From: Actinomycetota bacterium
GTDB lineage: Bacteria; Actinomycetota; Thermoleophilia; Gaiellales; Gaiellaceae
Direction: 5' to 3'
NCBI GenBank assembly: GCA_003134505.1
Contig: PLBK01000027.1
Location: 11,053-50,240, forward strand
DNA length: 39,188 nt
Shown: piece after piece, positions 1 to 39,188 of the stretch
Layout: every line of letters begins with the position of its first letter
Numbering within the stretch: position 1 is the stretch's first letter
Notes under the pieces: model-generated
Told to the model about the DNA's origin: nothing
Database searches by the model: none
The model's input: the letters and a program-made list of their open reading frames with translations, nothing else
Program-made: the position numbers and the translations under genes

Positions 1-315
1 AGCCGGCCGCCGGCGACGCGCGCACCGACCACGCCCGTGCCGCCTGAGCAAGCCCCGACCGAGCAGCGCCACGAGATCGGCGCCGCCGCCGAGGGCACGG
101 TGCACCAGGTGGTCGTCCGGATCGAGGAGGAACACCTTCCGGGGGCGGAACGTGATCTCGGGGAGCTCCGGGGACGTCTGCTCGAGATCACGGAGCGATG
201 GGCTGGGGATCGCATTCGTGACCGTCACGGCGCGGTCGGCGACGATCTCCGAGACCTCCTGGCGAAAAGCTAGGCAGGTCGCGGGTTCGCTTTCCCTCGG
301 CTTGGCCGTACTCAT
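1..315 (-). CDS. Hypothetical protein, C-terminus beyond window edge
   Basis: An open minus-strand frame starts at an ATG (315-313) and runs off the left edge after 105 codons with no stop. Third positions are strongly GC-rich over the first 80 codons, as in the neighbouring genes. The last 20 or so codons become Arg-rich, which could be an unusual tail or a frameshift close to the edge. I recognise no family. A short stretch around residues 55-75 (FRPRKVFLLDPDD followed by a Gly/Leu-rich segment) is the most protein-like part. No Shine-Dalgarno sequence is obvious. The call is weak because the plus strand of the same stretch is also open. Confidence 0.35.
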   Translation of the reverse strand, partial: MSTAKPRESEPATCLAFRQEVSEIVADRAVTVTNAIPSPSLRDLEQTSPELPEITFRPRKVFLLDPDDHLVHRALGGGADLVALLGRGLLRRHGRGRCARRRRPA

Positions 316-353
316 CAGATCTCGCGCATCCGAGTTCGGGGGGTTCGCCGAGC

Positions 354-1097
354 CTAGCCCGCCGGGTGCACCATCCAGACGTTCGGCTCCACGTAGAGCC
401 CTTCGTCGCGTTCGCGGTCGATCTCGACCGGCACGAGCGCGCCCGGTACGACATAGGCGCCGGTCTCGGGAAACGTCATCTCCGTCCATTCCTCCCACTC
501 GCCGACCGGGCCCGGGACCCTCGTCGATTGCGGCGCTACCTTCACGATCTCGGCTCCGAGACGCTCGTGGGTCCTCAGCCAGGGGTCGAGGTGAGTTCCA
601 TCCGGGCGGCGCCATCTGATGTAGCGCTCCATCGGAGTCAGCGGATACCGGTGCTTCAAGTTCGGCCGGACCGGAGCGATCAGCGTGTCGAGCCCGTGGT
701 CGCGACCGATCTCGGCCATCCGCTGGATCATGCGGCTGCTGAGGCCCTTGGCACGGCACTCGGGTGCGATCACGATCTGGAGCGCGCAGAGCACGGTCGG
801 GTCCGGTGCTCCCTCCGCGAACCTCGCTTCGACGACGGCGTCGATTCCTCCGTCCGGCAGGCTCGCGGCGTCTCCGTCCCACCAGGCGGGAACCGCGTGC
901 CCTGCACCGACGACCTCCTCGCGCTCGTCGTCCCAGACGTAGAAGTGAAATTCGGCGTCTTCGCCGATCACGCGGTCGAAGAGGCGTTCGAGAACGGGGT
1001 CGTGGTACATGAACTCGGGCCAGACCCTCTCCCGGAGGCTGGCTGCGTGTGGGAGGCGTCCGGGCCGCTCGGCACGCGTCGGAAACTGGAGCGCCAT
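354..1097 (-). CDS. GNAT-like N-acetyltransferase (247 aa)
   Basis: Probable acyl-CoA-dependent N-acetyltransferase of the GNAT superfamily, substrate unknown. The central segment around residues 105-130 (CALQIVIAPECRAKGLSSRMIQRM) has the motif A pattern: a hydrophobic strand followed by the R/Q-x-x-G-x-G/S acetyl-CoA pyrophosphate loop, here RAKGLSS. The protein is longer than a minimal GNAT (about 150 aa); the C-terminal 90 residues, rich in Trp and Pro, form an extension I cannot assign. The ATG lies 1 nt after the stop codon of the ispF remnant (TGA-G-ATG), so this gene was probably once translationally coupled behind ispF. The family call is secure, the function is not. Confidence 0.8.
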   Translation of the reverse strand: MALQFPTRAERPGRLPHAASLRERVWPEFMYHDPVLERLFDRVIGEDAEFHFYVWDDEREEVVGAGHAVPAWWDGDAASLPDGGIDAVVEARFAEGAPDPTVLCALQIVIAPECRAKGLSSRMIQRMAEIGRDHGLDTLIAPVRPNLKHRYPLTPMERYIRWRRPDGTHLDPWLRTHERLGAEIVKVAPQSTRVPGPVGEWEEWTEMTFPETGAYVVPGALVPVEIDRERDEGLYVEPNVWMVHPAG

Positions 1098-1098
1098 C

Positions 1099-1203
1099 TC
1101 AGGCGGAGCGTTTCAGAAGCGCGACCGCCTGCGTGGCAAGACCCTCGCCGCGGCCGGTGAAACCGAGCTTGTCGGTCGTCGTTGTGCGCACCGCAGCCGA
1201 CCC
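1099..1203 (-). pseudogene. ispF: 3' remnant of ispF
   Basis: The last ~31 codons before the TGA at 1101-1099 read VRTTTTDKLGFTGRGEG followed by LATQAVALLKRSA. This is the C-terminal signature of 2-C-methyl-D-erythritol 2,4-cyclodiphosphate synthase (TTT-x-LGFTGRGEG-(I/L)A), the MEP-pathway enzyme IspF, normally about 160 aa. Everything upstream of the VRTTTT strand is missing: the metal-binding DxH and the rest of the fold are replaced by the tail of a SnoaL-like fragment in another gene's sequence. Seen: the short C-terminal block. Inferred: a deletion, rearrangement or assembly join removed the first 80% of the gene. Confidence 0.8.
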
Positions 1204-1210
1204 CGAAGAT

Positions 1211-1531
1211 TCAAACTGAGCCACTACCAGCTGTGGCGCCTTGCGCCCATCCCAACTGCTTCAGGCTGATCCCGTCGTTCCAGATCTTCGTCAGGTAACG
1301 GATCCGATCGCCGTCGAAATTCATGACGTAGACGTAGTCAGCCTCCGCCTTCTTTCCGTCGGCGGCACCGGCCCGCCCTCGCCGGTGTGCGTGCCTCGGA
1401 AGACGGCGTAAGCGGCCACGTTCTGTCGTGCATCGTCGACGGCGAATGAACGCACCTCGTAGCTGGCGTCTGGCACCGGGGGTGAAGAGCCCCTTCATCC
1501 AGTCGGTGTAACCCTCGACCGTGTCGATGCC
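1211..1531 (-). pseudogene. Frameshifted SnoaL-like (NTF2 fold) fragment
   Basis: Three minus-strand segments together spell one SnoaL-like protein. Residues GIDTVEGYTDWMKGLFTP lie at about 1483-1531. The middle (VPDASYEVRSFAVDDARQN, then AAYAVFRGTHTGEGGPVPPT) lies at about 1361-1476 in another frame. The end (KKAEADYVYVMNFDGDRI to LKQLGWA) lies at about 1226-1354, back in the first frame. The breaks fall at a G5 run (1478-1482) and at a TTCTTTCC stretch (1351-1358), so single-base indels, biological or sequencing, explain both. The N-terminal part is missing and the fragment abuts the NmrA-like fragment upstream and the ispF remnant downstream. An intact SnoaL-like paralogue lies at 15246-15641. 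Confidence 0.75.
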
Positions 1532-1532
1532 C

Positions 1533-2036
1533 GTTGCTCTCGAGGATGGGGTCGCCCACGTGCCGGCTCCACAAGGGTAGGCCCTGGCTCTCGCCCTCCT
1601 CGAGGTCACTCCCGCGCACGACCGTCCACCGCGTGTCGCTGGCAAATACCCGCCGGCACGCCTCCACCTGGTCATCGAGCTCGGCGACGCGAACGAGGCG
1701 CGCGAAGCCGCCGAGGATCTTCACGATCGCCTTGAGCTTCAACGAGTACACGTCCTGGCCGTCGCGCGTGATGTGCCACCCGCACGAGAACACGAGGCGC
1801 GCGCCCGGAGGCGCGTAGTCGAGCACCGCCTGGGCCGTTCCCGACGCGTACTGGCGGACCCCCCACGGGGCGAGCACGACGAGCACGCCATCGCACCCGA
1901 CTACGGCGCGCTTCATGACCTCGCGGTCGTTCGTCGCTCCCGGAACGACCGTGATGCGCCCCTCGAACGCATCGAGCTTCTCCACGCTGCGCTCGCGGCA
2001 CACGCCAACCACCTCGTGGCCGCGATCCAGCGCGTG
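1533..2036 (-). pseudogene. Truncated NmrA/NAD(P)-binding protein fragment
   Basis: The frame reads HALDRGHEVVGVCRE, GVLVVLAPWGVRQYASGTAQ, ARLVFSCGWHITRDGQD and WTVVRGSDLEEG, the core of an atypical short-chain dehydrogenase of the NmrA/SDR_a5 type (NAD(P)-binding Rossmann fold). The first ~20 residues with the GATGxxG nucleotide loop are missing: upstream of His the frame turns into unrelated Arg-rich sequence. The C-terminal third is also missing, because the frame runs into the SnoaL fragment at 1531-1533. The open frame itself extends from an ATG at 2105 to a stop at 1338, but only 1533-2036 looks like real protein. Probably non-functional. Confidence 0.7.
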
Positions 2037-2123
2037 CTGGGCCCCGCGGCGCGAGAGCGTGAACAGCTCACGCTCGATCCTGCTTCGGTCGGCATCGGCC
2101 GCCACGTCGAGGCGATTGCGCGT

Positions 2124-3257
2124 TCAGCGGTTGAACCAGCGGGAGCGGCGGCTGGAGCCGAACTGACGCTTCTCGGCGACGAGGGCGGCGGACGGCTCGT
2201 GGTACGTGCCGGTCGGCTTCGGCCCGGAGAGGAAGTCGACGTCGACGCGGCCGACGCGCCCGGCGCCGAACTCGATGTAACAGGAGCCGCGCCCGTCGTA
2301 GGACGCTGGCTGCTCCCCGCCTCGTATGCCGGCGATCAGCGACGCGGCGACGACTCGCGCGGCTCCCTCGGCGAACACTCCCGCCTTCGGCACTCCGAGC
2401 GTCGCGACGTCCCCGATCGCGTGCACGCCCGGAAACCGCGTCTGGAGCGTCTCCGGGCTCACCGGCACATAGCCGTCCTCGGTCATGCCGCTCGCCACGA
2501 CGACGTCGGGAGCGCGGTGCTTCGGGACGCCGAGAAAGAGGTCATACGGCATCTCGTTGCCGTCGTCGAGCACCGCGACCCGCCGGGCCGGGTCGAGAGA
2601 GCTCACACGGCGGCCGGCAACGAACTCGATCTCACGCTCGGCAAAGGCACTGACCAGCGCCCGAGACGTGTCCGGCGACGGAGGCACCGGGGTCCCGAAC
2701 GGGATCACGAACGAGATCTCGCAATCGTCCCGGACGCCCCGCGCCGAGAGATAGTCGTGCAAGAGCAGCGCGCACTCGCTCGGCGCCGGCGGGCACTTGA
2801 ACGGCGCCCCGCAGACACCGACGATCGCCCGACCCTTCGAGAACGTGCGAAGCACCTCGCCCAGCTGCGCGGCCCCCGCCACGGAATAGAACTCGTTGCC
2901 CCCCTCGACCAGTCCCGGCGTCGCGTCCAGGTCGTAGTCGGCTCCCAGCGCCACGACCAGGGAGTCGGCCTCGTGGACGCCGCCGTCGGTGGTCACTCGC
3001 CGCGCCTCCGGATCGATCTCGGTGACCGTCTCCTGCAGGAAGCGCACCCCCGACTTCGAGATGTCGCGGTAGGCGAGACGCACGGCATCGAGCGTCGTTC
3101 GGCCGAACATCACGTCGAGCTTCGAGTATCCGAACACGAACGCGTCGCTCTTGTCGATCAGGGTCACGTCGACGTCGGCGGCGAGCGCCTCCGACAGCAC
3201 GGTCGCGAGCTCGAGACCCCCGAACCCCGCTCCGAGAATGACGACCCGATGCTTCAT
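2124..3257 (-). CDS. SQR-like NAD(P)/FAD-dependent oxidoreductase
   Basis: Flavoprotein of the pyridine-nucleotide-disulfide oxidoreductase superfamily, closest in style to sulfide:quinone oxidoreductase and flavocytochrome c flavoproteins; 377 aa is normal. The N-terminal Rossmann motif GAGFGGLE (residues 9-16) binds FAD. VVALGADYDLDATPGL is the second FAD/NAD loop. Cys149 and Cys155 lie in CGAPFKCPPAPSE, a conserved Cys pair of this group. HAIGDVA near residue 290 is the ATG/GD FAD-binding motif, and the C-terminal GSCYIEFG block is family-typical. In SQRs such Cys help carry sulfane sulfur; whether sulfide is the substrate here is not shown. A Dabb gene starts upstream and the broken NmrA/SnoaL/ispF stretch follows. 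Confidence 0.88.
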   Translation of the reverse strand: MKHRVVILGAGFGGLELATVLSEALAADVDVTLIDKSDAFVFGYSKLDVMFGRTTLDAVRLAYRDISKSGVRFLQETVTEIDPEARRVTTDGGVHEADSLVVALGADYDLDATPGLVEGGNEFYSVAGAAQLGEVLRTFSKGRAIVGVCGAPFKCPPAPSECALLLHDYLSARGVRDDCEISFVIPFGTPVPPSPDTSRALVSAFAEREIEFVAGRRVSSLDPARRVAVLDDGNEMPYDLFLGVPKHRAPDVVVASGMTEDGYVPVSPETLQTRFPGVHAIGDVATLGVPKAGVFAEGAARVVAASLIAGIRGGEQPASYDGRGSCYIEFGAGRVGRVDVDFLSGPKPTGTYHEPSAALVAEKRQFGSSRRSRWFNR

Positions 3258-3268
3258 GGGCCTGGCAT

Positions 3269-3571
3269 CTACCGCGCCGCGTAGTCGAGCTCGAGGAAGT
3301 CGCTCACCTCGGCCAGCCAGCGCTCTTGCACGAAGCGCAGGTGGTCCGGGTGCTCGTTGTAGCCCTCGTACGCAGACCGGTCGGCGAACTCCATCGTGAT
3401 CCCGAAGCGGTAGCCGTTCTTCGGGCTGACCTCGGCGAGGAGCTCGAACGCCTCCACGCCCGGGATCGCCGCCAACCGCTCCGCAGCTGCGAGGAAGTCC
3501 TGCTCTCCCGTCGAGCCCGCCGGATGGGCGAGCGTGAACGCGACGGTGTGCCGGATGCGCCCCTCGATCAT
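3269..3571 (-). CDS. Dabb (stress-responsive A/B barrel) protein
   Basis: A 100-residue protein covering one ferredoxin-like dimeric alpha/beta-barrel domain. RHTVAFTLAHPAGS (residues 6-19) is the first strand with the typical H-x-V-x-F/L-x-L pattern, and HPDHLRFVQERWLAEVSDFLELDY is the conserved C-terminal block. Family members include small stress proteins and a few enzymes such as olivetolic acid cyclase; most, like this one, have no known substrate. Its ATG overlaps the stop of the upstream GNAT gene by 4 nt (ATGA), so the two are translationally coupled. Only 11 nt separate it from the SQR-like gene, so all three are probably one transcript. Confidence 0.88.
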   Translation of the reverse strand: MIEGRIRHTVAFTLAHPAGSTGEQDFLAAAERLAAIPGVEAFELLAEVSPKNGYRFGITMEFADRSAYEGYNEHPDHLRFVQERWLAEVSDFLELDYAAR

Positions 3572-4137
3572 CTCGGGAGCCTACCTCCGCGGTGTGCGAC
3601 CTCCTGCTCGAGCGACTTCCAGAAGTAGGTCGTGTCGCAGGGCCGCCCGTCCGGGTAGAGGGCGTAGCCGGGGATCACGCCGACCTTCGTCCAGCCCAGC
3701 CGCGCGTAGAGGCGCTCGGCATCGTCGCCGGTCACGGCGTCCAGCACGAGCAGCGTCTTGCCCTCCGCCCGCGCCTCGGCCTCGGCGTGCTCCATGAGCC
3801 GCTCGGCGATGCCGCGCCTGCGGGCCGAACGGTGGACGAGCACCCTCGCGATCTCACCCCGGTGCGGCTGGTTCGGCGGCAGCCCGAGGATCACCTGCGC
3901 CGTGCCGACCAGGTCGCCGCCCGCGAACGCGGCCAGCAGCAGCCGGCGGCCCTGCTCGACCTCGGCGGCGAAGGCTTCGAACTCGCCCCGCGCGTCCGCG
4001 TGCGAGAACGGCGCCATGTAGCCGACCGATGCTCCTCCGGCGACGCAGTCCTCGAGGACGCCGGCGAGCGCATCGAGCTGCTCACGGACGCTCGCCGAGT
4101 CGAGCCGGCGGATCTCCAGGTCGTCGGCGTCCACCAC
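3568..4137 (-). CDS. GNAT family N-acetyltransferase
   Basis: A single-domain GNAT enzyme (189 aa), predicted to transfer acetyl from acetyl-CoA to an unknown amine. GEIARVLVHRSARRRGIAERLM (about residues 93-114) contains the acetyl-CoA loop R-R-x-G-I-A, and ERLYARLGWTKVGVIPGYAL gives the conserved motif B, with the Tyr often used as general acid. The C-terminal CDTTYFWKSL is typical of a subgroup annotated as GNAT acetyltransferases in soil bacteria. GTG start at 4137. It overlaps the downstream Dabb gene by 4 nt and follows an EamA transporter after 27 nt, which suggests one operon whose physiological theme is unclear. Confidence 0.9.
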   Translation of the reverse strand: MVDADDLEIRRLDSASVREQLDALAGVLEDCVAGGASVGYMAPFSHADARGEFEAFAAEVEQGRRLLLAAFAGGDLVGTAQVILGLPPNQPHRGEIARVLVHRSARRRGIAERLMEHAEAEARAEGKTLLVLDAVTGDDAERLYARLGWTKVGVIPGYALYPDGRPCDTTYFWKSLEQEVAHRGGRLPR

Positions 4138-4164
4138 CGGATTCTTGCAGCACTCCTGCCGCCC

Positions 4165-5037
4165 CTACGACGGCTCGACCGGGGTGCGACCGCCGCGCGT
4201 GGCGATCGTCGAGCCGGCGAGGATGAGGACGAACCCGGCTCCCATGCCTGCGGTGAACGACTCGCCCAGCGTGGCGACGCCGGCGACGGCCGCGACCGCG
4301 GGATTGACGTAGGTGATCACCGTCGCCCGGACGGGCCCCGTCTCGGCGATCAGCGCGAAGAAGACGACGAAGGCGATCGCGGTGCAGACGACGGCGAGCA
4401 CGACGACCGCGGTGATGACCTCTGCACCGGGCACCCGGGACGGCAGGTGCACGGCAGCGACCGGGGCATAGGCGAGCGCACAGAGCGCGAGCGAGGCGGC
4501 GATCACGCCGAGAGCCGGCAGGTCGCTGAGGAAGCGATCGAGGATGATCGGCCCGACCGCGTAGCAGACCGCGACCCCTCCGACCTTGGCGACGGCCGCC
4601 AGGCTGGCGTTGCCGGTATCGAACCCGACCAGCGCCGCGACGCCGGCGAACCCGAGCACGAGACCGGCGACCGCGCGACGACCGAGCCGCTCTCGGCTCC
4701 TCGTCGAGATGGCCACTGCCGCTCCGATCAGGGGGACGGCGGCGATCAGCAAGGCGGTCAGGGAGCTCGAGAGCCGCTGCTCGGCGCTCGCGAGCAGGAG
4801 CCACGGAATCGCGATCTCGACCACCGCGAAGACCAGGAGCGGGAGCCAGCGCGCCGACAGCTTGCGGAGGTCGCCGCGCGTTCCCGCCAGCGGGAGGAGG
4901 AGCAACGCGGCGAGCGCAGTGCGGGCGAACACGAGCGTGGCCGGCGAGAGGTCGCGCACGGCGATCTTGATGAACAGGTACGGGACGCCCCAGATCAGGC
5001 ACATCGCACCGAACAGGAGCAGGCCGCGCCGCGTCAC
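4165..5037 (-). CDS. EamA/RhaT (DMT superfamily) transporter
   Basis: Inner-membrane exporter or permease of the drug/metabolite transporter superfamily (290 aa). The sequence holds two EamA repeats of about 140 residues, each with five hydrophobic segments. The first begins at LLLFGAMCLIWGVPYLFIK, the usual N-terminal helix with the WG-x-x-F motif. The second begins around VGGVAVCYAVGPIILDRFL and ends with the helix AGMGAGFVLILAGSTIATR. Substrates of this family (amino acids, sugars, nucleotides) cannot be read from sequence. GTG start at 5037 with no clear Shine-Dalgarno. It is first in a minus-strand run that continues into the GNAT/Dabb/SQR-like genes. Confidence 0.92.
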   Translation of the reverse strand: MTRRGLLLFGAMCLIWGVPYLFIKIAVRDLSPATLVFARTALAALLLLPLAGTRGDLRKLSARWLPLLVFAVVEIAIPWLLLASAEQRLSSSLTALLIAAVPLIGAAVAISTRSRERLGRRAVAGLVLGFAGVAALVGFDTGNASLAAVAKVGGVAVCYAVGPIILDRFLSDLPALGVIAASLALCALAYAPVAAVHLPSRVPGAEVITAVVVLAVVCTAIAFVVFFALIAETGPVRATVITYVNPAVAAVAGVATLGESFTAGMGAGFVLILAGSTIATRGGRTPVEPS

Positions 5038-5405
5038 CCGCTGGCTTCTACCAGTTGAGGGCGTGTAAGGCCCCGGGAAAACAGGCGCTTGCGCCTCCGT
5101 CGTCCCCTGTTGAGGGGGTCGCGCTCGGCCTCCGGGTGGCGAATACTGAGAGAGGTGGTCGGGGAGTCGGGACGAGCAGGGTCACAGGGTCGCGGGAGCG
5201 GACGGCTGCTGCACGACTGCGCCGTGGTCGGTCGAATGGCGAACGCCGACCGGCTCCCGGTCGGCGAGCGACTGGAGCGGGAGCTCGGCGACCGTCTCAC
5301 CGCGCTCTTGCGCTCGGCTCTCGCCGGCGACCAGGGGCGCGAGCACAGCTGGGAGGAGACCGTCGGGGCGGCCGCTCGCGAATCGGTCCGTCCTGCGGGC
5401 GGGCG
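5038..5405. other. Gap upstream of the Cys-rich gene; hairpin, uncertain coding
   Basis: No gene is assigned here. A perfect 9-bp inverted repeat with a 3-nt loop (GCCGACCGG/CCGGTCGGC, 5245-5265) could be a terminator-like hairpin, without a T-tract. A plus-strand frame in register with the 5476 gene is open from an ATG at 5236 with GC-rich third positions, so an N-terminal extension of that gene, or a short upstream ORF, cannot be excluded. No Shine-Dalgarno precedes 5236. Confidence 0.4.
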
Positions 5406-5454
5406 TATAGTGATGCTGCATCCCGAGCTTCCGACTGCCGTCTCGCTCGGGATG
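5406..5454 (+). promoter_or_regulatory. Promoter-like -10 box and structured leader
   Basis: TATAGT at 5406-5411 matches a sigma-70 -10 box; no good -35 is visible 17 nt upstream. About 7 nt downstream begins a perfect 10-bp stem (CATCCCGAGC at 5419-5428 pairing with GCTCGGGATG at 5445-5454) with a 16-nt loop. It ends 9 nt before the Shine-Dalgarno of the next gene. A transcript starting at about 5418 would therefore begin with this hairpin, which could protect the 5' end or control access to the ribosome site. Confidence 0.45.
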
Positions 5455-5475
5455 GGCCGCAACAGGAAGCAAAGG

Positions 5476-5754
5476 ATGGTCGCGTCTGTGGATGCTCGCG
5501 AAGCGCGGGAGCGAAAGGCGGCTCTCAACGGGCGGCTCCTGAGCGGACGAGCCCCTGCCGCAGAGTCGGACGATCGGGTGGAGCTCGCCTGCGAGTGCGG
5601 TGACGAGACGTGTCCCAGCCGGATCGTGCTCACCGCAGAGGAGTACGCCTTCCTCCGAACTGTGCCCGGCTACTACGCAGTGGCATCGGATCACGTCGGC
5701 TCGGACGATCACGTCATCGTCGGCGACGTCGGCCGCTTCGCGATCGTCGAGTGA
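5476..5754 (+). CDS. Small Cys-rich conserved hypothetical protein
   Basis: A 92-residue cytosolic protein without a known function. After a charged helix (DAREARERKAALNGRLL) comes the block VELACECGDETCPSRIVLTAEEYAFLRTVPGYYAV, a C-x-C-x4-C pattern followed by EEY-x3-R. This looks like small actinobacterial proteins with CECG-x-x-x-C and a (V/L)-x-x-EY motif, probably a zinc knuckle; their role is unknown to me. The start at 5476 is chosen because AGGAAG lies 6 nt upstream at 5464-5469. The frame stays open upstream to an ATG at 5236. It is probably transcribed from the TATAGT box at 5406. Confidence 0.7.
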   Translation: MVASVDAREARERKAALNGRLLSGRAPAAESDDRVELACECGDETCPSRIVLTAEEYAFLRTVPGYYAVASDHVGSDDHVIVGDVGRFAIVE

Positions 5755-5893
5755 CGTGCGTGCGGGTTTCTGCTGATCGCCCTGCACGGCGCTTGCGGGG
5801 AATCCGCACCGCCGGGGCAGGTCTTCCCCCGATGCACTGCCGGGTAGGGCGGGCGTAGCCTCGAGGTCGGAAACGCCTCTGAGAGGAGCCGAC

Positions 5894-7027
5894 ATGGCCA
5901 CGTTGAAGGAAGCCGATCTCGCCGGCCCCGGGATCGGCGACTACGCAGAGCTCGAGACGATCCTCCCGGACGACTACGCGCCGCTCCTGACCCCGAAGGG
6001 GACGATGCGTGCGCTCTACGAGGCCAAGCGACTCATCGAGGACGGCCTCTGCCGCGAGCTCGGCCTGATGATGGTGCAGGTGCCGCTGATCGTCGACGCG
6101 GCCAGCGGCGTCAACGACTACCTCGACCGCGACGGCTCGCGAACGCCCGTGGGCTTCCACATCTCGAACGACCGCGACCTCCATCCGGTCGACGCCGAGG
6201 TCGTGCAGGCGGCGACGAAGTGGAAGCGGATGGCGTTGCAGACGTTCGGAATGGAACCGGGCGAGGGGCTCCTGACCGACATGCGGGCGATCCGGAAGGA
6301 CTACTTCCTCGACCACGACCACTCGGCCTACGTCGACCAGTGGGACTGGGAGAAGACGATCACGGCCGCGGATCGCACGCTCGACTACCTCACGGCGACC
6401 GTCCGCTCGATCTGGAAGGTGCTGAAGGACACCGACAGATACCTGTGCGAGTGCTATCCGGCGCTGGCCGACCCGCGTTACCCACCGCTTCCCGACGAGC
6501 TCGAGCTCGTCCACGCCGAGGACATCCTCGAGGCCTATCCCGATCTGCCCCGCAAGCAGCGCGAGACGGCGTTCCTCCAGGATCACCCGGCGGTGTTCAT
6601 CTACGGGATCGGCTGGCCGCTCGCGGACGGGTATCCGCACGAGCTCCGCGCCGCCGACTACGACGACTGGTCGACCGAGACGGTGTCCGCCGACGGGAGG
6701 CCGATGCACGGCCTGAACGGCGACATCCTGGTCTGGAACCCGGTCACGCGCCGCCGTCACGAGCTGATGTCGGGCGGCATCCGCGTGACGAAGGAGTCGC
6801 TCGTGCGCCAGCTCGAGCTCTCCGGGCAGCTCGACTTCCTCGAGCTTCCCTACCACCAGGCGATCATGCGGGACGAGATCCCGCTGTCGATCGGCGCCGG
6901 AATCGGGCAGTCGCGGACGATGATGCTCCTGCTCCGCAAGGCCCACCTGGGGGAGGTGAGCGTCACCGTCTGGCCGCGGATCCTGAAGGACATGTGCGTC
7001 GAGAGGGGCATCCACGTCCTCGAGTAG
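5894..7027 (+). CDS. asnA: Aspartate-ammonia ligase (asparagine synthetase A)
   Basis: AsnA makes asparagine from aspartate, ammonia and ATP via an aspartyl-AMP intermediate. It is a homodimer with a class II aminoacyl-tRNA-synthetase-like catalytic fold. Diagnostic blocks are present: AATKWKRMAL (about residue 105), HSAYVDQWDWEKT, PAVFIYGIGWPLADG, AADYDDWSTET, GLNGDILVWNP and GIGQSRTMMLLL near the C-terminus. At 377 aa it is about 45 residues longer than the E. coli enzyme (330 aa), mainly through an N-terminal extension and small insertions. GAGAGGAG at 5880-5887 precedes the ATG at a normal distance. It is transcribed alone and ends convergently with the acyltransferase gene, 13 nt away. 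AsnA is less common in Actinomycetota than glutamine-dependent AsnB. Confidence 0.96.
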   Translation: MATLKEADLAGPGIGDYAELETILPDDYAPLLTPKGTMRALYEAKRLIEDGLCRELGLMMVQVPLIVDAASGVNDYLDRDGSRTPVGFHISNDRDLHPVDAEVVQAATKWKRMALQTFGMEPGEGLLTDMRAIRKDYFLDHDHSAYVDQWDWEKTITAADRTLDYLTATVRSIWKVLKDTDRYLCECYPALADPRYPPLPDELELVHAEDILEAYPDLPRKQRETAFLQDHPAVFIYGIGWPLADGYPHELRAADYDDWSTETVSADGRPMHGLNGDILVWNPVTRRRHELMSGGIRVTKESLVRQLELSGQLDFLELPYHQAIMRDEIPLSIGAGIGQSRTMMLLLRKAHLGEVSVTVWPRILKDMCVERGIHVLE

Positions 7028-7040
7028 CGGATCCGGGGAG

Positions 7041-8066
7041 CTAGCCGGCGCGGCGCAGATCACCGGGCGCGTGCTCCGCGATCCATACGTCGATCGTCTT
7101 CCACCACTCGTAGAGCCAGGCGATCAGCGCTTCCCGCTCGTGCGGGACCTTCGCCGCCGGGACGCGCCAGTAGCGCGCCTTGATCGGCCGGGTGAGCGGC
7201 AGGCGGTGGTGCAGGTACTTGAGCGAGCCGAGCTCCTCGAGCGCGGTGTGCGCGACGAGCACGACGTCGGCCTCGGGTGCCGCGAGGATGGCCGCGAGCG
7301 GGCCCTTGTGGCGCGGGGGGAGCACGCGATCCATCGTCTCGGCGTGCGCGGCGGCTGCGTGATGGCCCTTCCGGCGGAGGTGCGCGATCGCGCGTAGCCG
7401 CAGCGGCTCGGTGAAGTCCCGGCCCTCGGGGTAGAGGACGAACGCGTCGTGGTCGTCGAGGCCGGTCGCGAGCGTGGCGATCGCTCGCACGAAGCCGTCG
7501 CTGTGCTCGGGGTCGTGCTCGATGAACAGGCTCGGCAGCCGGTGGGCGACGATGTCGATGACGGGATCCCACTGGAGGAACCCCAGCATGACCACGCGGG
7601 GCCGCCGCCCGAACCTGAGCATCAGCGTGCGGACCATCATCAGCGAGTTCCCGGGGCCGGCATGGCGGCCGAAGACGAGCAGCGCTCCGGGGCGGGGCTC
7701 GGGCGGATCGACGATCTCGATCCTCAGGCCGAGCAGCCAGGTCGCCGCCGCCGAGACGCAGCGGAGCCAGCCGCGCAGGACCGCGTAGTGCGCCGAGCGG
7801 AGCGCCCGGGTGCGCACGAGCAGGCCGAAGCCCGACACGAGCCAGAGCACGAGCAGCGCCACGATCATCGCTGCCTCGGTCGCGAGGTAGACGAGGCCGA
7901 ACGCGACCAGCCGGGTCGACCCGAGGCTTCTCCGGCGCTGCACCGCGTCGACGACGAGCGCGCCCGCGAGCAGCAGCGGCGAGAGCACGGTCAGGCCCAG
8001 ACAGCCGAGCACGACGAGCGGGGCGAGGACGAGGCGGCGGAGGATGCGCGGCGGTGGCCGGATCAT
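7041..8066 (-). CDS. Membrane 1-acyl-glycerol-3-phosphate acyltransferase-like protein
   Basis: PlsC-family acyltransferase (341 aa), predicted to move an acyl group onto a lysophospholipid or similar acceptor at the membrane. The first ~115 residues hold three hydrophobic segments (RRLVLAPLVVLGCLGLTV, AMIVALLVLWLVSGFGLLV and a shorter third). The catalytic block is GRHAGPGNS: His135 and, four residues on, Asn140 where the HX4D motif has Asp. The second block, LYPEGRD at 211-217, corresponds to FPEGTR. The Asp-to-Asn change is unusual and may impair or alter catalysis. The ATG overlaps the stop of the upstream patatin gene by 4 nt, so a lipase and an acyltransferase are produced together. Confidence 0.88.
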   Translation of the reverse strand: MIRPPPRILRRLVLAPLVVLGCLGLTVLSPLLLAGALVVDAVQRRRSLGSTRLVAFGLVYLATEAAMIVALLVLWLVSGFGLLVRTRALRSAHYAVLRGWLRCVSAAATWLLGLRIEIVDPPEPRPGALLVFGRHAGPGNSLMMVRTLMLRFGRRPRVVMLGFLQWDPVIDIVAHRLPSLFIEHDPEHSDGFVRAIATLATGLDDHDAFVLYPEGRDFTEPLRLRAIAHLRRKGHHAAAAHAETMDRVLPPRHKGPLAAILAAPEADVVLVAHTALEELGSLKYLHHRLPLTRPIKARYWRVPAAKVPHEREALIAWLYEWWKTIDVWIAEHAPGDLRRAG

Positions 8067-8905
8067 GCTCGCGCGTCCAGGTACTCGGAGGTCGCCGCGT
8101 ACGCGTACGCGATCCTGCGATCGACGGCCCGGAAGTCGCGGAAGCGGAGCTGCGAAAGGTCGTTGAAGCGCGGGGGAGCCGGGTCGCCGGTCGGGAGCAC
8201 GTGCACCGTGACGCCGGCGGGCACGGCGGCGAGCTCGCGCACGAAGCGGTGCCGGCGCGAGACTTCGAACGCGACCAAGCCGACGTCCCGCATGCGCTTC
8301 GGCACGCTGAGCGGCTGGTCGATCCGTCCGGCGTGCATCACGTAGATCTCGTCGGCGCCGAGGAAGACCGCCCGGTCGATCGGGATGCTGTTCACGATGC
8401 CGCCGTCGATGAAGTGCTCGCCGCCGATCTCCACGGGCGGCAGGATCCCCGGCACCGCGGAGGAGGCCAGGATCGCGTCGACGAGCGGCCCGGTCGAGAA
8501 CCAGTGCTCGGCGAAGCGCTCGATCGACGCCGCGACGCACTGGAACGGCACGGCGAGCTCTTCGAACGTCTCGGCGCCGAGCAGGCGGCCCGCGAGGCGG
8601 CGGAGCGGCTCGTTCGAGCGGACGTGCGTGCGCGTGCGGAGCAGGCTGGCCGCGTCCGTGAGCCAGGATCTACCCAGCACGCCCAGCTTGTCGAGCTCGC
8701 CCCAGGCCGCTTCGAGCTTCTCGACCGCGGCGATGGTCGGCTCGGCCGCCACCATCGCTCCGTGAAGGGCGCCCACCGAGGTGCCGACGACGAGGTCGGG
8801 GTGGATCTGGCGCTGGAGGAGCGCGTGCAGCATGCCGACCTCGGCGGCGCCCGCGTGCCCGCCGCCTCCGAGGACGAACGCCACCGTGCACTTCGGGTCG
8901 GGCAC
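8063..8905 (-). CDS. Patatin-like phospholipase
   Basis: Serine acyl hydrolase of the patatin/RssA type (280 aa) with a Ser-Asp dyad. The oxyanion-hole motif is GGGGHAG at residues 13-19, the nucleophile elbow is GTSVG with Ser43, and the catalytic Asp167 sits in FIDGG. Family members hydrolyse phospholipids or lysophospholipids; no signal peptide is present, so it acts inside the cell. It starts at a GTG (8905), 6 nt after a TAGCCT -10-like box at 8917-8912, so the mRNA is probably leaderless. It overlaps the PlsC-like gene by 4 nt, consistent with a deacylation/reacylation pair for membrane lipid remodelling. Confidence 0.93.
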   Translation of the reverse strand: MPDPKCTVAFVLGGGGHAGAAEVGMLHALLQRQIHPDLVVGTSVGALHGAMVAAEPTIAAVEKLEAAWGELDKLGVLGRSWLTDAASLLRTRTHVRSNEPLRRLAGRLLGAETFEELAVPFQCVAASIERFAEHWFSTGPLVDAILASSAVPGILPPVEIGGEHFIDGGIVNSIPIDRAVFLGADEIYVMHAGRIDQPLSVPKRMRDVGLVAFEVSRRHRFVRELAAVPAGVTVHVLPTGDPAPPRFNDLSQLRFRDFRAVDRRIAYAYAATSEYLDARA

Positions 8906-8911
8906 GAGCGG

Positions 8912-8917
8912 AGGCTA
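8912..8917 (-). promoter_or_regulatory. -10 box, leaderless patatin gene
   Basis: TAGCCT on the minus strand ends 6 nt before the GTG start at 8905. It matches the TANNNT boxes found 5-9 nt ahead of many start codons in this window. Confidence 0.5.
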
Positions 8918-9016
8918 CAACGCCCCTGCCGTCGCGCGACCGCTCAAGGCCTGCGGCCGTCATGCCGATGTGGCCCTCGAATCGGCATCTGCCGTTGTCG
9001 AAACAGGGAGACCACC

Positions 9017-9208
9017 ATGACTGCCGCACAATTCGAGCTTCTCGACGTGGAACAGGCCTCGACGCTGTTGCAGTGGCGCTTCCAGAAGCTGAGCGACGCC
9101 GGGCACGAGCCGGTCGCGGCTCTCCTGCTCGCGGTCCGGCCGGACGTCGACCTCGGGCTCGCCTCCGATCTGCTCAGCGCCGCCAGAGAGATGCGCCAGG
9201 CCGTCTAA
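9017..9208 (+). CDS. Small hypothetical protein (63 aa)
   Basis: A short gene with an ATG at 9017 and a purine-rich ACAGGGAG at 9003-9010 as ribosome site. The product is acidic and predicted helical (FELLDVEQASTLLQWRFQKL, then AALLLAVRPDVDLGLASDLL), with no signal peptide, Cys motif or membrane segment. The two helical halves around a His-Glu-Pro turn suggest a small helical bundle. I do not recognise a family. It ends tail-to-tail with the next gene, overlapping by 4 nt. The open frame extends far upstream of 9017, but that part is antisense to the patatin gene and is not coding. Confidence 0.65.
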   Translation: MTAAQFELLDVEQASTLLQWRFQKLSDAGHEPVAALLLAVRPDVDLGLASDLLSAAREMRQAV

Positions 9209-9534
9209 CGCTCGCCGCGCAGACCGCCGAACATCGCCTGAACGGCCACGACAGCCCCGGCACTCGATCCGCCGACGTCGAGCACCACGCTTCCGCCGGA
9301 CTCGCTCACCGACCAGTCCGCGAAGGCGCAGCACTCGCGCTCCAGCGCCGCCAGCTCGCGCAGCTCTTCCTCGACGCCCGGCTCGCGGCCGAACACGAGG
9401 CGCAGGCCGCGATCCGTCGGTGCGCGCTCGACCGCCGTGCGAGCCGTAAGCCGCTCCCAGCGGGCCTGCCGTTGGGTCAGATCGTCACGCCCGAGCGAGC
9501 AGGCGACCGGCGCGGGGTCAGTCGATCGAGACAC
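9205..9534 (-). CDS. Conserved hypothetical with ALERECC motif
   Basis: A 109-residue cytosolic protein, conserved in style among actinobacterial proteins of unknown function. The core is PVACSLGRDDLTQRQARWERL, GLRLVFGREPGVEEELRELA and ALERECCAFADWSV, where the paired cysteines (ECC) could bind metal or be redox-active. The C-terminus has a small beta-strand pair and the VVAVQAMFGGL block. The start is a GTG at 9534, giving a 17-nt overlap with the end of the signal-peptidase-like gene upstream, so the two are likely co-transcribed. No function is claimed. Confidence 0.7.
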   Translation of the reverse strand: MSRSTDPAPVACSLGRDDLTQRQARWERLTARTAVERAPTDRGLRLVFGREPGVEEELRELAALERECCAFADWSVSESGGSVVLDVGGSSAGAVVAVQAMFGGLRGER

Positions 9535-10027
9535 GGTCGACCGGCCAGAAGGTCAGGAACACCTTGCCGACGATGCTCTTCTTCGGCACCGAGCCGAAGA
9601 ACCGGGAATCGCACGCGCTCTTGCGGTTATCGCCCATCAGGAAGTAGTCGCCCGGCGGGACGTGCCAGGCGGCTGAGTGTGTGTCGCGGTTCCCAGGCTT
9701 CACGTAGGGCTCCTTCAGCGGCGTCCCGTCGATGGAGACGCGCCCGTCCTGCTCGGAGACGTTCTCGCCCGGGAGCCCGATCACTCGCTCGACGTCGCCA
9801 CAGGCCTTCGCCGCAGCGGCCGGGGCCGTGAAGACGACGACGTCCTTGCGGTGCGGCGTGTAGAACCAGTCGGAGAATCGGAAGACGGCCACGTGGTCGC
9901 CCTTCTCGATCGTCGGCGCCATCTCGGTTCCGTGCACCGTGTACTGGCGGCTCAGCCCGAACAGCGCCCCCGCGAGGACGCCGGCCGCGACGACGAGGAC
10001 GATCACGAGCCGGAACAGCAGGCGCAC
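9518..10027 (-). CDS. Signal peptidase I homologue lacking the Ser/Lys dyad
   Basis: Membrane-anchored S26A-type protein (169 aa) with one N-terminal transmembrane helix (residues 4-26). The boxes are in order. Box B is VHGTEMAPTIEKGD (31-44), box C KDVVVFTAP (61-69), box D ERVIGLPGENV (80-90) and box E MGDNRKSACDSRFFG (131-145). In active enzymes the nucleophilic Ser precedes the Met of box B and the general-base Lys starts box D. Here both are Glu (Glu35, codon GAG; Glu80, codon GAG), so classical catalysis is not possible. Inactive homologues are known, for example S. aureus SpsA. GTG start at 10027 behind a TAGGTT box, divergent from the rhodanese gene. Confidence 0.88.
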   Translation of the reverse strand: MRLLFRLVIVLVVAAGVLAGALFGLSRQYTVHGTEMAPTIEKGDHVAVFRFSDWFYTPHRKDVVVFTAPAAAAKACGDVERVIGLPGENVSEQDGRVSIDGTPLKEPYVKPGNRDTHSAAWHVPPGDYFLMGDNRKSACDSRFFGSVPKKSIVGKVFLTFWPVDRVSID

Positions 10028-10033
10028 GCCCGC

Positions 10034-10039
10034 AACCTA
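10034..10039 (-). promoter_or_regulatory. -10 box, leaderless signal-peptidase-like gene
   Basis: TAGGTT on the minus strand lies 6 nt before the GTG at 10027. The divergent rhodanese gene has its own box starting 8 nt away. Confidence 0.5.
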
Positions 10040-10046
10040 TCGCGTC

Positions 10047-10052
10047 TACGCT
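10047..10052 (+). promoter_or_regulatory. -10 box, leaderless rhodanese-CBS gene
   Basis: TACGCT lies 7 nt before the GTG at 10060, and no Shine-Dalgarno is present, so a leaderless mRNA is likely. Confidence 0.5.
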
Positions 10053-10059
10053 GCCTGCG

Positions 10060-10737
10060 GTGAGCCGGGCGATCGACCGCGAGCGTGTCCAGGAGCTCCT
10101 GCGCGATGGCGCGCAGCTCGTCGAGGTGCTGGGGCACGAGGAGTACGCGGACGAGCACCTGCCCGGTGCGATCGACCTCCCGCTCAAGGAGCTCGATGCC
10201 GCCGCGGCCTCGCGTCTCGACCAGGCCAGGCCGGTGATCGTCTACTGCTACGACTACCAGTGAGACCTCTCGCCACGGGCCGCGGCGCGGCTCGCCGGAC
10301 TCGGGTTCGAGCAGGTGTTCGACTACGTCGCCGGCAAGGCCGACTGGGGCTCGGCCGGCTTGCCGCTCGAAGGGGACGATCCGAGCGCGAACCGCGCGGG
10401 CGCCCATGCCCGCCGCGATGTGCCCACGTGCGGTCCGGCGGAGCGCCTGCAGGACGTCCGCGTGCGGATCGGCGCCTGGGAGGCGTGCTTCGTCGTCGAC
10501 GCGGACGGCGTCGTGCTCGGCCGGCTCGGCCGCGCGGCGCTGCGGCGGGAGGACGATATCTCGGCCGAAGAGGCGATGAGCAACGGGCCGAGCACGATCA
10601 GGCCGAGCGCGCGGCTCGAGCGGGTGGTCGAGCGGATGCGGGCGCAGGAGCTGACGAGCCTGCCCGTCACGACCTCCGACGGCCGGCTGGTCGGGCTGCT
10701 GCTCCTGGCAGACGCGGAGGCGGCGCTCGAAGGCTAG
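10060..10737 (+). CDS. Rhodanese-CBS protein with in-frame UGA (possible selenoprotein)
   Basis: One gene interrupted by a single in-frame TGA at codon 68 (10261-10263); read through it encodes 225 residues. The rhodanese half (1-100) has [25 protein letters not shown], the strand [10 protein letters not shown] with Cys63 at the catalytic position, then the UGA and [15 protein letters not shown], with [11 protein letters not shown] closing the domain. Homologues I recall have Cys at the UGA position (YQCDLSPRAA-like), so UGA stands for Cys, giving C-x4-U/C in the active-site loop. The second half (about 120-225) is a CBS pair. Codon use and frame stay intact after the UGA. It is a selenocysteine codon, a fresh nonsense mutation (TGC to TGA) or a base error. 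Convergent with yghZ. Confidence 0.75.
10276..10294 (+). promoter_or_regulatory. SECIS-like hairpin after the UGA
   Basis: CGGGCCGC (10276-10283) pairs with GCGGCTCG (10287-10294): 8 bp including one G-U, with loop GGC at 10284-10286. The loop begins 20 nt after the UGA and its first two bases are G. This fits the published bacterial SECIS consensus as I recall it (spacing 16-37 nt, short loop, G in the first two positions). GC-rich DNA folds easily, so chance is possible. Confidence 0.35.
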
Positions 10738-11759
10738 ACGGCGCTCGACGCGGCCCAGATGTTGATGCCGGCGTCCGTTGCGTGCCGGTCGATCTCGGCC
10801 AGCTCGTCGGGGGTGAAGTCGAGCCGGTCGAGGGCGGCGACGTTCTGCTCCAGTTGGGCGACGCTCGAGGCGCCGGCGAGCGTCGAGGTCACGCGCGGAT
10901 CGCGGAGCGTCCAGGCGAGCGCCATCTGGGCGAGCGTCTGGCCGCGCCCGGCGGCGATCCCGGCCAGGGCGCGGATCTTCGCCAGCGCCTCGTCGGAGAT
11001 CATGTCCGGCGAGAGCGAGCCCGGCCGGGAGGCGCGCGAGCCCTCGGGGATGCCGTGCAGGTACCGGTCGCTGAGCATGCCCTGCGCGAGCGGGGAGAAG
11101 CCGATGCAGCCGGCGCCCTCCTCCTCCAGCGCGTCCAGCAGCCCGCCCTCGATCCAGCGGTTGAGCATCGAGTAGGACGGCTGGTGGATGAGCAGCGGCG
11201 TGCCGAGGTCGCGCAGGATCGCCGCCGCCTCGCGGGTCTTGTCGGCCGAGTAGGACGAGATGCCGACGTAGAGCGCTTTGCCCTGGCGCACGGCGGTGTC
11301 GAGCGCGCCCATGGTCTCCGCGAGCGGCGTGTCCGGGTCGAAGCGGTGCGAGTAGAAGATGTCGACGTAGTCGAGCTTCATCCGGCGCAGGCTCTGGTCG
11401 AGGCTGGCGAGCAGGTACTTGCGCGAGCCGAGGTCGCCGTACGGCCCCGGCCACATGTCGTACCCGGCCTTGGTCGAGACGATCAGCTCGTCGCGGTAGG
11501 GCCGCAGGTCCTGTTCCATCAGCAGGCCGAAGTTCTCCTCCGCCGAGCCGTAGGGCGGGCCGTAGTTGTTCGCGAGGTCGAAGTGCGTGATGCCGAGGTC
11601 GAAGGCCCGGCGGACGATCGCGCGGCTCGACTCGAGCGGACGGTCTCCGCCGAAGTTGTTCCAGAGGCCGAGCGACAGCGCCGGGAGCTTGAGGCCGCTC
11701 CGGCCGCAGCGGCGGTACTGCATCCGCTCGTAGCGGTCGTCGGCCGGAAGGTACGTCAT
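10734..11759 (-). CDS. yghZ: L-glyceraldehyde 3-phosphate reductase (aldo/keto reductase)
   Basis: AKR14-type NADPH-dependent reductase (341 aa; E. coli YghZ has 346) that detoxifies L-glyceraldehyde 3-phosphate and reduces methylglyoxal-like aldehydes. Nearly every family block is visible: [21 protein letters not shown] at the start, [21 protein letters not shown] with catalytic Asp and Tyr, [18 protein letters not shown] with catalytic Lys, [27 protein letters not shown] and the cofactor-binding [17 protein letters not shown]. Asp-Tyr-Lys-His are therefore all present. The ATG at 11759 is preceded by TACTCT 9 nt upstream. Its start and that of the ROK kinase are only 20 bp apart, sharing one bidirectional promoter. 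It is tail-to-tail with the rhodanese gene. Confidence 0.96.
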
Positions 11760-11767
11760 GCGAGCCG

Positions 11768-11774
11768 TAGAGTA
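11768..11774. promoter_or_regulatory. Bidirectional promoter with fused -10 boxes
   Basis: TAGAGTA reads TAGAGT on the plus strand (6 nt before the GTG at 11780) and TACTCT on the minus strand (9 nt before the ATG at 11759). Both hexamers fit TANNNT and share all but one base, so a single short AT-rich site probably serves both genes as leaderless transcripts. Confidence 0.55.
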
Positions 11775-11779
11775 GCGGC

Positions 11780-12658
11780 GTGACGCACCCCGTCTACGGC
11801 GGCATCGAGGCCGGCGGCACGAAGTGGGTGTGCGCCGTCGGCGCCGGCCCCGACGGCCTCCGCGCCACGGAGACGATCCCGACGACGGCGCCACGGGAGA
11901 CGATCGACCGGGCGGTCGCGTTCTTCGAGCGGGAAGGCCCGGTGGACGCGATCGGGATCGGCTCGTTCGGCCCCGTCGATCTGAACCCGTCCTCGCCGAA
12001 CTGGGGCTTCATCACGACGACGACCAAGCCCGGCTGGGCGCACACGGACGTCGGCCCCGAGATCGGGCGGCGCCTGTCCGTGCCGGTCGCGTTCGACACC
12101 GACGTCGACGCGGCCGCGCTCGGGGAGCACCGCTGGGGAGCGGCGAAGGGTCTCGACACGTTCTGCTACGTCACCGTCGGGACGGGCATCGGCGGCGGCG
12201 CCGTGGCAGGCGGGAAGCTCGTGCACGGCTTCCAGCACCCGGAGTTCGGGCACCTGCACATCCCGCACGACCGCGAGCGGGACCCGTTCCCGGGCGTGTG
12301 CCCCTATCACGGGGACTGCTGGGAGGGGCTCGCGTCGGGCCCGGCGATCGAGGCGCGCTGGGGCCGGCCGGCCGCCGAGCTCGGGCCCGACCACGCGGCG
12401 TGGGAGCTGGAGGCGCACTATCTCGCGCTCGGCCTCGTCTCGGCCATCTGCATCCTCTCGCCGGAGCGGATCGTGCTCGGCGGCGGCGTGATGAGTGCGC
12501 CGGGGCTGTTGCCGCTCGTCCGCCGCGAGATCGGCTCGCTGCTGAACGGGTACATCGCGAACGAGGCCGTGGCCGCGGACGACTTCGTGACGCCGCCCGC
12601 CCTCGGGCCTCTGTCGGGCGTGCTCGGTGCGATCGCGCTCGCCGGAGGTCTCGAGTAG
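11780..12658 (+). CDS. ROK family sugar kinase (fructokinase-like)
   Basis: ATP-dependent hexose kinase of the ROK family (292 aa), most like fructokinases. [16 protein letters not shown] (residues 6-21) is the phosphate-1 DxGxTK-type loop with Glu in the Asp place, as is common in ROK fructokinases. [18 protein letters not shown] is the conserved ROK core. [12 protein letters not shown], then [25 protein letters not shown], carries the catalytic/sugar-binding E-x-G-H and the zinc ligands (His, CPYH-x-x-C). VLGGGVM is the adenosine motif. Substrate fructose is inferred. GTG start at 11780, leaderless, divergent from yghZ. Together the pair suggests sugar phosphorylation and repair of sugar-phosphate by-products. 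Confidence 0.93.
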
Positions 12659-12709
12659 CTATCGTCGCATGGAGACCACACACGCCGCGCGAGCAGTGAA
12701 GGAGGCGCC

Positions 12710-13141
12710 ATGAGCAATCTGTCCGAGATCTTGGCTGGCAAAGGCGGCGACGTGCTCGAGATCGAGGCCGGCGCCTCGGTGTTCGAGGCGGTGCAGATGA
12801 TGGTCGGGGCGAACGTCGGCTCGCTGCTCGTGACCGACGGCGGCGACATCGTCGGCATCGTCACCGAGCGCGACTACCTCCGCCGCGTGACGCTCGAGGG
12901 CCGCACGGACAAGGACACGCCGGTCGGGGAGATCATGACGTCGCCCCTGATCGTGGTCACGCCCGAGACGTCGATCGACGAGTGCATGGCCGTGATGACC
13001 GACCGCCGCATCCGTCACCTCCCGGTGGTCGACGGCGGCGAGGTCGTCGGCGTCGTCTCGATCGGCGATCTCGTCAAGTTCAAGTCGAAGCAGCAGAGCT
13101 TCGAGATCCAGTACCTGACGGACTACGTCAGCGGCCGCTGA
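12710..13141 (+). CDS. CBS-pair domain protein
   Basis: A stand-alone tandem CBS protein (143 aa), a Bateman module that usually binds adenosine nucleotides (AMP, ATP, SAM) and senses energy state. CBS1 spans about residues 10-65 (GASVFEAVQMMVGANVGSLLVTD, then GDIVGIVTERDYLRRV) and CBS2 about 72-130 (VGEIMTSPLIVVTPETSIDECM, then IRHLPVVDGGEVVGVVSIGDLV). Both have the G-x-(V/I)-(S/T)-x-x-D nucleotide contact. No effector domain is attached, so its partner is unknown. GAAGGAGG at 12699-12706 is a strong ribosome site; TATCGT at 12660-12665 could be the -10 of a short-leader transcript. Confidence 0.95.
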   Translation: MSNLSEILAGKGGDVLEIEAGASVFEAVQMMVGANVGSLLVTDGGDIVGIVTERDYLRRVTLEGRTDKDTPVGEIMTSPLIVVTPETSIDECMAVMTDRRIRHLPVVDGGEVVGVVSIGDLVKFKSKQQSFEIQYLTDYVSGR

Positions 13142-13193
13142 GTCGGAACCGAGACCGCTTGCAAAGCGGGCCGCGCGCGGGAATGATCGCGGC

Positions 13194-15227
13194 ATGAGCT
13201 CGACCGTGCCGTACCCGCGCCTGTTCTCGGAGTGGAAGATCCGGAACACGACGGTCGCGAACCGGATCGTGTTCGCGCCGACCTGCCCGACCTGGGTCGC
13301 CGATCCGTACGAAGGCGTGTTCACGGACCAGGCCGTCGCGTACTACGAGGAGCGCGCCAAGGGCGGCTGCGGCCTGATCATCATCGGCGGCACGATCATC
13401 CACAAGGAGGCGCTCTACTCCGAGTTCAACTTCCCGGGCCTGTGGAAGGACGACCAGGTGGCCGGGCTGGCGAAGGTCGCGGACGCCGTCCACCGGCACG
13501 GGTGCAAGCTCGCCTGCCAGCTCCTGCACGTGGGCCTCCGCGCGACGCCCGTGTTGAAGAAGGACCCCGCCTACGACTTCGACGCCGAGTGGTACATGGT
13601 CGCGCCGAGCCAGGTCCCGCCCGGCGAGTACCCGAACGCGCCGATGCCGAAGGAGCTCGAGGAGCACGAGATCGAGGAGATCCTCGGCGCCTACGAGTCG
13701 TCAGCTCGGCGGGCGATCGCGGCCGGACTGGACGGTGTCGAGTTCCACATGTCGCACGGCTACCTGCCCTGGCAGTTCCTGTCGCCGCTCTACAACCACC
13801 GCACCGACCGCTGGGGCGGCTCGTACGAGAACCGTCTGCGCTTCCCGCTCGAGGCGATGAGCAGGATCCGGTCGGCGATCGGCGACGAGCCGTTCCTCGG
13901 CTACCGGATCAACTCGACCTCGTTCTGGCCCGGCGACCTGGAGCTGGAGGACGTGAAGCAGATCGTCGCCGACTTCGAGTCCAGATCCGACGTCGACTAC
14001 GTCAACCTCTCGGCGGGCGTCCATCACTCGTACATCCACACGCCGATGACGTACGAGCCGGGCTGGGAGCGCGGCTACACGAAGGCGGTCAAGGAGGTCT
14101 CGTCGAAGCCGGTGCTGCTGGTCGGGCGGATCACGCACCCGAAGATCGCCGAGGAGATCCTCGCCGCCGACGAGGCGGACGCGATCCTGCTCGCGCGTCA
14201 GTTGTTCGCCGATGCCGAGTGGGGAGCGAAGGCGCGCGAGGGCCGGGCCGACGACATCCGCCGCTGCGTCGCCGCCAACTACTGCTGGCGGAGCGTGATC
14301 CGGGGCGGCCGAGTGCAGTGCGTCTACAACCCGGAGGTGGGCCGCGAGGCGCGCTGGGGGTCGGGGACGCTCGTCGCCGCCGACGAGGCGAAGCGGGCGC
14401 TCGTGATTGGTGCTGGCCCGGCCGGGCTCGAGTACGCGCGGGTCGCAGCAGCGCGGGGCCACGAGGTGGTCGTCCTCGAGCGCGAGGACGAGGTCGGCGG
14501 CCATGTGCGGTGGCAGTCGCTGCTCCCGGGCCGCAAGGAGTACGGGCAGATCGCCCGCTGGCTGCTGGCGCAGGCGCAGGGAAACGGGGCGACGATCCGG
14601 ACCGGGGAGGAGGTGACGGCAGACAGCATCGGTGCCCTCCTCGAGGCGGAGCGGCCCGACCACGTCGTCGTCTCGACCGGCGCCCGCTACCGCCGCGACG
14701 GGTGGCAGGGGCAGACGGCGGCGCCGCTTCCGGGCTGGGAGACAGCCAATTGCGCGACCTGGGACGAGGTCGTCACCGGCAAGGTCTCACCCTCGGGCTC
14801 CGTCCTCGTCCTCGACGACCTGCAGGACGTGGCGGCGCCCCTGACGGCGGTCAAGCTCGCGCAGGAGGGTGCGTCCGTGCGGCTCGTCACGCGCTGGCCG
14901 ATGATCGGGATGGAGACGATCCCGGAGGTCTACTACCTCTGGGTGCGCCAGCAGCTCTACGAGGCCGGCGTCTCCGTCGAGCCGGACCTGTTCGTGACGG
15001 GCATCGACGGCACCGAGGTCACGCTGATCAACGTCTACGTGCCGGATCGCGTGACCACGATCGAGGCGGACTGGATCGTCATGGTCACGGGCCGCCAGTC
15101 CGAGAACGGGCTGTACCACCTGCTCCGAGAGCGGGGGGTCACCGTCGAGACGATCGGCGACGCGACGGCTCCCCGCTCGACGTACGAGGCGGTCTTCGAG
15201 GGCCACCGGCAGGCGCGGAAGCTCTGA
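13194..15227 (+). CDS. OYE/2,4-dienoyl-CoA reductase-like flavoprotein
   Basis: Two-module oxidoreductase (677 aa) like 2,4-dienoyl-CoA reductase and trimethylamine dehydrogenase. Residues 1-345 form an FMN-binding old yellow enzyme TIM barrel (RIVFAPTCPTW, EFHMSHGYLPWQFLSP, HRTDRWGGSYENRLRFPLE). A small iron-sulfur segment follows at 356-382. Residues 395-677 form FAD/NAD(P)-binding domains (ALVIGAGPAGLEYARVAA; GHEVVVLEREDEVGGHV). In the cluster segment the ligands are Cys358, Cys364 and Cys376, but the second canonical Cys (CxxC in TMADH) is Ala361, so a normal 4Fe-4S cluster lacks one Cys ligand. The substrate is unknown. The ATG at 13194 follows the CBS gene after 52 nt. Confidence 0.92.
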   Translation: MSSTVPYPRLFSEWKIRNTTVANRIVFAPTCPTWVADPYEGVFTDQAVAYYEERAKGGCGLIIIGGTIIHKEALYSEFNFPGLWKDDQVAGLAKVADAVHRHGCKLACQLLHVGLRATPVLKKDPAYDFDAEWYMVAPSQVPPGEYPNAPMPKELEEHEIEEILGAYESSARRAIAAGLDGVEFHMSHGYLPWQFLSPLYNHRTDRWGGSYENRLRFPLEAMSRIRSAIGDEPFLGYRINSTSFWPGDLELEDVKQIVADFESRSDVDYVNLSAGVHHSYIHTPMTYEPGWERGYTKAVKEVSSKPVLLVGRITHPKIAEEILAADEADAILLARQLFADAEWGAKAREGRADDIRRCVAANYCWRSVIRGGRVQCVYNPEVGREARWGSGTLVAADEAKRALVIGAGPAGLEYARVAAARGHEVVVLEREDEVGGHVRWQSLLPGRKEYGQIARWLLAQAQGNGATIRTGEEVTADSIGALLEAERPDHVVVSTGARYRRDGWQGQTAAPLPGWETANCATWDEVVTGKVSPSGSVLVLDDLQDVAAPLTAVKLAQEGASVRLVTRWPMIGMETIPEVYYLWVRQQLYEAGVSVEPDLFVTGIDGTEVTLINVYVPDRVTTIEADWIVMVTGRQSENGLYHLLRERGVTVETIGDATAPRSTYEAVFEGHRQARKL

Positions 15228-15245
15228 GCCCTCTCGCGCGCCGGC

Positions 15246-15641
15246 TCAGCCCCAGAAGGCGTCCTGCTCGTCCGCGTCGTCGGGAATGTCGACCAGCTTC
15301 GTGACCTTGCCGTTCGAGATCGAGAACACGAGCGCGTTCCGCATGTCGATCCGCTTGCCTTCGCGCTCTGCGACCGCGCGATAGATCGCGATCGCCGTGT
15401 CGTCGTTCGCCCAGACGTGCTCCAGCTCGGCACGCATCGTGCCTCCGGATGCCTCTCCCAGGCGGCCGTACATGGCGAAGACGTTGTCGCGCCCGTGGTG
15501 GTCGCCCGAGAACACCGGGTTGGAACCGGCCATGTGCTGGGAGACGTTCTCGTCGAGCAGTTCGGCCAGGCTGGCCATGTCCGCGGCGTTGAAGTAGCCG
15601 AACCCGCGCGTGATCATCTCGACGTTGGGATGTGCTGGCAT
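15246..15641 (-). CDS. SnoaL-like NTF2-fold protein
   Basis: A 131-residue single-domain protein of the nuclear transport factor 2/ketosteroid isomerase-like fold. EMITRGFGYFNAADMASLAELL is the first helix pair and VSQHMAGSNPVFSGDHHGRDNVFAMYGRL the pocket-lining block. DDTAIAIYRAVAEREGKRIDMRNALVFSISNGKVTKLVDIPDD gives the antiparallel sheet. Some members are polyketide cyclases or isomerases; most have unknown roles. GAGGAGAAGACG precedes the ATG, so the ribosome site is good. Tail-to-tail with the OYE-like gene. Intact, unlike the broken SnoaL fragment at 1211-1531, to which it is only distantly similar. Confidence 0.85.
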   Translation of the reverse strand: MPAHPNVEMITRGFGYFNAADMASLAELLDENVSQHMAGSNPVFSGDHHGRDNVFAMYGRLGEASGGTMRAELEHVWANDDTAIAIYRAVAEREGKRIDMRNALVFSISNGKVTKLVDIPDDADEQDAFWG

Positions 15642-15690
15642 CGTCTTCTCCTCTCGAACATCGCTTTGCAGTCGCGGGAGACTACGCCTT

Positions 15691-15867
15691 TCAGAGATTG
15701 TCGGTCTTCAGTCGTGGCGTGCCCGGCGTCGTCGCCTCCCGGAGCTGCTCGTCGACCGTGGCCCGTGCCTGCTCGCCGTCGGAGCGCTCAGGCTCGGTGA
15801 TGGCGGGAGGGACCCGCTCCTGCTCCTTCTTCCGGCCGCGAAGCCTGTCGCGTAGCCGCGTGAGCAT
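15691..15867 (-). CDS. Small charged hypothetical protein (58 aa)
   Basis: The product starts MLTRLRDRLRGRKKEQERV and ends TPRLKTDNL, with no Cys and no membrane segment. A basic N-terminal amphipathic helix followed by an acidic, Pro/Thr-containing and probably disordered tail could bind membrane or nucleic acid, but I recognise no family. Support for translation comes from the strong GGAGGAGG ribosome site 7 nt ahead of the ATG at 15867. A longer open frame surrounds it, but only this start has a ribosome site. It lies 80 nt downstream of the membrane-protein gene. Confidence 0.55.
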   Translation of the reverse strand: MLTRLRDRLRGRKKEQERVPPAITEPERSDGEQARATVDEQLREATTPGTPRLKTDNL

Positions 15868-15947
15868 CTTCGACCTCCTCCGGGGTGCTAGGGCTCGAGT
15901 GTAGCTCGCGACGGTTCGGCGGGCTGCCCGACCACTGGCTCGGGCGA

Positions 15948-16907
15948 TCAGAGCCGGAGTCGCGTCCGCGCCCGCGCCGTCAAGGCGTCGCCGTGCAGGT
16001 GGAGCACGAAGCCGAGGAAGAGGAGCGAGAGGCTGACGAAGACGAGCACGAGCGGCAGCCGCCATCCTCCGGCGCCCGACGCGACGTAGTGGACGAGCGG
16101 GGCGTAGCCGCCCGCGACTCCGTACACGCCCCACGTCGCGCGGCCGAGCGGCACGGCCAGGAGCAGCACGACGATTCCGAGCGCGAGCATCGCCGCCCAG
16201 GCGGCTGCCTCGTCCCCGGCGCCGATGAAGGAGACGAGCCCGAGCGCGACCGAGCCGAGGCCGATCGTGTGCCACCAGAACGCGGCGCGGCGCATCCGCC
16301 GGGCGTCCAGCATGAGGCCGATCCACACGAGCACCGAACCGATCACGATCAACGTCGCCGCGTAGTCGGTTCCGGTCGTCTGGTCGACCACCGCGGGCAC
16401 GAAGAGCAGCGCAGTCACGACGACGGCGAGGGCGACCGGAGCGAGGGCGAAGTCGAACTTTGTGAGCGAGAAGACGACCATTCCCGCCGCGATCGTCAAG
16501 AGGCCGAGCACGAAGATCGAGCCGCTGAAGCCGCTGCCGGTGGAGTACGTCGGCGTGGCGGTGCCGTACACGATCGTGGTGCCGCTGTCGCTCCCTGGCC
16601 CCACGCCGATGAGTCGCTCCAACCCGACGCCGACCGCCGGCACGAGCGTGACGACGATCGTCGCGAACAGCCCGCTCGGAATCCACCAGCGGCTCGCGCG
16701 GAGGACGATCGCGAGCGCGGTGTAGGCTGCGGCGAAGACGAGCGCGACGAGGAAGATCCAGACGCCGCGGTAGGAGGAGCTCACCGTCCCGATGACGGCG
16801 ATGCTCGTGGAGGCGGTCGCGATCGCGCCGAAGAACCAGAGGATGTTCGGAGTGTCGAACCGAGGGAGGCGTTCCTCGGACTGCGGCGGCTGGAGGCGCG
16901 GCCTCAT
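15948..16907 (-). CDS. Multi-pass membrane protein, unknown function
   Basis: A 319-residue integral membrane protein with about nine hydrophobic segments (for example ILWFFGAIATASTSIAVIG, WIFLVALVFAAAYTALAIV, LFATIVVTLVPAVGVGL, FVLGLLTIAAGMVVFSL, LPLVLVFVSLSLLFLGFVL). A Ser/Thr/Gly-rich extracytoplasmic loop (GSDSGTTIVYGTATPTYSTG) lies around residues 104-123. No catalytic or transporter signature is recognised. The ATG lies 17 nt downstream of the SHOCT protein gene on the same strand, so the two are likely co-transcribed. Confidence 0.8.
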   Translation of the reverse strand: MRPRLQPPQSEERLPRFDTPNILWFFGAIATASTSIAVIGTVSSSYRGVWIFLVALVFAAAYTALAIVLRASRWWIPSGLFATIVVTLVPAVGVGLERLIGVGPGSDSGTTIVYGTATPTYSTGSGFSGSIFVLGLLTIAAGMVVFSLTKFDFALAPVALAVVVTALLFVPAVVDQTTGTDYAATLIVIGSVLVWIGLMLDARRMRRAAFWWHTIGLGSVALGLVSFIGAGDEAAAWAAMLALGIVVLLLAVPLGRATWGVYGVAGGYAPLVHYVASGAGGWRLPLVLVFVSLSLLFLGFVLHLHGDALTARARTRLRL

Positions 16908-16923
16908 GCGCCGGATGATCGCG

Positions 16924-17283
16924 TCAGGACCTGACGGTGCCGCCCGCCGGCCCGGTCAGGTCTGCGCTCGCCTGCAGGAACTCGTCGCGGGAGATCTCAC
17001 CGCGGGCATAGCGCAGGCGCAGCACGTGCTCGGGCCCGCCGTCTGCGAAGACCGGGCCTGCGTCCCGGTGCGGCCACGGCCGGGGACCACCGGCCCACGG
17101 GCCTCGCCGTCTCCGCGTCAGTGTCGCGACGAGGTTCGCGATCACGAGCAGGAGGACGACGAGCAAGAGCGCGAACAGCACCCAGGCGAGCGGGTGGCCG
17201 CCGTGGTGGTGCCCGAGGTAGACGGGCGCGTACCTGGTCCAGCCCTGCGGCGGGAACGGCGGCGGCGCGGAGCCAGGTCCCAC
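16924..17283 (-). CDS. SHOCT-domain membrane protein
   Basis: About 119 residues: a Pro/His-rich N-terminus (APPPFPPQGW, LGHHHGGHP), one transmembrane helix (LAWVLFALLLVVLLLVIANLV), a basic linker and a C-terminal SHOCT motif (VLRLRYARGEISRDEFLQASADL). SHOCT (short C-terminal domain) is a small helical oligomerisation element often found at the end of bacterial membrane proteins. The start is taken at a GTG (17283); the frame is open 22 codons further upstream to 17349, but that part is not protein-like. It precedes the nine-helix membrane protein and follows infA after 90 nt. Confidence 0.75.
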   Translation of the reverse strand: MGPGSAPPPFPPQGWTRYAPVYLGHHHGGHPLAWVLFALLLVVLLLVIANLVATLTRRRRGPWAGGPRPWPHRDAGPVFADGGPEHVLRLRYARGEISRDEFLQASADLTGPAGGTVRS

Positions 17284-17373
17284 GAGTGAATGGTATGCCA
17301 CTGATCGGGACGGGCAAGTACTTCCTGCAGCGGAGTGGTCGAATGCCACTCACGCCTGCGTCCTGACCGGGAC

Positions 17374-17595
17374 CTAGCGGTAGCGGTAGACGATGCGGCC
17401 GCGGTTCAGGTCGTAGGGCGACAGCTCGACCCTGATCCGGTCGCCCGGAAAGATCCTGATCCGGTACCGGCGCATCTTGCCGGCTGTGTAGCCGAGCGTC
17501 TCGTGGCCGTTGTCGAGCGCGATCCGGAACATGCCGTTTCGCAGCGCCTCGACGACCTCGCCTTCGAGCTCGACCTTCTCTTCCTTGCCGGCGAT
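17374..17595 (-). CDS. infA: Translation initiation factor IF-1, apparent AUC start
   Basis: IF-1 binds the ribosomal A site during initiation. The 73-residue frame spans the whole OB fold: [60 protein letters not shown] and [10 protein letters not shown], all canonical. No ATG, GTG, TTG or CTG occurs at the expected start. The first codon that fits the family's M-A-x-K-E-E is ATC (17595-17593), with a perfect GGAGG 8 nt upstream (17608-17604), overlapping the end of csp. The first ATG is codon 22, inside the fold. infC uses a rare AUU for autoregulation; an AUC in infA would be analogous. The usual rpmJ-rpsM neighbours are absent, so this may be a second infA copy. Confidence 0.88.
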
Positions 17596-17599
17596 AGAG

Positions 17600-17809
17600 C
17601 TAGCCTCCGATGGCGACGACGTTGGTCGCCTCCGGGCCCTTTGCGCCCTCGCGGACCTCGAACTCGACCTTCTGGCCTTCGTTCAGGGACTTGTAGCCCT
17701 CGCCTGCGATCTGCGAGTGATGGACGAAGACGTCCTTCGTCTCACCGTCGGGCGTGATGAATCCATAGCCCTTCGAGTTGTTGAACCACTTGACGGTACC
17801 GGTAGCCAT
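17600..17809 (-). CDS. Cold shock protein (CspA family)
   Basis: A 69-residue single OB-fold protein that binds single-stranded RNA/DNA and acts as an RNA chaperone. [20 protein letters not shown] holds RNP1 (KGYGFI) and DVFVHHSQI is RNP2 (VFVHHS); [23 protein letters not shown] closes the barrel. The ATG at 17809 is chosen because the family begins M-A-T-G-T-V-K-W; the frame continues 28 codons upstream without similarity. AGGGGAG about 12 nt upstream may be the ribosome site. A leader of about 80 nt is likely (box at 17900-17895), as for many cold shock genes. Its TAG stop lies 4 nt before the AUC of infA, so the two are coupled. Confidence 0.96.
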
Positions 17810-17894
17810 GTGAAGAGCACGCTCCCCTTGATCTTGAACGGTAAGGAGGCGCCGATGACGGCTCCGCCGGTTACTCGTTCTGTTTGTCGCCACC

Positions 17895-17917
17895 AGGGTA
17901 GCACCGCATCGATGCGG
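17895..17917 (-). promoter_or_regulatory. csp-infA promoter with 14-bp palindrome
   Basis: TACCCT on the minus strand (17900-17895) is a plausible -10. Three bp upstream is the perfect palindrome CCGCATCGATGCGG (17904-17917), covering the spacer/-35 area where a repressor or activator would sit. A transcript from here would carry about 80 nt of leader before the csp ATG. Confidence 0.4.
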
Positions 17918-17924
17918 GTTTGCG

Positions 17925-18728
17925 TCAGTTTCGCCTCGGAAACCAGGGCACGAAGATCGAGGTCTCCTGCTGGTAGCGGCGGTAGTCCTCGCCGCGGCTG
18001 CGGAGCGCCTGCTCCTCCGTCGGCGGGATGCCGGTGATCGTGAACAGGAGGCCGAGCAGGAGCGCCGGCGTCATCCAGCCGAGCCAGCCCCAGGGAGCGG
18101 CCGTCGCGATCAGGCCCCACCCGACCCAGAGCGTCCACTCGAAGAAGTAGTTGGGGTGGCGCGAGTAGCGCCAGAGCCCCGCGCGGCAGGTCGTGCCCCT
18201 GTTGGCCGGGTTCGCGCGCCAGCGGCGGAGCTGTCGGTCGGAGAGGACGTTCAGCGTCAGCCCGACGACCCAGAGCATGGTCCCGGCGATCTCGAGCGGC
18301 TGGATGCTGCCGTGCGGGTTGTAGGCGTCGAGCAGCATCGGCACGGCGAAGCAAACGACGAGCAGGGCCTGGCCCTGGAAGAAGACGAAGAACCAGAAGT
18401 TCACGCTGATGCCGCGCTCGGTCCAGCGGCGGCGCATGTCCAGGTAGCGGCCGTCCTCGCCCTCGTGGCCGAGCATGCGGTCGACGACGAGATAGGTGCC
18501 GAGCCGCAGGCTCCAGAGGCCGGCCAGGACGCCGACGAGGATGCGATGGCACGCCGCGCCGTCGCCCACGATCGCGTAGACGACGCCGAGGATCCCGATC
18601 TCGTACGCCCAGCCGATGTCCACCTGCGTGGCATTCCGGGTGCGCACCTGCACGAGCCAGAGGACGGTCATCGCCGCCGCCGCGATGCCGGCGCCGATGG
18701 CGAGCGCGATCCATGGGCTTTCGATCAT
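17925..18728 (-). CDS. DUF1295 (steroid 5-alpha-reductase-like) membrane protein
   Basis: A 267-residue integral membrane protein of the DUF1295/isoprenylcysteine methyltransferase-like fold, a family that includes NAD(P)H-dependent reductases of lipid or steroid double bonds. Six to seven hydrophobic segments are visible. The C-terminal signature [23 protein letters not shown] is diagnostic (LW-x-x-SRHPNYF-x-E), as is [19 protein letters not shown] at the end. It is the last of five genes that overlap one another by 4 nt (stop of plsC to ATG here at 18725-18728). In this setting it is inferred to act on a fatty acyl chain. Confidence 0.9.
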
Positions 18729-19354
18729 TCGTACCAGGCGTGGTCGGGCTCACCATACGGCTCGCGCAGCTCGCCGATCGCCTGCTCGAGCCGTTCGGTC
18801 AGCTCGGCTGCGGCTTCCCTCGTCGGCTCCTGCCGCTCGACGCGAAGCGGGTTGCCGACGACGATCGTCACCTGCGGGAAGCCGATCCTGTGCGTGCGCG
18901 GCTGGATCGACCGCTCCGTGCCGACGAGCAGGACCGGCACGAGCGGCGCACCGGCCGCGAGCGCGAGCCGCGCAGCGCCGCGATGGAACCGGCGCTCGCG
19001 GTGAGGAAGGCACGTCCCCTGCGGGAAGATCCCGATCACCTCGCCCCGGTCGAGCACGTCGAGACCGGCATCGACCGCCCGGCCCAGGTCGCTGCCCCGG
19101 CGGACGGGGATGCAGCCGAGCCCTTCCAGGACCTGCTTCAGCACCGGGTAGCGGAAGAGCTCGGCCTTCGTCATGTAGTGCACCGGTCGGGGCGAGACCG
19201 TGCCCAGGAACCAGGGGTCGAGGATGGACTCGTGATTCGGCGCGAGCACGACCGGGCCGTTCGCAGGAATCTTCTCGGCGTCCAGGTGCCGGATCTTGTA
19301 GGCACGCATCATCGGCCCGCGCGTCAGGCGGTCAATCGCCGGATAGAGATTCAT
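18725..19354 (-). CDS. 1-acyl-sn-glycerol-3-phosphate acyltransferase (PlsC-like)
   Basis: Membrane-associated acyltransferase (209 aa) for the sn-2 position of lysophosphatidate or a related acceptor. The catalytic motif is complete: APNHESILDPWF has His-x4-Asp. FPQGTC at about residues 110-115 corresponds to FPEGTR with Glu-to-Gln and Arg-to-Cys changes; VPVRRGSD and APLVPVLLVGTE are motifs II and IV. Without a transmembrane helix it is probably a peripheral protein. It lies between the CFA-like methyltransferase and DUF1295 with 4-nt overlaps on both sides, suggesting it feeds the modified acyl chain into, or receives it from, phospholipids. Confidence 0.92.
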   Translation of the reverse strand: MNLYPAIDRLTRGPMMRAYKIRHLDAEKIPANGPVVLAPNHESILDPWFLGTVSPRPVHYMTKAELFRYPVLKQVLEGLGCIPVRRGSDLGRAVDAGLDVLDRGEVIGIFPQGTCLPHRERRFHRGAARLALAAGAPLVPVLLVGTERSIQPRTHRIGFPQVTIVVGNPLRVERQEPTREAAAELTERLEQAIGELREPYGEPDHAWYE

Positions 19355-20568
19355 CGCTCGAGGACGAGCTGGGTGTCGCGGAGCGCCCGTGTGCGGAAGC
19401 CGGCCTCGCAGGAGGCGAGGTAGAAGTCCCAGGTGCGGACGAAGTGGTCGTCGTAGCCGAGTGCGCGCACGTCAGCCAGCCGCTCGTGGAAGGTCGTCCG
19501 CCAGCGGCGCAGCGTCTCGGCGTAGTTCAGGCCGATCTCCTCGACGTTCGCGAGCGTGAGGCGGGACGCCTCGCCCATCGCCTGTCGGAGAGCGCCGAGC
19601 GACGGGATCAGGCAGCCCGGGAAGACGTAGCGCTCGATCCAGTCGGGCGAGCGGCGGTAGCGGTCCCAGCGATGGTCGGGGATCAGGATCGCCTGGATGC
19701 AGGCCCGGCCCCCGGGCGCGAGCAGCCGGTCGCACGCGGAGAAGAAGGCCGGGAACTGCTTCTCGCCGATCGCCTCGATCATCTCGATCGACGCCAGCCT
19801 CGTGTACGAGCCCCGGTGCACGCGGTAGTCCTCCTCGACGATGCTGATCCGGCTCTCGAGGCCCGCTTCGCGCACCCGATCGCGAGCCAGCTCGGCCTGG
19901 GCGGGGGAGAGGGTGAGGCCGGTGACGCGGGCGCCGTAGTCGCCTGCCGCCGTGAGCGCGAACGAGCCCCAGCCGCAGCCGATCTCGAGCACGTGGTCGC
20001 GGGGCGTGAGCTCGAGCTTGTCGCAGACCCGGCGCAGCTTGCGCCGCTGCGCGTCGACGAGTGGCTCGTCCGGTCGCTCGAAGATCGCGCACGAGTAGGT
20101 CATCGTCTCGTCCAGCAGCAGCCGGAAGAGCTCGTTGCCGAGGTCGTAGTGGTACTCGATGTTGCGCCGCGCGCGGAGCAGTCCCTGGCGCCGGTTCGGG
20201 CGCGGGCGGGCCTTCATCACGCGGGCGAGGCGCGGATGGCGCGCGACGGCCGCCTCGGCGTTGCGGTAGAGGAGCTCCAGGAGCCCCACGACGTCCGGGC
20301 TCGTCCACTCGGCGGCCTGGTACGACTCGCCGAGGCCGATCGTCCCGCGCGTGGCCAGGCGACGGATCAGGCTCGGCAGGTCGGCGATCTCCATCGTCTG
20401 CGGCGGCCCGTTGCCGAACGTCCGCTCGGTCCCGTCCGGCAGGCGGGCGACGAGCGTGCCCTCGTCGAGCCCGGCGAGCGCGCGCGTGAGCAGCCGGACC
20501 GCGACCCGCTCGAGCAGGCCGCCGCGGGCGGGCGGGATCTCGCGGACGGTGCGCTCGACGGTGCTCAC
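19351..20568 (-). CDS. CFA/UfaM-like fatty acyl methyltransferase
   Basis: SAM-dependent enzyme acting on the double bond of phospholipid acyl chains (405 aa; COG2230). The N-terminal lipid-binding domain covers about 1-130. The methyltransferase starts at NIEYHYDLGNELFRLLLDETMTYSC, with Cys160 matching Cys139 of E. coli CFA synthase. LEIGCGWGSF (194-203) binds SAM, and IEMIEAIGEK contains the bicarbonate-ligand Glu265. The His that completes the bicarbonate site in E. coli (His266) is Gln292 here (ACIQAI). That is typical of the clade beside COG2907/DUF1365 genes, whose product may be a methylated rather than cyclopropane chain. GTG start overlapping DUF1365 by 4 nt. Confidence 0.9.
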   Translation of the reverse strand: MSTVERTVREIPPARGGLLERVAVRLLTRALAGLDEGTLVARLPDGTERTFGNGPPQTMEIADLPSLIRRLATRGTIGLGESYQAAEWTSPDVVGLLELLYRNAEAAVARHPRLARVMKARPRPNRRQGLLRARRNIEYHYDLGNELFRLLLDETMTYSCAIFERPDEPLVDAQRRKLRRVCDKLELTPRDHVLEIGCGWGSFALTAAGDYGARVTGLTLSPAQAELARDRVREAGLESRISIVEEDYRVHRGSYTRLASIEMIEAIGEKQFPAFFSACDRLLAPGGRACIQAILIPDHRWDRYRRSPDWIERYVFPGCLIPSLGALRQAMGEASRLTLANVEEIGLNYAETLRRWRTTFHERLADVRALGYDDHFVRTWDFYLASCEAGFRTRALRDTQLVLER

Positions 20569-21305
20569 TGCTTCAGCGATCCCTTGCCCGGCTCGAACGG
20601 CGGCTTGTGGTGGAAGGGCACGCGCTTGGCCCAGAGCTTGACCGCCTGCCAGTGGATCAGCGCGGTGACCTGCATGGGCATGAGCGGGTAGCGGACGAGC
20701 GCGCCGGCTAGCGTCGCGTTCGTGAGCTCCTTGCGGTGGCCGTGGATGACGGCGCTCAGCGGCACGCGTCCGTTCTCGCGGACGTGCACGCGCGCCCAGA
20801 CCTCCTCTTTCGGCTCCGAGAACGCGTACTGGTAATCCTGGTCGAGCCCGAAGAACGGCGAGACGTGGAGGTGCTTCTCGTGCTCGTACGTGAGCGCCGG
20901 CCCGTGCAGGAGCTCCGGCAGCCGCTCGCCGAACGTGTTGTTGAGCTCGGCGATCATCGCCGTGAGCTTCCCGTCCGGGCCGTAGCACCAGTGGAAGCTG
21001 ACCGGGTTGAACACGTAGCCGAGGACGCGGAGTTGCGCGAGCATGAGCACGCTTTCGACCTCGACGCCGCGCTCGGCGCAGAAGCGGACGGCCGCCTCCT
21101 TGACCGGGAGCGAGCCGTCGAAGTGATCCTTGTCGCGCAGCGTGACGACGTTCGGGCTGTTGATCGAGAACAGCGCCAGGCGCCGCTCGAGCTCGGGCAG
21201 CTCGTCGAGGTCGAGCACGAAGAAGGAGATCGGATAGCGGAACGAGTTGCGCGCCGGCTCGCGCCGCGAGTGGACGAGCGTGCCGTTGTAGATCGCCGAT
21301 CTCAC
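20565..21305 (-). CDS. DUF1365 protein
   Basis: A 246-residue protein of the DUF1365 family (COG3496), which nearly always sits next to a COG2907 flavoprotein and a CFA-like methyltransferase; no biochemical role is established. Family blocks: SAIYNGTLVHSRREPARNSFRYPISFFVLDLDELP at the N-terminus, LGYVFNPVSFHWCYGPDGKLTAMIAELNNTFGER in the middle, EKHLHVSPFFGLDQDYQYAF and HGHRKELTN later. Conserved His and Trp residues suggest an enzymatic or lipid-binding site. The GTG start at 21305 overlaps the flavoprotein stop (GTGA), and its own stop overlaps the methyltransferase start in the same way. Confidence 0.92.
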   Translation of the reverse strand: MRSAIYNGTLVHSRREPARNSFRYPISFFVLDLDELPELERRLALFSINSPNVVTLRDKDHFDGSLPVKEAAVRFCAERGVEVESVLMLAQLRVLGYVFNPVSFHWCYGPDGKLTAMIAELNNTFGERLPELLHGPALTYEHEKHLHVSPFFGLDQDYQYAFSEPKEEVWARVHVRENGRVPLSAVIHGHRKELTNATLAGALVRYPLMPMQVTALIHWQAVKLWAKRVPFHHKPPFEPGKGSLKQ

Positions 21306-22513
21306 CAGTCGACTCCGAGGAGCGCCGCGGCGCGGACGGCCGAGGCGAGCCCGTCCTCGTGGAACCCGTTGCCGAGGTGCGCTCCGGCGTAGAGCGTGTG
21401 GCGGGCGCCGTTCAGCTCGCCGATCTCGCGCTGGCCGCGCAACGTGTCGAGCGTGTAGAGCGGATGGTCGTACACGGTTCGCATGATCACGCGCTCCGGG
21501 TCGATCTCGTCGCCGCGGTTCAGGGTCACGCAGTAGTGCTGGTCGGCGTCGAGGCGCTGCAGCCGGTTCAGGTAATAGGTGACGGTCGGCTTCACGGAGC
21601 CGTTCACCTGGTAGTTCCACGAGGCGCGCGCGGCGCGGGCGTGGGGGAGGAAGCGCTCGTCCGTGTGCAGGACGGTCTCGTTGGCGGTGTAGCGGAAGGC
21701 GGTGAGCGCGCTTCGCTCCTCGTCGGAGGGATCGGTGAGCAGGGCGAGCGCCTGGTCGGCGTGCGTGGCGATCACGGCCTTGTCGAAGCGGCGGGTCTCG
21801 CCGTCGTTCGTCGTGAGCTCGACGCCGTGCGGTGTGCGGGTGACGGCGCGGGCTCCGAGACCGATGTGGGCCGGACCGCGGAGCCGGTCGAGCAGCGCCT
21901 CGACGTAGCGGCGGCTGCCCCCCGAGACGGTGCGCCAGGGAGATCGCCCGAACCCGAGCATCCCGTGATGGTCGAAGAAGCGGATCGCATACGCGGCCGG
22001 GAAGTCGAGCGCCCGCTCCGGCGCCGTCGACCACAGCGACGAGGTGAGCGGCACGAGGAAGTGCGTGCGGAACCGCTCCGAATAGCCGTGTCTCTCCACG
22101 TACTGTCCGAGGGTCAGACCCTCGGACATGTCCAGCGTGGACACGGCGGTTCGGAGCCAGCGGGTCACTTCGAGCAGGAACCGGTGGAAGCGCGGGCTGG
22201 CGACGTTCCGCGCCTGGGCGAACGGGCGGCGGCCGGACCACTCGAGGCCGCAGTCACCGCAGGCGACCGAGAACGACATCTCCGACTCCTGGACGCCCAC
22301 GCCGAGCTCCCGGAACAGCCGGCCGAGGTACGGGTAGTTCGGCGTGTTGTGGACGATGAAGCCCGTGTCGAGCCCGAGGCCGGCGTGCTCGACGGTGTTG
22401 ACGTGGCCGCCGGGGCGCGTGTCCTTCTCGAACAGCTCGACCTCGTGCGCGCGCGAGAGCACGTACGCAGCGCCCAGCCCGGCCACGCCAGATCCGATCA
22501 CGGCGATCTTCAT
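21302..22513 (-). CDS. COG2907 FAD-dependent amine oxidase-like protein
   Basis: Flavoprotein of the amine oxidase/phytoene desaturase fold (403 aa from the ATG at 22513; a second ATG lies at 22519). KIAVIGSGVAGLGAAYVLSRAHEVELFEKD binds FAD. GGHVNTVEHAGLGLDTGFIVHNTPNYPYL is the hallmark of COG2907. The C-terminus has the ETVLHTDERFLP and LYAGAHLGNGFHEDGLASA blocks. In furan fatty acid clusters of alphaproteobacteria a flavoprotein of this neighbourhood desaturates methylated acyl chains (recalled, not tested here). It heads the five-gene run. A perfect 25-bp palindrome lies within its coding sequence at 22104-22128. Confidence 0.92.
   Translation of the reverse strand: MKIAVIGSGVAGLGAAYVLSRAHEVELFEKDTRPGGHVNTVEHAGLGLDTGFIVHNTPNYPYLGRLFRELGVGVQESEMSFSVACGDCGLEWSGRRPFAQARNVASPRFHRFLLEVTRWLRTAVSTLDMSEGLTLGQYVERHGYSERFRTHFLVPLTSSLWSTAPERALDFPAAYAIRFFDHHGMLGFGRSPWRTVSGGSRRYVEALLDRLRGPAHIGLGARAVTRTPHGVELTTNDGETRRFDKAVIATHADQALALLTDPSDEERSALTAFRYTANETVLHTDERFLPHARAARASWNYQVNGSVKPTVTYYLNRLQRLDADQHYCVTLNRGDEIDPERVIMRTVYDHPLYTLDTLRGQREIGELNGARHTLYAGAHLGNGFHEDGLASAVRAAALLGVDW
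22104..22128. repeat. Perfect 25-bp palindrome inside the flavoprotein gene
   Basis: TGTCCGAGGGTC and GACCCTCGGACA are exact reverse complements around a central A. The core GGGTCAGACCC is the same as in the two repeats at 23672-23700 and 23799-23825, so this could be a repeat core absorbed into coding sequence, where it reads as DMSEGLTLG. Confidence 0.6.
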
Positions 22514-22566
22514 CGACATCCGAACCGGTATTCGATCAGGGCCGAAGATCGGTTGTCGAGTGCTTC

Positions 22567-22640
22567 GAACCCGTTTCAAGGCGATGCTTCGCCGTCCAGC
22601 GCACCCCGACGGTCATCAAGCTTCGTCTGGAGACGGGTTC
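22567..22640. promoter_or_regulatory. Inverted operator-like sites in the desaturase/flavoprotein divergence
   Basis: GAACCCGTTTC (22567-22577) and GAGACGGGTTC (22630-22640) are inverted copies matching at 10 of 11 positions, 52 nt apart. They lie between the starts of the five-gene lipid operon and the desaturase, where a looping or dimeric regulator could control both. The right copy ends 22 nt before the TAGACT box of the desaturase. Confidence 0.45.
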
Positions 22641-22662
22641 ATACAGGATCATGCCGCTTCCG

Positions 22663-22668
22663 TAGACT
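22663..22668 (+). promoter_or_regulatory. -10 box, leaderless desaturase gene
   Basis: TAGACT ends 8 nt before the ATG at 22677, without a Shine-Dalgarno. Confidence 0.5.
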
Positions 22669-22676
22669 GGTCCGAA

Positions 22677-23648
22677 ATGGAGATCGCTGAGCAGAGCACG
22701 CCCGCCGTCGGCACCGTCCGCGCCCGGACGAGCCGGATCAGCCAGGTGGTGACTCTGATCGCGGTGATCGTGCCGCCGCTCGGGATCGTCTCGGCGATGG
22801 GCCTGCTCTGGGGCGTCGCGTTCCACTGGGTCGACGTGGTCGTCCTCCTCGCCTCGTACACCGTGTGCGCGTTCGGCACGACGATCGGCTTCCACCGATA
22901 CTTCTCGCACAAGAGCTTCCAGTCTGGCCCAGGCGTCAAGGCCGTCCTGGCGATCCTCGGCTGCATGACCGTTCAGGGCCCGCTTACGCAGTGGGTGACC
23001 GACCACCGCAAGCACCACGCCTTCTCGGACAAGGAGGGTGACCCGCACTCGCCGCACGCCGGCCACGACGGCGAAGGCCCGTGGGACGCGTTCAGGGGTT
23101 TCGTGCACGCGCACGTCGGCTGGATGTTCTCCAACATGGGCATGGAGCAGGGGCGCGAGTACGGCAAGGACCTGTACGAGGACCGGCTGATCAGGTGGAT
23201 CGACCGGCTCTACCTCGTCTGGGTCGGGCTGACGCTCGGGATTCCGTTCGCCATCGGCTACGGGCTCGGCGGCACCCGTCTCGGCCTCGAGGCGCTCGTC
23301 TGGGGCGGGTTGATCCGGATCTTCCTCTACCAGCACGCCACCTTCGCGGTGAACTCGATCTGCCACATGTTCGGCCGGCAGGACTATCGCGCGCGTGACG
23401 AGTCGCGGAACAACTGGCTCGTCGCCTTCATGGTCTTCGGCGAGGGCTGGCACAACAACCACCACGCGTTCCCGTCCTCGGCTCGTCACGGCCTCGCCTG
23501 GTGGCAGTACGACCTGTCCTGGTGGATCATCCGCGGGCTCGAGAAGGTCGGCCTCGCGTGGGACGTGAAGCTCCCGACGGCGGAGCAGATGCAGCGCCGC
23601 CGCGTCGCGCCGGTCGAGCGGCCCGCGTCCGAGCCCGCCAGCGCTTAG
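22677..23648 (+). CDS. Acyl-CoA/acyl-lipid desaturase (delta-9 type)
   Basis: Membrane di-iron fatty acyl desaturase (323 aa), expected to introduce a cis double bond, probably at carbon 9, using O2. The three His boxes are complete: HRYFSH (73-78), HRKHH (110-114) and HNNHH (259-263), the last in GEGWHNNHHAFPSSARHG. Hydrophobic pairs flank them (VTLIAVIVPPLGIVSAMGLLWG; VVVLLASYTVCAFGTTIG; around 183-197). The start at 22677 follows a TAGACT box by 8 nt, so the mRNA is likely leaderless. It diverges from the operon with the CFA-like methyltransferase, so it probably supplies the double bond those enzymes modify. Confidence 0.96.
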   Translation: MEIAEQSTPAVGTVRARTSRISQVVTLIAVIVPPLGIVSAMGLLWGVAFHWVDVVVLLASYTVCAFGTTIGFHRYFSHKSFQSGPGVKAVLAILGCMTVQGPLTQWVTDHRKHHAFSDKEGDPHSPHAGHDGEGPWDAFRGFVHAHVGWMFSNMGMEQGREYGKDLYEDRLIRWIDRLYLVWVGLTLGIPFAIGYGLGGTRLGLEALVWGGLIRIFLYQHATFAVNSICHMFGRQDYRARDESRNNWLVAFMVFGEGWHNNHHAFPSSARHGLAWWQYDLSWWIIRGLEKVGLAWDVKLPTAEQMQRRRVAPVERPASEPASA

Positions 23649-23671
23649 CCCTTGTCCGCCCGGGCCGCGTC

Positions 23672-23825
23672 CCGGGGTCAGACCCCCGGCCATGGCCAGG
23701 AATGACCATGTTGGTCCGAAATGCCTGCTCAGCGGGCACAAGGGGTCGTCCGCCGTTTCCCGCTTCCACGGCCTGGATCGTCTCTGCCGGACAGTGCTCG
23801 GGGTCAGACCCCTGGCCGTGGCCGG
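23672..23825. repeat. Pair of GGGGTCAGACCCC direct repeats with spacer
   Basis: Two direct copies of about 27 nt occur: CGGGGTCAGACCCCCGGCC with CATGGCCAGG behind it (23673-23700), and CGGGGTCAGACCCCTGGCC with GTGGCCGG behind it (23799-23824). Each contains the 13-bp palindrome GGGGTCAGACCCC followed by a GGCC(A/G)TGGCC half. The ~100 nt between them contain no convincing gene. This looks like a REP/BIME-type or miniature mobile element between convergent gene ends; the same core recurs at 22104-22128. Confidence 0.55.
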
Positions 23826-24470
23826 TCAGGACGACTGGAAGCGCTCGAGCTCCTGCCCGACGAGCTCTGCCCAGCGCCGTGCGCGGGGGAGAGGGAGGGC
23901 GGTGCCGCTCGGCGAGCGGACGGCCACGCCGTGCACGGCGCCCGGGATCGTCGTGTACGAGCCCTCGGCTCCCGCAGCGAGCGCGCGTTCGAAGCCGCGG
24001 CGCGAGCTCGCCGGACTGACCCCCGGGATGCCCGGCAGCCACCGGTCGAGCCCACCGTGGATGACGACGAGCCGCTTGCTGCGAAGCGGCGAGACGTCCA
24101 GCCGGTCGGGGATCCAGGGACCGAGCCCGAGTACCTCCGCGACACGACGATCGTCGGCAGCGGCGATGGAAACCGCGCCGCCCATCGAGAATCCGAGCAT
24201 CAAGGTTCGCTCCCCGCCGAGCCGCTCCATCGCGGCCCGCGCGTCGTCGATGCACAGGTCGAGCCGCTTCCAGGACTTGATCCGGTAGCGCACCTCACCG
24301 AAGCGAAGCCCGGGCAGGCCGGGCGCGAGCCGCCGGACGAGCCATTCGAGCGTCGCGCTCCACGTGCCGGCCACCTCGTGCCCCTGACCGCCGTTCACGC
24401 ACACGACCGCGCGCGGGCCCGTGCCCGTGACGCGGATGGCCGCGCCGGTCGAGAGCTGCTCGATCTCCAT
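23826..24470 (-). CDS. Alpha/beta hydrolase
   Basis: A 214-residue cytosolic alpha/beta hydrolase, substrate unknown. RTLMLGFSMGGAVSIAAAD holds the nucleophile elbow G-F-S-M-G (Ser near residue 95). VVIHGGLDRWLP gives the acid (Asp), and TIPGAVHGVAVR the His. The opening VVCVNGGQGHEVAGTW is the oxyanion strand, with N-G-G in place of H-G-G. The size and lack of a lid insertion resemble dienelactone-hydrolase or BAAT-like esterases. ATG at 24470 lies 6 nt after TAGATT (24482-24477), so it is probably leaderless. It diverges from the AhpD-like gene, sharing an overlapping -10 site. Confidence 0.88.
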   Translation of the reverse strand: MEIEQLSTGAAIRVTGTGPRAVVCVNGGQGHEVAGTWSATLEWLVRRLAPGLPGLRFGEVRYRIKSWKRLDLCIDDARAAMERLGGERTLMLGFSMGGAVSIAAADDRRVAEVLGLGPWIPDRLDVSPLRSKRLVVIHGGLDRWLPGIPGVSPASSRRGFERALAAGAEGSYTTIPGAVHGVAVRSPSGTALPLPRARRWAELVGQELERFQSS

Positions 24471-24476
24471 CGTCCT

Positions 24477-24486
24477 AATCTAGACT
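24477..24486. promoter_or_regulatory. Bidirectional promoter, -10 boxes sharing TA
   Basis: AATCTAGACT reads TAGACT on plus (24481-24486; GTG at 24493) and TAGATT on minus (24482-24477; ATG at 24470). The boxes share the central TA and each ends 6 nt before its start codon. Confidence 0.55.
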
Positions 24487-24492
24487 CGCCAG

Positions 24493-25068
24493 GTGGCGAT
24501 CGAGACCGAGCGGCTCTGCTGGCTCCACCTTCCGCCCGAGGACGAGGCTCCGGACGAGATCAAGGAGCTGTGGGCGAAGCCGCTCGAGAAGCTCGGCTTC
24601 GTGCCGAACGTGCTGCGGGTCTACGCGATCCGGCCGCGCCACCTGCGGCTCTGGAACGAGTTCTACGACGACCTGATGCGCGGCGAGTCGGGCCTGACGA
24701 AGGCCCAGCGCGAGATGATCGCCGTCGTCGTCTCAGCGACCAACCGCTGCCATTACTGCATCGTCTCGCACTCGGCGGCGCTGCGGAAGCTGACGGGCGA
24801 CCCGATCCTGGTCGAGCAGCTGCAGACGAACCACGCCTACGCGAAGGTCGAGCCGCAGGAGCGCGCCATGCTCGACTTCGCCGTCAAGCTGACCGAGCAG
24901 TCGTCCCGGTGCACGGAGCAGGACGTCGAGGCGCTGCGCGACGCCGGCTGGACGGACGAGGACGTCATGGACATCGCCGAGGTCGCAGCGATGTTCAACT
25001 TCACGAACCGGCTCGCGAGCGGCCTCGGCTGGCTTCCGAACGACGAGTACGTCGGGCTCGGCCGGTAA
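24493..25068 (+). CDS. AhpD-like peroxidase-related protein (CMD family)
   Basis: Carboxymuconolactone-decarboxylase-family protein (191 aa) of the uncharacterised peroxidase-related type. The AhpD active-site motif is present: LTKAQREMIAVVVSATNRCHYCIVSHSAAL has E-x(n)-C-H-Y-C-x3-H, with the CxxC pair and His about residues 93-100. AhpD-like proteins reduce peroxiredoxins through this CxxC. The N-terminal IKELWAKPLEKLGFVPNVLRVYAIRPRHL and the C-terminal EVAAMFNFTNRLASGLGWLP are typical. GTG start at 24493, leaderless. The 10-nt convergent spacing to the LLM oxidoreductase downstream leaves no room for a long terminator. Confidence 0.93.
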   Translation: MAIETERLCWLHLPPEDEAPDEIKELWAKPLEKLGFVPNVLRVYAIRPRHLRLWNEFYDDLMRGESGLTKAQREMIAVVVSATNRCHYCIVSHSAALRKLTGDPILVEQLQTNHAYAKVEPQERAMLDFAVKLTEQSSRCTEQDVEALRDAGWTDEDVMDIAEVAAMFNFTNRLASGLGWLPNDEYVGLGR

Positions 25069-25078
25069 AGGCCGGGCG

Positions 25079-25849
25079 CTAGCCGGAGCCGTTCCGGCCG
25101 TCGCGCCAGGCGACGAGCTTCCGCAGCGGCTCGAGGTCGAAGTCGGGCCCGCCTGCCCCGACGACCAGATGCGTGACGCCCGCGTCGGCATACTCGTCGA
25201 GCTGGTCGAGATGGTCGTGTACGAACGTGGAGCGCTCGATCTCCTTCGGGTCGCGCCCGACCTTCGCGCACCAGTCGTCGAGGACGGTGCACTTGTGGCG
25301 CATGGTCTCGAGATCGCCGATGCCGTGCCAGACGTCGGCGTGCTCGGCCGTGATCCGGAGCGTCACCTTCTCGCCGCCGCCGCCGATCAGGATCGGGATG
25401 CGGCGTGTGGGCGGCGGATTGAGCCGCGACCAGCGCTCCTTGATCACCGGCAGCGCGGCGTCGAGCGCCCGGAGCCGGCTGCCCGCCGTCCCGAACTCGT
25501 AGCCGTACTCGTCGAAGTCGCGCTCGAACCAGCCCGAGCCGATCCCGAGGAAATGGCGCCCGCCCGAGATGTGGTCGATCGTCCGCGTCATGTCGGCGAG
25601 CAGGTTCGGGTTGCGGTATGCGTTGCAGATCACGAGCGCGCCGAACTCGACGCGTTCGGTCACCTCGGCCATCGCCGCCAGCAGCGTCAGGCACTCGAAG
25701 TGCTTGCCGTCCCGCTCCCCGAAGAGCGGGAAGAAGTGGTCCCAGGCGAAGATCGTGTCGGCGCCCATCTCCTCCGCCCGCAGCCAGGCATCGCGCATGG
25801 GACCGAAGTCACCGTGCTGCGGGCGAACCGATACGCCGGCGCGGATCAC
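25079..25849 (-). CDS. LLM class F420-dependent oxidoreductase
   Basis: Luciferase-like monooxygenase-family enzyme (256 aa), a TIM barrel that in actinobacteria usually uses coenzyme F420 for hydride transfer. Blocks: [13 protein letters not shown] (about 29-41), [49 protein letters not shown] (65-113) and [26 protein letters not shown]. The SGGR-x-x-x-GIGSGW segment is the cofactor phosphate site. F420 rather than FMN is an inference from the subfamily. GTG start at 25849, 8 nt after TAGCGT (25863-25858). Confidence 0.92.
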
Positions 25850-25857
25850 GGGCGCGA

Positions 25858-25863
25858 ACGCTA
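25858..25863 (-). promoter_or_regulatory. -10 box, leaderless LLM gene
   Basis: TAGCGT on the minus strand, 8 nt before the GTG at 25849; it overlaps the 5' neighbour only at its stop codon region. Confidence 0.4.
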
Positions 25864-25864
25864 C

Positions 25865-26242
25865 CTACAGGGACTCGAAGTAGGTGTCCTCGTGGCGGTA
25901 CGGCGGCGAGCAGCAGCAGAGAAAGCGGAGGAAGGAGCCGGACGACGCGGTGATCTGGTGCCGGGCGCCGGCCGGGATCAGGATCGCGTCGCCCGGACCG
26001 ACGGGTGCGCGCTCGCCGTCGATCTCCATCTCGCCTTCGCCTGAGAGCACGTAGTACAGCTCCTCGCTCTCGGCGTGGTAGTGACGTTCGGTCTGCTGCG
26101 CCGGCTCGAGCGTCGCCTCGGCGAGGCTCTGCGACCGAACCGGTGCCGTCATCGGCCCGAGCAGCTCGCGGATCGTGCTTCCGTCCTTCGTCGTGAACGC
26201 CTCGGCGCGGTCGCGGGCTCGGATCTCCACGGCCGGGATCAT
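25865..26242 (-). CDS. Cupin domain protein
   Basis: A 125-residue single-cupin protein, probably metal-binding. Motif 1 is TERHYHAESEELYYVLSGEGEMEIDGE (H-x-H-x4-E with the metal His pair and Glu) and motif 2 is VGPGDAILIPAGARHQIT (G-D-x4-P-x-x-x-x-H). Such proteins include small isomerases, dioxygenases and regulators. SGSFLRFLCCCSPPYRHEDTYFESL at the C-terminus carries three consecutive Cys, which is unusual. The start at the ATG 26242 (MIPAVEIRARD) is chosen because the 23 upstream in-frame codons are not cupin-like. It is 15 nt upstream of the LLM gene. Confidence 0.9.
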   Translation of the reverse strand: MIPAVEIRARDRAEAFTTKDGSTIRELLGPMTAPVRSQSLAEATLEPAQQTERHYHAESEELYYVLSGEGEMEIDGERAPVGPGDAILIPAGARHQITASSGSFLRFLCCCSPPYRHEDTYFESL

Positions 26243-26469
26243 AGAACCGGGCTCGGACCCGAGCTTGTGACAGCCGCCAAAGCTGAGCTGGGCCTCGTCA
26301 AACCAGAACAAACACGCCTATTTGCAGGCACGTTTGCGCGCACCGTGACGGTGACCTCAGGTCCGACTGCTACCGTGCCGACAAGCAAGTACCACAACTA
26401 GCGGCGGCCGCCTTGGTCTGGTGGACCGGGTTCAAGGGTCGTCGCGCAGGCGTTTTCGAAGGAGGCAGT

Positions 26470-27078
26470 GTGCACGTGAGGAAATCACGGGTGCTGCTGC
26501 TTGTCGCCGTAGCGGGGCTGGCAGCAGCACTTTCACTGGGCGCGATCCTCGTTCCCCAGCAGGCCGAGGCAACCAGGTCGATCGGGTCGGTCGCCGATCG
26601 AGCGCAGCTCGCGAGGCGGACGGTGCACGTGGCGCAGCTCCGCCAGACCCTCGCCGGCATCCGCGAGGCGCGCGACCAAGCCTGGAAATGGGAAGCCGTC
26701 ATGTCGGCGCCCCGGCTGCGGTACGCCGCGTCGGCCGAGCAGTCCCCGAGTCTCGGCTACCGTCGCAGCGTCCTCGCGCTCTGGAGCCGACGTGCGATCC
26801 AGGCGCGTCGCGAGGCGCAGCACCCGCCGCGGCTCGAGGACTGGCTGTGCATCCACCATTACGAGGGCGCCTGGAACGATCCCAACGCACCGTACTACGG
26901 TGGACTGCAAATGGACCTGGGCTTCCAGCAGGCGTACGGCGCTGCGCTGCTGCACCACAAGGGCACCGCCGACCACTGGACGCCGCTCGAGCAGATCTGG
27001 GTCGCCGAGCGCGCCTACCGCTCGGGCCGGGGCTTCTATCCGTGGCCCAACACGGCCCGGTGGTGCGGCTTGATCTAG
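26470..27078 (+). CDS. Exported transglycosylase/Rpf-like cell-wall protein
   Basis: A secreted protein of about 202 aa. After a short basic start comes a signal sequence (VLLLVAVAGLAAALSLGAILV, cleavage probably near QAEA). A helical linker (QLARRTVHVAQLRQTLAGIREARDQAW) follows, then a C-terminal lysozyme-like domain: DWLCIHHYEGAWNDPNAPYYGGLQMDLGFQQAYG, with the catalytic Glu in HHYEG. The ending ARWCGL closes the disulfide with the Cys of WLCIH. This domain is shared with resuscitation-promoting factors that cleave peptidoglycan. GAAGGAGG at 26458-26465 supports a GTG start at 26470 or 26476. Confidence 0.85.
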   Translation: MHVRKSRVLLLVAVAGLAAALSLGAILVPQQAEATRSIGSVADRAQLARRTVHVAQLRQTLAGIREARDQAWKWEAVMSAPRLRYAASAEQSPSLGYRRSVLALWSRRAIQARREAQHPPRLEDWLCIHHYEGAWNDPNAPYYGGLQMDLGFQQAYGAALLHHKGTADHWTPLEQIWVAERAYRSGRGFYPWPNTARWCGLI

Positions 27079-27105
27079 CTGCGGGATTGATCTATCTGCG
27101 CGAGC

Positions 27106-27558
27106 CTAGTGGCCGACGACCTGGACGATCCAGCGCCGGTCGCGCTCGCGGTCGAGCTCGATGAACAGCACCCGCTGCCACTGGCCGAGCTGCAACTCGC
27201 CGTTTCGCAGCGGCACCGACTCGCCGGCACCACCGAGCAGCATCGCCATGCAGTGCGAGTGTCCGTTGCCCTTGTCCATGTCCTCGGGGCAGATGTTCTC
27301 GGTGCGGCGGTCCCAGTCGTCGTGGGCGTAGTAGCTGTCGGGAGGGCAGAGCCGGCGGAGCAGCTCGCTGAAGTCCTCGAGGAAGCCCTGCTCGAACTCG
27401 TTGACGCGCACACAGCAGGTCGTGTGCGGCGAGTAGATGCAGGCGATGCCGTCCTGGACCGCGCTCTCCCTGACCGCTTCGGTCACCTCGTCCGTGATGT
27501 CGCGGACGGCGAGCCAGCCGGCCGTCCGAAGATGCGTCTCGCGCTGAAAGACCTTCAC
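27106..27558 (-). CDS. YjbQ/UPF0047 secondary thiamine-phosphate synthase-like protein
   Basis: A 150-residue protein of the UPF0047 family. Diagnostic parts are CIYSPHTTCCVRVNEFEQGFLEDF (residues 39-62, with the HTT-x-C-V-x-x-NE site) and GNGHSHCMAMLLGGAGESVPLRNGELQLGQWQRVLFIELD. E. coli YjbQ has weak thiamine-phosphate synthase activity in complementation; the true role is unresolved. The His and Cys residues of the two blocks form a likely metal-binding pocket in the trimeric fold. GGAGGAGGAA precedes the ATG at 27558 and is a strong ribosome site. It stands alone, pointing away from the tRNA locus. Confidence 0.93.
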   Translation of the reverse strand: MKVFQRETHLRTAGWLAVRDITDEVTEAVRESAVQDGIACIYSPHTTCCVRVNEFEQGFLEDFSELLRRLCPPDSYYAHDDWDRRTENICPEDMDKGNGHSHCMAMLLGGAGESVPLRNGELQLGQWQRVLFIELDRERDRRWIVQVVGH

Positions 27559-27625
27559 GTGGGTTCCTCCTCCTCGCTCTCGGCCGACATTGTGACGGGT
27601 CCGGGCGCTGGTGTCACGTGCGGGG

Positions 27626-27631
27626 TAGCCT
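27626..27631 (+). promoter_or_regulatory. -10 box of the tRNA 5'-half copy
   Basis: TAGCCTCTG is shared with the real tRNA promoter (TAGCCT at 27765-27770), about 12 nt ahead of the copied tRNA start. Confidence 0.4.
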
Positions 27632-27642
27632 CTGACCCGTTC

Positions 27643-27673
27643 GGGCCCGTAAGCTCAGCTGGTCAGAGCAGCG
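27643..27673 (+). pseudogene. Duplicated 5' half of the CAU tRNA
   Basis: These bases copy the first 30 nt of the tRNA at 27780 (GGGCCCGTA, one extra A, then GCTCAGCTGGTCAGAGCAGCG), covering the 5' acceptor strand and the whole D arm. The copy then diverges: no anticodon loop, no T arm. A promoter-like TAGCCT precedes both copies. It cannot be charged; it may be a dead duplicate or produce a short tRNA-half RNA. Confidence 0.7.
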
Positions 27674-27779
27674 CTCTGTTGGCCGCTCGCAAGCCTCCGG
27701 CCGCGTCGCGCTTGGACGCGCAGGCGTTTGTGAGCCGCGCCCGCCGTGTCGGTCGCGGCGGCGATAGCCTCTGGGAGTC

Positions 27780-27852
27780 GGGCCCGTAGCTCAGCTGGTC
27801 AGAGCAGCGGACTCATAATCCGCCGGTCCTAGGTTCGAGTCCTAGCGGGCCC
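27780..27852 (+). tRNA. tRNA with CAU anticodon (elongator Met or Ile2)
   Basis: A full cloverleaf: acceptor GGGCCCG/CGGGCCC, D arm GCTC/GAGC, anticodon stem GCGGA/TCCGC with loop CTCATAA (anticodon CAU at 27814-27816), and T arm CTAGG-TTCGAGT-CCTAG. The G1-C72 pair rules out initiator tRNA. Met-elongator and Ile2 (lysidine-modified) cannot be separated by eye; the GACTCATAATC context resembles Ile2. The base after the acceptor is T, an unusual discriminator, and no CCA is encoded. TAGCCT at 27765-27770 is the likely -10. Confidence 0.95.
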
Positions 27853-27859
27853 TTCTTCC

Positions 27860-27887
27860 CGCCCGAAAGTCTGGCGACTTTCGGGCG
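27860..27887 (+). terminator. Strong hairpin after the tRNA, probable terminator
   Basis: CGCCCGAAAGTC (27860-27871) and GACTTTCGGGCG (27876-27887) form a perfect 12-bp stem with a 4-nt loop, 7 nt after the tRNA. No T-run follows, as is common in GC-rich actinobacteria. Confidence 0.6.
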
Positions 27888-27969
27888 CAGGGGGCTCACA
27901 CGGCGTTAGGCGAGCCGCGCCCGCCAGGTCGGTCGCGGCGGCTGGCGAACCGCGATAAGGTCGCGCAGC

Positions 27970-28818
27970 ATGGCCAGCTTCACGACCACGGACGGACGCA
28001 CGCTCGCCTACCGACTGGCGGGCTCCGGGCCGACGCTTGTCTGCCATCCGGGCGGGCCGGGGTTCTCGTCGCGCTACTTCGGCGACTTCGCCGGGCTCGG
28101 AGACCACTTCACGCTGGCGATGCTGAACCCGCGGGGGACGGAAGGCTCGGATCGCCCGAGCGATCCCCGCGCCTACGCGACCGAGGACTACGTCGCCGAC
28201 CTCGAGGAGCTCCGCGCGCACCTCGGCCTCGAGCGGATGCTGCTCCTCGGTCACTCGCACGGCGGGGTGGTGGCGCAGGCCTACGCGGTGCGGTATCCCG
28301 AACGGGTCGAGCGGCTCGTCCTCGCCAGCACGCTCGCCCGCTTCCAGGCCGAGCAGGAAGGGGCGATGACGGCCGCCATCGAGTCGAAGTCCGGCGAGCC
28401 CTGGTACGAGGACGCGAAGGCGGCCACCGAGGCGGAGCAGGCGGGCGACTGGGGGACGGACGAGGAGCTGGCCGGGCTCGTCCTGCGCGAGCTGCCGTTC
28501 TACTTCGCGTCCTACGGCGAGCGGGAACGCGCCTACGTGGAGACGCTCGACGGCGAGATTCCGGTCGGCGACGCGCTGAAGCTGTTCAACGCCGAGGTGT
28601 TCACGTCGTTCGACCTCCGGCCGGAGTTGCCCGGGATCACCGCGCCGACGCTCGTGATCACGGGCGAGGAGGACTTCATCTGCGGTCCCGCATGCGCGCG
28701 CGACCTCACGGAAGGAGTCCCGGGCGCCGAGCTCACCTTGCTCCCGGACTGCGGGCACTTCGTGTTCGTGGAGCAGCCCGAGCGGTTCGCGGCCGAGGTC
28801 GCCGGCTTCCTCGCCTGA
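27970..28818 (+). CDS. Alpha/beta hydrolase (proline iminopeptidase-like)
   Basis: A 282-residue alpha/beta hydrolase. [13 protein letters not shown] (about 24-36) is the HGGPG oxyanion motif of the proline iminopeptidase group, [10 protein letters not shown] the second loop, and [17 protein letters not shown] the nucleophile elbow GHSHG (Ser98). Asp in [14 protein letters not shown] and His in [17 protein letters not shown] complete the triad. It could be a peptidase, haloalkane or lactone hydrolase; the sequence does not decide. The ATG at 27970 lies 8 nt after TAAGGT (27956-27961), so it is probably leaderless. It precedes pdxS by 80 nt. Confidence 0.92.
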
Positions 28819-28884
28819 GCCGGCCGGCTAACCTGGCGAGCCAAGCCGCGCGAATTGGCCTCCGCCCAGCCGGTGCCGGCACCC

Positions 28885-28890
28885 TAGAAT
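28885..28890 (+). promoter_or_regulatory. -10 box, pdxS-pdxT-yebC transcript
   Basis: TAGAAT lies 8 nt before the ATG of pdxS (or 5 nt before an in-frame GTG at 28896). There is no Shine-Dalgarno, so the mRNA is probably leaderless. Confidence 0.5.
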
Positions 28891-28898
28891 CCCCGGTG

Positions 28899-29783
28899 AT
28901 GGCCGAAGTCGCCACGCTCCGCGTCAAGACCGGCCTCGCCGAGATGTTGAAGGGCGGGGTGATCATGGACGTGACGAACGCCGAGCAGGCGAAGATCGCC
29001 GAGGACGCCGGCGCGGTCTCCGTCATGGCGCTCGAGCGCGTGCCGGCCGACATCCGTGCCGAGGGCGGCGTGGCGCGCATGGCCGATCCGCAGCGGATCA
29101 AGGAGATCCAGGAGACCGTGACGATCCCGGTCATGGCCAAGTGCCGGATCGGGCACTTCGTCGAGGCCCAGATCCTGGAGGCGCTCGAGGTCGACTACAT
29201 CGACGAGTCCGAGGTGCTGACCCCGGCCGACGTCGAGCACCACGTCGACAAATGGCAGTTCAAGGTGCCGTTCGTCTGCGGCGCGATCAATCTCGGCGAG
29301 GCGCTGCGCCGGATCGCCGAAGGCGCCGCGATGATCCGGACGAAGGGCGAGGCCGGCACCGGCGACATCGTCAACGCGGTCACGCACATGCGGGCGGTGT
29401 TCGGCGGGATCAGGCGCCTGCAGTCGCTTCCCCCCGAGGAGCTCTACGCCGAGGCGAAGAACCTCCGCGCTCCCTACGACCTCGTCCGCTGGGTCGCCGA
29501 GCAGGGGCGCCTCCCCGTCGTGACGTTCACGGCCGGCGGGATCGCGACACCGGCCGACGCCGCGCTGTGCATGCAGCTCGGTGCCGACGGCGTGTTCGTC
29601 GGTTCGGGGATCTTCAAGTCGGGAGACCCGGAGTTGCGGGCGAAGGCGATCGTCGAGGCGACGACGCACTTCCGGGACGCGGACATCCTCGCGCGGGTCT
29701 CGGCAGGGCTCGGCGAGCCGATGGTCGGCATCTCCGCGGCCGAGCTCCGCCCCGAAGAGCTGCTCGAGACCCGCGGCTGGTAA
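28899..29783 (+). CDS. pdxS: Pyridoxal 5'-phosphate synthase, PdxS subunit
   Basis: Synthase subunit of the DXP-independent vitamin B6 pathway: it joins ribose 5-phosphate, glyceraldehyde 3-phosphate and ammonia from PdxT to form PLP (294 aa, dodecamer). Near-invariant blocks: [61 protein letters not shown] with catalytic Lys81, and [21 protein letters not shown] with Lys149 and the phosphate loop. [14 protein letters not shown] follows near the C-terminus. ATG at 28899. pdxT follows after 38 nt with its own TACGAT box, so both joint and separate transcription are possible. Confidence 0.98.
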
Positions 29784-29821
29784 TCCCGCAGGGAGCCCGG
29801 GTTCGCCTGGGTACGATCTGA

Positions 29822-30391
29822 ATGATGGGAAGCCCGCTGAGGATCGGAGTTTTGGCCGTCCAGGGAGACTTCCGCGAGCACGCGGCGATGCTGCGCCGGC
29901 TCGGTGCGGAGGTCGTCGAGGTGCGCACCCCGGAGCAGCTCGAGGACGTCGACGGCCTCGTCGTGCCCGGCGGCGAGTCGACCGCGATCATGCGGCTCAT
30001 CCGTCTCTACGGGCTCGACACGGCGCTGCGGCGCCTCCACGGAGCGGTCTTCGGAACGTGTGCCGGGATGATCGTCCTCGACCGTGACCATCTGGGGATG
30101 GCCGACATCGTCGTCGACCGGAACGCCTATGGCCGCCAGGTGGCGAGCTTCGAGGCCGAGCTCGAGCTGGACGGCCAATCCGAGCCCCTGCGCGGTGTCT
30201 TCATCCGCGCGCCGATCGTCCGCGAGCGAGGGCCCGACGTCGAGGTGCTCGCCGAGTTGGACGGCGAGCCGGTGCTGCTCCGCGACGGCCGCGTGCTCGT
30301 CGCCTCGTTCCACCCGGAGCTGACGGACGACACGCGCGTCCACGAGTTGTTCCTCGATCTCGTCCGGGAGCGTGAGCGTGTCAGGGCATAG
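29822..30391 (+). CDS. pdxT: Pyridoxal 5'-phosphate synthase, glutaminase subunit PdxT
   Basis: Class I glutamine amidotransferase that releases ammonia for PdxS (189 aa). [17 protein letters not shown] is the family start and [12 protein letters not shown] the oxyanion loop. The catalytic triad is complete: Cys80 in VFGTCAGM, with His164 and Glu166 in [22 protein letters not shown] and GVFIRAP are typical PdxT blocks. Two ATGs (29822, 29825) are possible starts. TACGAT at 29812-29817 lies 4-7 nt upstream. The C-terminus overlaps yebC by 14 nt. Confidence 0.97.
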
Positions 30392-31133
30392 CAAGTGGTC
30401 GTCGATCAAGCACAAGAAGGGCGCCGCGGACGCCAAGCGCGGGAAGCTCTTCTCCAAGCTCGCTCGCGCGATCATCGTGGCCGCGCGCGAGGGGGGCGGC
30501 GACCCGACCGCCAACCTGGCGCTGCAGAACGCGATCGAGAAGGCGCGGTCCTACTCGATGCCGAAGGACAACATCGAGCGGGCGATCGCCCGTGGGGCGG
30601 GAAGCGAGGGTGACGGCGACGCGTACGAGCCGATCGTGTACGAGGGGTACGGGCCGAGCGGCGTCGCGCTGATCGTCGAGGCGCTCACCGACAACCGCAA
30701 CCGCACCGCGGCCGAGGTGCGCCACATCTTCGACAAGCACGACGGCAATCTCGGCGGGTCGGGCTCGGTCGCGTGGCTATTCGAGCGGCGCGGAATCGTG
30801 CTCGTCCCGGCCGACGGGACCGACGAGGACGAGCTGACGCTGGCCGCCGCCGACGGCGGCGCGGACGACGTCGAGCGCGACGGCTCGACCTACCAGGTCA
30901 GCTCGGCGCCGGAGGCGCTCTCCGGCGTCCGCGAGGCGATCGAGGGTGCCGGGTTCGCGATCGAGTCGGTCGAGGTCGCGCTCGTCCCGAAGACGAACGT
31001 CACGGTCGAGGACGACGCCGCGGCACGCAAGATCCTGCGGCTGATGGACGCGCTGGAGGAGAACGACGACGTGCAGGACGTCTACGCGAACTTCGACATC
31101 CCGGAAGCGGTGCTCGAGACCGTCGCGTCGTAG
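30378..31133 (+). CDS. yebC: YebC/PmpR family protein
   Basis: Conserved cytosolic protein (251 aa) of the TACO1/YebC family. In several bacteria these proteins bind DNA as regulators; YebC homologues have also been linked to translation of polyproline stretches. [29 protein letters not shown] is the invariant N-terminus; [44 protein letters not shown] and [17 protein letters not shown] follow in order. The GTG at 30378 is preferred over 30372 because homologues begin M-(S/A)-GHSKW. It overlaps pdxT and lies upstream of ruvCAB, the usual actinobacterial order, but a secreted-protein gene sits between them here. Confidence 0.97.
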
Positions 31134-31181
31134 CCGTAGGCCTTTCGGGCGGGCGGACACTTACCTAGACTGAGGAAGGCC

Positions 31182-32804
31182 TTGTTCGGCCCCCTGTCCA
31201 GCCGCGCGTGCCGTCGCGCGAGTGTTCTCGTCGTGCAGGCGCTCGTCACCGGCTGCACGCTGACCGCGGTCGTCGCAGCGGCCGGCGCAGCTCCCGCAGC
31301 AGCGCCCGCGCCTCCGAAATGGCTGACGCCGCGCGACCTGTCCGAGGTCGGGGCCGATGCGGTCATTCCCGACCTGGCGGTCGATCCGCCGGGGAACGTC
31401 GTCGTGGTCTGGGCCCAGGCGAAGCAGTCGAGCTGGACGGTGCAGGCGGTGGCCCGGCCTGCCGGCGGCACCTGGAGCGCGCCCCATGCCCTCTCCGTTC
31501 CCGCGGACCATGTCGCCTCGCCCCAGGTCGTGGTCTCCGGCTCGAACGTGCTCGCCGTCTGGGAGCGCTACGACGGCAGGAACCTGATCGCCCAGGTCGC
31601 AGACCGCAATCCGAAGACGGGCGCCTGGAATCCGGCGACGTCGCTCTCGCTGCCCGGCCGGGATGCCCAGGCTCCGCGGATCGCCGTCGACGAGCGGGGT
31701 GACGCGATGGCCGTCTGGGCGAGCGTCAGCGCGTCGGGCTGGACGATCCAGTCGGCGTTCAGGCCGGCCGGAGGCTCGTGGCAGCCTACGGTGGCCGTGG
31801 AGCCGCCCGAAGCGGGCACGGCTGCGCCCGACGTCGTCCTCGACCGCTTCGGGCACGCGGTCGTCGTCTGGGCGTCGACGGCCGGGAGCGGCTGGAGGGT
31901 GAACGCCGCGTACCGCGGATCCAACGGTGCCTGGAGCAAGACCTTCGCGCTCTCCGGCCCCGACCCGAGCGGATCCCTCGCTCCGCAGCTCGCGCTCGAG
32001 AGCACGGGCGACGTCATCGCCGTCTGGTCGAGGTCGATCGGCACGAGCACGGTGGTCGAGCAGGCGACGAGAGCCGCCGCCGGCGGCGCCTGGAGCGCGG
32101 CGACGCAGATCTCTCCGAGCGGCCCGGACGCGCTCGCCCCCGAGATCGCCGTCAACCAGCGGGGCGATGCGGCGGTCGTCTGGACGAGCTCTGACCCGTC
32201 CGGGTTGGGAGTGGTGGCATTGCTCCGTCGCGCCAGCAGGGCCTGGGGCCCGCCGGCGATGCTGGTGAGCGACGTCTCGGGCCCCCTTGCGCCGCAGATC
32301 GCGCTCGACCCGAAGGGCGACGCTCTCGCCGTCTGGTCGCACTCGACGAGCGGGTACTCCCGGGTCCAGGCGGCGGGCCTGTCGGCGGGCAGCCGTTCGT
32401 GGTCGTCGCCGCGCGCGCTGTCCAGGCCCGGCGCGGACGCGCTGATCCCCCAGGTGGCACTGGACGCCGTCGGCGACGGGGCCGTGGCCTGGGCCCGCTA
32501 CAACGGGCAGTCGTTCGTCATCCAGGGAGTCGGCTACGACGGGAGCGGCCCCGAGCTCGACAAGCTGGCCGTGCCCGCGAGCGGTGTCGTCGGCAAGCGG
32601 CTGACCTTTGCGGTCACGGCGAAGGATGTGTGGTCGGCCGTGCGGTCGATCACGTGGAGCTTCGGGGACGGCACCGCCGGGAGCGGCCGGCTGACCGGGC
32701 ACACCTACACTCGGGCGGGAAGGTTCACAGTGCAGGTGACGGCGACCGACTCCGTCGGCCACGTGACGTCGGTTCGCCGCTCCGTGAGCGTCAGGGCCGC
32801 CTGA
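31182..32804 (+). CDS. Secreted eight-repeat beta-propeller protein with PKD domain
   Basis: An exported protein of 540 aa. A signal sequence (VLVVQALVTGCTLTAVVAAAGA) is followed by eight repeats of about 50-60 residues. Each has the pattern P-x-(I/V)-A-(V/L)-D-x-x-G-D-(A/V)-x-(A/V)-V-W, then a W-x-(V/I)-Q strand and a Trp-Ser ending; the eight aromatic blades suggest a beta-propeller. A C-terminal PKD domain (ITWSFGDGTAGSG, HTYTRAGRFTVQVTATD) follows. No catalytic residues stand out; adhesion or ligand binding is likely. The TTG start at 31182 is supported by GAGGAAGG just upstream; TAGACT lies at 31166-31171. It splits the usual yebC-ruvC neighbourhood. Confidence 0.85.
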   Translation: MFGPLSSRACRRASVLVVQALVTGCTLTAVVAAAGAAPAAAPAPPKWLTPRDLSEVGADAVIPDLAVDPPGNVVVVWAQAKQSSWTVQAVARPAGGTWSAPHALSVPADHVASPQVVVSGSNVLAVWERYDGRNLIAQVADRNPKTGAWNPATSLSLPGRDAQAPRIAVDERGDAMAVWASVSASGWTIQSAFRPAGGSWQPTVAVEPPEAGTAAPDVVLDRFGHAVVVWASTAGSGWRVNAAYRGSNGAWSKTFALSGPDPSGSLAPQLALESTGDVIAVWSRSIGTSTVVEQATRAAAGGAWSAATQISPSGPDALAPEIAVNQRGDAAVVWTSSDPSGLGVVALLRRASRAWGPPAMLVSDVSGPLAPQIALDPKGDALAVWSHSTSGYSRVQAAGLSAGSRSWSSPRALSRPGADALIPQVALDAVGDGAVAWARYNGQSFVIQGVGYDGSGPELDKLAVPASGVVGKRLTFAVTAKDVWSAVRSITWSFGDGTAGSGRLTGHTYTRAGRFTVQVTATDSVGHVTSVRRSVSVRAA

Positions 32805-32845
32805 CGAGCCGCGTGGCGGCCGGAAGGAACGTCCGCCGTCCCGCC

Positions 32846-32851
32846 TAACCT
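32846..32851 (+). promoter_or_regulatory. -10 box, ruvCAB transcript
   Basis: TAACCT ends 6 nt before the GTG of ruvC, without a Shine-Dalgarno. Confidence 0.45.
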
Positions 32852-32857
32852 CTGCAC

Positions 32858-33346
32858 GTGAAGGTCCTCGGCATCGACCCGGGCACTGCCGCATGCGGAT
32901 ACGGAATCGTCAACGAAGACCACGGGCGCCTCAGGGCCGTGGACTTCGGCTGGTGGCGCACGAAGTCCGGCGAGCCCCTGGCGCTTCGCCTGAAGACGGT
33001 CTTCGAGGGCGTGCGAGACCTCATCGACCTGCACGCCCCGGATGCCGTCGCGCTCGAGGAGTCGTACGTCGGCGCCGACGCCCGCATCGCGCTCTCTGTC
33101 GGACAGGCGCGCGGCGCCGTGCTCGTCGCCTGCGCGCTCGTCGCCGTTGACTGCCGCGAGTACGCGCCCAGCACCGTCAAGCAGGCGGTGTGCGGTTACG
33201 GCCGCGCCCAGAAGGACCAGGTCCAGCGGATGGTGAAGACGATCCTCGGGCTGCACGACGTCCCGACGCCGCACCACGCTTCCGACGCGCTGGCCGTGGC
33301 GATCTGCCACGCGCTCGCCTCGCCGCTGCAGCGGGTGGCGTCGTGA
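32858..33346 (+). CDS. ruvC: Holliday junction resolvase RuvC
   Basis: Endonuclease that resolves Holliday junctions by symmetrical nicks after RuvAB branch migration (162 aa). The acidic active site is visible: Asp7 in GIDPGTAACGYG, Glu67/Glu68 in ALEESYVG, and His140 with Asp143 in HHASDALAVAICH. The RNase H-like fold blocks (SVGQARGAVL; YAPSTVKQAVCGYGRAQKDQVQ) are complete. GTG start at 32858, likely leaderless. Its stop overlaps the GTG of ruvA (GTGA). Confidence 0.98.
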   Translation: MKVLGIDPGTAACGYGIVNEDHGRLRAVDFGWWRTKSGEPLALRLKTVFEGVRDLIDLHAPDAVALEESYVGADARIALSVGQARGAVLVACALVAVDCREYAPSTVKQAVCGYGRAQKDQVQRMVKTILGLHDVPTPHHASDALAVAICHALASPLQRVAS

Positions 33347-33912
33347 TCGCCCGGCTCCGCGGCCGCGCGGTCGCGAGGCGGAGCGACGGGCTCGTGCTCG
33401 AGGTGGGGGGCGTCGGCTACCTGGTGCAGGTGACGCCTGCTGCGCTCCGCCTCGCGACCGACGGGGAAGAGGTGACGCTCGAGACGTACCTCAATGTTCG
33501 CGAGGACGCCCTCCAGCTCTACGGGTTCGCAGACGGCGAGGAGCGCGAGCTGTTCGAGCACCTGCTCTCGGTCACGGGAGTGGGGCCGAAGGTGGCGCTC
33601 GCGATCGTCTCCGGCTCACGGCCCGCCGAGCTGCGACGCGCGATCGCGCTCGACGACACCGCGCGCTTCGAGGCGATTCCCGGCATCGGCCGCAAGACCG
33701 CCCAGCGGGTCGTGCTCGAGCTGAAGGAGAAGCTGGCCTCCGCTTCTGGCGCACCGGAGGCTAGAGGAACCGCCTCGCCTCATCTGATCGCCCGCGACGC
33801 GCTCGTCGAACTGGGGTACAGCCTCGTCGATGCCGAGCGTGCGCTTGCGGCGGTCGACGAGGACCTGCCGCCGGAGGAGCGTGTACGCCTCGCCCTGAGG
33901 AAGGCAGCATGA
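33343..33912 (+). CDS. ruvA: Holliday junction DNA helicase subunit RuvA
   Basis: RuvA tetramers hold the four-way junction and load RuvB rings (189 aa). [28 protein letters not shown] is the N-terminal OB fold. [18 protein letters not shown] and [23 protein letters not shown] are the two helix-hairpin-helix junction-binding motifs. After a short linker (ASGAPEARG) comes domain III ([24 protein letters not shown]), which contacts RuvB. The GTG at 33343 overlaps ruvC and the stop overlaps ruvB by 4 nt, so the three are translated in series. Confidence 0.98.
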
Positions 33913-34940
33913 AGACGGTGGGACTAGTCTCCGGCGTCCTCCAGGACGGCGGAGACGAGGAGCTCGACCGGTCGCTCCGGCCGCGGCGGTTACAGGACTT
34001 CGTCGGCCAGGAGCGGATCAAGGAGCAGCTCGCGATCGCCCTCGAGGCGGCGCGCTCCCGCAGCGAGGCGCTCGACCACGTCCTGCTCGCCGGCCCGCCG
34101 GGTCTCGGCAAGACCAGTCTCGCCCATGTCGTCCGCGAGGAGCTCGGCGTCGGCATCCGCACCGTCGCCGGCCCTGCTCTCGAGCGGAAGGACGTGGCCG
34201 CGATCCTCACCAGCCTCGAGGAGCGCGACGTCCTCTTCATCGACGAGATCCACCGTCTGAGCAGCGCAGCGGAGGAGATGCTCTATCCGGCGCTCGAGGA
34301 CTTTCGCATCGACATCGTCATGGGCCAGGGGCCCGCGGCGCGCACGCTGGCGCTCGACCTGCCGCCGTTCACGCTGGTCGGGGCGACGACGAGGACCGGC
34401 CTGCTGACGACGCCGCTCCGGGACCGCTTCGGCATGACGTTCAGGCTCGAGTACTACGCGCCGGCGGAGCTGGCATCCATCCTCCGCCGCTCGGCCCGCA
34501 TCCTGGCCGTCGAGATCGCGGACGAGGCCGCGGAGGAGATCGCGCGCCGAGCCCGCGGGACGCCCCGCGTCGCCAACCGGATCCTCCGCCGCGTCCGCGA
34601 CGTCGCCGAGGTGCGGCACGAGGGCGTGGTGACGACGGAGATCGCGCACGAGGCGCTCGAGCTGCTCGAGGTCGACGAGCACGGGCTCGAGCGCGCCGAC
34701 CGGGCACTGCTCGATGCGATCGTCGGCAAGTTCGGCGGCGGGCCTGTCGGCCTGTCGACGCTCGCGGTCGCGCTGGGCGAGGAGCCCGACACGATCGAGG
34801 ACGTCTACGAGCCGTATCTGCTCCAGCTCGGCTTCATCCAGCGCACGCCGCGCGGCCGCGTCGTTACCGAGCACGGGCGGCGCCACGTCGGCTCCGTGGC
34901 GCCGCCCGATACGGAAGCCGGGCGCCTGTTCGATGCCTGA
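33909..34940 (+). CDS. ruvB: Holliday junction branch migration ATPase RuvB
   Basis: AAA+ ring motor that drives branch migration (343 aa). [20 protein letters not shown] is the N-terminal signature, Walker A is GPPGLGKT (62-69), and Walker B is LFIDEIH with Asp112/Glu113. [21 protein letters not shown] holds sensor 1 and the arginine finger, and [15 protein letters not shown] sensor 2. The winged-helix end includes [20 protein letters not shown]. It overlaps ruvA by 4 nt and the next small gene by 8 nt. Confidence 0.99.
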
Positions 34941-35250
34941 CCTCTGGATTCCCGGGTCGGCTGCGCCCTCGATCGACGAGTTCGTCGAGCGTGTCCATCG
35001 TCAGATCGAACGCTTCGCCGGCGAGACGCCGGGCGGAGAAGCCCAGGTGGAGATCGAGCTCCTCGACGGCTCGCTGCTTCCGCTCGAGTCGATCCTTCCC
35101 GAGCCGGGCTACGGGTTCGTCACGCTCAGGCCGCACTCCCGGCGCAAGGAGGAGATCGTCATCCCTGTGGGCGCGATCCTCCGCCTCCGCCTCGGCCCGC
35201 CCGAGGAGCACCCGCCGTTCGGCTTCTCGAAGCTGGGCGGCGGCGACTGA
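34933..35250 (+). CDS. Hypothetical protein at the end of the ruv operon
   Basis: A 105-residue protein whose ATG overlaps the ruvB stop, so it is made with RuvAB. It has an acidic helix ([19 protein letters not shown]) followed by beta-rich sequence ([53 protein letters not shown]), suggesting a small barrel. No Cys or membrane segment. I do not recognise a family; the position suggests a link to recombination but proves nothing. Confidence 0.75.
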
Positions 35251-35259
35251 CGCGCTCGA

Positions 35260-35697
35260 TCAGTCCCGATCGATCACCACGCCCGTGGGAGTGAGGGCGT
35301 ACCACCCGGCTCCGAACAGCTTCGAGCCCTCGCCGGTGGTCTGGCCCGGCTTCTTGTCGGGGACGTACGTGTAGAGGGGGTGCTGCTTGTACGTGACCTG
35401 GAGCTTGCCGTCCTTCCGCTTCGTCGTGCCGAGGAGCGATGCCTTGAGACCGGCACCGGCCACGGGCTTGCCGACGGTGAGGAGCGGCGGCCAGGTCGCC
35501 GCGCACGCGCCGTAGCACGCGCTGGTCGTGCCCTTGTCGGCGCGGAACATGTACAGCGTGTGGCCCTTGGAGTTCGCGACCACCTTGCCGATCTTCGTCT
35601 TCTCGACCTTCAGGGCCGCCCCGCCGGACGCCCAGACGGCAGCGGCGCTGACCAGGGCGAGCGAGCTCATGACCACAAGAATCCGCATCAAGCGCAT
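35260..35697 (-). CDS. Secreted COG4315-like repeat protein
   Basis: An exported protein of 145 aa with a signal sequence (RILVVMSSLALVSAAAVWA). The repeat family is recognised by NSKGHTLYMFRADKGTTSACYGACAATWPPLL, with the paired Cys of C-Y-G-A-C-A-A-x-WPP, and by KQHPLYTYVPDKKPGQTTGEGSKLFGAGWYAL. This is the predicted lipoprotein/copper-associated secreted family COG4315; the role is unknown, and the Cys pair may form a disulfide. AGGAGG at 35705-35710 precedes the ATG (35697) and is a strong ribosome site. It ends 10 nt from the ruv-operon gene, converging on it. Confidence 0.85.
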   Translation of the reverse strand: MRLMRILVVMSSLALVSAAAVWASGGAALKVEKTKIGKVVANSKGHTLYMFRADKGTTSACYGACAATWPPLLTVGKPVAGAGLKASLLGTTKRKDGKLQVTYKQHPLYTYVPDKKPGQTTGEGSKLFGAGWYALTPTGVVIDRD

Positions 35698-35780
35698 TGC
35701 AAAACCTCCTAGCTGGATAACTCGGTACCTCTCATACGGATTTGCGCGACCAGCGGATGCACAGTCGCGTTCGTCGAGCA

Positions 35781-36239
35781 TCAGCGGCGGAATTGCAGCT
35801 CGTGCCAGGACGGCACCGGAGCGAGCTCGAGCAGCGCGCGGTCGCCCTGCGGGTCGCGATAGGCGAAGTCGGTCGCCTCGTCGTCCCAGGCCACCTCGAG
35901 CCGGCCCTCCTTGACGCGGTGGTCGAGCCAGGCGCCGCGGAAGACGAGCTTCCGGAGCCAGTAGACGAGCGACTCGCCCTCGACGAGGGAAACATTCTCC
36001 CAGTGGCGAACGAGGTACCGGCCGAGCGACGAGCGGGGCTCTTCGATTGCGTCCCGCTCGACGAGCTCGACCAGGTCGGCCGTCTCGTCGTCGTCGAGCT
36101 CGTTGCCTCCGAGGAGGCCGAGCTTGACGGCGGCTGCCGTGACGCGCTGCTCGAAATCCTCCGCGTTGAAGCTGAATCGGTAGCCGAGGAACTCGACGAC
36201 GTAGTCGTCGCCGGAGTCGTAGTTGCCGGCTCCGTCCAC
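35781..36239 (-). CDS. Hypothetical acidic protein
   Basis: A 152-residue cytosolic protein starting at a GTG (36239): DYVVEFLGYRFSFNAEDFEQRVTAAAVKLGLLGG, then a very acidic stretch (NELDDDETADLVELVERDAIEEP), then SSLGRYLVRHWENVSLVEGESLVYWLRKLVFRGAWLDHRV, ending LELAPVPSWHELQFRR. No family recognised; the many Trp/Tyr residues and the acidic loop suggest a folded enzyme-like or binding protein. The start is supported by TACGCT (36252-36247) 7 nt upstream. A longer open frame continues upstream but runs antisense to the next gene. Confidence 0.65.
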   Translation of the reverse strand: MDGAGNYDSGDDYVVEFLGYRFSFNAEDFEQRVTAAAVKLGLLGGNELDDDETADLVELVERDAIEEPRSSLGRYLVRHWENVSLVEGESLVYWLRKLVFRGAWLDHRVKEGRLEVAWDDEATDFAYRDPQGDRALLELAPVPSWHELQFRR

Positions 36240-36246
36240 GGTCTGA

Positions 36247-36256
36247 AGCGTACCCT
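36247..36256. promoter_or_regulatory. Bidirectional promoter, -10 boxes sharing TA
   Basis: AGCGTACCCT reads TACCCT on plus (36251-36256; GTG at 36263) and TACGCT on minus (36252-36247; GTG at 36239). The boxes share the central TA and lie 6 and 7 nt from their start codons. Confidence 0.55.
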
Positions 36257-36262
36257 TGGGCT

Positions 36263-36547
36263 GTGCGCAGGCTCCGTATTCCCGTTGCGTTCGCTGCCGT
36301 AGCCTGCATGGTCGCAGGCACCGCCTGGGCGCTGGGCTGGCCGGTCGAGCGGGCTGTCTACCTCGCGCCGGTGATCGTGGTCGGGTTTGCCGCCGTGGCC
36401 GGGCTCCTGATCCTGTGGGGGAAGGTCGCGCTTCAGGGGCTGCGCGAGACCAAGCGCCCGCGGCTTGTCCTCGCTCTCTGGGTTGCGGGAATCGCACTAC
36501 TCGTGCTGCTGAGCGTGCTCGGCGTCGAGTTGCCGCGAGAGGGGTAA
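36263..36547 (+). CDS. Small two-helix membrane protein
   Basis: A 94-residue membrane protein with three hydrophobic stretches. VAFAAVACMVAGTAWALGW could be a signal anchor, VYLAPVIVVGFAAVAGLLILWG is a clear transmembrane helix, and RLVLALWVAGIALLVLLSVLGV a second. A basic loop (KVALQGLRETKRPR) lies between them, placing that loop in the cytoplasm. No family recognised. GTG at 36263 after TACCCT, so leaderless; divergent from the acidic protein gene. Confidence 0.7.
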   Translation: MRRLRIPVAFAAVACMVAGTAWALGWPVERAVYLAPVIVVGFAAVAGLLILWGKVALQGLRETKRPRLVLALWVAGIALLVLLSVLGVELPREG

Positions 36548-36633
36548 CCCGTTCGAGCGTCACGTCCGTTCGGTGGACGGCCGATGATGCCTCGGTACCT
36601 GCGGCTGTTCGATCGACCCTCGGAGGTCCGAGA

Positions 36634-37233
36634 ATGCGATTCGTCCTTGCAGCCGCGGCGGCGCTTGCCGTACTCACCGCCGCTTTCGCTCTTCCCGCCG
36701 GCGCGCACGTGTCCGCGCCCGGCCCTCAATGCGGTGGAACACTCTGGAAGCTGATGACGCTCAGTGACACCGGCAAATCGGCCGTGCACTGGATGCCGGC
36801 GGCGACCAGCATCTCCGACATCGCCAAGCTGACCGCACCCAAGAAGATCACAACCGCCCGCAGCACCGCGTTCCAGAAACAAGTCTGGAAGTTCACCGCG
36901 GTGCTCCAGAGCTACCGTGTCGCTTCGAACGGTGAGATCGTGTTCCAGCTGTTCGACACTTCGACGTCGACCTACATGAACGCGTATTTGCCGAGCTCGG
37001 CGTGCCTGCCGACGACGGCGCGTGGCCGGGCACAGGTTCTCGCTACCCGGAACAGCTTCCTCAGCCAGTGCCCGGCTGCAACCGGCGACTGGCAGCCGCT
37101 CGGTGCCACCGCCGACCTGACGGGCGTCGGCTTCTGGAATCCCGTCAAGACGACGGCAGGTGCCTTGAAGAACGGCGCAGAGTTGCGCCCGCTCCTCAGC
37201 TTGAGCATCACGCAGGGCTGCGGGAAGTTCTGA
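36634..37233 (+). CDS. Secreted conserved hypothetical protein
   Basis: An exported protein of 199 aa with a Sec signal (RFVLAAAAALAVLTAAFALPAGA; cleavage near AHVSA). The mature part has LWKLMTLSDTGKSAVHWMPAATSISDIAKL, AFQKQVWKFTAVLQSYRVASNGEIVFQLFD, TYMNAYLPSSACL and a Pro/Gly-containing end (TGVGFWNPVK), plus four Cys likely in two disulfides. It resembles small secreted proteins often found in soil bacteria (a GDIHLVL-type strand followed by a PxxAC block) without known function. GGAGG 7 nt before the ATG. Confidence 0.75.
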   Translation: MRFVLAAAAALAVLTAAFALPAGAHVSAPGPQCGGTLWKLMTLSDTGKSAVHWMPAATSISDIAKLTAPKKITTARSTAFQKQVWKFTAVLQSYRVASNGEIVFQLFDTSTSTYMNAYLPSSACLPTTARGRAQVLATRNSFLSQCPAATGDWQPLGATADLTGVGFWNPVKTTAGALKNGAELRPLLSLSITQGCGKF

Positions 37234-37722
37234 GCGCGTCCTCCCGTTCTGTGTACGGCGCGATCGAGATCCGCAGCAGATCGTCACGATCGTGACGGAT
37301 CGTGGGGACCTCGATGCGGTGCTCGTCGAAGAGCCGCTGCGAGAGGTCGGGTTGCGGTTCGGGAAGCCGCACGCTCGCCATCTGGAGTACCTGCGCATCG
37401 GGTGCCAGCGGCTCGGTGTCAAGCAGCGTGCAGAGCTCCCGGCGCGCTTCGCGCGCCAGCGCGACATACCGCTCGCGCACGTCGTGCTCGCGCTGGAACG
37501 CGATCGCGTCGGGCGCGGCGAGATAGGCGGCCGAGTCGCGCGTCCCCTGGCGTTCTGTGCGTGAGATGAACGTCACCGGCTCCTCGTAGCCCCAGCTGAC
37601 GATCGGCCCGTCGACGCTCTCCTGCCACTCGGGGCGCACGTACAGGAAGCCGGAGCCTTTCGGCGCGCAGAGCCACTTGTGGCGGTGACCGGCCCAAAGC
37701 TCTCCGCCGAGCGACAGGACGC
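37208..37722 (-). pseudogene. 5'-truncated class V aminotransferase
   Basis: The C-terminal half of a PLP-dependent class V aminotransferase of the CefD/isopenicillin N epimerase-like type. The frame starts abruptly at GGELWAGHRHKWLCAPKGSGFLYVR, which contains the PLP lysine (HKW). It continues with VSWGYEEPVTFISRTERQGTRDSAAYLAAPDAIAF and ends LRISIAPYTEREDALR. The first ~200 residues (substrate cleft and small-domain start) are missing; upstream sequence belongs to the Thr-rich gene's leader on the other strand. Probably truncated by insertion of the segment that carries the Thr-rich gene. Confidence 0.8.
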
Positions 37723-37796
37723 TGGCCCAGGCGACCTTGGTCTCCTGTCGATCGGGAAGCGGTGTCGATGGAGAGTAGATTGCGTACAAGGCGGGC

Positions 37797-38834
37797 ATGA
37801 GTGAGTATTCGGGCGTGGAGGGTGGACGGTCGTCCAACGTGGTAAAACGCGGCTCCGCGTGGAGGACTGCCGTGGTCGTGTTCGCGTTTGTGCCGGGGAT
37901 CGCCGCGGCGCTACTGCTGTTCGGCGTTGGCAGCGCGTCCGCGTTGGTGGCTGGCGACACGGCAACGATAACGGGCACCTACACAACCCAGGCCAGCACG
38001 ACATCGTCGGACCCGGGCTTCGCGCCATGCACGGCGTTGCCGCAACCGTCGGAGCCGTTCTGGGCGTTCGTGGACGGGAACGAACACATCTCCGACTCCG
38101 TTCCCGGAGCGTGTTCGTACACCTCGTCGCCTGACGCAGGGCAGGCGGGTGTGACCGACTACCTGTTGGCCTACAGCTACGGGGCGAGCTGGGGAATCGT
38201 GATCTCACCCTCCGACCCACTCGGGACGATGACGCTGACGATGAGCTTTCACACCATCAACAACATCGTCGCTACAGCAACCTACGTGATCACTGCGCCC
38301 ACCACCTCATCGACCGCGTCAACAACCAACGCGACCACGACAAACGCGACCACGAGCACCACCACCGCCGCCACAACAAACGCCACCACAGGCGCCACCA
38401 CCCAGACCACGCCTCCTCCGACCACAGCGACGACGCCTACTCCGGTGCCGCCACCCACGACCACCGAAGCGACCGCGCCGACAACTACCGCCGCTCAGAC
38501 GACGGCGCCGCCGAGCACGTCGACGATCGCCACGACAACCGCCACGGCTGGGCCTGTAGTGCGGCATAGGCGCTACATGATCACGACACCGGCGACGACA
38601 CACGCCAAACGCACGGGAAACACGGTGACTCTCACGATCTCCACGAACAGCACGCGGAGGATGCTCCTGTGCTATCGGATCATGGCAACCGCTACAGCCA
38701 CCTGTAGAGCCGGCCATGGAACCTGGAAAGTGCACATCCCAGCGACCAAGCCAGGCGTCATCACACGCCTATTCCTCATCAAGATCAACGCCACCGTCGT
38801 CGCGACAAAAACGATCACGATCCGCGTCGCCTAG
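37797..38834 (+). CDS. Thr-rich exported protein (mucin-like)
   Basis: A 345-residue exported protein. A signal or anchor (VVVFAFVPGIAAALLLFGVGSASA) is followed by a folded N-terminal domain (VAGDTATITGTYTTQ to YVITAP, about 50-165). A low-complexity Thr/Ala/Pro linker (about 166-255, repeats of TTNATT) comes next. The C-terminal domain (MITTPATTHAKRTGNTVTLTISTNSTRR, then ATATCRAGHGTWKVHIPATKPGVITRLFLI) ends it. Such Thr-rich linkers are typical of cell-surface or glycosylated proteins. Codon use is visibly more A-rich (ACA, ACC, AAC) than its neighbours, which suggests transfer. It lies between a truncated aminotransferase and a tRNA-Arg remnant. Confidence 0.75.
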   Translation: MSEYSGVEGGRSSNVVKRGSAWRTAVVVFAFVPGIAAALLLFGVGSASALVAGDTATITGTYTTQASTTSSDPGFAPCTALPQPSEPFWAFVDGNEHISDSVPGACSYTSSPDAGQAGVTDYLLAYSYGASWGIVISPSDPLGTMTLTMSFHTINNIVATATYVITAPTTSSTASTTNATTTNATTSTTTAATTNATTGATTQTTPPPTTATTPTPVPPPTTTEATAPTTTAAQTTAPPSTSTIATTTATAGPVVRHRRYMITTPATTHAKRTGNTVTLTISTNSTRRMLLCYRIMATATATCRAGHGTWKVHIPATKPGVITRLFLIKINATVVATKTITIRVA

Positions 38835-38861
38835 GCCCCTTGCCGCTGCTGCTGCGGCAAA

Positions 38862-38902
38862 TGCCCCCGACCGGAATCGAACCAGCGCACGCGGTTTAGG
38901 AA
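38862..38902 (-). pseudogene. 3' remnant of tRNA-Arg(CCU), attachment-site-like
   Basis: Read on the minus strand, TTCCTAAACCGCGTGCGC, then GGTTCGATTCC and CGGGGGCA match the 3' half of a tRNA-Arg with CCU anticodon, from anticodon loop to discriminator A. The 5' half (acceptor strand, D arm) is absent and the T stem has G-U pairs. Integrase attachment cores often cover exactly this anticodon-to-3'-end part, so this is a candidate att scar. Confidence 0.7.
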
Positions 38903-39023
38903 TCCACGCGAATGAGCGCGCCAGCGTGCGTATGTGTCCACTGAGTTCTTCGTGTCCGGGTTCGAAGGTGCGTCGTGGACGTACGACTCCGCTGGCGTTG
39001 TTCCCGCAGCGCCCAGACTCTTC

Positions 39024-39029
39024 TAGAGT
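39024..39029 (+). promoter_or_regulatory. -10 box, leaderless GFA/CENP-V gene
   Basis: TAGAGT ends 6 nt before the GTG at 39036. Confidence 0.45.
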
Positions 39030-39035
39030 GCGGTC

Positions 39036-39188
39036 GTGCTGAGGGGGCGCTGCGCATGCAATGCTGTTGCGTTCGAAGTCTCGGACGAGTTCGTCACCGC
39101 GTTCAATTGCCACTGCTCAAGGTGCCGCGCGATGACAGGCTCGGCGTTCTTGCCCTGGGGCGAAATCGAGCCCGAGAAGCTGAGGGTG
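39036..39188 (+). CDS. GFA/CENP-V family zinc protein, partial
   Basis: The first 51 codons of a glutathione-dependent formaldehyde-activating enzyme-like (Gfa, CENP-V/S) protein; the rest lies outside the window. LRGRCACNAVAFEV contains the first C-x-C zinc ligands and NCHCSRCRAMTGSAFLPWG the second, CHCSxCR, set. Members range from Gfa enzymes (now questioned) to unknown zinc proteins. GTG start at 39036 behind TAGAGT. Confidence 0.85.
   Translation, partial: MLRGRCACNAVAFEVSDEFVTAFNCHCSRCRAMTGSAFLPWGEIEPEKLRV

Follow-up and report, generated by a model that had tools for sequence, protein, structure and literature searches.

A rhodanese–CBS-pair gene with a conserved in-frame UGA, very probably a selenocysteine codon

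The window, by which we mean the whole stretch of DNA analysed (39,188 nucleotides), holds at 10060–10737 a frame that is interrupted by a single TGA. When this frame was re-read, it comprised 226 codons (TAG stop included) with the TGA at codon 68, exactly as in an earlier reading made from the sequence alone (hereafter, the sequence-only reading). The features considered here are the following:

10060–10737, plus strand: gene for a predicted selenoprotein of 225 residues (U68 counted) that joins a rhodanese domain to a CBS pair, starting with GTG and ending with TAG (from the open frame, Pfam domains and homologue alignment)
10081–10353, plus strand: rhodanese domain, residues 8–98 (PF00581, 43.8 bits against a cut-off of 22.2)
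10246–10248, plus strand: TGC codon of Cys63, the active-site-loop Cys of the rhodanese domain (a Cys codon in 30 of 31 homologues; TGA in the remaining one, L057)
10261–10263, plus strand: in-frame TGA, codon 68, predicted selenocysteine (Sec), forming C-x4-U with Cys63 (TGA in 28 of 31 full-length homologues)
10276–10294, plus strand: candidate bSECIS hairpin with an 8 bp stem closed by the loop GGC (present at this place in every one of the 28 UGA homologues)
10381–10725, plus strand: tandem CBS module, approximately residues 108–222 (PF00571 at 170–219, 43.1 bits; CBS-pair profile and predicted fold matches)
8063–8905, minus strand: patatin-like phospholipase gene

The gene is flanked by a signal peptidase S26 gene on one side and an aldo/keto reductase gene on the other, both on the minus strand. 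Rhodanese and CBS similarity had been described as running unbroken past the TGA, and this holds: the rhodanese match spans the codon, the CBS match follows downstream, and both exceed their Pfam cut-offs. The N-terminal half is thus a member of PF00581 that retains the loop Cys63, which we take to be the catalytic Cys of the rhodanese family. The C-terminal half belongs with the CBS pairs (Bateman modules), as indicated by one Pfam repeat together with CBS-pair structure profiles matching at approximately 107–222, and Foldseek matches the AlphaFold model to CBS pairs. This model has a mean pLDDT of 83.8 and a pTM of 0.55, values at which the domain folds are usable and the arrangement of the domains is not.

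Homologues were collected from 151 relatives, from 399 genomes of the class and, in a single scan, from named genomes. This yielded 32 distinct full-length places including the window, of which 31 were examined and one (G342:C2) was left out. Also left out of the counts were L182 (the same as L058), L059 (from the genome of L035), all rhodanese-only matches, including a copy in L122, and CBS-only matches in G085, G075 and G312. The last of these stops at a contig edge, and no rhodanese half was found near the other two in the stretches examined (L120 and L121); the G085 and G075 genomes both possess selA. The locus L058 is identical over 690 nt to one in G321, a genome of the same class. Identity to the window protein ranges from 43 to 66% among 13 aligned homologues.

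At codon 68, 28 of the 31 full-length homologues (window included) have TGA, and the other three have a Cys codon, either TGC or TGT: L060, labelled Acidimicrobiia, L190 (G315) and L199 (G290). An in-frame UGA at a position occupied by Cys in homologues is what one looks for in a bacterial selenoprotein. The statement in the sequence-only reading that homologues have Cys here is correct for these three and for several single-domain rhodaneses; most full-length homologues have UGA. The C-x4-U that Cys63 and codon 68 had been said to form in the rhodanese loop is present in 27 of 31, with C-x4-C in three. In the one remaining gene, L057 (from a record labelled Acidobacteria), Cys63 is also a TGA, giving U-x4-U with TGAs at L057:2836-2838 and 2851-2853. 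On a tree of these genes three UGA/Cys changes are required, in a topology that bootstrap leaves unsettled (14 of 28 inner branches open), and three labels placed on the tree at random need three changes equally often.

These counts bear directly on the possibility that the UGA is a real stop, whether through a base misread in sequencing, a nonsense mutation of recent date or decay into a pseudogene. Since the same TGA is found in 28 of 31 homologues, a recent mutation or a base error, both of which the sequence-only reading had kept as alternatives, is excluded. The 12 aligned UGA homologues share 47–66% identity with the window protein, before the codon and after it alike, and in the window gene the GC content at third codon positions (GC3) is 0.93 upstream and 0.94 downstream of it, which likewise argues against a stop. 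In its favour one can cite the failure to find selA, selB or selC in the metagenome-assembled genome (MAG) to which the window belongs. Taken together, we regard a genuine stop as very improbable.

The hairpin that follows the UGA, CGGGCCGC-GGC-GCGGCUCG at 10276–10294, has the geometry reported for it earlier: 12 nt separate the UGA from the stem and 20 nt separate it from the loop, and the stem has 8 bp. Published bSECIS rules (given in the available part of PMC13188914) ask for a loop of 3–9 nt, a G in its first two positions, a spacing of 16–37 nt and an MFE of at most −7.5. The window hairpin, with a 3-nt loop starting with G, an 8 bp stem and 20 nt spacing, satisfies these, and its MFE is −17.9 kcal/mol over 40 nt, the MFE rule being applied to the window alone. 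Judged from the window sequence by itself, significance had to be rejected: synonymous codon shuffling gives an equally long helix with P ~0.11 (z −0.25), and folding gives a z-score of −0.88, 36 of 200 shuffled sequences being equally stable. The hairpin is significant because it is conserved among relatives, the single sequence lying within chance.

All 28 UGA genes keep the hairpin at the same place with 6–8 of its 8 pairs formed, whereas the three Cys genes retain 5, 5 and 4 of 8. Codon choice follows the same division. Ala75 is encoded by GCG in 28 of 28 UGA genes versus GCC in all three Cys genes, and Arg77 by CGG in 27 of 28 (the exception being a CAG) versus CGC in all three. Among 13 UGA sequences, codon homozygosity is 0.92 in the five hairpin columns, versus 0.37 expected, and 0.61 in 35 other columns, versus 0.55 expected. 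The product of the fixed-position probabilities is approximately 10^-19.7 for the same 13 sequences, a figure that assumes independent sequences, which these are not. When the pairing is slid by 1–3 columns, the proportion of paired cells falls from 92.4% to 22–53%. No compensatory change was seen in the hairpin among the aligned relatives, because its pairs hardly vary.

The MAG that contains the window (G000) comprises 2.81 Mb in 56 contigs and is 81.7% complete. It encodes selD (337 bits) and, on the same contig (C22), a formate dehydrogenase FdhA (744 bits) at G000:C22:120343-122367 (L167), which has a downstream hairpin and one in-frame TGA in the motif CEAT-U-HAP, that is, at its U-H-x-P site. 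The sequence-only reading had looked to the sel genes of the genome, and its expectation stood for selD only: in this 82% complete MAG there was no match for selA, nothing over the cut-off for selB, and no selC. The two places that match the selB model most strongly are, judging by their motifs, presumably an IF-2-like GTPase and EF-Tu, and the sole tRNA-Sec hit above the gathering score proved to be a tRNA-Ser. The EF-Tu-like gene appears to be split over two frames (L005, L006; G000:C19 ~50702-51812), perhaps by an assembly error.

In a related carrier, G029, selA, selB and tRNA-Sec lie in one block after a MoaD–MoaE fusion and a LOG-type (lysine-decarboxylase-like) gene. A query of these two neighbours finds no match in the window's MAG. 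As the neighbours of the block are missing too, the pattern fits the loss of one unassembled stretch from the assembly, without proving it, and a single unassembled block is the simplest reading of the missing selA, selB and selC. They may instead have been truly lost.

Nine further genomes of the same family carry the gene, and at least part of the selA, selB and selC set was found in eight of them. Seven have selA, five have selB above the cut-off (a sixth, G017, only a C-terminal piece), and five have a tRNA-Sec with anticodon tca on which Rfam and ARAGORN agree (G024, G029, G035, G072 and G073). All three occur together in G029, G072 and G073, and none in G022, which is 56% complete. Of the three carriers with a Cys codon, G154 has neither selB above the cut-off nor tRNA-Sec. 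Several candidates were discarded along the way. Weak selB-model hits in G000, G017, G024, G035 and G154 appear from their motifs to be EF-Tu or an IF-2-like GTPase, tRNA-Sec hits of 47–51 bits in G000, G017, G022, G032, G075 and G154 are tRNA-Ser according to ARAGORN, a tRNA-Sec piece at a contig end in G032 was left uncounted when a later check did not confirm it, and an ARAGORN tRNA-Ser within selD (L023:10712-10805) was taken as spurious. We also rejected co-occurrence with selA as a test: it is found in 7 of 10 carriers (own genome included) versus 95 of the 151 relatives searched (87 above the cut-off; carriers included), so that a gene this common in relatives generally does not discriminate. 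Two of the carriers, G029 (L169) and G073 (L170), also possess a second kind of UGA-containing FdhA with the motif CNRT-U-HAP; in both, the first part of the FdhA model matches elsewhere on the respective contig.

One should also consider that a tRNA with a UCA anticodon, or leaky readthrough, places a standard residue such as Cys or Trp at the UGA. Cys is the residue that alternates with UGA, and selC was not detected in the window's MAG, both of which would suit such recoding. Against it, when genes were chosen by GC3 in the window and in five further stretches of the genome, 31 of the 71 ended in TGA, which also led us to reject a genome-wide reassignment of UGA. Standard-residue recoding is further opposed by the tie between the hairpin and the UGA and its degradation alongside Cys codons, by the UGA-containing FdhA and selD of the same genome, and by the tRNA-Sec (tca) of five of the nine same-family carriers. 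We consider it very improbable.

Because codon and hairpin are kept together in relatives, and those with Cys have a decayed hairpin, the UGA at codon 68 is very probably selenocysteine; from sequence comparison we put the probability of insertion at roughly 0.93. The candidate raised in the sequence-only reading has thereby gained the support of a UGA that alternates only with Cys, a hairpin that follows the UGA among 28 genes, and FdhA and selD in the same genome.

If the established bacterial mode of Sec decoding applies, SelB and Sec-tRNA would bind the hairpin and Sec would be inserted at the UGA. Cys63, the canonical rhodanese nucleophile, would then take up sulfane sulfur to form a persulfide, which Sec68, five residues further on in the active-site loop, would attack, so that sulfide is freed and Cys63 and Sec68 end up joined as a selenenyl-sulfide. 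This bond might be reduced by a partner with a thioredoxin fold, possibly the DF-family protein that neighbours the gene in many relatives, and an adenosine nucleotide bound to the C-terminal CBS pair could adjust the activity of the enzyme. We offer this chemistry, a Cys63 persulfide reduced by Sec68 with a partner and CBS control, as a tentative proposal that we would place a little short of even odds.

The neighbourhood in relatives is relevant both to this partner and to an alternative chemistry. A small thioredoxin-like gene resembling DF lies near the rhodanese gene in 13 of 31 loci (the window and 30 others, with flanks often of only ~1.5 kb), and an ArsR gene at ≥58% identity in 10 of 31, all of them among these 13, two loci having supplied the queries. 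DF-like genes beside or near the rhodanese gene, often together with ArsR, include L111:4618-4941, L058:4278-4655 and those of 11 other loci. Both small proteins tested score over the cut-off of NF049942 (DF family (seleno)protein), and the one ArsR tested does so for NF033788 (metalloregulator ArsR). The 11 DF-like proteins that a motif search picked up all carry Cys, and none of these 11 has a UGA. Neither an ArsR nor a DF gene was found around the rhodanese–CBS gene within the window. PMC12013277 reports DF itself as a selenoprotein newly recognized in a single organism and lacking TGA-containing homologues elsewhere, and PMC13188914 lists it as a hypothetical selenoprotein.

It is possible, with the odds rather against it, that Sec is inserted and serves another chemistry, Sec68 handling selenium (for delivery to SelD), a metal or an organometal. 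The recurrence nearby of the metalloregulator and the DF-family (seleno)protein would fit such a role, as would the several families from organometal and mercury biochemistry among the selenoproteins of Table 1 in PMC13188914, as far as its available part goes; the retention of loop Cys63 in 30 of 31 homologues speaks against it. More speculatively, and in our view unlikely as a whole, these genes may encode a widely distributed lineage of selenoenzymes gated by nucleotides, found mostly in Thermoleophilia, in which Sec68 would reduce persulfide or selenium/metal adducts on Cys63, DF-family proteins would supply electrons from an ArsR-controlled operon, the CBS pair would couple activity to energy charge, and the pair in L057 would now be U-x4-U.

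A 2026 inventory counts 119 selenoprotein families or subfamilies, and the part of it available (PMC13188914) lists in Table 1 five rhodanese forms with the motifs UxxS, UxxG, CxU, UxxG and UxxxxU; among these forms, neither a CBS module nor C-x4-U is described there. Forms 1, 2 and 4 (UxxS, UxxG and UxxG) are likewise predicted Sec rhodaneses, set apart from ours by their listed motif. Form 3, the rhodanese-related (seleno)protein NF041203, also has a Cys followed by a nearby Sec, but two residues on (CxU) rather than five, and its model gives the window protein 19.9 bits against a cut-off of 115. Form 5, TsoB (NF045694), is by name a rhodanese/DsbD fusion with the motif UxxxxU, whereas the window protein is a CBS-pair fusion with C-x4-U; its model matches weakly at residues 20–116, with 28.1 bits against a cut-off of 805. 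The U-x4-U of L057 is the motif listed for TsoB in the available part of that inventory. A rhodanese of solved structure that Foldseek matches at 27–28% identity, BH2092 of Bacillus halodurans (PDB 3nhv, 3o3w), has C-x4-C at the aligned positions, but is a chain of 144 residues without a CBS match and with Cys where the window protein has its predicted Sec.

No NCBIfam model scores the window protein over its cut-off. The term 'CBS' is absent from the main text of PMC13188914 and of PMC9312934, PMC12013277 does not mention rhodanese, and the available parts of PMC1088965, PMC2398784, PMC1794560 and PMC5029168 refer to selenoproteins of the rhodanese or sulfurtransferase kind, or to the related references, and not to CBS. 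Literature searches combining selenocysteine, rhodanese and CBS domain returned no such protein by title, an unlisted annotation being possible, and those on Thermoleophilia, the probable class, returned no title on Sec proteins. The best reading is that the predicted Sec rhodanese with C-x4-U and a CBS pair forms a subfamily missing from that inventory, to the extent available, and from what NCBIfam recognizes at its cut-offs.

Such a subfamily would add a domain arrangement, rhodanese joined to a CBS pair, and a Sec spacing, C-x4-U, both of which are unlisted in the available part of the PMC13188914 inventory, and the recurring ArsR–DF–rhodanese cluster supplies a genomic setting for DF. The UGA/Cys changes, with their matching hairpin decay, offer a natural experiment that bears on the requirements of a bSECIS. 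Researchers who search for these genes should keep in mind that gene callers treating UGA as a stop would end them at codon 67, and database copies may therefore be truncated.

Related UGA-containing rhodaneses were seen in two other settings. Three single-domain rhodaneses of family f7, L042 (G144), L047 (G119) and L048 (G129), have TGA at the equivalent loop position and a different hairpin; L047, the one tested, matches no NCBIfam model above the cut-off. The rhodanese-only copy in L122 (from ~9542 onward; G032:C158) possesses the UGA and the same hairpin as the full-length gene, which is also present in that genome.

Follow-up and report, generated by a model that had tools for sequence, protein, structure and literature searches.

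Furan fatty acids (FuFA) are established scavengers of singlet oxygen in phototrophic bacteria. The steps catalysed by UfaM, UfaD and UfaO have been shown experimentally in Rhodobacter and Rhodopseudomonas, and the products of RPA2571-2570-2569 make FuFA; UfaD is a COG2907-type flavoprotein, UfaO a DUF1365 protein and UfaM a member of the CMAS family (PMC7380195). Dimethyl-FuFA depends on a further enzyme, FufM (R. palustris RPA0924), which is 38% identical to plant LIME1. BfaAB of Mycobacterium chlorophenolicum is responsible for 10-methylstearate synthesis from 18:1 delta-9 (PMC5660069). In Chlamydomonas, singlet oxygen acting through SAK1 induces CFA1, CFA2 (also annotated as coclaurine N-methyltransferase) and one gene each of the DUF1365 and DUF1295 families, i.e. 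the same families as UfaM/UfaD, FufM, UfaO and DUF1295; these genes are eukaryotic and dispersed, and the consulted passages draw no connection with furan fatty acids (PMC4067076).

Gene content and order of the locus

The locus lies in the window, i.e. the whole stretch of 39,188 nucleotides analysed, from the 82%-complete genome of an uncultured actinobacterium. Five genes with exact 4-nt overlaps and a diverging desaturase had been described in an earlier note on this DNA, and this layout was confirmed. The minus strand carries, in order of transcription, a UfaD-type (COG2907 kind) flavoprotein (21302-22519), a DUF1365/UfaO-type protein (20565-21305), a CMAS/UfaM-type SAM methyltransferase (19351-20568), a PlsC-type acyltransferase (18725-19354) and a DUF1295 membrane protein (17925-18728), while an acyl-CoA/acyl-lipid desaturase (22677-23648) diverges on the plus strand. 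The four stop/start overlaps (21302-21305, 20565-20568, 19351-19354 and 18725-18728) are of a length frequent in bacterial operons and are unremarkable by themselves. For ufaD, the ATG at 22519 was preferred to the TTG at 22579 where the mechanical ORF starts; ufaO and ufaM begin with GTG, and the desaturase was started at 22677, the mechanical ORF from 22344 being too long.

The gene families bore out the lipid-modification operon that had been proposed. Profile matches were obtained for UfaO (PF07103, 239 bits for a cut-off of 25), the methyltransferase (PF02353, 265 bits), PlsC (PF01553, 88.9 bits), DUF1295 (PF06966, 208 bits; PF02544, 42 bits) and the desaturase (PF00487, 91.5 bits). UfaD matched Amino_oxidase (PF01593) and NAD_binding_8 (PF13450) over cut-off, and is classed by these families; the glycines of the FAD motif were invariant across the UfaD set. 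The suggested link to furan fatty acids also held and could be made precise, since the three families are those of the Rhodobacter sphaeroides/Rhodopseudomonas palustris pathway and their order, UfaD-UfaO-UfaM, is that of RPA2571-2569 (PMC7380195). Unlike these systems, the window locus further includes genes for PlsC, DUF1295 and a diverging desaturase, the last being also counted as a lineage-limited part of the locus.

From homology, the order of the genes and the signature of the UfaM active site discussed below, a furan pathway is inferred here, and the locus is considered a probable FuFA biosynthesis operon (probability about 0.8). The desaturase would deliver a cis-monoene, which UfaM would methylate with SAM on the phospholipid, shifting the double bond without cyclopropane closure. 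UfaD, a predicted methyl-acyl desaturase, would then oxidize this product to a methylated conjugated diene, and UfaO, a predicted oxygenase, would use O2 to close the furan ring. The resulting monomethyl FuFA would scavenge singlet oxygen in the membrane. The window ufaO is the sole DUF1365 gene of the genome; its structure model (pLDDT 97.5) matched lipocalin/nitrobindin-like barrels, but so weakly that no cofactor could be assigned.

The desaturase, a predicted source of the monoene substrate, is SCD1-like by its best PDB match (acyl-CoA desaturase 1, 4ymk, E 1.3e-27) and retains the conserved His boxes HRYFSH, HRKHH and HNNHH. It was the only PF00487 match found in the genome and no FabA scored over cut-off, which makes 18:1 or 16:1 delta-9 a more probable substrate than cis-vaccenate, and delta-9 more probable than the delta-11 position used in Rhodobacter and Rhodopseudomonas; as the genome is 82% complete, absences of other desaturases, FabA or FufM are provisional. 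The predicted product is a monomethyl FuFA, perhaps an isomer such as 8,11-epoxy-9-methyl-octadecadienoate from 18:1 delta-9. The expectation of an uncharacterised lipid would at best stand for such a positional isomer, the core chemistry having already been published.

Synteny in relatives had been named as a check. The arrangement of desaturase, UfaD, UfaO, UfaM, PlsC and DUF1295 was seen again in six more genomes from this family (L022, L023, L024, L027, L136 and L138), and the association of these genes is therefore not due to chance. The UfaD-UfaO-UfaM triad is kept through the class and in Proteobacteria, with UfaD as its first gene in almost every complete locus of the class. A coclaurine-NMT-type methyltransferase (228 bits to 6gkv) belongs to the same cluster in relatives L021-L024, L026, L032 and L136, and since this FufM-like gene is joined to their clusters, these relatives may make dimethyl-FuFA. 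The dimethyl extension represented by FufM/LIME1 is thus a feature of the relatives and not of the window locus, where no FufM-type gene was found; nor was there a strong CMAS-family match elsewhere in the 82%-complete genome.

PlsC and DUF1295

A version of the gene set with its own PlsC and DUF1295 had been attributed to this lineage. This stood for PlsC, which was confined to the family of the window within the sample, but not for DUF1295, whose lineage specificity was rejected because it also comes after UfaM in actinobacterial families beyond this one, as well as in a Bdellovibrio bin. PlsC is predicted to be an accessory acyl-chain exchanger, placing or replacing chains on phospholipid. 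The structure model of DUF1295 (pLDDT 93) suggests a steroid 5-alpha-reductase/sterol reductase-like fold: its top structural matches were PbSRD5A (7c83) and SRD5A2 (7bw1), with probability 1.00, weak E values of 0.017 and 0.058 and TM of about 0.54, and its profile matched 7c83 with E 6.5e-6, ICMT methyltransferases matching as well. Its probable role is that of a C=C reductase dependent on NAD(P)H and accessory to the furan pathway, the substrate being perhaps an acyl chain that is unsaturated or photo-oxidised.

One alternative accepts that the core makes FuFA and regards DUF1295 and PlsC as housekeeping genes merely sharing its transcript. Both families are broadly distributed, and some loci of the family keep the triad without DUF1295 (L028, L033 and L034) or without PlsC (L026 and L032). 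Against this, several groups have DUF1295 next to UfaD-O-M, another family has it adjoining FufM (L176 and L179), and in Chlamydomonas a DUF1295 gene is co-induced with a DUF1365 gene by singlet oxygen (PMC4067076). The window PlsC is also unusual in having FPQGT in place of FPEGT, a motif shared by 10 of the 12 linked PlsC proteins, whereas the only other PF01553 protein of the genome has MEGT. A passenger role for the two genes is accordingly possible but doubtful.

Another explanation can be based on methyl-branched lipids: UfaM, with DUF1295 in the role of BfaA, would produce a saturated mid-chain methyl acid, and UfaD and UfaO would act on a side branch or a minor product. The C=C reductase-like fold of DUF1295 and its position after UfaM in actinomycete loci, two of which have SigK and RskA downstream, are consistent with this. 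UfaA1 of M. tuberculosis is reported to make 10-methylstearate in vitro (as cited in PMC5660069), so that enzymes of the UfaM type might in some cases give products other than furans. However, the window flavoprotein, from its Amino_oxidase/NAD_binding_8 families, is of the amine-oxidase/phytoene-desaturase type and has a UfaO partner, and UfaD homologues with known function carry out desaturation. The bfaAB operon resembles the locus in pairing a CFA-family methyltransferase with a flavoprotein across a 4-nt overlap, but the description given for BfaA is of a reductase linked to FAD. UfaO stays next to UfaD in almost every locus, furan closure is the one reaction known for it, and it has been argued that methyltransferases alone cannot perform the reduction (PMC5660069). 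Taken together, a methyl-branched product as the main output is unlikely.

The methyltransferase and cyclopropane synthases

The methyltransferase had been described as CFA/UfaM-like, and the active-site signature of cyclopropane synthases is indeed missing from it. Ala266 and Gln292 replace the His pair of these enzymes, the signature CEHHIY becoming CEAQIY in the window protein. Four cyclopropane/mycolate synthases with solved structures have CEHHIY, as do two second copies in Rhodobacteraceae. Gln occupied the second His position in every operon-linked UfaM of the first set, as well as in all seven Rhodobacteraceae orthologues encoded apart from ufaDO, and the window signature is common to these orthologues. 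A bicarbonate role has been assigned to the His site of cyclopropane synthases (PMC10491745). In the tree, the window protein and the Rhodobacteraceae UfaM orthologues fell into a monophyletic UfaM clade (support 0.965). The tie to characterised UfaM, UfaO and UfaD runs via these orthologues and published reports. Other CMAS matches in the genome did not exceed 34 bits, ufaM being its only strong CMAS gene.

On these sequence features the enzyme is assigned to the UfaM type and its identity as a cyclopropane synthase rejected. That the locus simply serves cyclopropane fatty acid synthesis and carries unrelated passengers is very improbable: clear similarity to E. coli CFA and best Pfam/NCBIfam matches to CMAS/cyclopropane synthase models are outweighed by NCBIfam equivalog scores far under the curated cut-offs (267.6 for 600 and 249.6 for 400), the replaced His pair, the grouping with UfaM in the tree and the linkage of UfaD and UfaO in nearly all loci.

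Promoter-like element and implications

A perfect dyad, AACCG-N3-TTCG-N8-CGAA-N3-CGGTT, adjoins the ufaD start (22523-22554, minus strand) and encloses CAACC-N16-CGAATA; with up to 3 mismatches, 0.02 such sites were expected by chance in the window. AACC-N16-CGAA was present at the same place in 13 family loci, among those with upstream sequence, for a background of 28 matches overall when both strands of 221,663 bases are counted. The element is a putative dyad operator or ECF-type promoter of the operon, and differs from that of Rhodobacter and Rhodopseudomonas. No second dyad within 3 mismatches occurred elsewhere in the genome; a regulon sharing the element was therefore rejected, leaving a dedicated regulator or coincidence as possibilities. 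Among the neighbouring genes examined there was no sigma factor, neither sigma-E/ChrR, a further difference from Rhodobacter and Rhodopseudomonas, nor SigK/RskA, and the best SigK match of the genome (181 bits, below the 226 cut-off) was on another contig.

In two actinomycete loci (L234 and L237), UfaD-UfaO-UfaM-DUF1295 stand in this same order, and SigK and RskA follow immediately downstream. The gene identities presumed at Rv0446c-Rv0449c of M. tuberculosis draw in part on these loci, and a literature search for Rv0446c-Rv0449c returned no paper. The sigK gene of M. tuberculosis is autoregulated from the Rv0449c promoter, and the signal of SigK is stated to be unknown (PMC7509140); the recurrence of DUF1295 with UfaD-O-M in SigK-RskA loci suggests an idea for this signal.

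Our data suggest a conserved FuFA pathway in non-model actinobacteria, with substrate genes and possibly repair genes. The His-to-Ala/Gln swap offers a sequence test for telling UfaM and cyclopropane synthases apart, two groups that are confused in database names. The recurrence of DUF1295 in UfaD-O-M loci, SigK-RskA loci and a green-algal regulon makes its role in furan lipids directly testable. At its most speculative, the FuFA reading extends to a make-use-repair cycle for a sacrificial lipid, which we regard as improbable: a novel delta-9-derived FuFA, built by the desaturase and UfaM/D/O, would be converted by singlet oxygen into a reactive ene-dione, DUF1295 would reduce this to a 1,4-dione, either harmless or able to re-close to a furan, and PlsC would swap damaged chains. 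If this cycle were true, DUF1295 would count as a fourth enzyme, general but so far unrecognised, of bacterial and algal furan fatty acid metabolism.

A probable furan fatty acid operon and its distribution

The locus of the window (G000:C47:11053-50240, from a 2.8 Mb, 82%-complete assembly) is real and conserved, and is very probably a furan fatty acid (FuFA) operon. Five minus-strand genes, ufaD-ufaO-ufaM-PlsC-DUF1295 (17925-22519), are joined by 4-nt stop/start overlaps at four junctions and a desaturase gene (22677-23648, plus strand) is divergent from this block, as an earlier note had described. All six products scored over the Pfam cut-offs, as an amine-oxidase-type flavoprotein (UfaD), DUF1365 (UfaO), a CMAS methyltransferase (UfaM), a PlsC-type acyltransferase, DUF1295 and FA_desaturase. 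The FuFA link proposed in that note was borne out, the gene order ufaD-ufaO-ufaM being identical to that characterised in R. palustris (RPA2571-2570-2569; PMC7380195). In R. sphaeroides, cis-vaccenate is methylated by UfaM, 11Me-10t,12t-18:2 is the product of the flavoprotein UfaD (RSP1091) and furan acid 9M5 is formed by UfaO (RSP1090, DUF1365), which adds O2-derived oxygen (PMC7380195).

DUF1365 was found in 141 of 399 genomes drawn from the class, and nearly all loci inspected among class genomes displayed the order UfaD-UfaO-UfaM; in Rhodobacterales, UfaD and UfaO form an adjacent pair and UfaM is encoded elsewhere. Distribution was patchy in the window's family (9/37 genomes of the first sample, the window's included). 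The literature searched contained no FuFA operon study for this lineage, which is apparently unworked. Elsewhere in the window, an FMN/FAD ene-reductase of FadH/OYE type (PF00724, 240 bits) lies at 13194-15227.

The UfaO model (20565-21305; pLDDT 97.5) displayed a beta-rich fold with C-terminal helices, its best, weak matches being lipocalin/nitrobindin-like proteins. This fold and the invariant residues H12, R14, K144 and V148-S149-P150 are a place where the oxygenase cofactor could be sought.

UfaM and cyclopropane synthases

UfaM was aligned to CFA of E. coli, Aquifex and Lactobacillus and to CmaA1, and six active-site positions were compared. The reference cyclopropane synthases read C-E-H-H-I-Y and the window UfaM C160-E265-A266-Q292-I294-Y349. 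In the first set, Gln occupied the second His position in 81/81 UfaM (window counted) and Ala the first in 80/81. Seven of seven Rhodobacteraceae orthologues encoded away from ufaDO carried SEAQIY, and second CMAS copies in two of these genomes CEHHIY. The 104 UfaM-signature sequences formed one clade (support 0.965) without outsiders; a cyclopropane synthase function of the window UfaM is thus rejected on the basis of A266/Q292 in place of the His pair and of this clade. Additional actinobacterial loci shared the signature, except for downstream paralogues with xEHQMY: in three loci (L238, L241, L247), a second CMAS paralogue 3' of UfaM has this intermediate motif and is neither cyclopropane synthase nor UfaM.

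The swapped His pair presumably belongs to the bicarbonate site of cyclopropane synthases; if this site is lost, a reaction in which methylation shifts the double bond and no ring is closed would be consistent with it. In cyclopropane synthases, active-site bicarbonate carries out the final deprotonation (PMC10491745).

Additions to the core and predicted substrate

The extra genes of the window operon are plausible candidate additions to the FuFA core. Among the families examined, a divergent desaturase accompanied the triad only in that of the window and in f5, another family of the class. Since the window's desaturase matches acyl-CoA desaturase 1 and is the sole PF00487 match in the 82%-complete genome, where the one FabA-like match is far below cut-off (39.8 vs 238 bits), the likely substrate is a delta-9 monoene. 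By analogy with published chemistry, oleate would yield 8,11-epoxy-9-methyl-octadecadienoic acid.

The idea that DUF1295 is special to this lineage did not hold: its gene comes after UfaM, sometimes with one more methyltransferase or PlsC in between, not only in the window's family but also in the actinomycete families f35, f30 and f43 and a Bdellovibrio bin. A Marinimicrobia bin has the gene on the upstream side of ufaD, and f5 has it next to FufM. The DUF1295 model (pLDDT 93) most resembled the steroid 5-alpha-reductases of bacterial and human origin (probability 1.00, though at E 0.017 and 0.058). A profile search placed the same steroid 5-alpha-reductase (7c83) first, at 6.5e-6, followed by sterol delta-14 reductase and ICMT. 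DUF1295 may be a C=C reductase, which is more likely than a methyltransferase. Its substrate may be the ene-dione that arises from furan acid and singlet oxygen; a methylated alkene intermediate is the other candidate.

Among loci examined, no PlsC was seen beside the triad outside the window's family. The window's PlsC and 10 of the 12 linked copies read FPQGT where FPEGT is usual; the genome's other acyltransferase carries EGT.

In several relatives, the last gene of the cluster encodes a methyltransferase that most resembles coclaurine N-methyltransferases (6gkv, 1.6e-66). Dimethyl-FuFA is made by FufM, which is 38% identical to plant LIME1. Because their gene is of coclaurine-NMT type, as is by annotation a Chlamydomonas singlet-oxygen gene, these relatives may make dimethyl-FuFA. 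A CMAS-family search of the 82%-complete window genome indicated that a FufM-like gene is apparently absent. Directly 3' of DUF1295, on the same strand, the window has a cold-shock domain protein (17600-17893), where several relatives have the FufM-like gene.

Control region and stress responses

The region separating ufaD from the desaturase contains the element AACCG-N3-TTCG-N8-CGAA-N3-CGGTT (22523-22554), with CAACC-N16-CGAATA inside it. This element has no second copy in the genome, and its AACC-N16-CGAA core recurred at the ufaD start in 13 family loci among those with upstream sequence. It looks like a putative ECF-type leaderless promoter or dyad operator.

UfaD-UfaO-UfaM-DUF1295 is immediately followed by SigK and RskA in two f35 loci (L234, L237), the SigK proteins scoring 292 and 301 bits against a cut-off of 226; this arrangement suggests that FuFA is linked to the SigK stress response. 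The window genome encodes a SigK-like ECF sigma factor (G000:C32:54185-54709; 181 bits vs cut-off 226), a candidate regulator of the operon.

In Rhodobacter, FuFA is consumed by singlet oxygen and required for ChrR turnover (PMC7380195, PMC6852236). The SAK1-dependent singlet-oxygen genes of Chlamydomonas in Tables 5 and 9 of PMC4067076 include CFA1 and CFA2/CPLD27 (coclaurine-NMT), together with one DUF1365 and one DUF1295 gene; the families of these four genes are those of the bacterial cluster, in an alga that does not have them in an operon. By analogy, this gene set is an independent link of the cluster families to photo-oxidative stress.
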